NCBI RefSeq assembly: GCF_006351005.1
Contig: NZ_VENP01000006.1
Location: 1-64,000 of the forward strand
Reading direction: 5' to 3'
DNA length: 64,000 bases
Origin: Miniimonas arenae
GTDB taxonomy: Bacteria; Actinomycetota; Actinomycetes; Actinomycetales; Beutenbergiaceae
Part shown: in pieces, positions 1 through 64,000 of the stretch
Layout of the letters: every line of letters starts with the position of its first letter
Numbering within the stretch: position 1 is the stretch's first letter
Position numbers and translations under genes: made by a program
The notes under the pieces: model-generated
What the model saw: only the letters and a program-made list of their open reading frames with translations
Told to the model about the DNA's origin: nothing
Databases searched by the model: none

Positions 1-1074
1 TTCCTGGCCATGATTCTCGGATCATCTCGCTTCCCCAGCACCAGGTGCCGGATTCAGCGTGTCCAAGATCCGGGGTCAGGCCCCGTCCTGGCCTGCGACG
101 CCTACTGGCAGCGCCTCGTGCTCAACCCCGAGGGCCAACCGGTCAACATCGGACGCAGCGAGCGCACCTACACCGGTGACCTGCGCCGCGCGGTCCTGGT
201 CCGGGACCGGCACTGCCAGTGGCCCGGCTGCACCCTGCGCGCCACCTGGTGCCAGGTCCACCACGTCCAGCACTGGGCCCACGGCGGCGAGACCAGCATC
301 GCCAACGCCATCACCATGTGCTCGCGCCACCACCACGACATCCACCGCGACGACATTCACATCACCACCACCCCCGGCGGGTTCGTCTTCACCACCGCCC
401 GAGGCGACCAGATCGGGGCCACCACCCGCCTCGAAGACCACCTCCTCACCCCACCACGACCCCGCCACACACCGCCCGACGGCACAGCCCTGCCCACCGA
501 CGAGCCTCCGTTCGACGGCGCAGCCCTGCCCACCGGCGAGACTCTCTTCGACGACGCGACGTCCGAGACGGCCAAGAGGGAGGCCTCGGAGAGAACTCTG
601 CCCACCCTCAGCGCCCGACCCGACGGCGCAGCCCTGCCCACCGGCGAGACTCTGTTCGACGGCGCGACGTCCGAGACGACCCCGCCCACGGCGTCGGGGA
701 GAACTCTGCCCACCCTCAGTGCCCGACCCGACGGCGCAGCCCTGCCCGCCGGCGAGACTCTGTTCGACGGCCCGACGTCCGAGACGGCCGTGCGAAAGGC
801 CTCGGAGAGGACTCTGCCCAACGGCGAGACTCTGCTAGACGACGCGACGTCCGAGACGGCCGCGCCGACGGCGCCGGGCGGAACTCTGCCCACCCGCCCG
901 GCCCCGTCCCACGGCGCAGCCGCGCCCACTCGCATTGCCCGACCCGACGACGCGGCCCCGCATCCCAACCGGAGCACCCGGTCGCGCAGCAGCGACGACA
1001 CCGTGCACTCGACCGACCCGCCCGAACCCGACGACTTCCAGTTCCCCGAAGGCTGCCCCGCCCGCGACTGGTAG
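1..1074 (+). CDS. HNH endonuclease-domain protein (DUF222/13E12-type C-terminal part), possibly 5' partial
   Basis: The recognisable domain spans roughly residues 28-125, counted from the ATG at 10. It has the zinc-type cysteines CQWPGC and the HNH nuclease residues VHH...W.HGGET...N...C..HH, as in the actinobacterial DUF222/13E12 family, whose members usually carry a long N-terminal DUF222 domain. That domain is not visible. The frame is open to the window edge, so the gene may start upstream; otherwise ATG at 10 is the start. Homology begins abruptly near base 87, just after a short palindrome (cgggg-tcagg-ccccg, 71-85). The C-terminal ~200 residues are a Pro/Thr/Asp-rich tail built from 36-residue repeats. 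These multicopy proteins are often linked to mobile DNA; whether this one cuts DNA is unknown. Confidence 0.7.
   Translation, partial: FLAMILGSSRFPSTRCRIQRVQDPGSGPVLACDAYWQRLVLNPEGQPVNIGRSERTYTGDLRRAVLVRDRHCQWPGCTLRATWCQVHHVQHWAHGGETSIANAITMCSRHHHDIHRDDIHITTTPGGFVFTTARGDQIGATTRLEDHLLTPPRPRHTPPDGTALPTDEPPFDGAALPTGETLFDDATSETAKREASERTLPTLSARPDGAALPTGETLFDGATSETTPPTASGRTLPTLSARPDGAALPAGETLFDGPTSETAVRKASERTLPNGETLLDDATSETAAPTAPGGTLPTRPAPSHGAAAPTRIARPDDAAPHPNRSTRSRSSDDTVHSTDPPEPDDFQFPEGCPARDW
514..862 (+). repeat. 108-bp in-frame tandem repeat in the HNH protein tail
   Basis: The block starting gacggcgcagccctgccc occurs at 514, 622 and 730, an exact 108-bp period. A fourth, internally shortened copy covers about 808-862. 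Each unit encodes 36 residues of the type GAALPTGETLFD-x-ATSET. Copies differ by scattered substitutions, so this is a diverged but still in-frame array. Confidence 0.85.
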
Positions 1075-1101
1075 CCCGACGATGCTCCGCGCCTCGCCGT
1101 C

Positions 1102-1122
1102 GCCGGCGCGACCTGCGCCGGC
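1102..1122. terminator. Hairpin between convergent HNH gene and gpsA
   Basis: A perfect 8-bp stem (GCCGGCGC / GCGCCGGC) with a 5-nt loop lies between the two converging stop codons. There is no T tract, which is common for actinobacterial terminators. Further on, an 18-bp unit repeats directly at 1256-1273 and 1274-1291. Nothing else is seen in the 1075-1318 gap. Confidence 0.4.
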
Positions 1123-1318
1123 TGGCGCGGGGAGCCTACTGGCACGGTCCACGCCTGGGAGTCGCCGCCGCCCGCCCGGCTCGGTGCTCGCCCAGGGAGA
1201 GCGCTGCTCGGAGCGCCCGAGCGCGGTCGCGCCGCCGCCGGTCCGGCGTGCGCCTCCGGGCCGGCATGCGCCGCCGGGCCGGCATGCGCCGCCGCACGCG
1301 GGCCGCGACCAGCGCTCC

Positions 1319-2314
1319 TCAGTCCTCAGCGCGCGGCGGGCGATCCACCAGCCGCTCGACCATCTCCTGCACGGTGAGCCCGTTGTACAACACGTCGACC
1401 ACGGCCCGGATGATCGACGCCTTCACGCCGTTCCGGTTGGCGAGATCCAGGATGGGGCGGCAGGACTTGGCGCCCTCCGCCGTCGAGCCCGTGGCTGCGA
1501 CGGCCTCCTCGAGCGACATCCCGCGACCGATGTAGGAGCCCAGCCGGTGGTTGCGCGAGAGCGGCGACGAGCACGTCGCGATGAGGTCGCCCATCCCCGC
1601 GAGCCCCGCGAACGTCTCCGGCTGCGCCCCCACCGCGGCCCCGATCCGCGCCGCCTCCGACAGCCCGCGCGTCATGATCGACGCCATCGTGTTGTCGCCG
1701 AAGCCCACGCCCTGGGCAATCCCGACGGCGAGCGCGATGACGTTCTTGACCGCACCACCGATCTCGATCCCGATGACGTCGGTCGCCGTGAAAACCCGGA
1801 AGTAGGGCGTCGCAATGGCGTGCGCGACCTCGAGCGCGGTGTCCTCGTGCTCGCACGCGACCACCGTGGCCGTGGGCTGCCGCTGCGCGATCTCGCCCGA
1901 CAGGTTCGGCCCCGACAGCACCGCGAGCCGCTTCGCCGGCAGGTCCCACACCGATGCGAGCACCTCGCTCATGCGCTCGTCGGTGCCCTCCTCGACACCC
2001 TTCATCAGCGACAGCACGATCGCGTCGTCGGGCACGTCGTCGCGGTAGGGCGCGAGCAGGCCACGCACGATCTGCGACGGCAGCGCCACCACGACCAGCC
2101 CCGCACCGGCAACCGCGGCGGGCAGATCGGTCGTGGCATTCACCGTGTCGGCGAGCCGCACTCCCGGCAGGTAGGTCGGGTTCTCGTGGTCGAGGCTGAT
2201 CGACCGTGCCGTCTCCTCCGTCTTGGCCCACAGCACGACGTCGTGCCCCGCGTCCGCGAGCAGCTGCGCGAACACCGTGCCGAACGAGCCCGACCCGAGG
2301 ACGGCGCAGCGCAC
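1319..2314 (-). CDS. gpsA: Glycerol-3-phosphate dehydrogenase [NAD(P)+]
   Basis: Reduces dihydroxyacetone phosphate to sn-glycerol 3-phosphate for phospholipid synthesis in the cytoplasm. The 331-residue product has normal family length. It opens with the Rossmann fingerprint VLGSGSFGT and carries the conserved MKGVE, SGPNLSGEIA, and VKNVIALAVGIAQGVGFGDN segments, the last containing the catalytic Lys, plus the C-terminal GLAGMGDLIATC block. The start is GTG at 2314: the upstream acyltransferase stop (2316-2318) is one base away, so the two genes are coupled, and the Rossmann motif starts within five residues. A longer open frame upstream overlaps the acyltransferase gene and is not coding. 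Confidence 0.96.
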   Translation of the reverse strand: MRCAVLGSGSFGTVFAQLLADAGHDVVLWAKTEETARSISLDHENPTYLPGVRLADTVNATTDLPAAVAGAGLVVVALPSQIVRGLLAPYRDDVPDDAIVLSLMKGVEEGTDERMSEVLASVWDLPAKRLAVLSGPNLSGEIAQRQPTATVVACEHEDTALEVAHAIATPYFRVFTATDVIGIEIGGAVKNVIALAVGIAQGVGFGDNTMASIMTRGLSEAARIGAAVGAQPETFAGLAGMGDLIATCSSPLSRNHRLGSYIGRGMSLEEAVAATGSTAEGAKSCRPILDLANRNGVKASIIRAVVDVLYNGLTVQEMVERLVDRPPRAED

Positions 2315-2315
2315 C

Positions 2316-3032
2316 TCAGACCCCCGCCTTCCGGCGATCGAAAGGCTCCGCGGGCGGCGTCTCGCCCCGGATCTGCGCGAGCTGGGTCGTGATGGCGGCC
2401 ATGATGCGGCGCGTCCCCTCCGCGAGCGCCTCGGGCGTGGGCTGCGCGCCCGGCTGCGGCCGCAGGTCGGTGAGGTCGACGGGCTCCCCCACGAGCGCCT
2501 GGAACGTGGTGCGCCGCAGCGTGGGGAACTTGGCCTTGCGCGGCAGGATCGCCGTCGACCCCCACTGCGCAAGCGGGATCACGGGCGCGCCCGACGTCAG
2601 CGCGAGCCTCGCAACGCCGGTGTGCGCGACCATCGGCCAGGCGTTCGGGTCCAGGGTCAGCGTGCCCTCGGGGAAGATCAGGACGCACTCCCCCGCCTCG
2701 AGCGCCGCCTGCGCCGCGACGAGCGAGTCGGCGGCCTGGCGCGTCCGCCGTTCCACGGGGATCTGGCCGGACCCGCGCAGCAGCGCGCCGAGCCCGAACA
2801 CCTTCCACAGCTCAGCCTTGGCCATGATCCGCGGCGGCGCCCCGTTGTTGTAGAGGACGTGGGCCGTCGCGAGCGGGTCGAGCAGCGACGCGTGGTTCGC
2901 GGCGGCGATGAAGCCCTCGGGCCGGTGGAGGTTCTCGGTGCCGCTCCACCGCTTGCGGCCCATGAGCCACAGGAAGGGCTTCACCACACCGGCGATGAAG
3001 CGGTAGGTCGGGGAGTACCGGCGCTGTGTCAC
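2316..3032 (-). CDS. plsC: 1-acyl-sn-glycerol-3-phosphate acyltransferase family protein
   Basis: Membrane-associated acyltransferase that adds an acyl chain to lysophosphatidic acid. Conserved blocks are in order: the catalytic NHASLLD (NHx4D), the GSGQIPVERR block, the FPEGTLT substrate-binding motif, and GAPVIPLAQWG. The 238-residue length fits the family. GTG at 3032 is chosen because homology begins right after it and the upstream DNA is a tandem repeat array. It is directly followed by gpsA with a 1-bp gap, which makes a two-gene unit supplying glycerol 3-phosphate and phosphatidic acid. Substrate chain preference cannot be read from the sequence. Confidence 0.93.
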   Translation of the reverse strand: MTQRRYSPTYRFIAGVVKPFLWLMGRKRWSGTENLHRPEGFIAAANHASLLDPLATAHVLYNNGAPPRIMAKAELWKVFGLGALLRGSGQIPVERRTRQAADSLVAAQAALEAGECVLIFPEGTLTLDPNAWPMVAHTGVARLALTSGAPVIPLAQWGSTAILPRKAKFPTLRRTTFQALVGEPVDLTDLRPQPGAQPTPEALAEGTRRIMAAITTQLAQIRGETPPAEPFDRRKAGV

Positions 3033-3125
3033 GGACGCCGATCCTAACGGCGCACGCGGTCGCGGGCCGCGCGGCGGCCGACCGAGCGCGTCGTGCGGAC
3101 GCCGTCGCGGGCTCGGCAGCACCCA

Positions 3126-3300
3126 CGACGGCGAGCCCCCCTCGCTCTCGCATCGCACCCTGCACGACGGCGAGCCCCCCTCGCTCTCGCATCGCACCCT
3201 GCGCGACGGCGAGCCCCCCTCGCTCTCGCATCGCACCCTGCGCGACGGCGAGCCTCCTCGGTCACATCGCACCCCGCGCGACGGCGAGCCCTCCCGGCCG
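3126..3300. repeat. 39-bp tandem repeat array (5 copies), non-coding
   Basis: The core cgacggcgagccc recurs at 3126, 3165, 3204, 3243 and 3279, giving periods of 39, 39, 39 and 36 bp. The rest of each unit (ctctcgcatcgcaccctgc) is nearly identical in the first three copies and decays after that. The period is divisible by three and stays open on the minus strand as a repeated 13-residue peptide, but no homology, start signal or conserved function supports a protein. The array fills the 3033-3355 gap between plsC and the GH74 remnant. Confidence 0.85.
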
Positions 3301-3355
3301 GTGCAGGCGGCGATCGACGCCGCCCGCACCGACCAGGATCGAACCGACCCGCAGC

Positions 3356-4582
3356 TCAGCCGATCTGCTCCCACGGACCCCACGGCGACGCGCCCGGCTC
3401 CTGCGCCCGCGTCCACCACTTGGCCCGCCACAGGTGCGAGCCGTGCGACACGACGTCGCCCGCCACGAAGATGCGGCTCGACGTCCACGCGGCCACCCCG
3501 GACGGCTCGGCCGCGATCTGCTGCCACGGGCCGTACGCGTCCCCGGGCTTCTGACCCTGGGTCCACCACGACGCCCGCCACTGCGCACCCGCGTAGGTCA
3601 CGACGTCGCCCGTGGTGTACACGGTGCGCGCGTTCCAGTCGGCCGGAGCGGCGGCCTCGGTGTCGTCGCCGACGATGATCCCGCGACCGTTCGTCGCGAT
3701 GTAGACGCGACCGAAGACGTCGGGGTCTCCCTCGATGTCGGCGCCGATCCAGCCCCACTGGTGCTCGTCGTCGTTGATGCGCTCCCACGACGTACCGCCG
3801 TCGATCGACCGGTAGACGCCACGCACGCCGTCGCGCTCCGCGGCGGTGTAGATCGAGGGGGTGAGCGCTCCGGGCGCGGCGCGGCCGAAGCCGACCGTGT
3901 CGGCGGCGTCGAAGCCCGCGACGGCGGACCAGGTGGACCCCGCGTCCGTCGATCGCCACATCCCGTACGCGCCCTCGTCGTCACCGCCGGCGAGCCACAG
4001 CACGCCGATCGAGCCCGGCATCGCGGCGAAGCGCACGTTGCCCTCGGCCGGCAGACCACCGGCGACGGCGGCGAACGTCGCCCCGCCGTCGTTGGAGCGG
4101 TAGAACGTGCCGCCCGCGAGCCCGTAGACGAGGCGCGGGTCGACGCGGTCGCTCTCGACCCGCGCACCGACGGGCAGGCCGACGACGTCCGCCCACGTCG
4201 AACCCGTGTCGCCGGACCGACGGGGCGTCACGCCGTCGGGCGCCCACACCACGTTCGCGCCGTTAGCGCTCACCGTGACCGTGCCGGGTCCCGAACCACC
4301 GGAGGCGGGCGAGGTGACCCAAGTGGCGCCGGAGTCGGCCGAGGTCGCGACGACGTGGTTGCCCGACCCGTCCGTCCCCGCGCGCACGATCACCCCGGAC
4401 GCGAGTCCCGCGGCGTCCACGCTCGTCGCCCCGCCGAAGTAGGGCGCCTGGAAGGTGTTGACGACCGTGTCGATGTCGCCGTGGACGAACCCGCCGAGGT
4501 CGAGCATCGCCGAGACGAGGTCGACGTCGCCGGCGGGCGCCACGAGGTCCTGGATCGCCGTCTCCTCGATGCCGTCGGCCAC
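3356..4582 (-). pseudogene. GH74 xyloglucanase/endoglucanase remnant: C-terminal half plus two CBM5/12-type modules
   Basis: About 300 residues match the second half of a GH74 seven-bladed propeller: DGIEETA, SAMLDLGGFVH (probable site of the second catalytic Asp), repeated SxDGGxTW Asp-box-like motifs, RINDDEHQWGWIG, and GRVYIATNGRGI. Two ~45-residue modules follow, each of the W..x.VY..GD.V.Y.G..W.A.WWT.GQ.PG type typical of chitin/cellulose-binding CBM5/12. The first half of the enzyme, with the other catalytic Asp and a signal peptide, is absent. Upstream of base 4582 the frame runs into sequence unlike GH74 and then a repeat array. GTG at 4582 is only a formal start. Intact family members are more than 700 residues before the CBMs, so this is very likely a decayed gene. 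Confidence 0.8.
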
Positions 4583-4931
4583 GGGCTGGAAATCCTCAGG
4601 GCGACGCGAGAGCGAACCGTTTCGATTGAGCGTCCCCGCCGCGCGGGTTGCGGGCGCCGTCAGGGACGCCCTGGCTCACGAGACGTTGGCACGCACAACC
4701 CTCTCCACGCGGGCAGCGGCGAGGGCCCTCGTCGGTCTCGAGATCACGCCGATGACGGACATCGCCTCCCCGACGACCGACATCGCCTCGAGAACGGACC
4801 AGGATCACCTCGCGAAAGGACCAGCATCACCTCGCGAACGACGGAGATCACCTCGCGATAGGACGAAGATCCTCTCGGGAAAGGACGGAAATCACCTCGC
4901 GGACTGTAAGAATGGCTCGCGGGGCGGTGGG
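4583..4931. repeat. Degenerate ~22-bp tandem repeats in a gene-free stretch
   Basis: Five units of the form GGACsAsSATCACCTCGCGAAm lie at 4796-4817, 4818-4839, 4840-4860, 4861-4882 and 4883-4904. Two looser copies precede them near 4756-4795. Units abut with no spacers, so this is not CRISPR. Nothing coding is seen in the 349-bp interval, which separates the GH74 remnant from the 3' end of the peroxidase-fusion gene. Confidence 0.75.
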
Positions 4932-6350
4932 TCAGGCGGGGTTCTCGGGCTCGCCGAGCGAGAGCATGAGGCGGTTGGCCCACGCGAAGAAGCCGGCGGC
5001 GCCCACGACGTCCAGGATCGCCTCGTCCGACAGCCCCACGCCGCGCAGCTCGGCCACGTGCTCGGCGTCGAAGGCAGAGGGCGTCCGGCTCAGCGCAGCG
5101 GCTGCCCGCACGACCGCGGCCCACCGCGGCTCCAGCTGCGCCGTGGCCGCCTCGGTGCCCTTCCGCAGCAGCAGGTCGACCTCGTCCGTGCGGTGCGAGA
5201 GCTGCTCCGCGAAGCGGGCGTGCACGCTCGCGCAGAACACGCAGCCGTTGACGCGCGAGGCGACCGCAGCGCTGAGCTCACGCTCGGGACGAGGCAGGCC
5301 CTCGCCGTCGGACGGCTTGCGCGGCGCGCCCGTGCGGAAGGTGTCGAGGTCGGTCCGCGTGCGGGCCGCGAGCACCTCGGGGTCGAGCGCGAGCAGCCGG
5401 AAGTACGGGCTCGCGTCGCGGTTGCGCTCCACGAGGCCCGCGTACTGCCGCTCGCTCAGCTGATCGGCCGCCGGCGGCGTGAGCCACGGCACCCAGCCGA
5501 GGTTCGCCCGCGTGAAGTGGTCGGGGCGGTCGAGGTCGGGATACGTGGTGACCGCGCGGTCACCCGGGTCGACGACCGGCTCGACCTCAACCCCGAAGGC
5601 ACCGGCCTCGGCGGCGCCGCTCGTCGCAGCACCACCCGCACCGGCGCCGCTCGCGTCGGTGGCCGACGTGTCGGCGCCAGCAGAGCCCACGGACACGCCG
5701 ACAGCCGCGTCGGACGAGCCGGCGAGCACCCCGAGCCCGTGCACGAGCCGCACCTGGTAGGCCAGGAACGCCACGAGCTGCGACAGCGTCACGATCTGCG
5801 ACGTCGTCCACCCCGCGTCCAGCAGCGCCTGCAGCGCCTGCGGCGAGGACTCCCGCGGCCGCAGCACCAACAGCACGGCGTGCGTCAGGCCCGAGGCGAG
5901 CCGCGGCGGCACGACGGCAGAGCTCGCCACCGTGAACGCCTCGCCCCGTTCGGACTCCCCCGCCAGCCCGGGCTCGCGGTACACCCCGTACGGACCCGGG
6001 CGCCGCGCGGCCTCCGCGATGGCGGCCACCTCCGCGGCGAGAGCCGCGTCGCGGGCGGCAAGCTCGCCGTCGTACACCGCGCCGAGGGGCGCGGCCGCGG
6101 CGCCGTGCAGCGCGAGGACGAGGCTAGCGACGGCGTACCGCTCGACGAGCGGGAAGCCGTTCTCCGCGACGGGCGCGAACAGCGCGTCGTGGCTGGCCTG
6201 GGTGTGCGTGCGGGCCGCGTCGCGGCCCCGGCGGAGCGCGTCGAGCCTCGAGCCGGGCGCGGTGCCGACCACGGCGTCGACGAGGTCGACTCCCCGTCCG
6301 CTCTGGGCGACCTCGGTCGCGTCCGTGCCGGACGTGGCGGTGGTAGTCAT
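4932..6350 (-). CDS. Fused CMD-domain / alkylhydroperoxidase-domain protein (Avi_7170 + Avi_7169 type)
   Basis: The 472-residue protein appears to join two proteins usually encoded separately. Residues ~1-195 resemble the CMD-domain Avi_7170 family. A Gly/Ala/Ser/Thr-rich linker covers ~200-260. The rest resembles the Avi_7169 alkylhydroperoxidase family, with the AhpD-type redox motif C370-VF-C373-ASV-H377. Such proteins are found with a luciferase-like monooxygenase and a peptide-type ABC transporter, exactly the context here. ATG at 6350 overlaps the monooxygenase stop (ATGA), so translation is coupled. It is the last gene of the operon. The likely role is thiol-based reduction of a peroxide or oxidised product of the neighbouring flavin monooxygenase; this is inferred. 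Confidence 0.85.
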   Translation of the reverse strand: MTTTATSGTDATEVAQSGRGVDLVDAVVGTAPGSRLDALRRGRDAARTHTQASHDALFAPVAENGFPLVERYAVASLVLALHGAAAAPLGAVYDGELAARDAALAAEVAAIAEAARRPGPYGVYREPGLAGESERGEAFTVASSAVVPPRLASGLTHAVLLVLRPRESSPQALQALLDAGWTTSQIVTLSQLVAFLAYQVRLVHGLGVLAGSSDAAVGVSVGSAGADTSATDASGAGAGGAATSGAAEAGAFGVEVEPVVDPGDRAVTTYPDLDRPDHFTRANLGWVPWLTPPAADQLSERQYAGLVERNRDASPYFRLLALDPEVLAARTRTDLDTFRTGAPRKPSDGEGLPRPERELSAAVASRVNGCVFCASVHARFAEQLSHRTDEVDLLLRKGTEAATAQLEPRWAAVVRAAAALSRTPSAFDAEHVAELRGVGLSDEAILDVVGAAGFFAWANRLMLSLGEPENPA

Positions 6351-7368
6351 CGGGAGACCTCCAAGGTCGGACGCAGCGCGAGGCGCGGCAGCAGCGGAGA
6401 CACGTCGTGCGCGAGCAGCTCCAGGGAGCGCAGCACGAGCTCGTGCACGGGGTCGACCGAGTGGACCTGCACCAGCAGGTCGGTGGCGCGCTCGAGGATC
6501 GTGTCCTGCGCGAGCTGTGCGGCGACCTGCTCGGGGTCGCCCGTCACGGTGTCCGAGCGCGCGATGAGGTCTTCGATGCGGCCGTCGGGGTCGAGCCCCC
6601 ACAGCCCGCCCCGCACCGCGACCGTCCGCAGGCCGCGGTCGGCCTCGCGACGCGCCGTCGCCTCGTCGTCGGCCACGAACACCGTGCGGGAGGCCGCGAT
6701 CCGCGGCGCCACGCCGTCGGGCAGGGCGTCCAGGTAGGCGTCCACGATCGGCTCCTGGATCTCCCAGATCCGCGCGTTCGGCGCGCTCTCGGGGCGCGGC
6801 TGGCTGCGCGAGAGCATGAGGCCGGACCCGTTCGCACCGATCCGGGCCGCGCCCTCGGCGGAGAACGTCGCCTCCCAGCGGCGCTCCAGCAGCGTGGGCG
6901 CCGGCGGGTAGAGCTGGTTCTCGGGGTCGCCCAGGTCGAGCCCGGCCCACGCGTCGGTGACCACCTTGAGGTGGTCGGCGTAGATCGTGCGGCGGTCCGC
7001 GGCGTCGAACCCGAAGGCGCGGAACGACGACGGCGTGCCACCGGTCCCGAAGCCGACCTCCACCCGGTGGCCCGAGATCTCGTCGAGGACCGCGAGGTCC
7101 TCCGCGACCCGCAGCGGGTGCTCCAGCGGCAGCGTGATGACGCCGAAGCCCAGCCGGATCCGGCGGGTCAGCGCCGCGACCGAGGCGAGGAACACCGCGG
7201 GCGCGGGCAGCCCGCCCTCGAGCGCGTGGAAGTGGTGCTGCGCCACCCACGCGGAGTCGTAGCCCAGCTGCTCCGCGCGCACGATCTGGTCGCGCGCGTT
7301 GCGGTAGCGCTCCCCCGGCGACGTCTCGTCGAGCAGGCGGGTGAACAGGCCGAGGCGGAGCGGGGACG

Positions 7369-7372
<4 letters not shown>
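6347..7372 (-). CDS. FMN-dependent luciferase-like monooxygenase (KPN_01858-type)
   Basis: A 341-residue bacterial-luciferase-fold protein: N-terminal LRLGLFTRLLDE, YDSAWVAQHHFH, RIRLGFGVITLPLEHPLRVAEDLAVLDEISGHRVEVGFGTGG, and the YPPAPTLLERRWEATFS region. This matches the KPN_01858 family (TIGR04027, from memory), which travels with the Avi_7169/7170 proteins and a KPN_01854-type binding protein. Start GTG at 7372 overlaps the ATPase stop (GTGA), and its own stop overlaps the next ATG. It probably uses reduced FMN and O2 to oxidise an imported small molecule. Organosulfur compounds are one possibility, but the substrate is not shown by the sequence. Confidence 0.88.
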
Positions 7373-8990
<1,618 letters not shown>

Positions 8991-8994
<4 letters not shown>

Positions 8995-9935
8995 CGCGCG
9001 CCCTCCCGGCGTTCGGAGATCCAGCCGGAGATCCGGTTGGCGGAAAGCACGACGACCACGACGACGAGGCCCGGCAGCGTGGTGAGCCACCACGACGTCG
9101 CGAGGTGGCTGCGGCCCTCGGAGATCAGCAGGCCCCACTCGGGCGTGGGCGGCGGCGCGCCGTAGCCGAGGAAGCCGAGCGTGGAGATCGCGAGCACTGC
9201 GGTGCCGAACTGCAGCGCGGCGAGCGCGAGCACGGCGGTGAGCGAGTTGGGCAGCACGTGCCTGAGCAGCACGCTCCACCAGCGGCCGCCGGAGCCGAAC
9301 GCGGCCTCGACGTACTCGGTGCGTCGCACCCGCACGACCTCCGAGCGCGAGAGGCGCGCGAACGCGGCCACGCTCGTCACGCCTACCGCGATCGCCGCGT
9401 TCGTCGTGCCGAAGCCGAGCAGGATGATGACCGAGAGGCTGAGCAGCAGCCCCGGGATCGAGAGCAGCACGTCGACCACGCGCATGAGCAGCTCGTCGAG
9501 GAAGCCGCCGATCGACCCGGCGATCACGCCGAGCGCAGTGCCGGCGACGAGCCCGACGCCCACGGCGACCGTGCCGCCCAGCAGTGAGTAGCGCGCGCCG
9601 TAGACGACGCGGGTGAACAGGTCGCGGCCGGTCGGGTCGGTGCCGAACCAGTGCGCCGCGCTCGGGGGCGCGAGCTTGTCGGCGGGCACGCCCGTGTAGG
9701 GGTCCTGGGCGGTGAACAGCCCTGGCGCGAGCGCCCAGGCGACGACGAGGGCGACGACGGCGAACGCGAGTCCCACCGACAGCCACGGCAGGACGCGGCG
9801 CCACGGCGCGGGTGCGCGCTCCGCCGTCGCCGCGAGCGACGTGCGCCCCTCGGGGTCGACGTCTATCGGGCTGCGCAGTCCGTCGGGCGTCTCGTCGGCG
9901 GGGTCGGGCACGTTGCGCTCCAGCTCGAGGGTCAC
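8991..9935 (-). CDS. ABC transporter permease, DppC-type
   Basis: A 314-residue inner-membrane permease with an N-terminal cytoplasmic stretch, one leading TM segment (WLSVGLAFAVVALVVAWAL), the ThrProThr-type signature HWFGTDPTGRDLFTRVVYG, and the EAA loop near AFARLSRSEVVRVR...YVEAA. The GTG start at 9935 has a strong TGAGGAGGACC ribosome site that overlaps the upstream permease stop. It pairs with the DppB-type gene to form the translocation pore of the monooxygenase-linked importer. Confidence 0.93.
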
Positions 9936-9944
9936 GGGTCCTCC

Positions 9945-10880
9945 TCAGGCCTGGACCCGACGGCGCAGCCGCGGGTCGAGGACGGGCGCCAGCAGGTCGA
10001 CGGCCAGGTTGACGACGACGAAGACGGCCGCCGCAATGATGACGATCGCCTGCAGGACGGGGGTGTCCTGCGCGTTGAGCGCGTCCGCCGTGAGCCGGCC
10101 GATGCCGAACCTGGCGAACACGGTCTCGGTCACGACGGCGCCGCCGATGAGCTCTCCGAGCAGCACGCCCGCGATGGTCATGGCGGGCAGGGCCGCGTTG
10201 CGCAGCACGTTGCGCACCAGCAGCCACGGCTCGCTCGCGCCCTTCGCGCGCACGACGGCGACGAACGGCTGGGCGCGCACGTCGTCGATCGCGCGCAGCA
10301 GCACCTGGGCGAGCGGCGCGCTGATCGGGACGGCGAGGGTGAGCACGGGCAGGATCAGGGCCTCCACCGGGCCCGGGCGGATCACCGAGATCCACCCGAG
10401 CCGGAAGGAGAACAGCTGGATGAGCACGATGCCGAGCCAGAAGACCGGCACCGAGATGAACAGCGAGGGCAGGGAGCGCAGGAGTGTCGCGAGCCACGAG
10501 AACGGGCTGAGGCTGGCCGCGAAGGCCAGCAGCCCCGCGAGCAGCACCGCCGCGACGAAGCCGAGGCCCGCCAGCAGCAGGGTGGACCCGAGGGCCTCAC
10601 CGACCAGCACGCGCACCGGCGCCCCGGAGGCGACCGAGTAGCCGAGGTCGCCGCCGAGGGCGCCGCTGAGCGCGTGCCAGTACTCCGCCAGCAGGCCGGA
10701 GTCCGCCCCGTAGCTCTCCCGGATCGCCGCGATCTGCTCCGCCGTGAGCCCCAGCTCGGGGTTCTCGAAGCGGATCATCACGGCGTCCCCGGGCAGGGCC
10801 TGCAGCAGCACGAACGCGAGGGTGAACGCGCCGAGCAGGACCCCGAGGGAGGAGAGCACGCGGCTCGCGACGTACGTCAC
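9945..10880 (-). CDS. ABC transporter permease, DppB-type
   Basis: A 311-residue permease with about six TM segments. N-terminal TM MTYVASRVLSSLGVLLGAFT is followed by the LPGDAV periplasmic signature, YxxxLGGDLGYS, the EAA-like loop VVRAKGASEPWLLVRNVLRNA, and the C-terminal VVTETVFARFGIGRL. GTG at 10880 overlaps the binding-protein stop (GTGA). It belongs to the same importer as the DppC-type permease and the double ATPase. Confidence 0.93.
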   Translation of the reverse strand: MTYVASRVLSSLGVLLGAFTLAFVLLQALPGDAVMIRFENPELGLTAEQIAAIRESYGADSGLLAEYWHALSGALGGDLGYSVASGAPVRVLVGEALGSTLLLAGLGFVAAVLLAGLLAFAASLSPFSWLATLLRSLPSLFISVPVFWLGIVLIQLFSFRLGWISVIRPGPVEALILPVLTLAVPISAPLAQVLLRAIDDVRAQPFVAVVRAKGASEPWLLVRNVLRNAALPAMTIAGVLLGELIGGAVVTETVFARFGIGRLTADALNAQDTPVLQAIVIIAAAVFVVVNLAVDLLAPVLDPRLRRRVQA

Positions 10881-12550
10881 TGCTCCAGCCAGGTGTCGTA
10901 GAACTTCGGGCGAGCGATCGAGTCCCAGCCGAATCCGTGCACGTAGTTCTGCGCGCCGTACACCTGCGGCTCCTCGAACAGCGGGATCACGTAGGCGTTG
11001 TCCACGAGGTACCGCTGCGCCGCGGCGGACGCGTCCAGGCGAACCTGCGGGTCCGGCGTCGAGGCGACAGCCTCGAGGAGCGAGTCGAGCTCGGCGTCGT
11101 TGGACAGGAGCGCGTTGCGGTTCTTGGAGTGGAACTGGCTCTTGATGACGTCGAGGTCGGTGCGGCCGACCATCGAGTGGTACAGCTGGACCTGGTTGGG
11201 GTCCTTCATCGCGGTGGCGTACGTGCCGGAGTCCGCGGCGAGGATCTGCAGGTCGACGCCGATCTCCTTCAGCTGCTGGGAGATCAGGGTGAGGGTGTCG
11301 CGCGAGAGCGGCTGCGGCTTGGCCTCGCTGGCCACGAGGGTGAGCGTCTTGCCGTCCTTCGCGCGGATGCCGTCGGCACCCGGAACCCAGCCGGCCTCGT
11401 CCAGGAGGGTCTTCGCCTTTTCCGGGTCGTAGGCGAGCTGGTCGGACAGGTCGACGTAGCCGAGCGCGGTGTGGGACAGCACGCCCGTCGCGGCCGGGTA
11501 GTTCTCGGTGAAGACCGTGTCGACGAGCTCCTGGGTGTTCACGCCGGCCACGAGCGCCTGGCGCACCTTGAGGTCGGAGAGGATCTCGTTGGTGAAGCGC
11601 AGCGAGAGGCTGTTGTTGACGCCCTGGGTCTGCGGGGCGAAGAGCTGCAGGCCGGCCGAGGTGACCTGCTCCTCGTCGTAGGCCTGGACGTAGCGGATGA
11701 GGTCGGCCTGGCCCGACGTGAGCGCGCCGATCCGCACGCTGTCCTCGGGGGTCACGGTGAACCGGACCGAGTCGAGGTACGCGCGGCCCTGGTGCTCGCT
11801 CTCCTCCGGCGCCCAGTCGTAGTCCTCACGCGCCGTGAGCACGAGCTCGGAGCCGACCGTCTCGTCCGTGATGACGAACGGGCCCGTGCCGACCACGTTG
11901 GTGGCGTTGCCGGCCGCGAAGGCGTCCGCGTCGCCGTCGAGCGTCGCGGAGGACAGGATGCCGGCGCCGTTGGCCGAGGTCGCCTGCAGGAAGCCGGGCG
12001 CGGGGGCGGAGAACCGGAAGATCACGGTGTCCTCGTCCACGACCTCGCTGCCGGCGTAGTTGTTGATCTGCTCCGACACGGCGAACCCGCGGTCCGGGTC
12101 GCCGGTACCGTACAGGTCGAAGTTCTTCGCGACGACCTCGGCGTCCAGCGGCGTGCCGTCGGAGAACGTCACGTCGGGGCGGAGGTTGAACGTGTACTCG
12201 GTCGCGTCGTCGTTCATCGCCCAGTCCGTGGCGAGCCACGGGGAGAACTCCAGCGTCACCGGGTCCTGGAAGACGAGCTTGTCGGTGATGTTCGCGATGA
12301 GGCCACCGTTGGGGTAGAAGCCCGACGCCGGCGGGTAGAGCGTGTCGTAGGCCTGGTACTCCAGGTAGAGCAACTCGCCGCCGGTCTGGACGTCGCCGGC
12401 GGCCTCGGCGTCGCCGCTGGCGTCGCTCGTGCCGTTCGCGGCGTCGGTGGCGTCACCGGTCCCGGCGGAGCCGGAGCCGCAGGCCGCCAGCAGGGCGACG
12501 GCCGAGACGGCTGCCGCGACGGCGGCAAGGGGACGGACGGATCGGGACAT
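10877..12550 (-). CDS. Solute-binding lipoprotein of peptide-type ABC transporter (KPN_01854-like)
   Basis: A 557-residue SBP family 5 protein. A signal peptide with lipobox LLAAC (Cys24) is followed by an Asp/Ala/Gly/Thr-rich spacer, so the mature protein should be lipid-anchored outside the membrane. The segment YLEYQAYDTLYPPASGFYPNGG is typical of the KPN_01854 group that accompanies luciferase-like monooxygenases. The later W.ATDWAMNDDATEYTFNLRPDVTFSDGTPLDA block is the family 5 signature. ATG at 12550 follows a GGAG site and is the first gene of the six-gene operon. The palindrome at 12633-12649 and a TAGGTT -10 box lie upstream. Confidence 0.93.
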   Translation of the reverse strand: MSRSVRPLAAVAAAVSAVALLAACGSGSAGTGDATDAANGTSDASGDAEAAGDVQTGGELLYLEYQAYDTLYPPASGFYPNGGLIANITDKLVFQDPVTLEFSPWLATDWAMNDDATEYTFNLRPDVTFSDGTPLDAEVVAKNFDLYGTGDPDRGFAVSEQINNYAGSEVVDEDTVIFRFSAPAPGFLQATSANGAGILSSATLDGDADAFAAGNATNVVGTGPFVITDETVGSELVLTAREDYDWAPEESEHQGRAYLDSVRFTVTPEDSVRIGALTSGQADLIRYVQAYDEEQVTSAGLQLFAPQTQGVNNSLSLRFTNEILSDLKVRQALVAGVNTQELVDTVFTENYPAATGVLSHTALGYVDLSDQLAYDPEKAKTLLDEAGWVPGADGIRAKDGKTLTLVASEAKPQPLSRDTLTLISQQLKEIGVDLQILAADSGTYATAMKDPNQVQLYHSMVGRTDLDVIKSQFHSKNRNALLSNDAELDSLLEAVASTPDPQVRLDASAAAQRYLVDNAYVIPLFEEPQVYGAQNYVHGFGWDSIARPKFYDTWLEQ

Positions 12551-12623
12551 CGACGGTGCTCCTCGGGTCAGGGGGGAATGCTGACTCCGACCGTACGAGC
12601 GAACCGGGTCTGGTTGCTGGCAC

Positions 12624-12629
12624 AACCTA
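12624..12629 (-). promoter_or_regulatory. -10 box of the ABC/monooxygenase operon
   Basis: Minus-strand TAGGTT (12629 to 12624) matches the actinobacterial TAnnnT -10. It starts 3 bp downstream of the GTCTC-N7-GAGAC palindrome. The predicted start point near 12617 leaves a ~67-nt leader before the binding-protein ATG. The GGTTG-N6-CAACC pair partly overlaps the -10 and could form a small hairpin. Confidence 0.5.
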
Positions 12630-12632
12630 TTC

Positions 12633-12649
12633 GTCTCGCGATCCGAGAC
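12633..12649. promoter_or_regulatory. 17-bp palindromic operator candidate (copy 1)
   Basis: gtctcgcgatccgagac: 6-bp inverted arms GTCTCG/CGAGAC around 5 bp. It sits just upstream of the -10 of the transporter operon, where a repressor would block RNA polymerase. Essentially the same element precedes ndgR at 21789-21805, so the NdgR-type IclR regulator is the obvious candidate ligand. The match is seen; the binding is inferred. Confidence 0.6.
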
Positions 12650-12709
12650 ATCACGAGGGGTGATGCAGGGGGACCGCGGGATGTGCCGTGACGCGGGTCA
12701 CACGTCGAG

Positions 12710-14824
12710 TCACGCCCCGGCGCGCGCGATCCGCCGCGGCCACCAGAACCGGTCCCCCAGCAGCAGCGCGAGGGCCGGCACGAGCATCGTCCGCACCACG
12801 AGGGTGTCGAGCAGCACGCCGAGGCAGACCACCACGCCGAGCTGCGCGAGCACGACGAGCGGCAGCACGCCGAGCACCGCGAACACGGCCGCGAGCAGGA
12901 TGCCCGCGCTCGTGATGACGCCGCCGGTCGCGCCCAGCGCGCGCAGCATGCCCTCGCGCGCCCCGTGCTCGATGGACTCCTCACGCGCCCGCGTCACGAG
13001 GAAGATGTTGTAGTCCACGCCGAGCGCCACGAGGAACAGGAACGCCATGAGCGGCACGCCCTCGTCGAGCGCCGAGAACCCGAGCGGACCGGTGAAGATC
13101 CACCAGGACGCGCCCAGGGCCGCGAAGTAGGTGCCGACCACGGTGAGCACGAGCAGCACGGGCGCGACAACGGCGCGGAGCAGGAGCGCCAGCGCCACGA
13201 GCACGAGGCCGAGGATGAGCGGCACGATGAGCTGGCGGTCGCGCGCGGCCGCCTCGGTGGCGTCCATCGTCTGAGCCTCGGGCCCGCCGACGTAGGTCTC
13301 GGGCTCGTCCTGCAGTGCCGTGCGCAGGTCGCGGATCGCCTGCTGCGCCTCGGCCGAGCCCTCGTGCGAGGTGAGCACGACCTGGAGCTGGGTCACGCCG
13401 TCGCCCTCGGACACCGGGCTGACCGACGCGACGCCCGGCACCGCGGAGGCGAGCTCCTGGACCTGCGTGGCGTCCGCCGTCGTAACGATGGAGGTCGGGT
13501 TCGCCGTGCCGGCCGGGTAAGACTCGCTGATCCGGTCCGCCGCGACGATCGCCTCGGGCGTGCTGAGGAACTGCTCCGCGGTGTCCAGGCCGAGGCGCAG
13601 CTGCGTGTTGCCGATCGCCAGTGCGCCCAGGCCGACCACCACGGTGAGCGCGACGGCGAGCGGGCGCTTCGCGACGCCGTCGCCGATCCGGCGCCACACC
13701 GAGCGCGTCTCCGCCGCCGTCGCGTCGCCCACCCGGGGCGCCCGCGGCCAGAAGATCCCGCGCGGGAACACGACGAGCGCGGCGGGCAGGAGGCCGAGCA
13801 CGAACGTCGCCGCGACCACGATCCCGACGGCGCACGCGAGTCCCAGCCCACGGGTCGTGGGCACGAGCGAGAGCAGCAGGGTGAGCACGCCGACCACCAC
13901 GGTGCCGGCGCTGCACAGCACGGGTTCGAGGGTGCGGCGCAGGGCGAGCGCCATCGCCTCGCGACGGTCCGGCAGACGGCGCAGCTCGTCGCGGTAGCGC
14001 GAGATGAGCAGCAGGGCGTAGTTCGTCCCGGCGCCGAACACGAGGACCGACAGGATGCCGATCGTCGACTCGTTCGACGGGATGTCGACGGCGGCCAGCA
14101 CGTGGGTCGCGAGGACCGCCGCGGACTGGTCGGCGAGCCCGACCACCGTGAGCGGGACGAGCCAGAGCACCGGGCTGCGGTAGGTGACGATGAGCAGGAT
14201 CGCGACGACGAGCGCCGTGGCGCCGAGCAGGCGGAAGTTCGCGCCGTCGAACACCGAGGCGAGGTCCGCCTCGACCCCCGCGGGCCCGGTGACCTGGGCC
14301 TGCACGCCGTCGGGCGCCCCATCGCGAAGGGTGGCGCGCAGGTCGACGACGGCGTCGGCCACCGCCGACGCGCTCGTCGCCTCGATCGGGACGATCCCGA
14401 GCGCCGCGGTGCCGTCCTCGGACGGCACGACGACGGGCTGACCGCCCGCGAGCTCGCCCACCAGGGCGCCGATCGCCTCGAGCTGCTCGGGGGTGAGCGC
14501 GGCGCCGTCGTCGGCTGAGCTCGAGCCGGCGGCGGTGAAGAGCACGACGGCGGTGCTGCCGTCCTGCTGCGGGAGGCGCTCGGCGAGCTCGGCGGCCTGC
14601 GTCGAGTCGGCGCCGACCGGCAGCTGGTCCGTCGCGCCGCGCTCGCGCTCGGCCTGGCCGAGGCCGCCGATCAGCGCGCCGCCGATCAGCAGCGGGAGCA
14701 GCGCGACGATCCACGCCGTGCGGGCGCCGGTCGCGAAGCGGATCCAGCCGGAGGAGCGGTGGCTGGGCTCGCCGCCCGGACCGTCCTGCGTCACGTCGGC
14801 CTTGGTCCCTGCGGTGGTGCTCAT
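12710..14824 (-). CDS. MMPL-family (RND-type) membrane transporter
   Basis: A 704-residue protein with the two-fold MMPL layout: a TM near residues 38-57, a large extracytoplasmic domain, a five-to-six TM block containing FGAGTNYALLLISRYRDELRR, a second soluble domain, and a second TM block with FLVALGVDYNIFLVTRAREES. Members export lipids or drugs using the proton gradient. It is divergent from a MarR gene, and the two promoters share a sequence motif, so export is probably induced by relief of MarR repression. The ATG at 14824 has a GGAGG ribosome site. The cargo is unknown. Confidence 0.92.
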   Translation of the reverse strand: MSTTAGTKADVTQDGPGGEPSHRSSGWIRFATGARTAWIVALLPLLIGGALIGGLGQAERERGATDQLPVGADSTQAAELAERLPQQDGSTAVVLFTAAGSSSADDGAALTPEQLEAIGALVGELAGGQPVVVPSEDGTAALGIVPIEATSASAVADAVVDLRATLRDGAPDGVQAQVTGPAGVEADLASVFDGANFRLLGATALVVAILLIVTYRSPVLWLVPLTVVGLADQSAAVLATHVLAAVDIPSNESTIGILSVLVFGAGTNYALLLISRYRDELRRLPDRREAMALALRRTLEPVLCSAGTVVVGVLTLLLSLVPTTRGLGLACAVGIVVAATFVLGLLPAALVVFPRGIFWPRAPRVGDATAAETRSVWRRIGDGVAKRPLAVALTVVVGLGALAIGNTQLRLGLDTAEQFLSTPEAIVAADRISESYPAGTANPTSIVTTADATQVQELASAVPGVASVSPVSEGDGVTQLQVVLTSHEGSAEAQQAIRDLRTALQDEPETYVGGPEAQTMDATEAAARDRQLIVPLILGLVLVALALLLRAVVAPVLLVLTVVGTYFAALGASWWIFTGPLGFSALDEGVPLMAFLFLVALGVDYNIFLVTRAREESIEHGAREGMLRALGATGGVITSAGILLAAVFAVLGVLPLVVLAQLGVVVCLGVLLDTLVVRTMLVPALALLLGDRFWWPRRIARAGA

Positions 14825-14850
14825 CGGTCCTCCTGGCGGCAGCGAAGTCG

Positions 14851-14871
14851 CTAAGTGCGTGAACTATATGG
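14851..14871. promoter_or_regulatory. Candidate MarR operator upstream of the MMPL gene
   Basis: CTAAG-tgc-GTGAACTA-t-ATGG recurs almost unchanged over the marR start at 15162-15182. The inner AAGT...AACTA halves are an imperfect inverted repeat typical of MarR operators. It lies 27 bp upstream of the MMPL ATG. Confidence 0.5.
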
Positions 14872-14944
14872 GCCATCGGTGTGTGCGACCAGCGTCCGGC
14901 CGACCGCGAGGGGCGCCGCGACGTCGATCCGCAGCGTCAGCACC

Positions 14945-15055
14945 ATGGAGTCCACGTTCACGTCGCTCTCGCAGGACGTCGCCTACGGCACGCTCGACGT
15001 CGACGCGGCCGTGGACGAGTGGTTCGCCGAGGCGGAGGCCGCGATCGGCGGCTGA
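14945..15055 (+). pseudogene. Possible fossil of a family 1 solute-binding protein C-terminus
   Basis: A 36-residue open stretch ending at a TGA reads FTSLSQDVAYGTLDVDAAVDEW then FAEAEAAIGG. It has the look and position-specific pattern of the last helices of sugar-type ABC solute-binding proteins. The rest of such a gene is missing, and no ribosome site is evident. It could equally be chance coding in GC-rich DNA. It lies in the 354-bp gap between the divergent MMPL and marR genes. Confidence 0.3.
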
Positions 15056-15136
15056 CACCGGTGCCACGGGCGGCCGTCGAGCAGGACCTCGGCGGCCGTC
15101 CGTCGCCGCGCGGGACCCTGGGCGAAGGGGCGGGTC

Positions 15137-15182
15137 TACGATGGGCCCGCCGACCCGGTCCCTAAGCAGGTGAACTAGATGG
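15137..15182 (+). promoter_or_regulatory. marR promoter and overlapping operator
   Basis: A TACGAT -10 box lies at 15137-15142. The operator-like CTAAG-cag-GTGAACTA-g-ATGG (15162-15182) overlaps the ATG at 15179, so bound MarR would block its own gene. No Shine-Dalgarno sequence is seen. Confidence 0.45.
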
Positions 15183-15673
15183 CGGACGAGATCGACCTCA
15201 GCAAGCCCGGGGCGTGGCGACAGACCGAGTCGCTCACGCTCCTTCGTCGCGTCATGGATCTCGGTGGTTCAGTGCGGCACACGGTCTCGGGTGCCTCGGG
15301 TCTCAGCGAGAAGGAGATCCACGCCCTCGAGCACCTCGCGCGCGGACCCCTCGGCCCGGCGGAGATCGCCCGCCTCCTCGACGTCACAACGGCGGCGTCC
15401 ACCGGCATCGTGGACCGGCTGGAGACCCGGGGGCACGCGGAGCGGCGGCCGCACCCCATCGACCGACGGCGCACCGCCGTCACGATCACCGAGTCTGCGC
15501 GCCACGAGGTGATGCGGCACATGGGCCCGATGTTTCGTGCTCTCGCCGAGGCGGACGCCGCCCTCACGGACGAGGAGCGTGCCGTCGTCGTGCGCTACCT
15601 CGGCGCCGCGCTCGCCGCGGCGGAGCACGTCGAGGGCAACCACCGCACGCGGCGTGTCGTACCCCCCGCCTAG
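15179..15673 (+). CDS. MarR-family transcriptional regulator
   Basis: A 164-residue winged-helix regulator: recognition-helix region LGPAEIARLLDVTTAASTGI followed by the wing DRLETRGHAERRPHPIDRRRTAVTIT. The size and order are normal for MarR. It is divergent from the MMPL exporter, with which it shares an operator-like motif, and lies 9 bp upstream of a luciferase-like oxidoreductase. It probably represses the exporter and itself until a small ligand binds. Confidence 0.9.
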   Translation: MADEIDLSKPGAWRQTESLTLLRRVMDLGGSVRHTVSGASGLSEKEIHALEHLARGPLGPAEIARLLDVTTAASTGIVDRLETRGHAERRPHPIDRRRTAVTITESARHEVMRHMGPMFRALAEADAALTDEERAVVVRYLGAALAAAEHVEGNHRTRRVVPPA

Positions 15674-15682
15674 CCTTCCCGC

Positions 15683-16525
15683 ATGCGCTACGGCTTCGTC
15701 GGTTCCTTCGGCTCCGCGACCGAGCTCGTCCGCCTCGCCGTCGAGGCCGAGGAGCACGGGTGGGACGGGTTCTTCGGCTGGGACGGTGTGAGCCTCGGGC
15801 CGGCACCGACGTGGGACCCGTTCACGCTGCTGGGCGCCGTCGCGGCGCAGACGTCGCGGATCCGCCTCGGGACCCTCGTGCTCGCCCTGCCCCGCCGGCT
15901 GCCGTGGGAGCTCGCCCGCCAGGCGCTCACGCTTGACCACCTCTCCGGCGGCCGGCTCGTGCTGCCGGTGGGCGTGGGCGTGACGGACGACCGCGCCGTC
16001 GCCGGCGTGCTCGGCCGCGGCGCCACACCGACCGATCTGCGCACGCGCGCCGCGCTGCTCGACGAGACGCTCGCCGTGCTCGACCTCGCTGCCACCGCCG
16101 AGCCGTTCTCGTTCACCGGCGAGCACTACCACATCGAGGAGATGCAGATCGCTCCTGCGCCCCTGCAGCGCCCGCACGTGCCCGTGTGGCCCGTCGGGGC
16201 ATGGCCGAGCGTGCGCTCCATGCGGCGCGCGGCGCGGTGGGACGGTGTGGTGGTGCAGCTGCGTGGGGAGCGCGCGATGGCGGACCCGACACCCGACGAC
16301 GTGCGCGACCTGGTCGCCTGGCTCACCCGGGAGCGGGGCGCCGACGAGATGGCGGGGTTCGACGTCGTGCTCCAGGGGACGTTCACGGGCGAGGCGGACG
16401 CCGCCGCGCGGGCCGCCGCGTACGAGGAGGCGGGCGCGACGTGGTGGATCGACGGGCGCTGGGAGGGCGAGGACGCCCAGTTCACCCGCCAGCTCGCGCT
16501 GGTGCGCGAGGGGCCGCCGCGCTGA
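15683..16525 (+). CDS. Luciferase-like (F420/FMN-dependent) oxidoreductase
   Basis: A 280-residue LLM-class protein: MRYGFVGSFG, VEAEEHGWDGFFGWDG, SRIRLGTLVLALPRRLPWELARQALTLDHLSGGRLVLPVGVG, and LQRPHVPVWPVGAWP are family hallmarks. It is shorter than the operon monooxygenase at 6347 and only distantly similar, so the cofactor could be F420 or FMN. TAGCCT at 15671-15676 lies exactly 6 bp before the ATG, so the gene may have its own leaderless transcript. Its context with MarR and an MMPL exporter hints at a detoxification role. Confidence 0.88.
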   Translation: MRYGFVGSFGSATELVRLAVEAEEHGWDGFFGWDGVSLGPAPTWDPFTLLGAVAAQTSRIRLGTLVLALPRRLPWELARQALTLDHLSGGRLVLPVGVGVTDDRAVAGVLGRGATPTDLRTRAALLDETLAVLDLAATAEPFSFTGEHYHIEEMQIAPAPLQRPHVPVWPVGAWPSVRSMRRAARWDGVVVQLRGERAMADPTPDDVRDLVAWLTRERGADEMAGFDVVLQGTFTGEADAAARAAAYEEAGATWWIDGRWEGEDAQFTRQLALVREGPPR

Positions 16526-16632
16526 TCGGCCCGCGGCTGGGGATCGGCCGAGCCCGCCGGGCCGGCGGGGTGGGACGACCCCACGCCACACGACACGCCC
16601 GACAGGACACGCCCGACACGACACGTGCCACA

Positions 16633-16650
16633 CGACACGCGCTCGTGTCG
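16633..16650. terminator. Hairpin between convergent oxidoreductase and acyltransferase genes
   Basis: CGACACG-cgct-CGTGTCG forms a perfect 7-bp stem with a 4-nt loop, located 18 bp from the acyltransferase stop and 108 bp past the oxidoreductase stop. The preceding 70 bp repeat cgacacg/ccacacg several times. Probably a bidirectional terminator. Confidence 0.45.
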
Positions 16651-16668
16651 ACCTCGGCACGGAGCGAG

Positions 16669-18771
16669 TCAGGACTGCTCGGCGCTCGGGTCGATCGCGC
16701 CGGACTGGATCGAGGTCCAGACGAGGTTCGCCATCTCGACCGAGCCGGTGCCCTCGCGCGGGTGCGTCGCGTCGTCGAAGAACCACTCGCCGTGCGGGTC
16801 GGAGTAGGCGTACCAGTCGATCACCCGCGCGTTCGGGTACTGCGGCACGACGCTCGCGAGCAGCGCGTTGTTCTGGTCCTGGTACTCCACGCGCGTACGG
16901 TCGTTGACGAGGAAGACCCGGTGGTCCGACAGCGCATCCAGCACCCGGCGCAGGTCCGCCTCGGCGATCGGTCCGTTGGAGCCGCCGTGCACCACGACGG
17001 TGCGGCCCAGCGTGCCGGCGTCCCGCATGGCCAGGACGATGTCGGCCATCTCGCGGAACTGCCGGGACACCTTCCAGTCCACCGTGACCGGCCCGAGCGC
17101 GGCGAGGTCCGGCGCGACCATGCCCATCACCGAGTCGCCGACCACCGTGATCGCGCCCACCTCGTCCACGGGTGCCGGCTCAGGGGCGGGCTCAGGGGCG
17201 GGCCGGTGCGTCTGCGGCACGGCCGCGGGCTGCGGGGCGAGGGCGGCCGGGGTGCCGTCGGGTCCGAGGGCCACGGTCACGCCCGGCATCACCGGGGTCC
17301 GAGCGGCCTCCGCGCCCGCGCCGGCGCCCGCACCGCCGTCGGGCGCGGTCACGACCCCACCGCCGCCGACGAGACGGTTGCTCGTCTCCAGCAGGCTCGG
17401 CCGCTCCGGCACGTGCGCCAGACCTGAGCCGAGACCGACCACGGCGAGCGCGGCGACGGCGAGCACCGCCGTCGTACGTCGTGCCGGCACGGCGAGCGGG
17501 CCGGCCGTCCGCACGGACCGCCACCAGTGCAGCAGTGCCCCGCGCCGCACGGGCGTCTCGACGAACCGCCACGACAGCTCCGCCAGCCCGCACGTGAGGG
17601 AGACCTGGAGCACCGCCACGACCGGCACGGCCCACGGCAGGTCCACGCCGGCGCGCGTCACCATGAGGACCGGCCAGTGCCACAGGTAGATGCCGTAGGA
17701 GCGCGTCCCGATCCACCGCAGGGGATGGCGGTCCAGCGCGCGCCCGATCGCGGACTGCGGATGGACCACGGCTCCCACGAGGACGACGCACACCACCGCG
17801 GCCACGGCGTAGCCGCCTCGGTACAGCAGCGTCGATCGCTCCGACACCCCGATGACGAGCGCCGCGAAGGCGGCCAGCCCCACGACGGCGGCGACGTCGC
17901 ACAGGTACGCCGAGCTGCGCGCGGCCGCGCCGCGCAGCCTCCACGGCCGCCACACGCACGCGAGCGCGGCGCCGAGCAGGAGCGGGAAGGCGTGCGTGTC
18001 GGTCCCCACGTACACCCGGGTCGGGTCGTTCGACACCGGCATGCCGCCGCCGACGGCGAGCACCACCATCGCGGTCGCGGACAGCGCGGCCAGCACGAGC
18101 AGCGCCTTGCCGAGCCGGTGCCGACCCCAGCGGATCGCGGCCCACGCCAGGAGGGGCGCCAGGAGGTAGAACTGCGCCTCGACCGCGAGCGTCCAGAGGT
18201 GTCGCAGCAGCGAAGGACGCTCATGCGCGTCGAAGTAGGACTCCGAGGACGCCACCTGGAACCAGTTGGAGACGTACAGAAGCGCGGCCGGCACGGCGCG
18301 ACGCAGGTGATCGAGCTGGTCGCGCAGGAGCAGCTCGATCACCACCACGGCACCGAGCACGAGGTACAGGGCGGGCAGGAGCCGCCGTGCGCGGCGGCCG
18401 TAGAAGGCGCCGACGCGCAGCCGTCCGGTGCGCTCGACCTCGGTGAGGATCAGCGTGGTGATGAGGAAGCCGGAGATGGCGAGGAACAGGTCGACGCCGA
18501 GGAAGCCGCCCGGCAGCCCCGCCGCACCCGCGTGGTAGGCGAGCACCGAGACGACGGCCAGGGCGCGCAGTCCGTCCAGGCCGGTGAGGTGCAGCCTGCG
18601 GTTCTGCGGTGCGCCCGGCGCCGGTGTGTGGGGCCGGGCCAGGTGGTCACCCGCCGGGGGTGTTTCGGCGGGCCGACGGTCGGCGACCGCGGTCGTCGCG
18701 CGCGTGCGGACCCCCGCGCCGTCGTGCAGGGCGGCCGGCCCGATGCTCCTGGCCGGTGCCTGCGACGTCAT
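16669..18771 (-). CDS. OafA/YrhL-type membrane acyltransferase with C-terminal SGNH domain
   Basis: A 700-residue protein. Residues ~45-430 form the ten-TM acyltransferase-3 domain: GLDGLRALAVVSVLAYH, GGFLGVDLFLAISGFLI, RHLWTLAVEAQFYL, and SYGIYLWHWPVL. A Pro/Ala-rich linker follows. The last ~190 residues look like a periplasmic SGNH hydrolase/transferase, with VVGDSVM and the DATHP block. Family members O-acetylate cell-surface polysaccharides, the membrane part passing acyl groups to the outer domain. ATG at 18771 is preferred to a longer frame that begins inside a duplicated 21-bp sequence. The specific glycan is unknown. Confidence 0.9.
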   Translation of the reverse strand: MTSQAPARSIGPAALHDGAGVRTRATTAVADRRPAETPPAGDHLARPHTPAPGAPQNRRLHLTGLDGLRALAVVSVLAYHAGAAGLPGGFLGVDLFLAISGFLITTLILTEVERTGRLRVGAFYGRRARRLLPALYLVLGAVVVIELLLRDQLDHLRRAVPAALLYVSNWFQVASSESYFDAHERPSLLRHLWTLAVEAQFYLLAPLLAWAAIRWGRHRLGKALLVLAALSATAMVVLAVGGGMPVSNDPTRVYVGTDTHAFPLLLGAALACVWRPWRLRGAAARSSAYLCDVAAVVGLAAFAALVIGVSERSTLLYRGGYAVAAVVCVVLVGAVVHPQSAIGRALDRHPLRWIGTRSYGIYLWHWPVLMVTRAGVDLPWAVPVVAVLQVSLTCGLAELSWRFVETPVRRGALLHWWRSVRTAGPLAVPARRTTAVLAVAALAVVGLGSGLAHVPERPSLLETSNRLVGGGGVVTAPDGGAGAGAGAEAARTPVMPGVTVALGPDGTPAALAPQPAAVPQTHRPAPEPAPEPAPVDEVGAITVVGDSVMGMVAPDLAALGPVTVDWKVSRQFREMADIVLAMRDAGTLGRTVVVHGGSNGPIAEADLRRVLDALSDHRVFLVNDRTRVEYQDQNNALLASVVPQYPNARVIDWYAYSDPHGEWFFDDATHPREGTGSVEMANLVWTSIQSGAIDPSAEQS

Positions 18772-18820
18772 CGCTCCAGTATCGGTGGCCGGTCTGGTCG
18801 GCCCAGGCAGCGGCGCCGGG

Positions 18821-18909
18821 CGAGTCGCCGCACGGCCGCACGCCGAGGCCCACGAGCCAGGCGACTCGGTCGGGGCAGCAGCGCTCGGCGAGTCGCCGCA
18901 CGGCCGCAC
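18821..18909. repeat. 21-bp direct repeat pair upstream of the acyltransferase gene
   Basis: cgagtcgccgcacggccgca plus one further base occurs identically at 18821-18841 and 18889-18909, with centres 68 bp apart, in the 206-bp gap between the acyltransferase and the VOC gene. The function is unknown; it could be a recombination relic or a regulatory pair. Confidence 0.6.
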
Positions 18910-18977
18910 GGCCGCGACCGTTGCGCCTGACGAGCCCCTCCGAGGTCGTCAGGGCTCTGGCCGCGAGCCGGTCGCGC

Positions 18978-19430
18978 TCAGTCCCCCACCGTGCCGTCGG
19001 CGGCGATGGGCCAGAACGGGTTCCACGCGAGCTCCCACAGGTGCCCGTCGGGATCGGCGACGTAGCTCGAGTAGCCGCCCCAGGACGTCGAACGCGGCGC
19101 CACGACCGACGTGGCACCCGCGGCGAGCGCTCGCGCGAAGGCGGCGTCGACGTCGGCGCCGGAGGGGAAGTTGCGCGCGAGGGTGACCGAGCCGGACCCC
19201 GCGGGCAGGTCGTCGCAGCCGGTGTCCTCCGCGAGACCTGCCGCCGTGAACAGCGCGAGGATCTGGCCGCCGAGGCGGATGAAGACCACCTCGTCGTGGA
19301 CCTCGAACGGCTCCCAGCCGAGCGCCTCGTAGTAGGCGCGCGACCGCGCGACGTCGGCGACGCCGAGGGTGACGGCCGTGATGGCGCGCGGGAACGCGCC
19401 GTCGGGCGCCCCGGGATCGACCATGGCCAT
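18978..19430 (-). CDS. VOC (glyoxalase/bleomycin-resistance fold) family protein
   Basis: A 150-residue protein with the paired beta-alpha-beta-beta-beta modules of the vicinal oxygen chelate fold: ITAVTLGVADVARSRAYYEA...GW, VVFIRLGGQILALF, and the closing SSYVADPDGHLWELAWNP. It lies 18 bp downstream of leuD on the same strand and could be cotranscribed with leuCD, but has no known link to leucine synthesis. Substrate unknown. Confidence 0.85.
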   Translation of the reverse strand: MAMVDPGAPDGAFPRAITAVTLGVADVARSRAYYEALGWEPFEVHDEVVFIRLGGQILALFTAAGLAEDTGCDDLPAGSGSVTLARNFPSGADVDAAFARALAAGATSVVAPRSTSWGGYSSYVADPDGHLWELAWNPFWPIAADGTVGD

Positions 19431-19448
19431 GCCCCCGGTCAGCCCCGG

Positions 19449-20096
19449 TCAGGCGGGCTGGTCGGCGGGCCGTGCCGCGTCGATGTCGATCTTCGGCAGG
19501 TGCTTCGCCGGCAGCGTGCGCGGCCGCCAGGACTCCCGGCGCGCCTCGAACGCGGCGATCTCGTCGGCGTGCTGGAGGGTGAGGCCGATGTCGTCCAGGC
19601 CCTCCATGAGGCGCCAGCGGGTGTAGTCGTCGAGTTGGAAGGGCACCGTGACGTCACCCGCGGTGGCGGTCCGGTTGACGAGGTCGACCGTCACCTCCGT
19701 ACCGGGGGAGTTCTCCAGGATCTTCCAGAGCAGCTCGACGTCCTCCTGCTCGACGATCCCGGCGACGAGGCCCTGCTTGCCCGAGTTGCCGCGGAAGATG
19801 TCGGCGAACCGGGACGCCAGCACCACGCGGAAGCCGTAGTCCTTGAGCGCCCACACGGCGTGCTCGCGCGAGGAGCCGGTGCCGAAGTCCGGGCCGGCCA
19901 CGAGCACGGTGCCGGCGCGGTAGGCGTCCTGGTTGAGCACGAACGACGGGTCGCCGCGCCACGCCGCGAACAGCGCGTCCTCGAAGCCCGTGCGGGTCAC
20001 ACGCTTGAGGTACACGGCGGGGATGATCTGGTCGGTGTCGACGTTGCTGCGACGCAGCGGGACGCCGATCCCGGTGTGGACGGTGAACTTCTCCAT
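19449..20096 (-). CDS. leuD: 3-isopropylmalate dehydratase small subunit
   Basis: With LeuC, isomerises 2- to 3-isopropylmalate in leucine synthesis. The 215-residue product has [39 protein letters not shown], and [18 protein letters not shown], all typical. ATG at 20096 is preceded by AGGAG. It follows leuC after a 107-bp gap, which is longer than usual for this pair; nothing clear is seen in that gap. Confidence 0.96.
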
Positions 20097-20203
20097 GGCT
20101 GGCTCCTGCTTTGTGCGAGGTTCGGGATGCGCTCGGGCGGCGCGAGGTGACGGGCTGCGCGGGGGCGGGCGGCGCGATCCGCGTCGGACCTGGCCGGACC
20201 AGG

Positions 20204-21685
20204 TCAGACCTGGAGGAGCACCTTCGGGTCCAGCGGCGCGAGCGGCGAGCCGTCGAACGTGGTGAGGTCGACGCCGGCAGGCAGGTCGAGGTCCGAGAGC
20301 GAGGACAGCGTGCCGCGGATCGCCGTGGCCGCCGCGACGAGCGGCGACACGAGGTGCGTGCGTCCGCCCTTGCCCTGACGGCCCTCGAAGTTGCGGTTCG
20401 ACGTCGAGGCGGACCGCTCCCCCGGCGCGAGCTGGTCGGGGTTCATGCCCAGGCACATCGAGCAGCCCGCGTTGCGCCACTCGGCGCCGAACTCCTTGAA
20501 GATGACGTCGAGACCCTCGGCCTCGGCCTGTAGCCGCACCCGGGCGGAGGCTGGCACGACGAGCACGCGGACGTTGTCCGCCTTGCGGTGGCCCTGGATC
20601 ACCTTGGCGATCGAGCGCAGGTCCTCGATGCGGCCGTTCGTGCACGAGCCCATGAAGACGGTGTCGACCGTGATCTCGCGCAGCGGCTGGCCCGGGACGA
20701 GGCCCATGTACTCGATCGCACGCTCGGCGGCGACGCGGTCGTTCTCGTCCGCGATCTCCTCCGGCACCGGCACCCGCGCGCTGATCGGCAGGCCCTGACC
20801 CGGGTTGGTGCCCCAGGTGACGAACGGCTCGAGGTCGCTCGCGCGCAGCTCGACCTCGGTGTCGAAGACGGCGTCGTCGTCGGTGCGCAGGGTCTTCCAG
20901 TACTCGACGGCGTCCTCCCAGTCCTGACCCTCGGGGGCGTGCGGGCGGCCCTTGATGTAGTCGAAGGTGGTCTGGTCCGGCGCGATCATGCCGGCGCGCG
21001 CGCCGGCCTCGATCGACATGTTGCAGATCGTCATCCGCGCCTCCATCGAGAGCTTCTCGATGGCGGGCCCGCGGTACTCCAGGACGTAGCCCTGGCCACC
21101 GCCAGTCCCGATCTTGGCGATGATCGCCAGGATGATGTCCTTGCTGGTCGTGCCCGGCGGAAGCTCGCCGACGACGTTGATCGCCATCGTCTTGAACGGC
21201 TGCAGCGGCAGCGTCTGCGTGGCGAGCACGTGCTCCACCTCGCTCGTCCCGATGCCGAACGCGAGACCGCCGAACGCGCCGTGCGTGGAGGTGTGCGAGT
21301 CGCCGCAGACCACCGTGAGGCCCGGCATCGTCAGCCCCAGCTGCGGCCCGACCTGGTGCACGATGCCCTGGTCGGCGTCGCCGAGGGAGTGGATGCGCAC
21401 GCCGAACTCGGCGGCGTTGTGGCGCAGGGTGTCGATCTGCGTGCGGCTCGTGAGGTCCGCGATCGGCAGGTCGATGTCCAGCGTCGGGGTGTTGTGGTCC
21501 TCGGTGGCGAGGGTGAGGTCGGTGCGACGCACCTGACGGCCGGCGAGCCGCAGGCCCTCGAAGGCCTGCGGGCTGGTCACCTCGTGGCACAGGTGGAGGT
21601 CGATGTAGAGGAGATCCGGCGCGCCGTTCTCACCCTTGCGCACGATGTGCGCGTCCCAGACCTTCTCCGCCAGGGTCTTGCCCAT
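20204..21685 (-). CDS. leuC: 3-isopropylmalate dehydratase large subunit
   Basis: The 493-residue aconitase-family catalytic subunit. The three 4Fe-4S cysteines are in [26 protein letters not shown] and [12 protein letters not shown]. The start is [13 protein letters not shown] at 21685, with a GAGGTGG ribosome site upstream. It is divergent from ndgR across a 134-bp region holding a palindrome, the classical actinobacterial arrangement in which the IclR regulator controls leuCD. Confidence 0.97.
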
Positions 21686-21788
21686 GTCCCACCTCGACTC
21701 GACTCGGCTCGGGGACGGAGCGGGTCACGCACGCGGCCCCGAGTAGTTGCCGGACATCATCCCCCGTGATCTCAGCCCGTGAACTTGC

Positions 21789-21813
21789 GTCTCAGCCTCC
21801 GAGACGGCAGTAT
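21789..21813 (+). promoter_or_regulatory. ndgR promoter with 17-bp palindromic operator (copy 2)
   Basis: gtctcagcctccgagac (21789-21805) shares GTCTC-N5-CCGAGAC with the element at 12633-12649. It sits 2 bp before CAGTAT (21808-21813), which lies exactly 6 bp before the ndgR ATG and would act as the -10 of a leaderless mRNA. The element is also ~104 bp upstream of the leuC start, so one bound regulator could affect both directions. Confidence 0.6.
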
Positions 21814-21819
21814 CGAGGC

Positions 21820-22542
21820 ATGGACACGAGTGGTGTGGGAGTTCTGGACAAGGCGGCGATCGTGCTGGCCGCCCTGGAGTCGGGGCCGGCGACGCTGGCC
21901 CAGCTGGTCTCCTCGACCCACCTGGCGCGCCCGACGGCGCACCGCCTCGCCGTCGCGCTCGAGCACCACCGCCTGGTGGCGCGCGACCTCCAGGGCCGCT
22001 TCGTGCTCGGCCCGCGCCTCGGCGAGCTCGCCGCTGCCGCCGGCGAGGACCGCCTTCTCGCCGCCGCCGGTCCGGTGCTCGCGGCGCTTCGCGACCACAC
22101 GGGCGAGAGCGCGCAGCTCTACCGCCGCCAGGGCGACCACCGCATCTGCGTCGCGGCCGCCGAGCGGCCCGTGGGCCTGCGCGACTCCATCCCGGTCGGT
22201 GCGCAGCTCTCGATGCAGGCCGGCTCCGCCGCCCAGGTGCTGCTCGCCTGGGAGGAACCGGACCGGCTGCACCGCGGCCTGCACGGCGCCACCTTCACCG
22301 CCACGGTGCTGTCCGGCGTCCGACGGCGAGGCTGGGCCCAGTCCGTCGCCGAGCGCGAGCCGGGGGTCGCCTCGGTGTCCGCGCCCGTGCGCGGGCCCTC
22401 GAGCCGCGTCGTCGCGGCCGTGTCGATCTCCGGGCCGATCGAGCGGATGACCCGCCAGCCGGGTCGCCTGCACGCGGCCGCCGTCATCAGCGCGGCCAAC
22501 CGCCTCAGCGAGGTGCTGCGGCGTGCCGACGAGCACCAGTAG
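21820..22542 (+). CDS. ndgR: IclR-family regulator NdgR (leucine/sulfur amino acid control)
   Basis: The 240-residue protein closely follows known NdgR sequences: SGVGVLDKAA at the N-terminus, helix-turn-helix around GPATLAQLVSSTHLARPTAH, then RRQGDHRICVAAAE, GSAAQVLLAWEEP, SGVRRRGWAQS, and VSISGPIERMTR in the effector domain. ATG at 21820 is preferred over an earlier GTG because the NdgR family starts at MD-x-SGVGVLDKA. In Streptomyces and relatives NdgR acts on leuCD and on cysteine/methionine genes. The palindromes at 21789 and 12633 suggest it also controls itself and the monooxygenase/transporter operon. Confidence 0.93.
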   Translation: MDTSGVGVLDKAAIVLAALESGPATLAQLVSSTHLARPTAHRLAVALEHHRLVARDLQGRFVLGPRLGELAAAAGEDRLLAAAGPVLAALRDHTGESAQLYRRQGDHRICVAAAERPVGLRDSIPVGAQLSMQAGSAAQVLLAWEEPDRLHRGLHGATFTATVLSGVRRRGWAQSVAEREPGVASVSAPVRGPSSRVVAAVSISGPIERMTRQPGRLHAAAVISAANRLSEVLRRADEHQ

Positions 22543-22547
22543 GTCTC

Positions 22548-24086
22548 TCATCCCACGGGGAGCGTGACGACCGCCCGCAACCCGCCGAGCGCGGAGTCCG
22601 CGAGCACCACGTCGCCGCCCTGCTCGCGCGCGAGCTCACGCGCGATCGCCAGCCCGAGCCCCGACCCGCCCGCGTCGCGCTCGCGCGCCGCGTCGAGCCG
22701 CACGAACCGCTCGAACACCCGCTCCCGCTCGGCCACGGCGATGCCGGCGCCGTCGTCGTCGACGGCGAACTCGCCGTCGGACACCTCGATCCGCACCCGG
22801 CCGACGGCGTGCCGCACGCCGTTCGCCACGAGGTTGCGCACGACCCGGGCCAGCACCTCGGCGTCAGCGAGCGCCACGCCCTCGCCCCGCACGTCCAGCG
22901 ACACCTCGCCGGACCGCGCGGCAGCGGCCGCGGCGCCCTCGGCCACCGCCGCACGCGCGACGTCGGCGAGCGCCACCCGCTCGCGAGCGAGCGGCCGCGA
23001 GCCGACCCGCGCGAGCAGCAGGAGGTCCTCCACGAGCACCTCCATGCGGCGCACACCGTCGTCGAGGTCGGGCACGAGCTCCGCGGCGGGGTAGGCCTGC
23101 GGGTGCTCGCGTGCGACGTCGAGCGCGGCCCGCAGGCCGGTGATCGGCGAGCGCAGCTCGTGCGCCGCGTCCGCGACGAACGCCCGCTGCCGGGTCGCCG
23201 CCTCGTGCTCGCGTCGAGCGGACCGCTGGGCCGCCTGCACGGCGCCGTCGAGCCGGTCGAGCATCGCGTTGAGCGTGGTCGCGAGCGCGGCGAGCTCGCC
23301 CGAGGCGGGGACGGGGAGCGAGCCGCGGCCGCCCTCGGCCGCGACGGCGTCCGCCGCCACGCGCAGGTCCTCCACCGGCCGCAGCGCGCGGCCGAGGACC
23401 ACCCACACCACGGCGCCCAGGCCCAGGACGAGCACGGGCACCACCGCGACGAGGGCGAGCGCCAGGGCGCGGATCGTCGCGGCCACGTCGCCGAGCGGGA
23501 CGGCCGCGACGACGAGGTCGCCCGCTGTCGACCCGTCGGTCGCCGTCGTCCCGTCGGTCGCCGTCGACCCGTCGGCGCCCGGTACCGCCAGCACCGCGAC
23601 CCGCGCGGATCCGGTGTAGGCGCTGTCCGCCGTCGTGAGCGCGGGCTCGCCCGTCCGCGCGGACTCGGCCGCCTCGTCCGCCACGTCGGCGAGCGACACC
23701 ACCGGGAGCGTGAGCGACGCGTTGGCCGAGGTCGCCACGACCCGACCCTCGCCGTCGAGCACCTGCACCACCTCGCCGGGCGCGACTACGCCGAGGGCGT
23801 CGGGCACCTGGTCGGAGGCCACGAGCGAGGCGACGGTGCGCGCCCGCGTGGCCGCGGCGTCGTCGAGCGCCTCGACGCGGCCGCCCTCGAGGAGACGGAC
23901 GAGCACGACGGCGCCGATCACCAGCGCGAGCGCCACCACCCCCGTGGTGAGCAGGGTGAGGCGCCAGCGCAGGGTGCCGCGCGCGCCGGCCGCGCGACTC
24001 GCCCCCTCCGGCCGGTCCGCACCCGCCGGTCGGTCCGCGCCCGCCGGCCGATCCGCGCCCGACCGCTTGGGCGTCGCCGACCTCAT
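22548..24086 (-). CDS. Two-component sensor histidine kinase
   Basis: A 512-residue kinase. After a repetitive GADRPAG-type cytoplasmic tail comes TM1 (~45-65), an extracytoplasmic sensor region with an STATDGTTATDGST repeat, TM2 (~215-240), a HAMP-like segment (RALRPVEDLRVAADAVA), the H-box FVADAAHELRSPITGL, the N-box VVRNLVANGVRHA, and G-boxes DDDGAGIA and GSGLGLAIA. ATG at 24086 overlaps the response-regulator stop (ATGA). Its stop is only 5 bp from the convergent ndgR stop. The signal is unknown; the divergent LolA/ABC operon is the probable output. Confidence 0.93.
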   Translation of the reverse strand: MRSATPKRSGADRPAGADRPAGADRPEGASRAAGARGTLRWRLTLLTTGVVALALVIGAVVLVRLLEGGRVEALDDAAATRARTVASLVASDQVPDALGVVAPGEVVQVLDGEGRVVATSANASLTLPVVSLADVADEAAESARTGEPALTTADSAYTGSARVAVLAVPGADGSTATDGTTATDGSTAGDLVVAAVPLGDVAATIRALALALVAVVPVLVLGLGAVVWVVLGRALRPVEDLRVAADAVAAEGGRGSLPVPASGELAALATTLNAMLDRLDGAVQAAQRSARREHEAATRQRAFVADAAHELRSPITGLRAALDVAREHPQAYPAAELVPDLDDGVRRMEVLVEDLLLLARVGSRPLARERVALADVARAAVAEGAAAAAARSGEVSLDVRGEGVALADAEVLARVVRNLVANGVRHAVGRVRIEVSDGEFAVDDDGAGIAVAERERVFERFVRLDAARERDAGGSGLGLAIARELAREQGGDVVLADSALGGLRAVVTLPVG

Positions 24087-24766
24087 CCGACCATCCGGTA
24101 CCCGGCACCCCGCACCGTCGCGATCCGCTCGCGCCCGAGCTTGCGGCGAAGGTACCCCACGTACTGCTCGACGACGTTGACCTCGGCCGTCTCGGCGCCG
24201 CGCTCCCACGCCGACTCCCTTGCTCCCGCCCACACGTGGTCGAGCAGCTCGGTCTTGCCCACGACGCGGTCGGCGTGCCGCATGAGGTACTCCAGCACCC
24301 CCAGCTCGCGCACCGTCAGCTCGACCCGCTCGTCCCCGACGCTCACCTCGTGCGTCGCGGGGTCGAGGCGCACGTCGCCGACGGCGAGCGCGGCCGGGCG
24401 CGGGGTCGCCGGCCGCCGCGCGATCGCCCGGATCCGCGCCACGAGGACGACGAACGAGAACGGCTTGGTGAGGTAGTCGTCGGCACCGACGTCGAGCCCG
24501 TCGGCGACGTCGTGGTCGCCGTCCTTCGCCGACAGCAGCAGCACGGGCGTCCAGACACCCTCCGCGCGCAGCGTGGTCACGACGTCGTACCCGCTGCGCC
24601 CTGGCAGCATCACGTCGAGCACGATCGCGTCGTAGTTGCCGTAGCGCGCGAGCTCGAGGCCCGCCCGGCCGTCGTGCGCGACGTCGACGGCGAACCCCTC
24701 GGCGGTCAGCCCGCGGTGCAGCGCACGCGTGAGGGCCCGCTCGTCGTCCACCACCAGCAGCCGCAT
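24083..24766 (-). CDS. OmpR/PhoB-family response regulator
   Basis: The 227-residue protein has a receiver domain with acidic pocket VVDDE, phosphoacceptor Asp51 in IVLDVMLPG, Lys101 in DYLTKPF, and a C-terminal winged helix (RELGVLEYLMRHADRVVGKTELLDHVW...VRGAGYRMV). It is cotranscribed with the kinase. A pair of CTCAGG repeats, 11 bp apart, precedes the divergent LolA gene and is a good candidate target. Confidence 0.95.
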   Translation of the reverse strand: MRLLVVDDERALTRALHRGLTAEGFAVDVAHDGRAGLELARYGNYDAIVLDVMLPGRSGYDVVTTLRAEGVWTPVLLLSAKDGDHDVADGLDVGADDYLTKPFSFVVLVARIRAIARRPATPRPAALAVGDVRLDPATHEVSVGDERVELTVRELGVLEYLMRHADRVVGKTELLDHVWAGARESAWERGAETAEVNVVEQYVGYLRRKLGRERIATVRGAGYRMVG

Positions 24767-24821
24767 GCCCCCAGCATCCTCGATCGTCGAGCCGCATGCG
24801 CCCACCAGCGGGTCCGGTCGT

Positions 24822-24854
24822 CTCAGGGTTTCCTCAGGCAGCGCGAGGCAGGCT
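24822..24854 (+). promoter_or_regulatory. OmpR-type direct repeat and -10 box of the LolA/ABC operon
   Basis: CTCAGG at 24822-24827 and 24833-24838 are spaced 11 bp start to start, the usual pitch of OmpR/PhoB dimer sites. CAGGCT (24849-24854) lies exactly 6 bp before the ATG and could be the -10 of a leaderless transcript, placing the repeats at the -35 position where an activator would bind. Confidence 0.5.
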
Positions 24855-24860
24855 GGGCGC

Positions 24861-26210
24861 ATGACGAGCCCCGACCGCACCCCCGAGTCGACCGACCCGA
24901 TCGCCACGTCCCCCACCGGCCCGACGCCCCGGACCCGCGCCCGCGCCCGCTGGGCCGTCCCCGCCGTCGCCGTGGTCGCCGTCGGCGCCGCCTTCACGAT
25001 CCCGGCCATCGCCTCGGCCGACTCCCCCGACCTGCCCGACGTCACCGCAGAGCAGCTGCTCGCCTCGGTCGCCTCGGCCGAGCCGACCCCGCTGTCCGGC
25101 ACCGCCGTCTACACCGCGCGGCTCGGGCTGCCCGAGGTGTCGGCCGAGCTGACCGGCGGCGCCGATCCACTCAACCTCCTCTCGGGCTCCTCGACGATCC
25201 GCGTGTGGTCCGACGGCTCCGACCGCTCCCGGGTCTCGCTGCTCGGCGCCACCTCGGAGTACTCGGTCGTCACCGACGGCACGCAGGTCTGGACCTACTC
25301 CTCGGGCAAGGACGAGGTGCGCCACGTCTCCCTCGACGACCAGCTCAGCGGCATGCTCACCGTGCTCGAGCAGCAGCAGGCGGCCAAGGCCTCGACCGCG
25401 GACGTCCCGACGCCCGACGAGCTCGCCACGCAGATTCTCGACCACGCGCGGGAGGACTCCGACATCACGGTGACCGACCCGGTGACCGTAGCCGGCCGGT
25501 CCGCGTACGAGGTCCGGATCGTGCCCACGACAACCGGGACCCTCGTGGACGAGGTGCTCATCGCCGTCGACGGCGAGACCTCGGTCCCGCTCTCGGTCCA
25601 GGTGTTCTCCACGCAGGACCCCGACTCCCCCGCGCTCGAGCTCGCCTTCACGGACGTCTCGTTCACCACCCCGAGCGACGAGGCGCTGGCCTTCTCCGCG
25701 CCCGCGGGCGCGACCGTGAACGAGAAGGTGCTCACGCTCGCCGACCTCGACCCGGACGGCACCCTCACGGGCGCGCTGACCGGCGCGACGGACGGGGCGC
25801 TCGACGGCGGAGCCTGGGCCGATCAGCACGCGGACGCCTCGGGCACGCCGACCCTCCCCGAGGGCGTGAGCGTGACCGGCGAGGGGTGGGCCACGGTGGT
25901 GCAGCGCGACGGCGTCGACGTCGCCGGGCTGCTCTCCGGCGACCCGGCCGCGGTGGCCGAGCTCGCGGGTGAGGACTCCCCGTTCGGCGACTCGGCCAAC
26001 GGCGACCTGTTCGGCGAGTTCGCCGGCGACGGCGACGGCCCCGGCCTCTCGCTGGACACCTCGGCGCTCTACGACCAGCTCACCACGCCGGTCGACGGCG
26101 GTCGGGTGCTCTCCTCGGCGCTGCTGTCCGTCCTCGTGACCGACGACGGCCGCGTGCTCGTGGGCTCGGTGCCCACGCAGACGCTCCTGCAGACCGCCGG
26201 GCTCGCGTGA
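24861..26210 (+). CDS. LolA-like/DUF2092-type exported protein
   Basis: A 449-residue protein. A polybasic start with one TM/signal segment (WAVPAVAVVAVGAAFTIPAIASA) is followed by a LolA/RseB-like beta fold: LSGTAVYTARLGLPEV, TIRVWSDGSDRSRVSLLGATSEYSVVTDG, VWTYSSGKDEVRHVSL, GRSAYEVRIVPTTTGTLVDEVLIAVDGETSVPLSV. The C-terminal third (~310-449) is less conserved and Asp/Gly-rich. It heads a three-gene operon with an ABC ATPase (GTGA overlap) and permease. Actinobacterial LolA-like proteins may carry lipids or lipoproteins outside the membrane; here the job is inferred only. Confidence 0.85.
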   Translation: MTSPDRTPESTDPIATSPTGPTPRTRARARWAVPAVAVVAVGAAFTIPAIASADSPDLPDVTAEQLLASVASAEPTPLSGTAVYTARLGLPEVSAELTGGADPLNLLSGSSTIRVWSDGSDRSRVSLLGATSEYSVVTDGTQVWTYSSGKDEVRHVSLDDQLSGMLTVLEQQQAAKASTADVPTPDELATQILDHAREDSDITVTDPVTVAGRSAYEVRIVPTTTGTLVDEVLIAVDGETSVPLSVQVFSTQDPDSPALELAFTDVSFTTPSDEALAFSAPAGATVNEKVLTLADLDPDGTLTGALTGATDGALDGGAWADQHADASGTPTLPEGVSVTGEGWATVVQRDGVDVAGLLSGDPAAVAELAGEDSPFGDSANGDLFGEFAGDGDGPGLSLDTSALYDQLTTPVDGGRVLSSALLSVLVTDDGRVLVGSVPTQTLLQTAGLA

Positions 26211-27352
26211 GCGAGGCGGCCACGGCGGCCGACGTGGCCGCAGCCCCCGAGGCGCAGCGCGCCTCGGGGGCGCCCGCTGCCTCGGAGGCAGCGCCGACGG
26301 ACGTCACCTCGCCGGGAGGCACGTCGCCGGCGGTCGCCCACCGGGCCCGCCCCGCGGTGCCCGCCACCCACCCCGCGCCCGACGGCGAGCAGCACCCGGG
26401 CGTCGACCTCGCCGTCCGCACCGCCGGGCTGACCAAGCGTTTCCGCACGGGTCAGCTCGCCGTCGACGGCGTGGACCTCGCGGTCCCGCGCGGCGCGGTC
26501 TACGGCTTTCTCGGGCCGAACGGCTCGGGCAAGACCACGACGATCCGGATGCTGCTCGGCCTCGTCACGCCGACCGCGGGCCGGGCGTGGCTGCTGGGCG
26601 AGGCGATGCCCGAGGGCTCCGCGCGCGTGCTGCCGCGGGTCGGCGCCCTCGTCGAGGGTCCGGCGTTCCAGCCCTACCTCACCGGCGCCGCGAACCTCGA
26701 GCGGCTCGACGCCGCCGACGCGACGGTGGACGCGCGCGGCTCCCGCGCCCGGGTCGGCACCGCGCTCGAACGGGTCGGCCTCATGGCGGCCGCCGGCAAG
26801 CGGTACCGCCAGTACTCCCTCGGGATGAAGCAGCGCCTCGGCCTCGCCGCGGCGCTGCTGCGCCCCCGGGACCTCGTCGTGCTCGACGAGCCGACGAACG
26901 GCCTCGACCCGCAGGGCACGCGCGAAGTACGCGCGCTCGTGCGCGAGCTCGCCGACGACGGCGCCACCGTGCTCGTCTCCTCGCACCTGCTGGCGGAGAT
27001 CGACCAGGTCTGCAGCCACGTCGGGGTGATGAGCCGCGGCCGGCTGCTCGTGCAGGGCGAGCGCGAGGCGCTCGTCGCGAGCCGTGCGGGCACCGCGACG
27101 CTCACCACGACCCCTGCGGGCGAGGCACTCGTCGCGACCGCGCTGCCCGGTGCGGCGTCCGTAGCGGGCGTCGAGCCGGGTGCGGACGGCGCCGTCGTGC
27201 TCACGCTCGCGCTCGGCGAGGCGCCCTTCGAGGCGCTCGCCCCCGCGCTCGTGGCGGGCGGTGTGCCCGTCCTCGGGCTCGCGCAGGTGCGCCCGAGCCT
27301 GGAGGACGTGTTCGTGGAGCTGACCGGGGAGGGCTTCGATGTCGCGCGCTGA
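26207..27352 (+). CDS. ABC transporter ATP-binding protein
   Basis: A 381-residue ATPase with Walker A GPNGSGKTTT, signature YSLGMKQRLGLAAALL, Walker B LVVLDEPTNGLDPQG and the switch His in SSHLLAEI, as in CcmA/bacitracin-type exporters. The GTG at 26207 overlaps the LolA-like stop. The first ~65 residues are an Ala/Pro-rich extension unlike the family, so a start closer to LAVRTAGLTKRF is possible, though no good internal start is evident. It works with the permease at 27339. Confidence 0.9.
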   Translation: MSEAATAADVAAAPEAQRASGAPAASEAAPTDVTSPGGTSPAVAHRARPAVPATHPAPDGEQHPGVDLAVRTAGLTKRFRTGQLAVDGVDLAVPRGAVYGFLGPNGSGKTTTIRMLLGLVTPTAGRAWLLGEAMPEGSARVLPRVGALVEGPAFQPYLTGAANLERLDAADATVDARGSRARVGTALERVGLMAAAGKRYRQYSLGMKQRLGLAAALLRPRDLVVLDEPTNGLDPQGTREVRALVRELADDGATVLVSSHLLAEIDQVCSHVGVMSRGRLLVQGEREALVASRAGTATLTTTPAGEALVATALPGAASVAGVEPGADGAVVLTLALGEAPFEALAPALVAGGVPVLGLAQVRPSLEDVFVELTGEGFDVAR

Positions 27353-28325
27353 GGCCACGTCGCCGGCGGTCGGCGGGTCCGCTGCCACCGCCACCGCCGC
27401 TGCCACTGCTGCGAGCCGCGCCGTCGGGACCGACGGCGGGCCGGGCCGGGCCGTCGGGGCCGACGTGTCGGACACCGCATCAGGCGGACCGCGCACGTCC
27501 CGCGCCCGCGCGACCGCCCGGCTGCTGCGCAACGAGCTGCGCCTCGTGCTCGGCCGCCGCCGCAACCAGCTCCTCCTCGCGCTGCTCACCGCGGTGCCCG
27601 TGCTGCTCGGGATCATGCTCGCGATCGTGAGCGACTCCGCGTACGCGGGACAGGGACCCGGGTTCATCTCGCGGGTCGCGGGGAACGGGCTGTTCCTCGT
27701 CGTGACGTCGCTGTTCCTCTGCCTGCCGTTCCTGCTCCCCCTCGTGGTGAGCATCGCGTCGGGCGACGCGGTGGCCGGCGAGGCCGGCGCCGGGACGCTG
27801 CGCTACCTGCTCCTCGTGCCCATCCCGCGCGGCCGGCTCCTGCTGGTCAAGGCCGCGGGTGCGCTCGTGCTCGTGCTCGCGGGCGTCCTGCTCGTGGCGG
27901 CGGCCGCGTTCCTCACGGGCGGGCTGCTGTTCGGGTTCGGCGACCTCACGCTGCTCTCGGGCCAGAGCGTGGGCACCGGGGCCGGCGTCGTCCGCATGCT
28001 CGGCGTGACGGCGTACGTCGCGATGTCCCTCACGGGGCTGATCGCCGTCGGGCTGTTCTTCTCCACGCTGACGGAGGTCGCGATCGGCGCGATGGCCGCG
28101 ACCGTGGTGGTCTCGGTGGTCTCCACGGTGCTCGACTCGCTCCCCCAGCTCGCCGCGATCCACCCCTACCTGCTCACGCACCACTGGTTCGACTTCGCGG
28201 AGTTCCTGCGCTGGGACGTCTCGGCGGGCGTGCTCTTGCAGGGCGTGGCCGTCCAGGCCGCCTGGGTCGCCGTCTTCGGCTCGCTCGCCTGGGCGCGGTT
28301 CACGACGGCGGACATCACCTCCTGA
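27339..28325 (+). CDS. ABC transporter permease (ABC-2 type)
   Basis: A 328-residue protein with a ~50-residue low-complexity N-terminus and then six TM segments: RRRNQLLLALLTAVPVLLGI, LFLVVTSLFLCLPFLLPLV, GALVLVLAGVLLVAAAAFL, and a C-terminal AAWVAVFGSLAWARF. The ATG at 27339 overlaps the ATPase by 14 bp. Cargo is unknown. The neighbouring two-component system and LolA-like protein suggest a cell-envelope stress or lipid function. Confidence 0.88.
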   Translation: MSRAEATSPAVGGSAATATAAATAASRAVGTDGGPGRAVGADVSDTASGGPRTSRARATARLLRNELRLVLGRRRNQLLLALLTAVPVLLGIMLAIVSDSAYAGQGPGFISRVAGNGLFLVVTSLFLCLPFLLPLVVSIASGDAVAGEAGAGTLRYLLLVPIPRGRLLLVKAAGALVLVLAGVLLVAAAAFLTGGLLFGFGDLTLLSGQSVGTGAGVVRMLGVTAYVAMSLTGLIAVGLFFSTLTEVAIGAMAATVVVSVVSTVLDSLPQLAAIHPYLLTHHWFDFAEFLRWDVSAGVLLQGVAVQAAWVAVFGSLAWARFTTADITS

Positions 28326-28383
28326 GCCCGCCCGCTCCGGCGGTCGGTTCGCCGGCGGCGTTGCCTCTCTCCCCCATTGCTCT

Positions 28384-28399
28384 AATGGTTTGATACATT
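28384..28399 (+). promoter_or_regulatory. Promoter/operator of the membrane protein-GntR operon
   Basis: AATG-N8-CATT forms a short inverted repeat in an AT-rich island. It contains TACATT (28394-28399), 6 bp from the ATG, a good -10 for a leaderless mRNA. The GntR regulator encoded next is the obvious ligand. Confidence 0.4.
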
Positions 28400-28405
28400 G
28401 CGACC

Positions 28406-29329
28406 ATGAGCATCGCGTTGCCGCTCCTCGTCCTCGCTCTCGTCGTCGTTGCCGCCGTGCTCGTGGCGCGGCTCGTCCTGCAGGGGTCGCCGGGGCCCGA
28501 CGCTCTGCCGCTCCCCGAGCGAGTGGCGCGCCACGCCCGCCGGACGCGCTGGGTCCCGCCGACCGCGGGGCTGCTCGCGGCCGTCGTCCTGCTCGCGGCG
28601 CAGCCGGCGCTGTCCTCCCGGGTCGCACGCGCCGTCGGGCCTGACGGCCCGACCGGGCTCGTCCTCGCCCTCGTGCCGCTCGCCGTCGGCCTCGTCTGGG
28701 TCGGCGCCACCGCCGTCGCCGAGCGCACGTGGCCCGCGCCCGACGGCGAGCTGCGGCACGCGGCCCTCGCGCCCCGGTCGGTGGCCACGACCAGCCCTCG
28801 GCTGCTGCGCGTGCTCACGGCCACGTGGGGCGGACTCCTCGTCGCGGTCCTCGTGACCTGCGCGATCGTGGGCGACGGCAACAGCCTGGCGGTCACGTCC
28901 GGCCCGGTGACCACGTCGGCGGGGCCCTTCCCCGGCTGGGCGTACGGCGCGCCCATGCTCGCGGCGGCACTCGCGCTCGCCGGCCTCACAGTCCTCACCC
29001 TGCGTCTCGTGCGCCGACGCCCCGCGGTGCCGAGCATCACCCCCGAGCAGGACGCGGACCTGCGCCGACGCACCACGGGCGGCGCGCTCCGGGTGGCGCA
29101 GGCCGCGTTCGGTCTCACGCTCGGCGGTACGACGCTGGTCGCCGGAGTCGCCGTGCACGGCGTGACCTCGGGCCTCACCCTCAACGGCGAGCCGGCACCC
29201 GCGTGGGGCGCGCTCGCGCCGTGGCTCGTCGGCGCGGCCTGGCTCGTCCTGCTCCTGGCGATCGCGGCCACCGTCCCGTGGCCGGCACGCGCCGCGCGCG
29301 CCGCGTACCCGGCGGGCGTGCCGGCGTGA
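28406..29329 (+). CDS. Integral membrane protein of unknown function
   Basis: A 307-residue protein with about seven hydrophobic segments: MSIALPLLVLALVVVAAVLVA, TAGLLAAVVLLAA, GLVLALVPLAVGLVWVGA, LLVAVLVTCAIV, MLAAALALAGLTVLTL, TLVAGVAVHG, WLVGAAWLVLLLAIAATV. No family is recognised. Its stop overlaps the GTG of a small GntR regulator (GTGA). Membrane protein plus YtrA-type GntR is a common actinobacterial pairing, with the regulator repressing the operon. Confidence 0.75.
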   Translation: MSIALPLLVLALVVVAAVLVARLVLQGSPGPDALPLPERVARHARRTRWVPPTAGLLAAVVLLAAQPALSSRVARAVGPDGPTGLVLALVPLAVGLVWVGATAVAERTWPAPDGELRHAALAPRSVATTSPRLLRVLTATWGGLLVAVLVTCAIVGDGNSLAVTSGPVTTSAGPFPGWAYGAPMLAAALALAGLTVLTLRLVRRRPAVPSITPEQDADLRRRTTGGALRVAQAAFGLTLGGTTLVAGVAVHGVTSGLTLNGEPAPAWGALAPWLVGAAWLVLLLAIAATVPWPARAARAAYPAGVPA

Positions 29330-29775
29330 GCGCCGCACTGCACGTCGACCTGCGCAGCGCGGTGCCGCCCTACGAGCAGATCCGCGCCCAGGTCGCGGGC
29401 CACGTCGCAGCCGGCGCGCTGAGCCCCGGTGACCGGCTGCCCACGGTGCGCGATCTCGCGGCGGACCTCGGCGTCGCCCCCGGGACCGTCCAGCGCGCCT
29501 ACCGCGAGCTCGAGGCAACCGGCGTGGTGATCTCGCGACGACGACACGGCACCTCCGTGGCGCCCGGCGCACCGCGACCGGCAAGCGCCGCGGATGGCGC
29601 ACGGCGGACGGAGGACGCAGCCGACGCACCCGACGACGTGCGGTCCGCCGCGCACTCCCTCGCCCGCGCCGCGCTCGCCGCCGGACTCGCCGACGGTGAC
29701 GTGCTCGACCTCGTGCGCGGGACCCTCGCCGCAGCGCGGGACCGCTCGAGGGCTCGCTCGCTCAGCCCAGGCTGA
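29326..29775 (+). CDS. GntR-family (YtrA-like) transcriptional regulator
   Basis: A 149-residue protein: PPYEQIRAQVAGHVAAGALSPGDRLPTVRDLAADLGVAPGTVQRAYRELEATGVV is a full GntR winged helix. The short C-terminal helical part (residues ~90-149), with no large effector domain, marks the YtrA-like type. Start GTG at 29326. Its last 14 bp overlap the convergent helicase gene. Confidence 0.9.
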   Translation: MSAALHVDLRSAVPPYEQIRAQVAGHVAAGALSPGDRLPTVRDLAADLGVAPGTVQRAYRELEATGVVISRRRHGTSVAPGAPRPASAADGARRTEDAADAPDDVRSAAHSLARAALAAGLADGDVLDLVRGTLAAARDRSRARSLSPG

Positions 29776-32700
29776 CGTCCCGCTCCACCGCGCCGGCGGG
29801 GTTGAGGAACAGCAGGACCGCCCGCACGACGTCGACGCCCGCAGCGCGCAGCGCGTCGGCGTACGCCCGCAGCTGCGGTGCGTAGTACGCGGTCCGCAGC
29901 CCGAGCGCACCGACCGGCACGGCGTCGGTCTTGTAGTCGACCACCGTGACCCGCCCGTCGGTGTCCCGGACGAGCAGGTCGATGAACCCCTCGAGCACGC
30001 GGTCGTCGTCGAGCGGTGCCCCGACGAAGGTCTCGGGCCAGTGCTCGCGCTCGGCCGCCCACCGCACGAGCGGGCTGGCCAGGGCCGACCGCACGAGCGC
30101 CGCCACGACGTCGGCGTGCTCTACCACGCCCTCGGCCACGCACTGCGCGGCGACCGCGCCGTCGACCCCCTCGCTCGTGGCGAGGTCGAGCGACTGCAGC
30201 ACGCCGTGCACGGCCCGCCCGACCGCGGTGCCGTCGCGACCCTTCGACCACGGCGGGAGCTCGACGTCGCGCGCCCCCTTCGCCCATCCGCCCTCGGTCG
30301 CCGGACCGTCCGCCGGGTCGAACTCCGACGGCGGCCCGTCCGCCCGAGAGCCGCCCACCGGCGGCGCACCGTCCGCGGGGTCGAGGTCTGACGGCGCACC
30401 GTCCGCCGCCTCGGCGAGGTCACCCCCACCCACGAACGCCTCGGCCAGGTCGATCACGTCCCAGCGCGCGCCGGAGCCGCCGAGCGCGACCGCGGGGTCC
30501 GTCCCCTCCAGGCCGGACGGGCTGATCACCGGCACGCGGCGCGAGCGCGCCTGCGCGGCCTCGACCCGCGCGCTCCACTCGGCCCAGGGCGGGGGCGCGA
30601 CCGGGTCCCGCGGCAGGTCGACCGTCACCGGATGCGTGCCCGCCTCGAACACCGTGGCCCCGCGCACGCCCTCCCCCTCGACGGCCAGCAGCTCGGCGTT
30701 GGTGCGCTGCCCGCCCGTGCCCGCCTTGCGGTGCAGCGAGACGACGAGGTGGTCGCGCGCGCGGGTGGCCGCCACGTAGAGCAGGCGGCGCCGTTCGAGC
30801 GAGTCCATCTGCTCGTCGACGGGCTGTGCGGCCTCGAACTCCTCGGTCTGCACGTCCGCCTTGAGCCGCACCTCGTACCCGATGTCGGTCCAGAGCACTC
30901 GCACGCCGCGCGGGCTGATCGGCTGCGACGTGAGGCCCGAGAGCACGACGACCGGGAACTCCAGGCCCTTCGCGGCGTGCACCGTCATGATCCGCACCGC
31001 GTCGACGTCGGTCTCGGGCAGGATCGCCTCGGCCACCCGCGAGGACTCGTCGGCCTGCCGCGCCGCCCACTCCAGGTACGCGCTCAGGCCGCCGTGGGCG
31101 ACCTCCGACCACGCACGCGCCTGGTCCACGACGTACCGCAGACGACGCCACTGCTCGCGGGCCCGACGCTGCGACGTCGCCGGGACCTCGAGCATCCGCC
31201 GGTCCGCCACGAGCCGCGCGAGCACCTCGCTCGGTGTCGACCAGCGCACGTCGCGCCGCACGTCCCGCAGGTGCGTGAGGGCACGCGCCACCGGGTGCCC
31301 GGCCCGGGCGGTGTCCTCGTGGACGGGCGCGAGCAGCGAGAAGGACCCCCCGTCTCGTCGCCAGGTCCACAGGTCGTCGTCACCGCAGCCGTAGAGCTGG
31401 CTGCGCAGCGCCGTCACCACCGCGAACGTGTCGGCGGGATCGGCGACGGCGCGCGCCGCCGCCATCAGCGCCCGCACCTCCGGCGCGGAGTAGACGAGCG
31501 AGCTCGACTCCGCCCGGAACGGGATGCCCGCGGCCTCGAGTGCGTCCTCGAGGTAGGGCAGCGACGTACGGGCCGGCACGAGGACGGCGACGTCGTGCCA
31601 GCTCATCGCCCGCTCGACAGGCGCTCCGTTCTCGTCCCTGTTCTTGTCGTCGACGACCGTCCATCCCTCGGCCTTGGCTCGCGCCAGGACGGCGGCCACG
31701 TCCGCCGCCTCCCGCTCGCGCAGCACCGACGCCCCGGCGCGCGGCAGGTCCTCGTGCGCGCGGGCGCCGAGCGCGGCCACGGGGGGCCCGACGCCCACGG
31801 CCTCGCGGTGCGGGGCCAGAGCCTGGTAGGCGGGCTGCGCCGCATCCTGCGCCGCGATGAGGCGCCCGAAGACGGCGTTGACCCAGTCCAGGATTGGGCG
31901 CGTCGTGCGGAAGTTGGTCGCGAGCCCGGTGCGGGCCTCGGGTCCGAACCAGTCCGCGACGTCGAGGAAGACGCGGATGTCGGCTCGTCGGAACCGGTAG
32001 ATCGACTGCTTCGGGTCGCCCACCACGAACAGCGAGCCCGGCGGCGTCGCGATGTCGTGCCAGTCGGCTGCACCGCCGTCCGCGCCCGCCGCGATGCGCA
32101 CGGCGAGCTCGACCTGGATCGGGTCGGTGTCCTGGAACTCGTCGAGCAGCAGGGCGCCGAAGTCCCGCTGCAGCGCGGCCCGCACGCTCGCATCGCGGCG
32201 CAGCAGCTCGCGCGCGAGCACGAGCAGGTCGTGGAACTCGAGCCGTCCGTCCGTGGCCCGCGCGCGGGCGTCGGCCACCACGCGCCGCGCAATCCACGCC
32301 GCCAGCGGGCGCAGGGTCGCGTCCGTCACGGCGTCCGCCGCTGCCTTGGCGTCGGCGATGAGGCTCGAGCAGTCCTCACGCAGGCCTGCGAGATCGGGCC
32401 AGCTCTTGGCCCTGCCGTAGCTCGTCTTCAGCGCCACCGCTGCGCCGAGAGCGGCGTACCGCTCACGGGCGTCCGCGGCCACGCCGAGGCCTCGGCCCCA
32501 CTCCCCGATCGCGGCGAGCCGTTCGAGGAAGCGGTCGGAGGGGTCGGTGCACTCGATCGCGCGACCCGCCAGCTCGCGCGCTCGCGCGGCGAGGAGGTCG
32601 ACCTCGGGCAGCGCGACAGCCACATCCTCGGGTGGGGGGACGCGCTCGTCCGCGAGGTCCCAGTCGTTGCCGAACGCGCGCGCGAGCGCCCGCAGGTGCT

Positions 32701-33265
32701 CGAGCGTGACGCCCGCGGACATCGCCATGAGCAGGTGCGGCGACATCGCGGGGTCGTCGAGCAACTCCCGGCGGGTGTCGCTCCAGCGCTGCTCGAACGC
32801 CAGGCCGGAGCTCACCTCGTCCGCGACCTCGAGCTCGGGCGGTAGGCCCGCGGCGATCGCGTGGCGGGTGAGGATGCGCTGCGCGAACGCGTGTAGCGTG
32901 CCGATCGCCGCCGCGTCGAGGTCCTCCAGGCCCGCGGTCGCGCGCCGCTCGCGCAGGCTGGGTGCACCGCCATCGATGTCGACCGCGCCGCCGTCGGCCC
33001 CGCCTCGTCGCACCGCTCGCTCCGCCCGCTCGACGGCCTCGAACGCGGACCGGAGCCGCGCTCGCAGCTCGGCGCCCGCCTTCTCCGTGAACGTGACGGC
33101 CGCGATGCTCGCGAGCGGCACGCCGTCGTCCAGCACGAGGGTGCGGATCCGCTCCACGAGCGCACGCGTCTTGCCCGAGCCCGCGCCGGCCTCGACGAAC
33201 AGCGAGGTCGCCGTGTCGGTGCGGATCCGCCTCCGCGCGGCGGCGTCGGTGAGCGGCGCGCTCAC
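29762..33265 (-). CDS. UvrD/AddA-like ATP-dependent helicase-nuclease
   Basis: The 1167-residue product has all SF1A motifs: Walker A VEAGAGSGKT, Ia TFTEKAGAELRAR, II LLDEFQDTDPIQ, III GDPKQSIYRFRRADI, IV TNFRTTRPI, V MTVHAAKGLEFPVVVL and VI VAATRARDHLVVS. The C-terminus is a RecB-type PD-(D/E)XK nuclease (EGFIDLLV...VTVVDYKTD). A low-complexity Asp/Gly/Pro repeat (~residues 950-1000) links helicase and nuclease. GTG at 33265 overlaps the partner stop. With the 33262-36420 protein it resembles AddAB, a double-strand break end-resection machine. Actinobacterial AdnAB is a different pair, with two UvrD-like subunits. Confidence 0.9.
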   Translation of the reverse strand: MSAPLTDAAARRRIRTDTATSLFVEAGAGSGKTRALVERIRTLVLDDGVPLASIAAVTFTEKAGAELRARLRSAFEAVERAERAVRRGGADGGAVDIDGGAPSLRERRATAGLEDLDAAAIGTLHAFAQRILTRHAIAAGLPPELEVADEVSSGLAFEQRWSDTRRELLDDPAMSPHLLMAMSAGVTLEHLRALARAFGNDWDLADERVPPPEDVAVALPEVDLLAARARELAGRAIECTDPSDRFLERLAAIGEWGRGLGVAADARERYAALGAAVALKTSYGRAKSWPDLAGLREDCSSLIADAKAAADAVTDATLRPLAAWIARRVVADARARATDGRLEFHDLLVLARELLRRDASVRAALQRDFGALLLDEFQDTDPIQVELAVRIAAGADGGAADWHDIATPPGSLFVVGDPKQSIYRFRRADIRVFLDVADWFGPEARTGLATNFRTTRPILDWVNAVFGRLIAAQDAAQPAYQALAPHREAVGVGPPVAALGARAHEDLPRAGASVLREREAADVAAVLARAKAEGWTVVDDKNRDENGAPVERAMSWHDVAVLVPARTSLPYLEDALEAAGIPFRAESSSLVYSAPEVRALMAAARAVADPADTFAVVTALRSQLYGCGDDDLWTWRRDGGSFSLLAPVHEDTARAGHPVARALTHLRDVRRDVRWSTPSEVLARLVADRRMLEVPATSQRRAREQWRRLRYVVDQARAWSEVAHGGLSAYLEWAARQADESSRVAEAILPETDVDAVRIMTVHAAKGLEFPVVVLSGLTSQPISPRGVRVLWTDIGYEVRLKADVQTEEFEAAQPVDEQMDSLERRRLLYVAATRARDHLVVSLHRKAGTGGQRTNAELLAVEGEGVRGATVFEAGTHPVTVDLPRDPVAPPPWAEWSARVEAAQARSRRVPVISPSGLEGTDPAVALGGSGARWDVIDLAEAFVGGGDLAEAADGAPSDLDPADGAPPVGGSRADGPPSEFDPADGPATEGGWAKGARDVELPPWSKGRDGTAVGRAVHGVLQSLDLATSEGVDGAVAAQCVAEGVVEHADVVAALVRSALASPLVRWAAEREHWPETFVGAPLDDDRVLEGFIDLLVRDTDGRVTVVDYKTDAVPVGALGLRTAYYAPQLRAYADALRAAGVDVVRAVLLFLNPAGAVERDVSLG

Positions 33266-36200
33266 GGCTCCCCCTCGCCGTCGTTCGCAGCGTCGGCAGG
33301 GCCGCCGGCCGCGACTGCCTCAGCTGCGGCCGCGGCGTCCGGGTCGGTGAGCGTGAGGAACGCGCGCAGCGCGGGATCATGACGCTGGCGCTCCCACCGC
33401 TCGCGGGCCTCGCCGTGCCCGAGGCCGTCCGGGTTGCAGTACCAGCACTGCACCCAGGAGAAGTCCGGCTTCTCCGGGGGCACGGGCGGCAGGATGCCGG
33501 CCGCGACGGAGTCCACGAGCGTGCCCACGGCCCGGCGATAGGCCCGCTCGGTCGCCTCGTCGAGCGCGACCGTCACCCGCTTGCCCCGCCCCACCGCGCG
33601 CTTGTTGCTCTCGTCGCGCCGGACGAACCAGTACGCGGCCTCGACGGCGTCACCCGGCCGCCCGTGCCGCGCGAGCGCCGCACGGGCGTAGGCGGGCAGC
33701 TGCATCTTCTGGCCGTGCCCGACCGGATCGGTCTCGAGGTCGCCGTAGGTGCGCGCGCTCCCGGTCTTGAGGTCGGTCACGATGAGCGTGCCGTCGCCCC
33801 GACGGTCCACCCGGTCCGCACTGCCGCGCAGCCGAACCGACCCGCGCTCGACGTCGAGCACCACCGCCGGCTCTCCCGCCAGGCCGAACGTCAGCTCCGA
33901 GGCGACCACGCTCGCGCGGCGCGCGGCCCGCCAGGCGTCGTCGTCGTCGAGCATCCGCGGCAGGTCGCGCCGCAGCGTGTCGCGTTCGAGCGCCCAGAGC
34001 CGCGGGTGACCCATGAGGCCGCGCGCCGACACGCGGTCGGCCTCCTCGTCGAAGATCGCCAGCAGTCGCGCGCGATCGGCCGCCGACCAGGGTGCGCCGT
34101 CGCGCGGGAGCTCGCTCGCCTCGCGCGCGAGGCGGTCGAAGCAGCGGTGCACGAGGGTGCCGATCTCGTTCGCCGGCGGCTCGACGACCTCCTCTGGAGC
34201 CTCGAGGTGTCGCACGCCGAGCACGCGCTCCACGAAGAACGCGTGCGGGCACTGCGCGACCTGCTCGAGCGTCGTCGGCGCGACGACCCGGACGCCGTCG
34301 GCATAGTCGGGCAGACCGTCGGCAACGTGCCGCAGGTCGCCGTCGTACCGCGTGAGAGCGTCCCCCGCGCGGGCCGCGAGCATCCCGCGGGCAGCGGCCA
34401 CGGTGTCGTCCTCCCACGCCTGCGCCGCGGCGGCCCGGACCCGCCACTCCTGCGCGTCGGAGAGATCGGGCGTCGCCAGCAGCGCCGCCGCGAACGACGA
34501 GCTGGACGTGCGCACGCTCTCCGGCACCCGCTCCCAGTCCGAGGCCGCGAGCTCGTGGTCACCGGCGAGCTCGCGCAGCGACGGCAGGAGGAACCGTGAG
34601 GGGTGCCGCTGCGTGCTGCGCCGCAGGTCGCCCCGGGGAAACGAGGCGAGCGCCGGCGCCGCTGCGAGCGCCGCGAGGACCGCGCGGTGCAGCGCGTCGA
34701 CACGGGTACGCAGGGGCGCCAGCCCGCCGGCGAGCCGCGCCGCCGAGCCCAGCAGCGCATCCTCACGGACGCGTCCCGGGCACAGGTCCTCGGCGAGCCC
34801 GACGACGAACACCGCGTCGACGTCGAGCAGCGCGGCCTCCCCGAGCGCGCTCACGTGGACTCCCTCGCCGAAGCGCCCCACGCGGGGCACCGCGGCGTCG
34901 AGCTGCAGCGTGAGCGCCCCGACCGCCGTCGCGAGGTCGGCGCGTGCCTCCACCGCACCGAGCCCGCCGAGCGCGTCGATCGAGCCGAGGAGAGCCACCA
35001 CGCCGTACTGCTCCTCGGGCGGCAGGGCGCGCAGCGCCGCCGGATCACCGACGGTGTGCTCGAAGAGCTCGCGCAGCCAGTCCGCGAGCTCGGGCCACGT
35101 GTCCAGGTCCGCCCCGCGCTCGAGCATCCCGCGCAGGTTGCCGATCGCGTTCCCGAGCGCCACCGCGTCGTCCGCGTCCTTGGTGCGGTGCGCCGCGAGC
35201 TGGGGCTGCGGGTCGTCGCCCAGGAGCAGTGCGGCCGCCTCGGCCCGGCGCTCGGCCGCGAACACGGCCGGCCGGGTCGTCCAGTCGTCGCCGCCCACCA
35301 CGCCGGCCTCGCGCGCGAGCCGGTCCCAGCGGGCGAGCGGCACCACGGCGCCGTCGATCCGGATTGGCGCCTCGCCCAGCACCCGGATCACCTCGGTCCG
35401 TGCGAACCGCGACTCCGCCAGCGCGAGCAGCCCGAGGAACGCGCGCGGCACGGCGCGCTCGAGCACCGAGCGCACGCCGCGACCGTTGATGCGCACGCCC
35501 GCAGCGGCGAACCGCTCGTGCAGGAGCCGGGCGTACGGCACCGCGGCCGGGTAGAGCACGGCGATCCGCTCCGCCGGGACGTCGCGCAGCCGGCGCACCA
35601 CGTGGCGGACCACGGCCCGCACCTCGTCGTCGGCGTCGGACGCATCGAGCAGCGCACCCGCGACGGCGCGCGGGTGGCCCGCCGGGACGGGGGGCACCGC
35701 GAGGCCCGCGGCGCTCAGCGAGTCGACCACGTCGCCGTCCGCGCGCCGGACGTTGGCGACGCAGGCCACCACCTCGAGCGAGCCTGCGTGGTGCAGCGCG
35801 GCCACGAGGTCGACCTCGGCCGGCTCGAGCCGGCTCGCCGCGACGAGCAGGACGTGCCCGCGCGCCGGTCGCGCCTCGAGCAGCGCCGCGGCGGCGCGCA
35901 GGAGGTCGACGCTGTCGTAGTGCCGCGCCGCCGCGCCGTCGCGCACCACCCGGTGCAACCGGACGAGCGACTCGGCGACGGGGTCCGCGGCTGCCACCGC
36001 GTCGAGCTCCTCGTCCGTCCGGTGACGCAGCTCGCGATGCGCGCGCACGAGTGCACGCACGGTGCCGGGGTGCTCCGCCACCTCCGCGAACGGGCCGTCG
36101 TCCCCGGCGAGCGCGACGCGCCAGTGGGCCGCGAGGACGGCGGTGGTCGCGGGCTGGCGGGGCGCGAGCAGCGGTGCGGCCAGCTGCTCGGCGAACCGCG

Positions 36201-36420
36201 CGAGCGTCGTGACCACCACGCCGGCCACGGCCTCGCGAGCGAGGAACCGGCGCACCGTGAGCGCGGTGACGTTGTCAGGGACGAGGATCGTGACGAGGGC
36301 CAGCGGATCGCCGCCCTTGGCGGCGTTCACGCGCTCGCGCACGGCGTCCAGCGCGGGCCGGCCGTAGGGCTCCAGGTGCACCGTCGTCACGGATGCGACC
36401 CTATCCAGGCGATCCGACAT
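33262..36420 (-). CDS. AddB-like PD-(D/E)XK nuclease, inactive-helicase partner
   Basis: A 1052-residue protein. The N-terminus (VTTVHLEPYGRPALDAV...LVTILVPDN) has the AddB-type fold start but no Walker A, as in RexB-like forms. The C-terminal nuclease has GSADRVDRRGDGTLIVTDLKTGSARTYGD. Three of the four cysteines expected for the AddB iron-sulfur staple are visible (QCPHAFF and QCWYC); the last, six residues after CxxC, is Gly. It probably holds one nuclease active site while the neighbour drives translocation. ATG at 36420 is taken; a GTG ten codons downstream (VTTVHLEPYG) is also possible. Confidence 0.85.
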   Translation of the reverse strand: MSDRLDRVASVTTVHLEPYGRPALDAVRERVNAAKGGDPLALVTILVPDNVTALTVRRFLAREAVAGVVVTTLARFAEQLAAPLLAPRQPATTAVLAAHWRVALAGDDGPFAEVAEHPGTVRALVRAHRELRHRTDEELDAVAAADPVAESLVRLHRVVRDGAAARHYDSVDLLRAAAALLEARPARGHVLLVAASRLEPAEVDLVAALHHAGSLEVVACVANVRRADGDVVDSLSAAGLAVPPVPAGHPRAVAGALLDASDADDEVRAVVRHVVRRLRDVPAERIAVLYPAAVPYARLLHERFAAAGVRINGRGVRSVLERAVPRAFLGLLALAESRFARTEVIRVLGEAPIRIDGAVVPLARWDRLAREAGVVGGDDWTTRPAVFAAERRAEAAALLLGDDPQPQLAAHRTKDADDAVALGNAIGNLRGMLERGADLDTWPELADWLRELFEHTVGDPAALRALPPEEQYGVVALLGSIDALGGLGAVEARADLATAVGALTLQLDAAVPRVGRFGEGVHVSALGEAALLDVDAVFVVGLAEDLCPGRVREDALLGSAARLAGGLAPLRTRVDALHRAVLAALAAAPALASFPRGDLRRSTQRHPSRFLLPSLRELAGDHELAASDWERVPESVRTSSSSFAAALLATPDLSDAQEWRVRAAAAQAWEDDTVAAARGMLAARAGDALTRYDGDLRHVADGLPDYADGVRVVAPTTLEQVAQCPHAFFVERVLGVRHLEAPEEVVEPPANEIGTLVHRCFDRLAREASELPRDGAPWSAADRARLLAIFDEEADRVSARGLMGHPRLWALERDTLRRDLPRMLDDDDAWRAARRASVVASELTFGLAGEPAVVLDVERGSVRLRGSADRVDRRGDGTLIVTDLKTGSARTYGDLETDPVGHGQKMQLPAYARAALARHGRPGDAVEAAYWFVRRDESNKRAVGRGKRVTVALDEATERAYRRAVGTLVDSVAAGILPPVPPEKPDFSWVQCWYCNPDGLGHGEARERWERQRHDPALRAFLTLTDPDAAAAAEAVAAGGPADAANDGEGEP

Positions 36421-36472
36421 CGGAGCCGGATCCGCCTGCGCGCTCCCCCGCGCCGGAGCTCGCCAGACACGG

Positions 36473-36504
36473 CGAAGCCCCCGCTCGAAGGAGCGGGGGC
36501 TTCG
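36473..36504 (-). terminator. Intrinsic terminator after tRNA-Glu
   Basis: A perfect 14-bp stem (cgaagcccccgctc / gagcgggggcttcg) around a 4-nt loop starts just after the tRNA CCA. No strong U tract follows. It probably ends the tRNA transcript and shields the addB-like gene. Confidence 0.8.
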
Positions 36505-36505
36505 A

Positions 36506-36581
36506 TGGTGACCCCAGCGGGATTCGAACCCGCGTTACCGCCGTGAGAGGGCGGCGTACTAGGCCGCTATACGATGGGGCC
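36506..36581 (-). tRNA. tRNA-Glu (anticodon CTC)
   Basis: The minus strand folds into a standard cloverleaf: acceptor GGCCCCA/TGGGGTC (one G-U), anticodon loop CT-CTC-AC on a CCGCC/GGCGG stem, and T-arm GCGGGTTCGAATCCCGC. The body is 36581-36509, and CCA is encoded at 36508-36506. It lies downstream of tRNA-Gln and the gltX region. Confidence 0.97.
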
Positions 36582-36663
36582 GTCACACATGTCCGGCGAA
36601 CCGGGCCTCGAAGACCTTACCCGATGCTCGCCGTGAAGCGAAATCGAGCGGGTCTGCGCTGCG

Positions 36664-36735
36664 CTGGGGTACCAGGACTCGAACCTAGACTAACTGAACC
36701 AGAATCAGTCGTGCTGCCAATTACACCATACCCCA
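36664..36735 (-). tRNA. tRNA-Gln (anticodon CTG)
   Basis: The minus strand gives a 72-nt cloverleaf: acceptor TGGGGTA/TACCCCA, discriminator G, anticodon stem ACTGA/TCAGT with loop TT-CTG-GT, and T-loop GGTTCGAGTCC. CCA is not encoded (CGC follows), unlike the neighbouring tRNA-Glu. The 82-bp spacer between the two tRNAs holds nothing else recognisable. Confidence 0.96.
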
Positions 36736-36802
36736 AGGGGGTATCCGGGCCCGGTTCGGTGCGCCTTTCGGGCGCCCGCCTCGGCCGTTCAACCGACGGG
36801 TG

Positions 36803-36832
36803 ACTCTACCCGCTCATCGTGGGATCGACCAA
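36803..36832 (-). promoter_or_regulatory. Candidate promoter of the tRNA-Gln/tRNA-Glu unit
   Basis: Minus-strand TTGGTC (36832-36827) and TAGAGT (36808-36803), with an 18-bp spacer, lie about 70 bp upstream of tRNA-Gln. The rest of 36736-36923 shows only a short GCGCC/GGGCGC hairpin. Confidence 0.45.
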
Positions 36833-36923
36833 ACCGGGGGCTTCCGTGGCCCGCCGGCCGTCGGTGGGTCTGCCGCCGCAGGGCTGACAGCAGACCGACC
36901 TGCGGGCTCTGCCGTGGAACGCG

Positions 36924-37787
36924 TCACAGCCCCAGCAGCCCCTGCACCTCGCCCAGCGAGTGCACGACGGCGATCCCCGCCTCGCGCGCGACGTCCGGGT
37001 CCTCGAGGTGGACGCCTCCGCGGCGGGCGCCCGGCCGGTCCAGCCACACGGCCCGCAGGCCCGCGCGCTGCGCGGCCAGGGCGTCGGTGTCCAGCTCGTC
37101 GCCCACGTAGAGCGTCTCGCCCGGCTCGGTGCCCAGCAGCCTGCACGCCTCGAGGAACACGCGGGGGTCGGGCTTGCCGACGCCCAGCTCGTCCAGCGTC
37201 ACGAGCAGTGGCACGTCGTCGGCGAACCCCGTGGCCGCGAGCTTGCGCGTCTGCATCGCGCGCGAGGCGTTGGTGAGCGCCCCGACGGCGAGGCCGGTCG
37301 ACCGCAGCGCCGCGACCGCGTCCAGGGCGTCCTCGTGCGCGCGCCAGCCGGACTCGAAGCCCGCGAGGTAGACCGCCTCCCACTCCCCGAAGGTCTCCTC
37401 CGGGATCGCCGGCCCCGCGAGGGCCTCGTGCACCTCCTGCGCGCGCAGCAGCCGCTGCGCGGACTGGCTGAGCTCGCCGCGGGTGTAGCGCCGGAACGCG
37501 CCCTGCGCGTCGGCCCGCCACACGTCCAGCGCCCGGGCGCGGCCACCCGCGTCCAGGTGCGGCAGATAGGCAGCCGCCACGGCGTCGATCCCGGCCGCGA
37601 ACGCCGCGCGGGTGTCCACGAGCGTGTCGTCGACGTCGAGCAGCACGCCCCGTACGCCGTCGTACCCTGCCGTGGCTCGCCCGGGCAGGGCTCGCCCGGG
37701 CAGGGCTGGTCCGGGAGCGGGCGACGCACCGTCGACTCCCGCGTCGGTCACAGCGCCCGACAGCCGGTCGGGCGCGCCGCCCCTCAC
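36924..37787 (-). CDS. HAD-family hydrolase (phosphatase-like)
   Basis: A 287-residue haloacid-dehalogenase-fold protein: motif [13 protein letters not shown], motif II LTNAS, motif III Lys in [13 protein letters not shown], and motif [15 protein letters not shown], with a helical cap between. The GTG at 37787 overlaps the gltX stop, so it is coupled to glutamyl-tRNA synthetase. The first ~40 residues are low-complexity (PGRALPGRA), so translation might start later. The substrate cannot be predicted. Confidence 0.9.
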
Positions 37788-39271
37788 AGCGTGGTGCGCA
37801 GCGCCGCCAGCCGCGCGAGCGTCGAGTCGCGACCGAGGATCTCCATCGACTCGAACAGCGGCGGCGAGACCCGCCGGCCCGAGACGGCCACCCGCAGCGG
37901 GCCGAACGCGAGCCGCGGCTTGATACCCAGGCCGTCGACGATGGCGAGGCGAAGGGCGGAGGAGATGCTCGCCGTCGTGAACTCGTCCACGTCGGTGAGC
38001 GCGGCGATCGCGGCGTCGAGGACGTCCGCGGCGCCCTCCTTCAGGGTGCCGCGCGCGTCCTCCTCGACGACGAGCTCGGCGTCCGGGACGAGCAGGAACC
38101 CGAGCATGCCGGGCGCCTCGCCGAGCAGGACCATGCGCTCCTGCACGAGGGGCGCGGCGGCGTCCAGGATCGCCCGCTCGCGGTTCGTGAGCGCCTCGTA
38201 GGTGTCGGCCGAGAGCAGCCCCGGAAGGTAGGGCACGAGGCGCGCGCGGAAGTCCGCGGGCGCCAGCAGGCGGATGTGCTGCGCGTTGATCGCCTCGGCC
38301 TTGGCCAGGTCGAACTGGGCCGGGTTCGGGTTGACGTCGCGGATGTCGAACGCGGCGATGAGCTCGGGCATCGTGAAGACGTCGCGGTCCGGGCCGATCG
38401 CCCAGCCGAGCAGCGCGAGGTAGTTGAGCAGCCCCTCGGGGATGAAGCCGCGCTCGCGGTGGTGGAAGAGGTTGGACTCCGGGTCGCGCTTGGAGAGCTT
38501 CTTGTTGCCCTCGCCGCGCACGAGCGGCATGTGCCCGAACTCGGGCACCCGGTCGGCGATGCCGAGCTCCACGAGCGCGCGGTAGAGCGCGATCTGCCGC
38601 GGCGTCGAGGACAGCAGGTCCTCCCCGCGCAGCACCTGCGTCACGCCCATGAGGGCGTCGTCGACGGGGTTGACCAGCGTGTACAGCGGCTTGCCGTCGG
38701 CGCGCACCACGACGTAGTCGGGCACCGAGCCGGCCTTGAACGTGACCTCGCCGCGGATGAGGTCGGTGAAGGTGAGGTCCTCGTCGGGCATCCGCAGGCG
38801 CCAGACCGGCTCGCGGCCCTCCGCGCGGTAGGCCTGCGCCTGCTCGGGCGTGAGGTCGCGCTCGGCGTTGTCGTAGCCCATCTGCGGCGGGCGGCCCGCC
38901 GCGAGGTTGCGCGCCTCGATCTCCTCGGGCGTCGAGAACGACGGGTAGACGTACCCGCCCTCGCGCAGCCGCTCGATGACGTCGGCGTAGATCTCCGAGC
39001 GCTGCGACTGCCGGTACGGGCCGTGCGGGCCGCCGACCTCGATGCCCTCGTCCCAGTCGATGCCGAGCCAGCGCAGCGACTCCACGATCGCGGCGTAGGA
39101 CTCCTCGGAGTCGCGCGCGGCGTCGGTGTCCTCGATGCGGAAGACGAACGTGCCGCCCGTGTGCCGGGCCTGGGCCCAGTTGAACAGCGCCGTGCGGATC
39201 ATCCCGACGTGCGGAATGCCGGTGGGCGAGGGACAGAAGCGGACGGTCACGTCAGAGGTGGGGGCGCTCAC
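37784..39271 (-). CDS. gltX: Glutamyl-tRNA synthetase
   Basis: A class I aminoacyl-tRNA synthetase charging tRNA-Glu and, in organisms that use GatCAB, tRNA-Gln. The 495-residue length is normal. It has the HIGH-type motif [10 protein letters not shown] near residue 14 and the KMSKS-type KKLSKRD near 260, plus FRIEDTD and [14 protein letters not shown] at 39271 gives the normal N-terminus [17 protein letters not shown]. Its substrates tRNA-Gln and tRNA-Glu are encoded ~1 kb downstream on the same strand. Confidence 0.97.
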
Positions 39272-39324
39272 GGGAGTCCAGCGTAGGTGCTGCCCCGCCG
39301 CAACCCTCTCGGGGCCCGGCGTTG

Positions 39325-40098
39325 TCAGCGGCGCAGCACGGGGTTGGACAGCCGGCCGATCCCCTCGACCTCGACGTCCACCCGCTGACCCGCCACGATC
39401 GGCCCGACCCCCGCGGGCGTGCCGGTCAGGATGACGTCACCCGGCAGCAGCGTGAAGATGCCGCTCACGAACGAGATGAGCTCGGAGACCCCCACGATCA
39501 TCTGGGAGGTGCGCCCGTCCTGGACGAGCTCGCCGTCCACCCAGGTGCGCACCGCGAGGTCACCCGGGTCCAGGTCGGTGACGAGCACCGGCCCCAGCGG
39601 GCAGGAGGAGTCGAACGCCTTCTTCAGCGCCCACGGCCCGGTCACGCCCTTGTCACGCGCCGTGACGTCGTTGGCCACCGTGTAGCCCCACACCACGTCG
39701 AGCGCCCGCGAGACGGGCACGTCCTTGCAGATCCGCGCGATCACGACGGCGAGCTCGCCCTCGTAGTGCACGTTGCTGGAGTAGGCGGGCAGCACGATCG
39801 GGTCGTCGGGACCCACCACGGCCGTGTTCGGCTTGAGGAAGATCATCGGCTCCTCGGGCACCGCGTTGCCGAGCTCGGCCGCGTGCTCGGCGTAGTTGCG
39901 CCCGACCCCGACCACCTTCGAGCGCGGGATGACCGGCGCGAGCAGCCGCACGCCGTCGGCCGGGAGCACCTGCCCGGTGCGCTCGACGCCCACGTACAGC
40001 GGGTCACCCTTGAGGAGCGCGTAGGACGCGGCCTCGCCCTCCCCCTCGACGACGGCGTAGCGGGGGTCGTCGCCGACGGCGACACGAGCGATGCGCAT
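39325..40098 (-). CDS. Fumarylacetoacetate hydrolase family protein
   Basis: A 257-residue FAH-fold protein: [29 protein letters not shown], the metal-binding [22 protein letters not shown], and the closing [13 protein letters not shown]. Relatives hydrolyse or decarboxylate beta-diketo or oxo-acids such as acylpyruvate or oxaloacetate. It is commonly found directly upstream of gltX in actinobacteria, as here (53-bp gap). The exact substrate is undefined. Confidence 0.93.
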
Positions 40099-40147
40099 GC
40101 GGCCACCCTAACCGGGGGCGCGGGTCAGCGGTCGGGTCAGCGCCGGG

Positions 40148-40945
40148 TCAGCGCCGGGCGAGGACCTCCGTGTGCACGACCGTGAAGATCCCGTCGTCCG
40201 ACTCCGCCCACGTCCGCCAGGCCGCGGCGAGCCGCTCGAGCTCGTCCGTGGTCGCGAAGCCGAGCTCGACGGCGTCGCGCGCCACCCCGGAGCGCGTGAT
40301 CCGGTCCGCCCAGGACCCGCCCCAGAACTCCCGCATCTCCGGGTCCGCGAAGCACCACGTCGAGGTGGAGACGCTGTGGTCGGTGAACCCGGCCTCGCGC
40401 ACCCAGCCCAGCAGCCGCCGTCCCGCGTCCGGCTCCGCGCCGTTCGCCCGCGCGACCTGGGAGTACAGGTACAGCCAGTCGTCGAGCCCGGGGACCTGCG
40501 GGAACCACTGCATCCCGCCGTAGTCGGCGTCGCGCACGGCCAGCACACCGCCGGGGCGCAGGACGCGGCGCATCTCCCGCAGCGCGCCGACCGGGTCGAC
40601 GAGGTGCTGCAGCACCTGGTGGGCGTGCACGACGTCGAAGCTCTCCGCCACGTACGGCAGCGCCATCACGTCGCCCGGCTCGAACAGCACGTTGTCCACT
40701 CCGCGGGCGGCGGCCACCTCACCCGCCTTGAGCAGCACCTCCCGGGAGGAGTCGATCCCCACGACGCGGCCGGGCGAGACGCGCTCGGCCAGGTCGACCG
40801 TGATCGTGCCCGGCCCGCAGCCCACGTCGAGGAGGTCGAGCCCGGGGCCGAGGTCGTCCAGGAGGTAGGCGGCGGAGTTCTCCGCGGTGCGCCACGTGTG
40901 GTTGCGCAGCACGCTCTCGCTGTGACCGTGGATGTAGTGCGGCAT
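40148..40945 (-). CDS. Class I SAM-dependent methyltransferase
   Basis: A 265-residue protein. Motif I LLDVGCGPGTITVDLAERV, the acidic VVGIDSS, motif II/III SFDVVHAHQVLQHLVDP, and LREMRRVLRPGG are of the UbiE/Methyltransf_11 type. The ATG at 40945 has an AGGAGG site. It is divergent from the membrane acyltransferase at 41020. The methyl acceptor is unknown. Confidence 0.92.
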   Translation of the reverse strand: MPHYIHGHSESVLRNHTWRTAENSAAYLLDDLGPGLDLLDVGCGPGTITVDLAERVSPGRVVGIDSSREVLLKAGEVAAARGVDNVLFEPGDVMALPYVAESFDVVHAHQVLQHLVDPVGALREMRRVLRPGGVLAVRDADYGGMQWFPQVPGLDDWLYLYSQVARANGAEPDAGRRLLGWVREAGFTDHSVSTSTWCFADPEMREFWGGSWADRITRSGVARDAVELGFATTDELERLAAAWRTWAESDDGIFTVVHTEVLARR

Positions 40946-41019
40946 CACGCCTCCTCGTCGCTCCTGGGAACCGCCTCGTCGCGCTCCTTCGCCCACCGTA
41001 GCCCGGCTACCCTCGCCGG

Positions 41020-42288
41020 GTGAGCACTCCGGACGGTCCCGCACCACGGTTCCCCGCGGGCAGCACCGTCCCCGCCGTGCCGCCGCCCTCGTGGCAGCCC
41101 GCCACCGTGCCGCCGCCTCCGCACCCCGTCGCCGGCGCGGCACCCTCATGGCAGCCCGCCGCCGCGCCGCCGGTCCAGCAGCCCGCCGGCCAGCCCGCCG
41201 CGAAGCCGCGCCGACCCCGCATCACGGGCATCGACGTCGCCCGCGCGGTGGCGATCCTGGGCATGCTCGTCGCGCACCTCGGCACGGGTCACGCCTCCGA
41301 CGCGGGCTGGGGCGCCCAGTGGATGTGGATCTTCGACGGCCGCTCCTCGGCGCTGTTCGCGACCCTCGCGGGCGTGAGCATCACGCTCATGAGCCGGTCG
41401 GCCGCGACGCCGACGGACTGGCGCGGCGTGCGGACGAAGATCGCCGTGCGCGCCGCCATCCTGCTCCCGCTCGGCGGGGTGCTGCAGGCGATCGGCTACC
41501 CCGTCGTCGTGATCCTGTCGACCTACGCGGTGCTGTTCCTCATGGCGCTGCCCGTCCTGCGGCTGCCCAGCCGGTGGCTCCTCGTGCTGGCCGGCGTCGC
41601 GATGACGCTCGGCCCGGTCGTCGTGCTCGGCCTGCGCGAGGCGACCACCGGCACCGCGGCGCCGAGCGTGCTGTTCGGGTTCGGACTCGGCGAGCTGGTG
41701 TGGGGCTACTACCCCGCCCTCGTGTGGATCGGGTACCTCCTCGTCGGCATGGTGCTCGGGCGGGGCGCCCTCGCCGCGCGCTCGTTCGCGCTCGCGCTCG
41801 TGGGCGGGGGCACCAGCCTCGCGATCGCCGCGTACGGCGCGGGCTCGCTGCTCACCGCCGCGCTCGCGCCCGGCCAGGACCGGGCCGATCTGGGCTGGCC
41901 GCTCGCACTCGTGTCCGTCGAGCCGCACGGGAACTCCCCGTTCGAGGTGATCGGGAACGCCGGCGTCGCGCTCGCCGTGACCGGGCTGTGCCTCCTGGCA
42001 ACGTCGTGGCGCGCGGGCAGCCTGCTGCTGTCCCCGCTCGCCGCGACCGGCGCGATGTCGCTCACGATCTACACGGTGCAGCTCCTCGTCATCGGCGCCC
42101 TCGGGGAGCACGCGGTGTGGTTCCCTGAGTCCAACGGTCCGCTGCTCGCCCTCGCGATCGGCTCGATCGTGTTCGCGACGATCTGGCGGCACTGCCTCGG
42201 CAAGGGTCCGCTGGAGCGCGCGCTGAGCGGCGCGTCAGATGCGGCCGCGCGCGCCGTCGTCCGCTCCGCCGCACGTCCTGCGCGATGA
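41020..42288 (+). CDS. Heparan-alpha-glucosaminide N-acetyltransferase-like (DUF1624/DUF418-type) membrane protein
   Basis: A 422-residue protein. A Pro-rich cytoplasmic head of ~65 residues, with two PxWQPAxxPP units, precedes about ten TM segments beginning RITGIDVARAVAILGMLVAHL. The RxxxIDxxRGxAILGM pattern and DGRSSALFATLAGVS are typical of this acyltransferase-like family. Start GTG at 41020, with TACCCT exactly 6 bp upstream, so a leaderless mRNA is likely. Its stop overlaps the next ATG. The acyl acceptor is unknown; cell-wall modification is plausible. Confidence 0.85.
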   Translation: MSTPDGPAPRFPAGSTVPAVPPPSWQPATVPPPPHPVAGAAPSWQPAAAPPVQQPAGQPAAKPRRPRITGIDVARAVAILGMLVAHLGTGHASDAGWGAQWMWIFDGRSSALFATLAGVSITLMSRSAATPTDWRGVRTKIAVRAAILLPLGGVLQAIGYPVVVILSTYAVLFLMALPVLRLPSRWLLVLAGVAMTLGPVVVLGLREATTGTAAPSVLFGFGLGELVWGYYPALVWIGYLLVGMVLGRGALAARSFALALVGGGTSLAIAAYGAGSLLTAALAPGQDRADLGWPLALVSVEPHGNSPFEVIGNAGVALAVTGLCLLATSWRAGSLLLSPLAATGAMSLTIYTVQLLVIGALGEHAVWFPESNGPLLALAIGSIVFATIWRHCLGKGPLERALSGASDAAARAVVRSAARPAR

Positions 42289-43253
42289 GCGCGGTCGCGG
42301 CGATCCCGCCGGCCGCGCCGGTCGCGTTCGGGCCCTCGGTCCTCGCGGCCGACAACTGGTCCGCGCGCGAGGCCGCCCACGTCCGACGCGCCGACGACCT
42401 CACGGCCGGCCACCGCGAACGCCGCGCGCGGGATGCGAGCCACGCCGTCGAGGACTTCCTGTTCACCTACTACCCGCTGCGACCCTCGCACCTGCGCCGG
42501 TGGAGCCCCGGCGTGGGCGTCGGGCTCGCGGGCGCCGCCGGCACCCGGTTCGACGGCGCGCGGTGGTTCGCGATGCACGACGGCGTCGCTCGCCTCGACG
42601 AGGCGGCCTACCTCGCCGATCGCGGCGCCGCGGTGCGCTTCCACGCCCGGCTGCTGCACGCCGTCGCGCACCGGCCGGCGACGTTCTCGTGCTTCGGGCT
42701 GCACGAGTGGGCGATGGTCTACCGCGAGGGTGAGGACCACCGCCACCCGCTGCCGCTGCGGCTCGGCGCGGCGGGCACCGACGCAGTGGTGGAGTCCCAC
42801 CGCATCACGTGCAGCCACGTCGACGCGTTCCGGTTCTTCACGCCGTCGGCGCGAGGGTTGAACGTGCTGCAGCCCAGCCGCGAGACGCAGGTCGTGCTCG
42901 ACCAGCCCGGGTGCCTGCACGTGGGGATGGACCTGCTCAAGACGGTGGTGCACCTGGGGCCCGCGGTCCCCGGCGAGCTCGCCCTGGACGCGTTCACCCT
43001 GGCGCGCGACATCCGCGTTCTCGACATGCGCGCCTCGCCGTACGACGTGAGCGGCTACGGCCTGGACGCGGTGGCGATCGAGACGCCGGCCGGCAAGGCC
43101 GAGTACGTCGCGGCCCAGCGCACCTTCGCCGAGCGAGCCGAGCCGCTGCGCGCGGCGCTGCTCGACGTGTGCCGCACGCTGCTGGGCGACGGCGACGCAG
43201 GCGCAGACGCCGGCACTGACGGCGCAGGCGCATCGCGGCGCCCCGAACGCTGA
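42285..43253 (+). CDS. Conserved actinobacterial protein annotated as 3-methyladenine DNA glycosylase-like
   Basis: A 322-residue protein with the blocks HVRRADDLTAGHRERR, HAVEDFLFTYYPLRPSHLRRWSPG, SCFGLHEWAMVYR, HVDAFRFFTPSA, and MDLLKTVVHLGP. Actinobacterial homologues carry a 3-methyladenine glycosylase label, but no classical glycosylase motif (helix-hairpin-helix, AlkD/MPG) is visible, so the function is uncertain. ATG at 42285 overlaps the preceding stop. The C-terminal ~20 residues are a DGDAGADAG-type low-complexity tail. Confidence 0.75.
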   Translation: MSAVAAIPPAAPVAFGPSVLAADNWSAREAAHVRRADDLTAGHRERRARDASHAVEDFLFTYYPLRPSHLRRWSPGVGVGLAGAAGTRFDGARWFAMHDGVARLDEAAYLADRGAAVRFHARLLHAVAHRPATFSCFGLHEWAMVYREGEDHRHPLPLRLGAAGTDAVVESHRITCSHVDAFRFFTPSARGLNVLQPSRETQVVLDQPGCLHVGMDLLKTVVHLGPAVPGELALDAFTLARDIRVLDMRASPYDVSGYGLDAVAIETPAGKAEYVAAQRTFAERAEPLRAALLDVCRTLLGDGDAGADAGTDGAGASRRPER

Positions 43254-43331
43254 GATCCGCTCGCGCAGCGGCGCCCACGTCGGGACGTTGGTCCCGGGTC
43301 CGTGCGACGAACCCCGCAGGATCCTGGAACG

Positions 43332-43808
43332 ATGCGGCGCACCCCGGTCTACTACTACTCCTCCTCGTCGGGACTGGTCCGGCTCTTCGCCGAGCGCCTC
43401 GGCCGCCCCGTCCACGACCTCTCCGAGCGCGAGGTCCGCCAGAGCCTGGCGGACGGCCCGTGGGTGCTGCTCACGCCGTCGTACAAGACGGGCAACCCTG
43501 CGAACGACACCATCCCCGAGGCCGTGCGCCGGTTCCTCGCCTCCCCCGCCAACCGGCGCCACCTGGTGGGCGTGATGGGGTCGGGCAACCGCAACTTCGG
43601 CCGGTACTACCAGCGCGCCGCGCGCGAGATCGCCGAGCTGTCCGGGCGCCCCGTGCTGTTCGAGTTCGAGCTGTCCGGCACGCCGTGGGACGTGCAGGAG
43701 TGCGTGCGCATCCTCGAGGAGCTCGATGCCGCGCTGGACCGGCGCGACGCCCTCCGCGCTCACGACTCGGACGCGTCCCCCGCGGCGCCCACCGCTGCGG
43801 CACTCTGA
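43332..43808 (+). CDS. nrdI: NrdI-like flavodoxin
   Basis: NrdI is the flavoprotein that supplies the oxidant for assembling the Mn cofactor of class Ib ribonucleotide reductase. The 158-residue protein has the FMN phosphate loop YYYSSSSGLV, TPSYKTG, the glycine loop GVMGSGNRNFGRYY and ELSGTPWDV, as in NrdI, plus a ~25-residue C-terminal extension. ATG at 43332 is chosen because homology starts there. nrdH, nrdE and nrdF are absent nearby, so it is an orphan copy or a paralogue with a different partner. Confidence 0.85.
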   Translation: MRRTPVYYYSSSSGLVRLFAERLGRPVHDLSEREVRQSLADGPWVLLTPSYKTGNPANDTIPEAVRRFLASPANRRHLVGVMGSGNRNFGRYYQRAAREIAELSGRPVLFEFELSGTPWDVQECVRILEELDAALDRRDALRAHDSDASPAAPTAAAL

Positions 43809-43812
43809 CGGG

Positions 43813-45573
43813 ATGCCAGAACCTGGCGGCGGTCGCACCGACGCACGCGGCGCCACCGACGACGCCGCCGTCCGCACGCGCGAGCAGCAGCGGCGCGAGT
43901 CCGGCGCCCGGGCGGAGCTCGCCGTCGCGAGGTCGCTCACCGCGACGCTGCCGGAGGGCAGCGTCGTGCTGCGCAACGTGAACCTCGTCGTCGACGGCGA
44001 GCAGTCCGAGGCGGACGTCCTCGCCGTCGTGCCGGGGCTGGGTCTCGCGGTGGTCGAGGTCAAGAGCGGGAACGTGCGCCTCACCGACGGTGAGTGGCGC
44101 CAGGGCGGACGCGCCATCGACCCGGTGCGTCAGGCACGACGGACCATGCACGCGGCCCGGCGCTACCTGCACGAGCGCGACGCGATCACGTTCCGTCGCC
44201 TGCGCGCCACCTACCTCCTCGCCCTGCCCGGCTCGCGCATCCCGGAGACGTTCCGCGCCCCGGACGTCACTCGCCGGATGATCCTCGACTCCGGCGACCT
44301 GCTCGAGGGCCGCGCCGGCGAGCGCCTCGTGGCCGCCCTCACCCGCGACGCGGACGGCGACCGCGTGCCGGACGCAGCCCTCGTCGCCACCATCGCCGCG
44401 AGCTTCGCCCCCTCCCTCCCGGGCCAGGCCGACCTCCTGGCGGCCGCGGAGGAGCAGGACCTGCTCGCCGAGCAGCTCACGGCGGACCAGGCGCGGGTTC
44501 TCGACCTGGCGCGCGCGATGCCGCGGCTGCAGATCGTCGGCGGCGCCGGCAGCGGCAAGACGTGGCTCGCCCTGGAGCAGGCACGGCGGCTCTCGGCGCA
44601 GGGCCGGCGCGTCGCGCTGCTGTGCTACTCGCGCGGCCTCGGCCGCTACCTCCAGCGCACGACCTCCGCCTGGCGCCGGGACCGGCCCGCGTGGGTCGGC
44701 CTCTTCCACGAGCTCCCGGTCGAGTGGGGCGCGACGCCCGGCCGGGACGACGACCCCGAGGACTGGGAGACGCGGCTGCCCCGCGACCTCGCCACGCTCG
44801 CCGCCACGCGCGACCCCGCCGACCTGTTCGACGCGATCGTCGTCGACGAGGCGCAGGACTTCGGCGACGAGTGGTGGCCCGCGCTGCTGCGCTGCCTGCG
44901 CGATCCCGGCACGGGCGGGCTGACCGTGTTCTCCGACGAGTCCCAGCGTGTCTTCGCGCGCGACGGCCGCGCCCCGATCGAGCTCGCGACGCTCACGCTC
45001 GAGGAGAACCTGCGCTCCACCCGCGAGATCGCCCGGACCTTCGGCAGCTACGGCGACGGCGTGGTGCGCCCCGCCGGCGCGCACGGCGCACCGGTGCGCC
45101 TGGTCGAGGCCGGCGACGCCGAGGCGATCGCGTCGGACGACCGCGCCCTGCGTCGCGCCGCCGCGGACGAGGTGCTCGCCGCCGCGGACGACGCCGTCGA
45201 GGCTCTCGTCGAGGAGGGCTGGATCCCGGGTGACATCGCGCTGCTGTGCACCGGATCGCGCCACCCGGAGCAGGTGAACACGGTCGAGCTGCGCGGACAC
45301 ACCGCCTACTGGGACGACGCCCTGGACGGTGTCGACGTCTTCTACGGCCACGTCCTCAACTTCAAGGGACTGGAGCGCCGCGTCGTCGTGCTCGCGGTCA
45401 ACGGCGTGCGCGACCTCGACCGCGCTCGGCACATGCTCTACACGGGCATGTCCCGGGCGCGCAGCCTGCTCGTCGTCGTCGGGCCTCGCGCCTTCGTCGA
45501 GCGGGTCGGCGGCGAGGCCGCCGTCCACCGCCTGCGCGAGGCCACGCCGTGGCCCGTGCGGGTCTGCGACTGA
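43813..45573 (+). CDS. NERD-domain DNA helicase (UvrD-like ATPase)
   Basis: The 586-residue protein begins with a NERD nuclease-related domain (ELAVARSL...VVLRNVNLVVDGEQSEADVLAVVPGLGLAVVEVKSG). It continues with a superfamily 1 ATPase: Walker A IVGGAGSGKTWLALEQ, Walker B IVVDEAQDFGDEWW, the ENLRSTREIA motif, and C-terminal NFKGLERRVVVLAV and MLYTGMSRARSLLVVVG. The NERD Asp...Glu-x-Lys (E-V-K) catalytic pattern is present. It starts 4 bp after nrdI. It is likely to act in DNA repair or defence; specifics are unknown. Confidence 0.88.
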   Translation: MPEPGGGRTDARGATDDAAVRTREQQRRESGARAELAVARSLTATLPEGSVVLRNVNLVVDGEQSEADVLAVVPGLGLAVVEVKSGNVRLTDGEWRQGGRAIDPVRQARRTMHAARRYLHERDAITFRRLRATYLLALPGSRIPETFRAPDVTRRMILDSGDLLEGRAGERLVAALTRDADGDRVPDAALVATIAASFAPSLPGQADLLAAAEEQDLLAEQLTADQARVLDLARAMPRLQIVGGAGSGKTWLALEQARRLSAQGRRVALLCYSRGLGRYLQRTTSAWRRDRPAWVGLFHELPVEWGATPGRDDDPEDWETRLPRDLATLAATRDPADLFDAIVVDEAQDFGDEWWPALLRCLRDPGTGGLTVFSDESQRVFARDGRAPIELATLTLEENLRSTREIARTFGSYGDGVVRPAGAHGAPVRLVEAGDAEAIASDDRALRRAAADEVLAAADDAVEALVEEGWIPGDIALLCTGSRHPEQVNTVELRGHTAYWDDALDGVDVFYGHVLNFKGLERRVVVLAVNGVRDLDRARHMLYTGMSRARSLLVVVGPRAFVERVGGEAAVHRLREATPWPVRVCD

Positions 45574-45597
45574 CCGGGCCTGACGGAGCCGCCCACC

Positions 45598-46434
45598 GTG
45601 ACCACGCTCGACAGGCCGCCGCGCACCCGCCACGCTGGCCCCGTGCCGTCAGACTGGGTCGAGGAGCTCGTCACGCTCCTGTACCGCGTCGACCCCGAGG
45701 ACTTCGTCACCGAGCGCGCGCGCTACGCCGCCCAGGTGCGGGCCGCGGGCGACGAGGTCGGGGCGGCCCGGCTGCGCCGTCTGCCCAAGCCGACGATCGC
45801 CGCGAGCTGGGTGAACCGGCTCGCGGTGCACTGGCCCGAGGAGCTCGAGCAGCTGCTCGCCGTCGGCGAGAGCCTGCGGGAGGCGACCAGCACGCGCGAC
45901 CGCAGCCGACTCGCCGCGCTCGACCGCGAGCGCCGCACCCGCACCGACGCGCTGGTCTCCCTGCTGTGGCACCTCGGCGAGGAGGAGGCCGCGGCGGGCC
46001 GGCGCGGGCCCTCCCCCGAGTCGCTCGCGCGGGTCGTCGAGATGCTCACCGCGGCCGTGATGGACCCCGAGGTGGCCGAGCAGGTGCGCCGCGGCCAGGT
46101 GGCCCGGACCGTGGTGCACGAGGGCTTCGGCGTGGTCGGCCCCGACGACGGCGTGCCCGCCCCCACCGTCCGGCACCTGCGTCCGGGCGCGGACCAGGTC
46201 GCGCGGGCGACGGCGGACCTCGTCGACGCCGAGAACCGCCTCACCGCCGCGACCGACACGGTCGGCTCGCTCGAGTCGATGGTGACGTCGCTGGACGCCG
46301 AGATCGCCGCCCTCGAGCACGACCGTGACGCCGCGCGCGAGAACCTCGCCACGTGGCAGCGCACCCGCACCGAGGCCGAGCGTGCGGTGCGCACGGCGCG
46401 TCAGCGGCTGGACGCGCTCACCGACGAGCCGTGA
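45598..46434 (+). CDS. Conserved hypothetical protein with C-terminal coiled coil
   Basis: A 278-residue protein. The N-terminus (VEELVTLLYRVDPEDFVTERARYAAQVRAAGD, LPKPTIAASWVNRLA) is a recurrent actinobacterial pattern of unknown function. Residues ~195-275 form a long heptad-rich helix (ATADLVDAENRLTAATDTV...). No signal peptide or TM. Start GTG at 45598. It overlaps the YigZ gene by 4 bp (GTGA), so both are probably expressed together. Confidence 0.8.
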   Translation: MTTLDRPPRTRHAGPVPSDWVEELVTLLYRVDPEDFVTERARYAAQVRAAGDEVGAARLRRLPKPTIAASWVNRLAVHWPEELEQLLAVGESLREATSTRDRSRLAALDRERRTRTDALVSLLWHLGEEEAAAGRRGPSPESLARVVEMLTAAVMDPEVAEQVRRGQVARTVVHEGFGVVGPDDGVPAPTVRHLRPGADQVARATADLVDAENRLTAATDTVGSLESMVTSLDAEIAALEHDRDAARENLATWQRTRTEAERAVRTARQRLDALTDEP

Positions 46435-47144
46435 GCGTGTCGATGACGCACGCGAGCCTCGACGGGCCGTCGGAGTACCGCACGCTCGCCGCGACCCACC
46501 AGCACGAGGTCGAGATCTCCCGCTCGCGCTTCCTCGCGCTGCTCTCCCCCGCCGCGACGGAGGAGGACGCGCGTGCGTGCGTCGCGACAGCGCGCCGGGG
46601 CCACCCGCAGGCGCGCCACCACTGCACGGCCTTCGTGCTCGGTCCGCGCCGCGACGTGCGCCGCACGAGCGACGACGGCGAGCCCTCCGGCACCGCCGGC
46701 GCACCCATGCTCGACGCGCTGCTCGCGGCCGAGGTGAGCGACGTCGTCGCCGTCGTCGTGCGGCACTTCGGCGGCGTGCTGCTGGGGACCGGCGGCCTGG
46801 CACGGGCCTACCGCGGCGCCGTCGCCGACGCCCTCGCCGGCGCGCCGCTCGTCCTGCGGCGCCGACGCACCCTGCTGCGCGTCACGCTCGACTACGCGGA
46901 CGCGGCCGCCGTCACCGCGCTCGCCGAGCGCGCGGGCTGGGGCGTGTCGGCCCGCTACGGGGTCGACGTCGAGCTCGACCTGGCCGTGCCGCCGGACGCC
47001 GCCGGGGCGTCGGTGACGCGGATCGCGGCGACGACGGCGGGGCGGGGCCGCGCCACGCCGTCGGGCACGGCATGGGTGGACCAGCCGTGGCCGGACCACC
47101 CGCAGGACGAGACGCACCACACGCGCGCCCCCGGAACTGCCTAG
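46431..47144 (+). CDS. YigZ/IMPACT-family protein
   Basis: A 237-residue protein with the UPF0029 N-terminal domain: SRFLALLSPAATEEDARACV, HPQARHHCTAFVLG, RTSDDGEPSGTAGAPML, VVVRHFGGVLLGTGGLARAYRGAV. The last is the hallmark of IMPACT/YigZ, proteins linked to translation control. GTG at 46431 overlaps the previous stop; an in-frame ATG 12 bp later is an alternative. The C-terminal DUF1949-like ferredoxin fold is followed by a short unrelated tail. Confidence 0.92.
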   Translation: MSVSMTHASLDGPSEYRTLAATHQHEVEISRSRFLALLSPAATEEDARACVATARRGHPQARHHCTAFVLGPRRDVRRTSDDGEPSGTAGAPMLDALLAAEVSDVVAVVVRHFGGVLLGTGGLARAYRGAVADALAGAPLVLRRRRTLLRVTLDYADAAAVTALAERAGWGVSARYGVDVELDLAVPPDAAGASVTRIAATTAGRGRATPSGTAWVDQPWPDHPQDETHHTRAPGTA

Positions 47145-47145
47145 G
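47140..47145 (+). promoter_or_regulatory. -10 box of trpB2
   Basis: TAGGCT ends 36 bp before the ATG at 47182, and a GAGGAGA ribosome site is at about 47171-47177. This gives a normal short leader with no visible attenuator. Confidence 0.4.
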
Positions 47146-47181
47146 CTCGCAACCGATCGCCGCTGATCCACGAGGAGAACC

Positions 47182-48492
47182 ATGACCGCGACCGACTCCG
47201 CACCCGCGCTCGTCACCGAGCGCAGCATCGACCCGCTCGGCTTCGAGGTGCCCTCGACCGTGCCCACGCACTGGTACAACCTGGCGGCCGACCTGCCGCA
47301 GCCGTGCCCGCCCGCGCTGCACCCGGGCACCCGCGAGCCGCTCGGCCCGGAGGACCTCGCGCCGCTGTTCCCGATGGCGCTCATCGCGCAAGAGGTGTCC
47401 ACCGAGCGGTACGTCGAGATCCCGCAGACCGTGCGCGAGATCTACTCGCTCTGGCGGCCCGCCCCGCTGATCCGCGCGCACCGCCTCGAGCGCGCGCTCG
47501 GCACGCCCGCGCGGATCTACTACAAGTACGAGGGCGTCAGCCCGGCAGGCTCGCACAAGCCGAACACCGCGATCGCGCAGGCCTACTACAACAAGCTCGA
47601 GGGCGTCACGCGGCTGACGACCGAGACGGGCGCGGGCCAGTGGGGCGCTTCCCTGTCGCTCGCGGGCGCGCTGCTCGGCCTCACGGTCGAGGTCTGGCAG
47701 GTCCGCGCGTCCTACGACGCCAAGCCCTACCGCCGGTTCCAGATGGAGGCGTACGGCGGCGTGTGCCACTCCTCGCCGTCGGAGCTGACCGAGGCCGGCC
47801 GCGCGATCCTCGCCGCGACGCCCGACACCACCGGCTCGCTCGGCATGGCGATCAGCGAGGCGGTCGAGGTCGCCGCTGAGGACCCGGAGGCCCACTACTC
47901 CCTCGGCAGCGTGCTCAACCACGTGCTCCTGCACCAGACGGTGATCGGGCAGGAGGCGCTGGAGCAGCTCGGTGACGTCGTCCCGGACGTCATCTTCGGC
48001 TGCGCGGGCGGCGGGTCGAACCTCGCCGGCCTCACGTTCCCGTTCCTGGGCCGCAACCTGCGCGAGGGCACCACCACGCGCCTGGTGGCGTGCGAGCCGG
48101 CCGCGTGCCCGTCACTCACGCAGGGTGAGTACCGCTACGACCACGGCGACGTCGCGGGCCTCACGCCACTGCTCAAGATGCACACCCTCGGCGCCGACTT
48201 CGTGCCGCCGCCCATCCACGCCGGCGGCCTGCGCTACCACGGCATGGCGCCGATGGTGTCCCACGCGGTGAACCTCGGGCTCATGGAGGCCGTGGCGATC
48301 GACCAGGACACCGCGTTCCGCGCGGGGGTGGAGTTCGCACGCGCCGAGGGCATCATCCCCGCGCCCGAGTCCACCCACGCCGTGGCCGCCGCGATCGCGC
48401 ACGCTCGCGCGGCGACCACCGACGAGGTGGTGCTCATCGGGCTGTCCGGGAACGGCGTGCTGGACCTGCCGTCCTACGGCGCCTACGTCTGA
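47182..48492 (+). CDS. Tryptophan synthase beta chain, TrpB2 type
   Basis: The 436-residue PLP enzyme has the long N-terminus of TrpB2 ([12 protein letters not shown]...LHPGTREP). The PLP-binding Lys is in [14 protein letters not shown]. Further blocks are TETGAGQWG, the phosphate loop [11 protein letters not shown], and [22 protein letters not shown]. It condenses indole or a related donor with serine or O-phosphoserine, and usually acts without TrpA. No other trp genes lie nearby, which fits the standalone role of TrpB2 as an indole-salvage enzyme. It converges on the antiporter gene with an 18-bp gap. Confidence 0.93.
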
Positions 48493-48510
48493 GTCGCGCC
48501 GCTGACGGCG

Positions 48511-49716
48511 CTACGCCGCAGGCGTCGCCACCTGAGCGGTCGCGTCCGTGCCCGGATCCTCGGCACGGGCGCGACCGCGCAGCGCGAGCAGCGGCAGCAC
48601 GAGCACGCTGAGCAGTCCGCCGGCGACCATCGCGGCCGCCACCTCGGGCGGGAGCGCCTTCGCCGCCACACCCTGCTCGGTGATCACCACGACGAGCGGC
48701 AGCGCGGCCGCCGAGAGCAGGGCGAGCGACCTCGCGTCCGGAGGCGAGACCGAGCGGCGGTGGGCCCACCACGTGGGGATGCCACGCACGAGGAGCGCCG
48801 CCACGACGAACCCGGGGATCAGGAGCAGCGACGTGGGGTGCTCGATCATCGAGGCCACGTCCATCTTCATCCCCGACGTCACGAAGAAGATCGGGATGAA
48901 CACGCCGAACCCCACGGCCGTGAGCTTGCGGTCCAGCATGAGCTGGTCGTCCTCGGCCATGTCGAGCGCGGTCGCGGTGCGCACCACGAGGCCGGCGGCG
49001 AAGGCACCCATCAGCGCGTCGATGCCCAGGTCGTCGGCCAGCAGCACGAAGAACGCGACCGCGAGCACGGCGACGCGCACCGGGAGCTGGGACGTGCTGT
49101 GCATACCCTGCGTCACCGAGCGCCGCAGCCACGGCACGCGCAGGTGGTTGGCCGCCCAGAGGCCGGTCACCACCACGACGGCGAAGATCGCCAGCTCGGC
49201 CAGGACCGCCACCGGGTTTCGTCCGCTGAGCAGGAGCGCGACGAGCACGATGGGTCCGAACTCCCCGATCGTCCCGACGGCGAGCGTCCGCTCGCCCAGG
49301 GGCGTGCCGACCACCCTCTCCTCGCGCAGGATCGGCAGCAGCGTGCCCAGCGCGGTCGTCGTGAGGGCGATCGCCACGAAGCGGGCGGCGTCGCCCCCAC
49401 CCGCGAGCGCGACGACGACCCCCACGATCGAGGCGAGCGCCACCGAGACGAGCCACGAGCCGCCCGAGCGGCGGAGCGCCTCACCGCGCATCGTGCGCAG
49501 GTTGACCTCGAGACCGGCGAGGAACATGAGGAACGACAGGCCGACGTCGGCCACGCTCTGCACCGAGCCCGTGGCGCTCGACAAGGCGAGCACGGCGGGT
49601 CCGATGACGATCCCGAGCCCGATCTCGAAGACGACCCCGGGCACGACCTTGCGGGTCACGAGCGACAGCAGCGGCGCGGTCACACCGGCGGCGAGGACGA
49701 CGAACAGGGGATCCAC
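48511..49716 (-). CDS. Cation:proton antiporter (CPA2/KefB-NapA type membrane domain)
   Basis: A 401-residue membrane protein with about 12 TM segments: VDPLFVVLAAGVTAPLLSLV, FEIGLGIVIGPAVLAL, VADVGLSFLMFLAGLEVNL, GTIGEFGPIVLVALLLSG, DLGIDALMGAFAAGLVV, VGFGVFIPIFFVTSGMKMDV. The pattern GLSFLMFLAGLE and FFVTSGMK is typical of KefB/NapA exchangers. There is no C-terminal TrkA-N or RCK domain. GTG at 49716 gives a sensible cytoplasmic start; a longer frame adds 22 residues without homology. Ion specificity is unknown. Confidence 0.9.
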   Translation of the reverse strand: MDPLFVVLAAGVTAPLLSLVTRKVVPGVVFEIGLGIVIGPAVLALSSATGSVQSVADVGLSFLMFLAGLEVNLRTMRGEALRRSGGSWLVSVALASIVGVVVALAGGGDAARFVAIALTTTALGTLLPILREERVVGTPLGERTLAVGTIGEFGPIVLVALLLSGRNPVAVLAELAIFAVVVVTGLWAANHLRVPWLRRSVTQGMHSTSQLPVRVAVLAVAFFVLLADDLGIDALMGAFAAGLVVRTATALDMAEDDQLMLDRKLTAVGFGVFIPIFFVTSGMKMDVASMIEHPTSLLLIPGFVVAALLVRGIPTWWAHRRSVSPPDARSLALLSAAALPLVVVITEQGVAAKALPPEVAAAMVAGGLLSVLVLPLLALRGRARAEDPGTDATAQVATPAA

Positions 49717-49782
49717 GGCGTCACGGTAGTGGTCGACGCGGCCGCAGGTGCCGACGTCGGGCGGCGCGCCCGGCGCGCGCAC

Positions 49783-50355
49783 TCAGCCCAGCGTCGCCCT
49801 CACCGCCTCGTCCAGCAGAGCCACGAGGTCGGTGCGGCCCGCACCCGCGAGCGACCACTCCTGGACCGCCGCGAGCAGGCAGCCCGCGTAGGCCCCTGCC
49901 CTGGACCGGGCCACGAGGGGCGTGGCGCCGCCTGCCCGGAGCGCCGGCGTGAGCGCGTCGCGCACGTCGGCAAGGCGGCGCACCGCGGCGAGCCGCAGCT
50001 CCTCGCCCAGCCCCATCGCCTCGCCCTGGGCGAACGCCATCGCGACGTTCTCCGCCGGCAGGCCGGCCGCGAGCTCGCGCAACGCCTCGGCCACGTCCGC
50101 CCCGTCGGCGAGCCGGGCACGCAGGGCCACGACAGCGTCGTCGAACCTCGCCCACAGCAGGTCGCTCTTGGCCTCGACGTAGTTGAAGAAGGTGGACCGG
50201 CTCACGCCGGCTCGGGACGTGATGTCCGCCACGGAGGTCGCGGCGTACCCGCGTTCGAGGAACAGCTCGCAGGCGGCCTCCTCGAGGAGATCGCGGGACG
50301 CCGCGCGCGGCCGTCCCACGCGCCTGCGCTCCGTCCCCTGCGTCACGGCGCCCAT
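49783..50355 (-). CDS. TetR-family transcriptional regulator
   Basis: A 190-residue regulator: RDLLEEAACELFLERGYAATSVADITSRAGVSRSTFFNYVEAKSDLL is a full TetR HTH. The C-terminal domain should bind a ligand. ATG at 50355 fits the short basic N-terminus (TERRRVGRPRAASR). It is divergent from a peptide-type ABC operon across a 52-bp region containing a strong inverted repeat, so it probably represses both itself and the transporter. Confidence 0.93.
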   Translation of the reverse strand: MGAVTQGTERRRVGRPRAASRDLLEEAACELFLERGYAATSVADITSRAGVSRSTFFNYVEAKSDLLWARFDDAVVALRARLADGADVAEALRELAAGLPAENVAMAFAQGEAMGLGEELRLAAVRRLADVRDALTPALRAGGATPLVARSRAGAYAGCLLAAVQEWSLAGAGRTDLVALLDEAVRATLG

Positions 50356-50367
50356 CGTAGGGGTCGT

Positions 50368-50390
50368 ATTGTTGGACGCCGACCAACAAT
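50368..50390. promoter_or_regulatory. TetR operator between tetR and the ABC operon
   Basis: Arms ATTGTTGG (50368-50375) and CCAACAAT (50383-50390) flank a 7-bp centre that is itself nearly symmetrical (aCGcCGa). It lies 13 bp from the tetR start and 18 bp from the binding-protein GTG, so it covers both promoters. Confidence 0.75.
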
Positions 50391-50407
50391 CACGTGAAAG
50401 GCCTCCG

Positions 50408-52072
50408 GTGCGCCGACCCGCCCTCCTCCCCCTGACCGCCACGCTGGCGTCTGCAGCCCTCCTGCTCGCCGCGTGCAGCGGCACCGCCGGCGACGACGCC
50501 TCGGGAGCGCCCGACGCCTCCGGCGACGCCGGCGCCGCCACACCGTCAGCCGGCGGCACGCTCGTGTACGCCTCGGGCGACGCCGAGCCCACGTGCCTCG
50601 ACCCGCACGTCGGCGGCAACTACCCGCAGGCTCTGCTCGCCTCCCAGTTCCTCGAACCGCTCGTCGGCCGCGACGCCGACGGGACGATCACGCCGTGGCT
50701 CGCGACCGAGTGGACCACCTCCGACGACGGCCTGACGTGGGACTTCACGCTCGCCGAGCGCACGTTCACCGACGGCACCGCGTTCGACGCCGAGGCGGTC
50801 AAGGCGAACGTCGAGCACCTCAAGGACCCCGCCACCGGCTCCTCCACCGGCTACCTCGCGCTGGCCAAGGTCGACTCCGTCGAGGTGGTCGACGCCCAGC
50901 ACGCCCGGTTCCACCTCAGCGAGCCGGACGCGGCGCTGCTGGAGTCCCTCTCCCAGCCGTGGACGGCGATGGAGTCACCCACGGGGATCGCGCGCGGCAC
51001 GGACGCCAACTGCCTCGCGCCGGTCGGCACCGGTCCGTTCGTCGTGACCGGTTCGACGCCCCAGCAGCAGGTCGACCTCGTCCGCAACGACGACTACGTC
51101 CGGCCGGACGGGACCGCCGAGCCGGCGCTGCTGGACGGGATCACCTGGCGCTTCCTCCCCGACGCGGCAACCCGGTACGCCGCGCTGATCTCCGGCGAGG
51201 TGCAGGTGATCGACAACCCGCAGCCGGACACGATCGCGGCCGCCGACGCGGACTCCTCGCTCGGCGTCGAGCACATCGACGCGCCGAGGCCGGGCAGCGT
51301 CAACCGGATCGAGCTCAACTCCGGCCAGGCGCCCTTCGACGACCTGGCGGTGCGCGAGGCGTTCATCCGGGCGGCCGACCCCGAGCCCGGCATCGAGACC
51401 CTCTTCGCCGGCGTGACCGAGCGGTCCTTCTCCCCGCTCGCGTCCGTGGAGCCGCTCGCGTACTCCGACCCGGACCTGTTCACCACCGACGTCGAGGCGG
51501 CGAACGCGCTGCTGGACCAGGCGGGCTGGACCACCCGGGACGCCGACGGCGTGCGGACGAAGGACGGCAACCGCCTCACCGTGCGGATGCCCGTGAGCAC
51601 CAACCAGTCTGTCGCGGCCGAGCAGTCGCTGTTCGAGCAGATCCAGGCCAACGTCGCCGGTGTCGGGTTCGAGCTCGTGCTGGAGCCGATGGACCTCGGC
51701 GCCTGGTACACGGCGCTCGGCAACAAGGAGTACGAGGCCGTCTCGGCGCCCTACACGAAGGTCGGCCCGGACGTGCTGCGCATCCTCTACCACTCCGACG
51801 GCACCGTGCCCGCGCCGTCGGGCTACTTCGCCAACCACGCCTTCGTGCGCGACGCCGAGCTGGACGCGTGGCTCGACGAGGCCGCCTCCACCCAGGACGA
51901 CGACCGGCGCGCCGAGCTCGTGCAGCAGGCCCAGCAGCGGGTCCTCGAGGGCTTCTACATCCTCCCGCTGTACGACCAGCAGAACCACTTCCTCGTCCGT
52001 GGCGCCACCGGGGTCGACGTGCTCCACACCGTCTCCACCCCGACGTTCGTGGACGCCTCGCTCACCTCGTGA
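50408..52072 (+). CDS. Solute-binding lipoprotein of a peptide-type ABC transporter
   Basis: A 554-residue SBP family 5 lipoprotein. Signal peptide MRRPALLPLTATLASAALLLAAC with Cys23 as lipid anchor, an Asp/Ala-rich spacer, then GGTLVYASGDAEPTCLDPHVGGNYPQ and WLATEWTTSDDGLTWDFTL. GTG at 50408 is chosen because the signal peptide follows directly and AAAGG lies 7 bp upstream; the open frame runs further but crosses the operator and tetR. The substrate may be a peptide, opine or metal chelate; the sequence does not decide. Confidence 0.92.
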   Translation: MRRPALLPLTATLASAALLLAACSGTAGDDASGAPDASGDAGAATPSAGGTLVYASGDAEPTCLDPHVGGNYPQALLASQFLEPLVGRDADGTITPWLATEWTTSDDGLTWDFTLAERTFTDGTAFDAEAVKANVEHLKDPATGSSTGYLALAKVDSVEVVDAQHARFHLSEPDAALLESLSQPWTAMESPTGIARGTDANCLAPVGTGPFVVTGSTPQQQVDLVRNDDYVRPDGTAEPALLDGITWRFLPDAATRYAALISGEVQVIDNPQPDTIAAADADSSLGVEHIDAPRPGSVNRIELNSGQAPFDDLAVREAFIRAADPEPGIETLFAGVTERSFSPLASVEPLAYSDPDLFTTDVEAANALLDQAGWTTRDADGVRTKDGNRLTVRMPVSTNQSVAAEQSLFEQIQANVAGVGFELVLEPMDLGAWYTALGNKEYEAVSAPYTKVGPDVLRILYHSDGTVPAPSGYFANHAFVRDAELDAWLDEAASTQDDDRRAELVQQAQQRVLEGFYILPLYDQQNHFLVRGATGVDVLHTVSTPTFVDASLTS

Positions 52073-53055
52073 GCGGGTCCGGCGTGCGGGCCGCGGCCGG
52101 CTGGGTGCTGCGCACCCTGGGGCGCGCGCTCACGGTCGTGGTCGTGACGGCGACCGTGGTGTTCCTCGCGCTGCGGCTGGCCGGCGGCGACCCGGTCGAG
52201 GCGGTCCTCGGCGGTCCGGGCTCCCAGGCCGGACCGGAGGCCGTGGCGGCCGCGCGCGCGCAGTACGGCCTCGACCTGCCGCTGTGGCAGCAGTACCTCG
52301 TGCAGCTGCGCAACGTGCTCACGCTCGACCTCGGGGACTCCTACGCGCGACGGGTCCCGGTGAGCGACCTGCTCACCGCGCAGCTGCCGGCCACCGCCGT
52401 GCTCGCCCTGACGTCGCTCGCACTCGCCTGGGTGATCGCGCTCGCGGTAGCCGTGCTGGCGACGACGGCGCGGGGCCGGCTCGGGCGCGCCGCCGCCCGC
52501 GTCCTGCGCGGCGGTGAGCTCGTGGCCAGCGTGCTGCCGCACTTCTGGCTCGGCGCCGTGCTCATCGTGGTCTTCGCGAGCACGCTGCACTGGTTCCCGG
52601 CGACGAGCACGCCGGGCTCCCCCGCCTCGCTCGTGCTGCCGACGGTGACGCTGGCCGTCCCGCTCGCGGGGTTCCTCGGCCAGCTCGTGCGCGACTCCCT
52701 CGAGGAGGCCGAGTCCGCCCCGTTCGCCACCACGGCGCGGGCGCGCGGCGCCTCGCCGACCCGCGTGCTCGGTCGGCACACGCTGCGGCACGCCGTCCTG
52801 CCGGCCGTCTCCCTGTCCGGCTGGGCGTTCGGCTCGCTGCTCTCCGGCGCCGTCGTCGTCGAGGTGCTGTTCGGTCGGCCCGGGCTGGGCCGCCTGCTCG
52901 TGGACGCGACGCTCGTGCGCGACGTGCCCGTGGTGGTCGGCGCCGTCGTGGTCGTCGCGCTCGCCTACGTCGTGCTCACCGTCGTCGTCGAGGCCCTCGA
53001 GCTCGCCCTTGACCCGCGCCGTCGCGCGGGCGACGCGCTCGTGGCCGCCGCATGA
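52069..53055 (+). CDS. ABC transporter permease, DppB-type
   Basis: A 328-residue permease: TM1 LGRALTVVVVTATVVFLALRLAGGDPVEAVLG with the GDP signature, YGLDLPLWQQYLVQLRNVLTLDLGDSY, the EAA loop TTARARGASPTRVLGRHTLRHA, and VVVEVLFGRPGLGRLLVDA. GTG at 52069 overlaps the binding-protein stop. It pairs with the next gene. Confidence 0.93.
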   Translation: MSGSGVRAAAGWVLRTLGRALTVVVVTATVVFLALRLAGGDPVEAVLGGPGSQAGPEAVAAARAQYGLDLPLWQQYLVQLRNVLTLDLGDSYARRVPVSDLLTAQLPATAVLALTSLALAWVIALAVAVLATTARGRLGRAAARVLRGGELVASVLPHFWLGAVLIVVFASTLHWFPATSTPGSPASLVLPTVTLAVPLAGFLGQLVRDSLEEAESAPFATTARARGASPTRVLGRHTLRHAVLPAVSLSGWAFGSLLSGAVVVEVLFGRPGLGRLLVDATLVRDVPVVVGAVVVVALAYVVLTVVVEALELALDPRRRAGDALVAAA

Positions 53056-53864
53056 GGCGCGCGCTGCGCGGCTTCACGCCGGGCGCCTGGGTGGCGCTCG
53101 CCGTCGTCGTCGTCATGCTCGTCATGGTCGTGGCACCGGGGCTGATCGCGCCCGGTGACCCGACGGCGATCGCGCCACGCGAGGCGTTCGAGCCGCCCTC
53201 GCTCGCGCACCCGTTCGGCACCGACGAGTCCGGCCGTGACGTGTGGACGAGGGTGGTGCACGGCGCCGTGTCCTCGCTCGGCGTCGGTCTGCAGGCGACG
53301 GTGATCGGCGTCGCGCTCGCGATGGTGCTGGGGTTCGCGGCCGGGCTCGGGCCGCGGTGGCTCGACGCGGGGATCGCCCGGGTGGTCGAGGTGCTGTACG
53401 CGCTGCCGACCATGGTGCTGGCCCTGCTCCTCGTCACGGTGCGAGGCCCCGGGCTCGCGGCGTCCGTGCTCGCCGTGGGCCTGGCGACTGCGCCCGGGTA
53501 CGCCCGGATCCTGCGCTCGCGGGTGCGCGGCGTCGCGACGTCGGGCTACGTCGCGGCCGCGCGCCTGGATGGACTCGCGCCGGCGCGCGTCCTCACCCGG
53601 CACATCGCGCCCAACGCGCTGTGGCCGCTCGTCGCGGTGCTGACCCTCGGCATCGGCCAGGCCGTGGTGTGGGTCGCGGGCCTGAGCTTCCTCGGCCTCG
53701 GCGCGCTGCCGCCGTCGCCGGAGTGGGGCGCGATGCTCAACGCCGGGCGCGTCTACCTCACGACCGCCTGGTGGCTCACGGTGGGTCCGGGCCTCGCGAT
53801 CACGGTGACCGCCGCGGCGCTGACGGCACTGGGGCGCGCGTTCGGGCGGGTGGGGGTCGCATGA
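53052..53864 (+). CDS. ABC transporter permease, DppC-type
   Basis: The 270-residue protein has N-terminal TM WVALAVVVVMLVMVVAPGLIAPGDP, then HPFGTDESGRDVWTRVVHGAVSSLGVG, the EAA-type loop VAAARLDGLAPARVLTRHIAPNA, and LSFLGLGALPPSPEWGAMLNAG, all DppC hallmarks. ATG overlaps the dppB-like stop. Shorter than the 8991-9935 counterpart, which has an extended N-terminus. Confidence 0.93.
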   Translation: MRRALRGFTPGAWVALAVVVVMLVMVVAPGLIAPGDPTAIAPREAFEPPSLAHPFGTDESGRDVWTRVVHGAVSSLGVGLQATVIGVALAMVLGFAAGLGPRWLDAGIARVVEVLYALPTMVLALLLVTVRGPGLAASVLAVGLATAPGYARILRSRVRGVATSGYVAAARLDGLAPARVLTRHIAPNALWPLVAVLTLGIGQAVVWVAGLSFLGLGALPPSPEWGAMLNAGRVYLTTAWWLTVGPGLAITVTAAALTALGRAFGRVGVA

Positions 53865-55486
53865 GCGGGCGGACAGGTGAGCCGATGCTCACCCCGGCGC
53901 CGGTGCGGGACGCCGAGCCGGTGCTCGCCGTCGCGGACCTGCGGGTCTCCTTCCGCAGCCTCGAGGTGCTGCGCGGCCTGGACCTGCGCGTGCACGCGGG
54001 CGAGTGCCTCGCCGTCGTCGGGCCCTCCGGCGCGGGCAAGTCGGTGCTCGCGCGCTCGCTGCTCGGACTGGCCGGCGAGGGCGGCGCTCCCGCGCGGGTC
54101 GCGGCGGCGACGCTGCGGATCGCGGGCCGGGACCTGCGCGGCGCGCGCGAGCGCGACTGGCGGCGCGTGCGCGGGCGGCACGTCGGGCTCGTCCTGCAGG
54201 ACGCGCTCGGCTCGCTCGACCCGCTGCGCACGGTGCACGCCGAGGTCGCCGAGACCCTGCACACCTCCGGCCGTCCGGCGGCGCGGGGGTCGGCCCCCGT
54301 CGGGGAGCGGGTTCGTGACGCCCTCGCGCGCGCCGGCCTGCCCGAGCCCGACGTCGTGGCGCGCCAGCGCCCGGGCGCGCTCTCGGGCGGCATGCGCCAG
54401 CGCGCGCTCATCGCCTCGGCGATCGTGGCCGAGCCGCCGCTGCTCGTGCTCGACGAGCCGACCACCGCCCTCGACGCGACGGTCGCGGCCGACGTGCTCG
54501 CGCTGCTCGGGCGCCTGCGCGACGCCGGCACCGCGCTGCTGCTGGTCACGCACGACCTCGGCGCCGTCGCCCGGATCGCCGATCGCGTCGTCGTGCTCGC
54601 CGACGGGCGCGCGGTCGAGGAGGGTCCGACGGCGCGGGTGCTCACCGAGCCCCACCACGCCGTCACCCGCGGCCTGCTCGCGGCGCTCCCCCGCGGGCCG
54701 AAGCCGCCCCCGGCGCCCGTGATCGGGACCGACGTGCTCCTGGCCGGGCACGGCCTGCGCCGCACCTACCCGCTGCCGGGACGCGGACCACGCGGGGCGC
54801 GCACCGCCGTCGACGGCGTGGCCGTCACCGTGCGCCGCGGCGAGGCGCTGGGGATCGTGGGCGAGTCGGGCTCGGGCAAGTCGACGCTGACCCGCCTGCT
54901 GCTCGCCGCCGAGCGACCGGACGAGGGCACGGTCGAGCTCGACCGCGCACCCTGGTCGGACCTGCCGGAGGCCCGACGGCGAGCCCGCCGCGCGCGGATC
55001 CGGCTCGTCCCGCAGGACGTGCTCGCGAGCATGGACCCGCGCCGGGACGTGCGCCGGATCCTGCGCGACGCGGGCGCGAGCAACCCGGTCGCGCTGCTCG
55101 CCCGCGTGCACCTGGGACCCGAGGTCGCCGACCGGATGCCGCGGAGCCTGTCGGGCGGCCAGCGGCAGCGGGTCGCGATCGCGCGGGCCCTTGCGGCCGA
55201 CCCGGAGCTGCTCGTGCTGGACGAGCCGGTCTCGGCGCTCGACGTCGCCGTCCAGGCGGGGATCCTCGACCTGCTGCGCGAGGTGCAGGATGCCGGGACC
55301 GCACTGGTCCTCGTGTCGCACGACCTCGCCGTCGTGCGCCGGCTGTGCGACCGCGTGCTCGTGCTGAGCGAGGGTCGCGTCGTGGAGGAGGGCGCCGTGG
55401 AGACGGTCTGGGCGCAGCCGCGGTCGGAGGTCACGCGGGCGCTGCTGGCCGCCGCGTCCCCCGTGGGCGGACGCGGCGGCCGGTAG
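53861..55486 (+). CDS. ABC transporter ATP-binding protein, fused double ATPase
   Basis: A 541-residue protein with two nucleotide-binding domains. First half: Walker A GPSGAGKSVLARS, signature ALSGGMRQRALIAS, Walker B LLVLDEPTTALD. Second half: GESGSGKSTLTRL, SLSGGQRQRVAIAR, LLVLDEPVSALD. Both look functional. ATG at 53861 overlaps the permease stop. It ends the TetR-controlled operon and is followed by a very long hairpin. Confidence 0.93.
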   Translation: MSGRTGEPMLTPAPVRDAEPVLAVADLRVSFRSLEVLRGLDLRVHAGECLAVVGPSGAGKSVLARSLLGLAGEGGAPARVAAATLRIAGRDLRGARERDWRRVRGRHVGLVLQDALGSLDPLRTVHAEVAETLHTSGRPAARGSAPVGERVRDALARAGLPEPDVVARQRPGALSGGMRQRALIASAIVAEPPLLVLDEPTTALDATVAADVLALLGRLRDAGTALLLVTHDLGAVARIADRVVVLADGRAVEEGPTARVLTEPHHAVTRGLLAALPRGPKPPPAPVIGTDVLLAGHGLRRTYPLPGRGPRGARTAVDGVAVTVRRGEALGIVGESGSGKSTLTRLLLAAERPDEGTVELDRAPWSDLPEARRRARRARIRLVPQDVLASMDPRRDVRRILRDAGASNPVALLARVHLGPEVADRMPRSLSGGQRQRVAIARALAADPELLVLDEPVSALDVAVQAGILDLLREVQDAGTALVLVSHDLAVVRRLCDRVLVLSEGRVVEEGAVETVWAQPRSEVTRALLAAASPVGGRGGR

Positions 55487-55543
55487 CCGGGCTGTCGCCG
55501 GCGCGCTCGGCGCGCCCGCTGCGCCCGCCGCGCGCGGCGCCGA

Positions 55544-55604
55544 GAACGGCCCGAGGCGACGAGAACGGTCCGCTGGGGGCCGTCCTCGTCGCCTCGGGCC
55601 GTTC
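55544..55604. terminator. Long bidirectional hairpin between the ABC operon and ptsI
   Basis: A perfect 20-bp inverted repeat (55544-55563 and 55585-55604) encloses a 21-nt loop that can add four more pairs (ACGG/CCGT). It lies 57 bp after the ATPase stop and 33 bp before the ptsI stop. No T tract. The element gagaacgg also repeats directly at 55542 and 55561. Confidence 0.75.
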
Positions 55605-55637
55605 CTGCGGCGCGGACGAGCGGGCGGGCTGCTCGAC

Positions 55638-57356
55638 TCAGGCGAGCAGGTCCCGCGTGGTCGGGTCCAGCAGAGCCACGACGGCGTCGCGCGCCTGGGT
55701 CGGACCCGTCGCCGCGAGCGCAGCGGCCGCCATCGCCTGGCACTGCTCGAGCGTGTGGTGGCGCAGCGCGAAGCGCACCGCGGGCACCGCGCCGAGCGAC
55801 ATCGACAGGCTCGTGATCCCGAGCCCCTTGAGGACGAGCGCCATGAGCGGGTCCGCGGCCGACTCGCCGCACACCCCCACGGGCTTGCCGAGCTCGGTCC
55901 CGGCGCGGGCCGTCGCGGCGACGAGGTCGAGCACGGCGGGCTGCCAGCGGTCGAGCAGGTCCGCGAGGTCGCCCTTGAGCCGGTCGGTGGCCATCGCGTA
56001 CTGCGCCAGGTCGTTCGTGCCGATCGAGACGAAGTCGACCTGCTCGAGGATCTCCTTCGCCCGCAGCGCGGCCGCCGGGACCTCGACCATGACGCCGACC
56101 TTGGCCAGACCCGCGGCGCGCGCGTCAGCCGCGAACTCCGCCGCCTCGGCGGGCGTCGCGATCATCGGGGCCATCACCCACGGCTGGGTCCCCGTCGCCT
56201 CGGCCGCTGCCGCGAGGGCCGTGAGCTGGTCCACCATGAGCTGCGGGTGGATCCGGCCGATCCGGTAGCCGCGCACGCCGAGGGCGGGGTTCTCCTCGCC
56301 CGGCAGCGTCGCGAACGCGAGCGGCTTGTCGGCGCCGGCGTCCAGGGTGCGCACCACGACCTTGCGACCGCCGAACGCCGCGAGGGCCGCGGTGTACTCC
56401 TTCTGCTGCGCGGCGACGGGGGGCGCCGTCTGCGCGTCGAGGAACAGCACCTCGGTCCGGAACAGCCCGCTGCCCGCGACGGTCCGCGCGTCGTCGGCGG
56501 CCGCGGCACGCTCGGCGTCCGCGGCGGTCCCGATGTTGACGAGCAAGTCGATCGGGTCGCCGTCCTTCGTCGCCCCCGGCGCGGTGTCCTCCTCGAGCGC
56601 GCGCTCGGCCTCGGTCCGCTTCGCGACGGCCTCGACCGCAGCGTCGTCGGGCGAAACCTCGAGCGTGCTGTGCCGCGCGTCCACGAGCACGCGCGTGCCG
56701 TCCTCGAGCGACGTCGCGCCCGTCACCTGCACGAGGCACGGCAGGCCGAGCTGCCCGGCGATGATCGCGGTGTGCCCGGTGGGACCGCCCAGCTCGGTGA
56801 CGATGGCCAGCACGTACCGCAGGTCCAGCGCCGCGGTGTCGGCGGGCGCGAGATCGCGCGCGACGACGACGCTCGGCTCGTGCAGGTCCGGCACGCCGGG
56901 GGCGGGTTGGCCCGCCACGACGGCGACCACGCGGTCGCGCACGGACGCCAGGTCCGTGACGCGCTCGGCCATGAGGCCGCCCGCGGCCGTGAACATGTCG
57001 ATGAAGGCGCCGACGGCGGAGCGGACGGCGGCGACCGGCGGCTTGCCGCCGGCCAGCTCGCGCTTGGCGCGCGCGGCGAGCGCGGGGTCCGCGGCGATCT
57101 GCGCCGTCGCGCCGAGCACCTCGGCGAGGCTGCCGGAGCTGCGCGCGGCGCGCGCGGACAGGTCGGCCGAGACCGTCCGGAAGGCCGCGAGCACCGTGTC
57201 GGCGAGCTCCTCCTCGGGCACGGGCACGCCGTCGCGCACCACGACGGTGTCCTCGGGCACCTCGACCGGTTCGCGCACCTGCACCACCGGGCCGACGACG
57301 GCGCGGCGGCCGACCCCGACGCCGGCGAGGACGCGCGGGCTGACGGGCGCGGTCAT
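55638..57356 (-). CDS. ptsI: PTS enzyme I (phosphoenolpyruvate-protein phosphotransferase)
   Basis: Transfers phosphate from PEP to HPr. The 572-residue product is full length. The phospho-His is in TELGGPTGHTAIIAG (consensus GGxTSHTAI, Ser replaced by Gly), with SGLFRTEVLFLD, RTLDAGADKPL, and the catalytic Cys region GVCGESAADP. ATG at 57356 overlaps the HPr stop (ATGA), so both are made together. Confidence 0.96.
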   Translation of the reverse strand: MTAPVSPRVLAGVGVGRRAVVGPVVQVREPVEVPEDTVVVRDGVPVPEEELADTVLAAFRTVSADLSARAARSSGSLAEVLGATAQIAADPALAARAKRELAGGKPPVAAVRSAVGAFIDMFTAAGGLMAERVTDLASVRDRVVAVVAGQPAPGVPDLHEPSVVVARDLAPADTAALDLRYVLAIVTELGGPTGHTAIIAGQLGLPCLVQVTGATSLEDGTRVLVDARHSTLEVSPDDAAVEAVAKRTEAERALEEDTAPGATKDGDPIDLLVNIGTAADAERAAAADDARTVAGSGLFRTEVLFLDAQTAPPVAAQQKEYTAALAAFGGRKVVVRTLDAGADKPLAFATLPGEENPALGVRGYRIGRIHPQLMVDQLTALAAAAEATGTQPWVMAPMIATPAEAAEFAADARAAGLAKVGVMVEVPAAALRAKEILEQVDFVSIGTNDLAQYAMATDRLKGDLADLLDRWQPAVLDLVAATARAGTELGKPVGVCGESAADPLMALVLKGLGITSLSMSLGAVPAVRFALRHHTLEQCQAMAAAALAATGPTQARDAVVALLDPTTRDLLA

Positions 57357-57613
57357 GACGCGTCGAGGTCGGCGGCCACGAGCTCGGCGACCTTGTCCAG
57401 GCCGGCCTCGTCGTCGCTCGTGAGCTCGACCTCCTCGCCCGCACCGATGCCGAGCGACATGAGCATGAGGATGCTCGAGGCGTCCACGCCTTCCTCGCCG
57501 ACGCGTGCGATGAGGACGGGCTCAGCCGCCTCGGCTGCGGCGGCGGCGACGAGCGAGGCGGGACGTGCGTGCAGGCCGGAGGACGACCCGACGGTGACGG
57601 TGCGAGCTGCCAT
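57353..57613 (-). CDS. ptsH: PTS phosphocarrier protein HPr
   Basis: An 86-residue HPr with the active His15 in GSSSGLHARPAS and the regulatory-site region GEEGVDASSILMLMSLG. ATG at 57613 follows AAGGAA; the frame continues upstream but homology starts here. It passes phosphate from EI to the EIIA encoded across the divergent promoter region at 58604. Confidence 0.96.
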   Translation of the reverse strand: MAARTVTVGSSSGLHARPASLVAAAAAEAAEPVLIARVGEEGVDASSILMLMSLGIGAGEEVELTSDDEAGLDKVAELVAADLDAS

Positions 57614-57709
57614 GGTGATTCCTTCACTTCCTGCCCCGTGGGGCGACTGGGCGACACCACGCCCGGACCGGCCGGAGGTGGTCGTGGGCATCTTGCCCGA
57701 TTTCCCCGG

Positions 57710-58471
57710 CTACGTCCCGGAGAGCGACATGTGGATCTGGTACCGGTCGCCCCGGTACCAGGAGGTGACGTACTCGACGGGCCGCCCGGAGGCTCGCGAC
57801 GTCCGGCGGAACACCATGAGCGGCGCCCCGACGCCGACCCCGAGCGGATCCGCGGTCGACCGCGTCGCGAGCTCGGACCACACGGTCTGCTCGGCGCCGT
57901 CGATCCGCAGGCCGTAGCCGAGCGCCATGATGCTGTAGAGGGACCCGGTCAGCTCGATGCCGCCCAGGTCCGGCAGCAGGCGGTTGCTGTAGAAGCCGCG
58001 CTCGAGCGCCATGGGCGCGCCGCCGGCCAGGCGCAGCCGCTCGATCTCCCAGACCTCCTCGTCGGGGGCGAGCCCGAGCGCGGCGGTGACCTCCACGGGT
58101 GCGGGCACGAGCCGGACGTGGCGCACGAGCGTGGACGGGACGAGGCCGCGTCGGCGCATGTCGTCGGTGAACGAGGCGAGGTGCAGCCGGGACTCCACGC
58201 GATCGGCGGCCACGAACGTGCCCTTGCCGTGCACGCGGTAGAGGCGCTGCTCCTCCACGAGCTGGCGGATCGCCTCGCGGACCGTCGCGCGGCTGACCCC
58301 GAACTCGGCCATGAGCTCGCGCTCGGAGGGGATGGCCTGGTGCGGGGCCCACTGCGAGGTCACGCGCTCGAGCAGGATCGCGCGCAGCTGTGCGTGCTTC
58401 GTGACGGGGCCGTCCACGACGGCGTCCGGCGCCCTCGCAGCATCGTCTGCCCCTTCGACCACCTCGACCAC
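57710..58471 (-). CDS. GntR/HutC-family regulator, DasR-like
   Basis: A 253-residue protein. The GntR winged helix (AIPSERELMAEFGVSRATVREAIRQLVEEQRLYRVHGKGTFVA) is followed by a UTRA effector domain (LHLASFTDDMRRRGL, EVWEIERLRLAGGAPMALERGFYS, ...YVTSWYRGDRYQIHMSL). This matches the DasR/NagR group, which senses glucosamine or GlcNAc 6-phosphate. It is divergent from the GlcNAc operon, with a DasR-type site between, and lies upstream of ptsHI on the same strand. GTG at 58471 has AGAGGGG upstream; a GTG four codons later is also possible. Confidence 0.9.
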   Translation of the reverse strand: MVEVVEGADDAARAPDAVVDGPVTKHAQLRAILLERVTSQWAPHQAIPSERELMAEFGVSRATVREAIRQLVEEQRLYRVHGKGTFVAADRVESRLHLASFTDDMRRRGLVPSTLVRHVRLVPAPVEVTAALGLAPDEEVWEIERLRLAGGAPMALERGFYSNRLLPDLGGIELTGSLYSIMALGYGLRIDGAEQTVWSELATRSTADPLGVGVGAPLMVFRRTSRASGRPVEYVTSWYRGDRYQIHMSLSGT

Positions 58472-58500
58472 GCCAGCCCCTCTCGGCCTGCTCTGCGCTG

Positions 58501-58561
58501 TTGACACGTCCTCGATCTGGGACCACCATACCCGCACTGGTACGAACCAGTAAGAACCAGT
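58501..58561 (+). promoter_or_regulatory. GlcNAc operon promoter with DasR-type (dre) operator
   Basis: A consensus -35 TTGACA (58501-58506) and a weak ACCATA -10 (58525-58530) precede ACTGGTacgaACCAGT (58536-58551). This 16-bp palindrome matches the DasR-responsive element pattern A(G/C)TGGT-N4-ACCA(G/C)T. An extra ACCAGT half-site is at 58556-58561. Bound repressor would sit over the start point. Confidence 0.8.
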
Positions 58562-58603
58562 TGTCCGACGAGACTCTCGCACCCGCACCCACGAGGAGCC
58601 CCC

Positions 58604-59065
58604 ATGGCCACCACCGTCCTCTCGCCCCTCGCGGGCCGCGCCGTCACCTTGGCGGACATCCCCGACCCCGTGTTCTCCCAGGGCATCGTCGGCCCGGGCG
58701 CGGCGATCGACCCGACGGCCGACGTGCTCGACGTCGTGGCACCGATCGCGGGCACCCTCGTCAAGGTGTTCCCGCACGCGTTCGTCATCGCCGGCGCCGA
58801 TGGCGTGGGCGTCCTCGTGCACCTCGGCATCGACACCGTGAAGCTCGACGGCGAGGGGTTCACGGTGCTGGTCGAGCAGGGCTCGACCGTCGCCGCCGGC
58901 GACCCCGTGGTCATCTGGGACGTGCCGGCGATCGTCGCCGCGGGCTACAGCCCCGTCTCCCCCGTGATCGTCATGGACCGCGCGGCCGAGCTCGTCGCGG
59001 TCGCCGACGGGGTCGAGGGTGCGGCGACGCAGCCCGGCCAGCCCCTGCTCACCGTCTCGGCCTGA
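58604..59065 (+). CDS. crr: PTS glucose/GlcNAc-type EIIA component
   Basis: A 153-residue EIIA-Glc-fold protein with the two active-site histidines H58 (FPHAFVI) and H73 (VLVHLGIDTVKLDGEGF). It accepts phosphate from HPr and gives it to the EIIB domain of the neighbouring EIICB. It is the first gene of the GlcNAc operon, just after the DasR-type site, with GAGGAG upstream of the ATG. Confidence 0.94.
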   Translation: MATTVLSPLAGRAVTLADIPDPVFSQGIVGPGAAIDPTADVLDVVAPIAGTLVKVFPHAFVIAGADGVGVLVHLGIDTVKLDGEGFTVLVEQGSTVAAGDPVVIWDVPAIVAAGYSPVSPVIVMDRAAELVAVADGVEGAATQPGQPLLTVSA

Positions 59066-59072
59066 CCGCCGC

Positions 59073-59215
59073 GCTGCCGTTCGACCGCTGCCGTTCGACC
59101 GCTGCCGTTCGACCGGCCGACCGCTGTCGGTCGACCGGCCGACCGCTGTCGGTCGACCGGCCGATCCCTGCCGGTCGACCGCCGACCGCTGACCTCTGAC
59201 CTCTGACTTCTGATC
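59073..59215. repeat. Tandem repeat cascade with changing period upstream of the EIICB gene
   Basis: Three exact 14-bp units (gctgccgttcgacc at 59073, 59087, 59101) pass into 22-bp units (gctgtcggtcgacc + ggccgacc at 59123 and 59145, then a shorter variant), and then into 7-bp units (tgacctc) near 59190-59212. The segments contain self-complementary GGTCGACC blocks that could form hairpins. It occupies most of the 175-bp EIIA-EIICB gap. Confidence 0.85.
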
Positions 59216-59240
59216 CTCCGATCTCGAGGGAGACCGTTCC

Positions 59241-60329
59241 ATGACCACCGCCACCGCGACCCCCGCGAAGCCGGCGAAGAAGCCGCTCCGCATCCCGGGG
59301 TTCACGGGCCTCGGCGAGTTCATCACCGGTGCCGGCGCGTTCGGTGCGTTCGTGTACGGCTTCGCGAACCGCATGCTGATCCCGGTCGGCCTGCACCACA
59401 TCGTGAACTCCTACGTGTGGTTCCTCTACGGCTCCTACGACGGCCCCAACGGCGTCGTGACCGGTGAGCTCACGCGGTTCGCCGCGGGCGACCCGACGGC
59501 GGGCGCGCTCACCTCGGGCTTCTACCCGGTGCTCATGTTCGGCCTGCCCGCCGCAGCGCTCGCGATGATCCACCTCGCCGACAAGCGGCAGCGCAAGACG
59601 GCGATCGGCATCCTCGGCGCGGCCGGCATCACCGCGTTCCTCACCGGCGTGACCGAGCCGCTGGAGTTCGCGTTCATGTTCGTCGCGTTCCCGCTGTACG
59701 TGGTGCACGCGATCCTCACCGGCCTGTCGCTGGCGATCGCCTACACGCTCGACATCCACCTCGGGTTCTCGTTCTCCGCCGGCCTCATCGACCTGCTGCT
59801 CTACGGCACGGCGCCGGCCGCGAAGAACATCCCGCTGCTGCTCATCATGGGCGTCGTCTACTTCTTCGTGTACTACGTCATCTTCCGCCTCGTCGTGAAG
59901 CGCTGGAACCTGCGCACGCCGGGCCGTGAGCCGGAGGCGGAGTTCGAGGCCGAGCAGGCCGAGAACAGCTCGGAGGAGCTCGTCTCGACCACCGTGGCGT
60001 CCACACCGGCGGCAGCCGGGGCGGTCTCCAGCGAGGGGGCCGTCGGCGCAAGCGCCGCCGCAGCGGCCGCAGCCGCCACGACGGCGAGCAGCGCGACGGC
60101 GAGCAAGGCCGAGCAGCTCATCGCAGCCTTCGGGGGTCGCGAGAACCTCGTCAACGTCGACGCCTGCATCACGCGTCTGCGGATGGAGGTCGCCGACAAG
60201 GACAAGGTCGACAAGGCGCGTCTCAAGGCGCTCGGCGCGGCCGGCGTGATCGAGGTGGGCAACAACGTCCAGGCGGTTTTCGGCACGCAGGCCGAGGCCC
60301 TCAAGAACGACATCAAGGACGTGCTCTAG
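59241..60329 (+). CDS. PTS N-acetylglucosamine-type EIICB, EIIC domain lacking its N-terminal half
   Basis: A 362-residue protein. A NagE-like start (MTTATATPAKPAKK) is joined directly to the second half of an EIIC-Glc/GlcNAc domain: FGAFVYGFANRMLIPVGLHHIVNSYVWF, SGFYPVLMFGLPAAALAMIH, TGVTEPLEFAFMF (sugar-site Glu), HLGFSFSAGLIDLLLYG. A linker (Glu/Ser, then Ala-rich) leads to an EIIB domain with phospho-Cys309 in NVDACITRL. Normal EIIC domains have ~400 residues; here the first ~170-190, with the early TM helices, are missing. AGGGAGA precedes the ATG. It may be a deletion mutant or an assembly collapse; see findings. Confidence 0.85.
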   Translation: MTTATATPAKPAKKPLRIPGFTGLGEFITGAGAFGAFVYGFANRMLIPVGLHHIVNSYVWFLYGSYDGPNGVVTGELTRFAAGDPTAGALTSGFYPVLMFGLPAAALAMIHLADKRQRKTAIGILGAAGITAFLTGVTEPLEFAFMFVAFPLYVVHAILTGLSLAIAYTLDIHLGFSFSAGLIDLLLYGTAPAAKNIPLLLIMGVVYFFVYYVIFRLVVKRWNLRTPGREPEAEFEAEQAENSSEELVSTTVASTPAAAGAVSSEGAVGASAAAAAAAATTASSATASKAEQLIAAFGGRENLVNVDACITRLRMEVADKDKVDKARLKALGAAGVIEVGNNVQAVFGTQAEALKNDIKDVL

Positions 60330-61115
60330 ATGGAGGTCATCGTCGTCGAGCGGCCCGAGGACGCCGCGCCCATCGTCGCGGACGCGTACTCCCGCCTGCT
60401 CGCCGCCAAGCCGGACGCCGTCCTCGGCCTGGCCACCGGGTCGACCCCGCTCGGCGTGTACGACGAGCTCGTCCGGCGGTACGAGGCCGGTGAGCTCACG
60501 TTCGCGAGCGCCCGCGCGTTCCTGCTGGACGAGTACGTCGGGCTCCCGGCCGACCACCCCGAGCGCTACCGCGCGTTCATCGAGCGCGTCTTCACGGGGC
60601 GCGTGGACCTGCGTCCGGACGCCGTCCAAGGACCCGACGGCCTCGCCGAGGACCTGTCGGCGGCCGGCGTGGCGTACGACGCCGCGATCCGGGAGGCCGG
60701 CGGGATCGACCTCCAGATCCTCGGGATCGGGGCTGACGGGCACCTCGCGTTCAACATGCCGATGTCGAGCCTGACCAGCCGCACCCGGCTCAAGACGCTC
60801 ACCCCGAAGACCCGGCTGGACAACGCGCGGTTCTTCGACGACGACCTGGACCAGGTGCCGCGGCACTGCCTCACCCAGGGGCTCGGCACGATCATGGAGT
60901 CCCGGCACGCCGTGATGCTCGGCTTCGGACTGAACAAGGCCCAGGCCGTGCGGGAGTGCGTGGAGGGCGCCGTCTCGGCGCGCTGGCCGGCGTCGGTCCT
61001 GCAGCTGCACCCGCACGCCACGGTCGTCGTCGACGCCGAGGCCGCCAGCCAGCTCACGTTCCGCGAGTACTACCGCACCACGTACGACGGCAAGCCCGAC
61101 TGGCAGGGCATCTGA
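60330..61115 (+). CDS. nagB: Glucosamine-6-phosphate deaminase (variant active site)
   Basis: Converts glucosamine 6-phosphate to fructose 6-phosphate and ammonia. The 261-residue protein follows NagB: GLATGSTPLGVY, FLLDEYVGLPADHPERYR, ILGIGADGHLAFN, SRTRLKTLT, TQGLGTIMESRHAVML. The catalytic D136 and H138 are present, but the Glu expected five residues after the His (E. coli Glu148, in the NEPGSSL block) is Met143 (NMPMSSL). It starts immediately after the EIICB stop and overlaps nagA by one base. Confidence 0.92.
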   Translation: MEVIVVERPEDAAPIVADAYSRLLAAKPDAVLGLATGSTPLGVYDELVRRYEAGELTFASARAFLLDEYVGLPADHPERYRAFIERVFTGRVDLRPDAVQGPDGLAEDLSAAGVAYDAAIREAGGIDLQILGIGADGHLAFNMPMSSLTSRTRLKTLTPKTRLDNARFFDDDLDQVPRHCLTQGLGTIMESRHAVMLGFGLNKAQAVRECVEGAVSARWPASVLQLHPHATVVVDAEAASQLTFREYYRTTYDGKPDWQGI

Positions 61116-62338
61116 TGGTCACGATCCGCGCGGGGCGCGTGCTGCTCGACGGAGCGTTCACGGGCCCCGCGCAGCTCGCCGTCGAGGGCGGCCGGATCGC
61201 GTCGGTGACCGTGGGCGAGGCGCTCGCCGGCGCGCCCGCTGCCGACGTCGACCTCGGCGCGGCGACCCTGACGCCCGGCCTTATGGACCTGCAGATCAAC
61301 GGCTCGTTCGGCGCGGACTTCGCCGACGCGACCCCCGAGCAGTGGACGCGCGTGCTCGGCGGGCTCGCCGCGCGCGGCGTCACGGCGGTCCAGCCGACGA
61401 TCATCACGGCACCGCTCGCCCAGCTCGGGGGCGCGTTCGCCCGGGTGCGGCAGGCGCGGGACGAGAACGCGGGCGGCCCCGCGGCGCGGGTGCTGGGCGC
61501 GCACCTCGAGGGGCCGTTCATCTCCCCCGCCCGCAAGGGGACGCACCGCCCGGACTGGATGGTCGAGCCGAGCCCGGAGCACCTCGACGTGCTCCTGGCG
61601 CACCCGGCCACGCGGGAGGTCCTCACGACGCTCACGCTGGCCCCGGAGCTGCCGCACGCCCTCGACGCCACGCGGCGCCTCGTGGCCGAGGGCGTCGTCG
61701 TCGCCGTGGGGCACAGCGACGCCACGGCCGCGCAGGTGCACGCCGCGGCCGACGCGGGCGCCACGATGACGACCCACGTGTTCAACGCGCAGCGCCCGCT
61801 CGGCCACCGCGAGCCCGGTGTCCCGGGGGCGGTGCTCACGGACGAGCGGTTCTACGTCGGCACGATCGTGGACGGTCAGCACCTGGACCCGAGCGTCGTG
61901 CGGCTCGTCTACACGGCCGCAGCGGGCCGCGCGATCGCCGTCACCGACGCGATCGTCACGGCCGGGCTGCCCAACCACACGTGGCTGCAGTTCGGCGGCC
62001 GACCGGTGGCGAACGACGACACCGGCCTCGGCCGGCGGGAGGACGGCACGATCACGGGCGCCGGCATCGTCCTGGACGAGGGCGTGCGCCGCATGGTGGC
62101 CTCCGGGCTCGACGCCGCCACGGTGCTCGCCTCGTGCACCGAGGTGGCCGCCCGCTCGCTCGGTCGCGCCGACCTGGGACGCCTCGCGGTCGGGGCGCAC
62201 GCCGACCTCGTCGCGTGGGACTCCTCGTGGCACCCGGTTCGCGTGTGGGTCGGTGGGAGCGAGATCGCCGCGAGCGTCGGGACCGACGCCGTGTCCGGTT
62301 GGACGACGAGCGCGGGCGCGAGCACAATCCGGGCATGA
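61115..62338 (+). CDS. nagA: N-acetylglucosamine-6-phosphate deacetylase
   Basis: Removes acetate from GlcNAc 6-phosphate. The 407-residue amidohydrolase has DLQINGSFGADF, the metal ligands in GAHLEGPFISPARKG (Glu), VAVGHSDAT (His), THVFNAQRPL (His), and the catalytic Asp in AVTDAIV. All key residues are present. Start ATG at 61115 (TGATG with the nagB stop). Its stop overlaps the next ATG. Confidence 0.95.
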   Translation: MVTIRAGRVLLDGAFTGPAQLAVEGGRIASVTVGEALAGAPAADVDLGAATLTPGLMDLQINGSFGADFADATPEQWTRVLGGLAARGVTAVQPTIITAPLAQLGGAFARVRQARDENAGGPAARVLGAHLEGPFISPARKGTHRPDWMVEPSPEHLDVLLAHPATREVLTTLTLAPELPHALDATRRLVAEGVVVAVGHSDATAAQVHAAADAGATMTTHVFNAQRPLGHREPGVPGAVLTDERFYVGTIVDGQHLDPSVVRLVYTAAAGRAIAVTDAIVTAGLPNHTWLQFGGRPVANDDTGLGRREDGTITGAGIVLDEGVRRMVASGLDAATVLASCTEVAARSLGRADLGRLAVGAHADLVAWDSSWHPVRVWVGGSEIAASVGTDAVSGWTTSAGASTIRA

Positions 62339-63381
62339 CTCACCCCGCGGGTTGGTACCCGGACGGTTCCGGACGTCAGCGCTGGTGGGACGGCACGGCG
62401 TGGACGGAGGACACGCGCGACGCCGGCCAGCCCGCGAGCGCCGGGGCGGGCACGACGGCGGGCACCGCCTGGCAGCCCGGCGGCACCTCCGCGCCCGGCA
62501 CCGGCGCGACGGCGAGCACCGCCTGGCAGCCCGGCGCCACCTCCGCACCCGGTACCGGTGCGACGGCGAGCACCGCCTGGCAGCCCGGCGGCACCTCCGC
62601 GCCCGGCGTCTCCGCATCCGGCACCGGCGCGACGACGAGCACCGCCTGGCAGCCCGGCGGCACCTCCGCGCCCGGCGGCCCGGTCGTGTCGGCCCCGGGT
62701 GCCCCGGGCGGCCAGTCCGGTGCCTCGGGTCAGCCGACGTCCGCCGGCTACGGCCGGATCCCCTCGGTCGGACGTCCCGACGGGTACGGCCCGGGCGGCT
62801 ACCAGGCTCCGGGCACGCCCGCGTACGGTCAGGCGACGGTGAGCCCGGCCTACGGCCAACCCGGCGCTCCCGCCTACGGCCGGCCGGGAGTTGCGCCCGC
62901 CCAGCCCGGCGCCCCGTACGGTGGCGCGCCGGGCGGCGCCCCGCGCAGGCGCACCGGCGTGGTGGTGGGCATCATCGTCGCCGTCGTGGTCCTGATCGTC
63001 GCCATCCTCGCGGTCGTGTTGTTCTCGGTCCGGTCCCAGACGGCCGGCCCGCTCCACGCGGTCACCGACTACAACGACGCCTGGGACGCCGAGGACTGCC
63101 AGCTCCTCGTCTCGTCCGTGACCAACGAGTTCTGGCAGTCCACGTGGGCGAGCTGCGACTCGTTCGAGGCCGACGCCGCGGAGTTCAACGCCAGCCTGCA
63201 GAACGGTGCCGACTCCTACGAGTGGCGGGCGACCTCGACGAGCGTCTCGGGCTCGACGGCCACCGTGGAGGTCGCGGAGAGCTGGACGGACTCCTCCGGC
63301 CAGCATCAGAGCGCCGACGTTACGTTCAACCTCGTCAAGCAGGGCGGCGGCTGGCTCGTGGACTCGGTCACCAGCGACTGA
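62335..63381 (+). CDS. DUF2510 domain membrane protein with 18-residue repeats
   Basis: A 348-residue protein. The N-terminal DUF2510 motif PAGWYPDGSGRQRWWDGTAWT is followed by four Thr/Gly/Pro-rich repeats, a Tyr/Gly/Pro-rich stretch (AYGQPGAPAYGRPG), one TM (GVVVGIIVAVVVLIVAILAVVLFSV), and an outer DUF4878-like domain (VTDYNDAWDAEDCQLLVSSVTNEFW...GGGWLVDSV) with two Cys (C-x16-C) that could form a disulfide. ATG overlaps the nagA stop. A link to GlcNAc use is not known. Confidence 0.85.
   Translation: MTHPAGWYPDGSGRQRWWDGTAWTEDTRDAGQPASAGAGTTAGTAWQPGGTSAPGTGATASTAWQPGATSAPGTGATASTAWQPGGTSAPGVSASGTGATTSTAWQPGGTSAPGGPVVSAPGAPGGQSGASGQPTSAGYGRIPSVGRPDGYGPGGYQAPGTPAYGQATVSPAYGQPGAPAYGRPGVAPAQPGAPYGGAPGGAPRRRTGVVVGIIVAVVVLIVAILAVVLFSVRSQTAGPLHAVTDYNDAWDAEDCQLLVSSVTNEFWQSTWASCDSFEADAAEFNASLQNGADSYEWRATSTSVSGSTATVEVAESWTDSSGQHQSADVTFNLVKQGGGWLVDSVTSD
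62467..62700 (+). repeat. 54-bp in-frame tandem repeats in the DUF2510 gene
   Basis: The unit gcctggcagcccggc begins at 62467, 62521, 62575 and 62644, with periods of 54, 54 and 69 (54 plus a 15-bp insertion). Each encodes AWQPGGTSAPGTGATAST-like residues outside the folded domains. Confidence 0.85.
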
Positions 63382-63548
63382 CCGCAGCGCCCAGCACGCC
63401 GCGACGCTCCGACCGGGCGTCCCACCCGCTCGCCGCTGCCTGCCGCCCGGGACAGCCCCGGTCGCCCGGGCCGCGTCGGCAGTCCGGCAGCCCGGGCAGC
63501 CGGGCGGCTGGCACGCCCGGCCCCCGGGAGGCCCCCACGGCGCCGACC

Positions 63549-63554
63549 TAGACT
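63549..63554 (+). promoter_or_regulatory. -10 box directly before the right-edge gene
   Basis: TAGACT lies 6 bp before the ATG at 63561, which suggests a leaderless transcript. The rest of 63382-63548 is C/G-rich (several cccggg blocks) with no gene seen. Confidence 0.45.
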
Positions 63555-63560
63555 CGACTC

Positions 63561-64000
63561 ATGGCGGGATTCTGGGGACGCTCGCGTCGGGCCGAGGAGA
63601 AGGCGCAGCAGGACGAGCAGGACCGGGTCCTCGCGGACCGCGCCGCCTCGGCGCTCGTCTCCGCGGACGAACGCCTCCGCCTCACCCGGGACGAGCTCGC
63701 GTTCGCCACGGCCGAGCTCGGTGAGGCCGCGACCCGCGACCTCGCCGCGGCGCTCGCATCCGTGAGCCACCACCTCGACGAGGCGTTCCGGCTGCACCAG
63801 CTCAACGTCGACGACATCCCCGACACCCCGCAGGAGCAGCGCGAGCGCAACGCGCGCATCGTGCAGCTCGCGGAGTGGGCGACCGGCCTCGTCGAGGAGC
63901 GCACCGCCGCGCTGGCCGACCAGGTCGCCCGGGTGCGCGAGGCCCCCGAGGTCGCGGACCGGATCCGCGACCAGGCCGCGGCGATCCGCACTCGGCTGCC
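63561..64000 (+). CDS. Coiled-coil protein resembling the helical region of TPM-domain proteins (3' partial)
   Basis: At least 146 residues, running off the right edge without a stop. It starts MAGFWGRSRRAEEKAQQDEQ and is almost wholly helical and charged. The segment SHHLDEAFRLHQLNVDDIPDTPQEQRERNARIVQL recalls the helical part after the TPM domain in actinobacterial TPM proteins, but the TPM domain and signal peptide are absent from the N-terminus. Function unknown; the similarity is from memory of the pattern. Confidence 0.65.
   Translation, partial: MAGFWGRSRRAEEKAQQDEQDRVLADRAASALVSADERLRLTRDELAFATAELGEAATRDLAAALASVSHHLDEAFRLHQLNVDDIPDTPQEQRERNARIVQLAEWATGLVEERTAALADQVARVREAPEVADRIRDQAAAIRTRL

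Follow-up and report, generated by a model that had tools for sequence, protein, structure and literature searches.

The question raised by this locus was whether a phosphotransferase permease without the N-terminal half of its EIIC is a working minimal transporter, one part of a split transporter, a broken gene or a product of the assembly. The locus lies in a window of 64,000 nucleotides (the whole stretch of DNA that was analysed) from Miniimonas arenae. The source assembly was a draft of 3.4 Mb in 148 contigs with 99.7% completeness. The features of the locus were as follows, in window positions.

55638-57356, reverse strand: EI (PtsI) with three domains (Pfam)
57353-57691, reverse strand: HPr (Pfam)
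57710-58429, reverse strand: divergent GntR/UTRA regulator (DasR-like), start codon approximate (alignment)
58536-58551, no strand: perfect 16-bp inverted repeat (read directly)
58604-59065, forward strand: complete EIIA (PTS_EIIA_1; Pfam)
59241-60329, forward strand: EIIC-EIIB of the GlcNAc/Glc PTS family, 362 aa, from which 179 internal codons are lost in frame
59241-59303, forward strand: kept N-terminal leader of 21 codons, MTTATATPAKPAKKPLRIPGF, with 4 K/R and 0 D/E
59303-59304, forward strand: deletion junction LRIPGF/TGLGEF, at which 537 bp of the relatives are absent
59304-59936, forward strand: complete EIIC transport domain, preceded by the kept remainder of the amphipathic helix; this stretch is equivalent to PtsG ~180-386 (PtsG limits from PMC11393339)
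60099-60326, forward strand: intact EIIB domain, whose phosphorylated Cys lies in DACITRLR
60330-61115, forward strand: complete NagB, glucosamine-6-phosphate deaminase (Pfam/NCBIfam, relatives)
61115-62338, forward strand: NagA-type amidohydrolase, colinear with relatives (alignment)

The 362-residue open reading frame at 59241-60329 started with MTTATATPAKPAKKPLRIPGFTGLGEFITG. Along the short protein, a leader ending in LRIPGF led directly into the C-terminal part of PTS EIIC (TGLGEFITGAG...), and an alanine-rich linker then connected this part to EIIB. In Pfam, the match to PTS_EIIC was confined to profile positions 183-319 of 319, and the match to EIIB was full length. The top NCBIfam model was TIGR01998 (GlcNAc IIBC), for which the EIIC match began at position 173 of 475. 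Its score of 356 bits was below the curated cut-off of 553, and the full-length relative L005 was also below it, with 514. The sugar-binding motifs GLHHI and TEPLEF of the EIIC transport domain were present. The transport domain, the EIIB Cys and the operon context were those of a GlcNAc/Glc-family EIICB (NagE type), except that the scaffold was missing.

The short form was compared with relatives from genera other than Miniimonas, including four (L005-L008) with a matching operon. All four carried a full-length EIICB in the order EIIA-EIICB-NagB-NagA. In the alignment, the loss relative to these four was exactly 179 codons, which corresponded to 537 bp, and it was in frame. The part kept in Miniimonas was found at 93 loci, two of which were the window itself; the missing segment was present in all of the other 91 and abutted the kept part at equal spacing in 89 of them. 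This segment was nearly invariant in the relatives. For a wider survey with TIGR01998, 248 genomes were sampled from the order. The GlcNAc-type family was present in 64 of them, and an EIIC match starting at position 173 and then followed by EIIB was found in Miniimonas only. In the same survey, a 184-residue frame at G165:C1:2038652-2039140 matched only positions 311-474 of TIGR01998 and is possibly a second broken EIICB.

The neighbouring genes were intact. EI, HPr, EIIA and NagB were complete by Pfam or NCBIfam, and the alignments of GntR, NagB and NagA with relatives showed no gap comparable to that of EIICB. The EIIA, NagB and NagA context of a NagE-type EIICB was present. The inverted repeat ACTGGTACGAACCAGT with 6-bp arms was located between the divergent GntR/UTRA regulator and EIIA. 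Both of its half-sites, as judged by eye, resemble DasR operator half-sites. No DasR-type consensus was found with 3 mismatches, and no Rfam matches were found at the locus. The gap between EIIA and EIICB was a degenerate tandem array at 59064-59218 with 14- and 22-bp units, which occurred once in the genome. This gap was longer than that of the relatives (roughly 40-100 bp). Tandem arrays were also observed at 477-892, 3126-3291, 4773-4901 and 62449-62677, with unit lengths of 22-108 bp. The array at 62449-62677 lay within an open frame that repeats units rich in Gly/Pro/Ala.

The lost residues corresponded to residues ~7-179 of E. coli PtsG in the alignment. In PtsG, the scaffold domain at 4-173 contains TM1-5 and the dimer interface, the hinge P173/P174 is followed by an amphipathic helix, and the transport domain spans 191-386 (PMC11393339, PMC11930441). 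The scaffold is the part against which the transport domain moves, and the gate residue F146' is supplied by the cytoplasmic loop of the partner (PMC11393339). This mapping meant that the deletion takes out the scaffold domain together with the hinge and continues into the first part of the amphipathic helix, and that the substrate-binding transport domain stays. The equivalent of the loop with the gate residue was inside the lost segment. The N- and C-termini of PtsG are both cytosolic (PMC11393339, PMC11930441). Since the five lost spans are an odd number, the topology of the remaining EIIC-EIIB would also be upset. With the charged leader (4 K/R, 0 D/E) inside, the remaining helices would not easily keep their usual orientation. 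The AlphaFold2 model of the short protein was poor, with a mean pLDDT of 64; EIIB was above 90 and the membrane part was mostly at 45-75. The model of a full-length relative, used as a control, was likewise poor, with a mean pLDDT of 57. As a rough check only, the helix positions of this poor control model placed five predicted membrane helices within the lost segment.

The kept parts showed little change. In the kept EIIC, 1 of 78 near-invariant sites was changed, and in EIIB 0 of 25, which was similar to intact relatives. This retention of conserved sites suggested that the loss was recent at the scale of the compared genera, or that constraint still acts on the short protein. Recency appeared to be the simpler reading because the junction was common to no relative. 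These results agreed with most of the preliminary description. It had stated that the EIIC lacks its N-terminal half, that roughly 170-190 residues of TM helices are skipped, that the rest of EIIC and the EIIB are intact, and that the operon is otherwise neat. The Pfam and TIGR01998 matches, the 91 loci that keep the segment, the count of 179 residues, the PtsG mapping with TM1-5, the unchanged sites with a full-length EIIB, and the complete EIIA and NagB with a colinear NagA all bore this out. The leader was NagE-like as described, but its length was nearer 20 than 14 residues. The check on homologues at the locus, which were full length in relatives of other genera, indicated that the short form is not lineage-wide.

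The breakpoints were then considered as traces of a mechanism. The bases before the two breakpoints were alike at 7/9 positions in L005 and L007, at 6/9 in L006 and at 5/9 in L008. In L005 and L007, a match of 7/9 was reached by ~0.5% of the site pairs in the same gene. This likeness, which was read in relatives and not in the ancestor, fits a slippage-type deletion and is not proof of one. We consider it probable that a recent in-frame deletion of 537 bp removed the scaffold domain from the only GlcNAc-type EIICB of the genome and left a transporter that is most likely inactive. The 537 bp were probably deleted when short stretches of similar sequence, which in relatives are of the CCGGxTTC / CCGGxCTC kind, mispaired by slippage. 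One of these stretches would code for the residues immediately ahead of TM1 and the other for the beginning of the amphipathic helix. The resulting protein would retain the substrate-binding transport domain and EIIB, and it would lack both the dimer interface and the scaffold against which the transport domain slides. With five spans gone, the remainder probably could not take up the usual membrane orientation, in which the leader and EIIB are both on the inside. Without scaffold and dimer interface, and with an upset topology, the transporter would therefore most likely be inactive in an otherwise intact operon. Some points counted against this deletion. The breakpoints near the domain limits and the kept frame were neater than a random loss requires, the breakpoint likeness was weaker in L006 and L008, and the genome was a 148-contig draft.

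The main competitor of this deletion was an error of the assembly or the library. The 537 bp might have been lost through chimeric molecules, a minority deletion variant or a mixed population, so that the deletion is absent from the organism or present in only some cells. We regard this as possible and clearly less probable than a real deletion. It agreed with the draft state of the genome in 148 contigs, the occurrence of the junction in one genome only, the kept parts without decay and the tandem array ~90 bp upstream of the junction. However, an ordinary repeat collapse by the assembler was a poor fit because only a long repeat would cause one, and no more than 7/9 bases are alike at the breakpoints in relatives. 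The missing segment was also on no other contig, the neighbour genes were complete and colinear, and the reading frame was exactly preserved. The search for the segment bore on another alternative as well, in which a second gene encodes the missing half and the protein is assembled from two pieces. With the segment of a relative as the protein query, no copy was found in the Miniimonas assembly (best E 0.32), and the EIIC scaffold domain (TM1-5) was absent from the rest of the genome as it was from the short protein. The sole other EIIC of the genome, on contig C59, was complete and of the fructose type. Therefore, no gene in the assembly provides the missing half. An EIIB of ~76 residues without EIIC was found on contig C67 (L002:1477-1728, which is G000:C67:19717-19944), and it was ruled out as a partner of the short EIICB since it is EIIB only. 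This lone EIIB adjoined a gene that was judged globin-like by eye. Almost every genome of the family had similar EIIB-only matches, and most of these genomes were without a GlcNAc-type EIIC. The suggestion that another gene supplies the missing part was thus unsupported, no point was found in its favour, and a split EIIC is very improbable.

The other alternative was a selected, working EIICB without scaffold, in the role of a minimal PTS permease or of an EIIB phosphorelay or regulator tethered to the membrane. The in-frame loss, whose ends were almost exactly the domain limits, and the conservation of the transport domain, EIIB and the operon were in line with this. However, recency explains the conservation equally well, and the junction was in no second genome among the 91 loci and the 248-genome sample. 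According to the PtsG structures, the dimer interface, the counterpart of the transport domain and the gate residue F146' of the partner are all in the lost part. The absence of five spans together with the positive leader (4 K/R, 0 D/E) makes the usual topology hard to keep. We consider a functional short form unlikely, although less so than a split EIIC. A literature search for truncated EIIC returned nothing relevant. The preliminary description had proposed that a deletion created a minimal EIIC. The deletion was the best-supported part of this proposal, given the full-length relatives and the breakpoint repeat, but a working minimal EIIC is unlikely with the scaffold and five spans gone.

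With the recent deletion as the preferred reading, the EIICB gene is a broken allele of an ordinary kind, and its breakpoint is neat. A plain deletion would mean that the strain is probably without PTS uptake of GlcNAc, contrary to what the annotation suggests. In the Miniimonas genome, matches to an NgcE-type ABC importer were below the family cut-off only, which gives no firm case for a second GlcNAc importer. The locus would be a surprise only if an EIIC without scaffold works. The short gene is also a natural construct of transport domain and EIIB with clean ends, which might be put to the test in the laboratory.

Two known systems were used for comparison. Full-length relatives aligned over all of E. 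coli PtsG (IICB-Glc; PDB 8QSR). The kept part of Miniimonas aligned with the PtsG transport domain and EIIB, and the equivalent of ~7-179 was missing; this region comprises the scaffold, the proline hinge and the first part of the amphipathic helix. The other system was the NagE/TIGR01998 EIICB of actinobacterial EIIA-EIICB-nagB-nagA operons, where the shared part of the Miniimonas protein was 73-80% identical to its nearest relatives. Miniimonas shared with these NagE-type operons the gene order, an EIIB with Cys and the transport-domain motifs. It differed in that its EIICB was below the family cut-off, as was the full-length L005, and was without the 179-residue scaffold domain.
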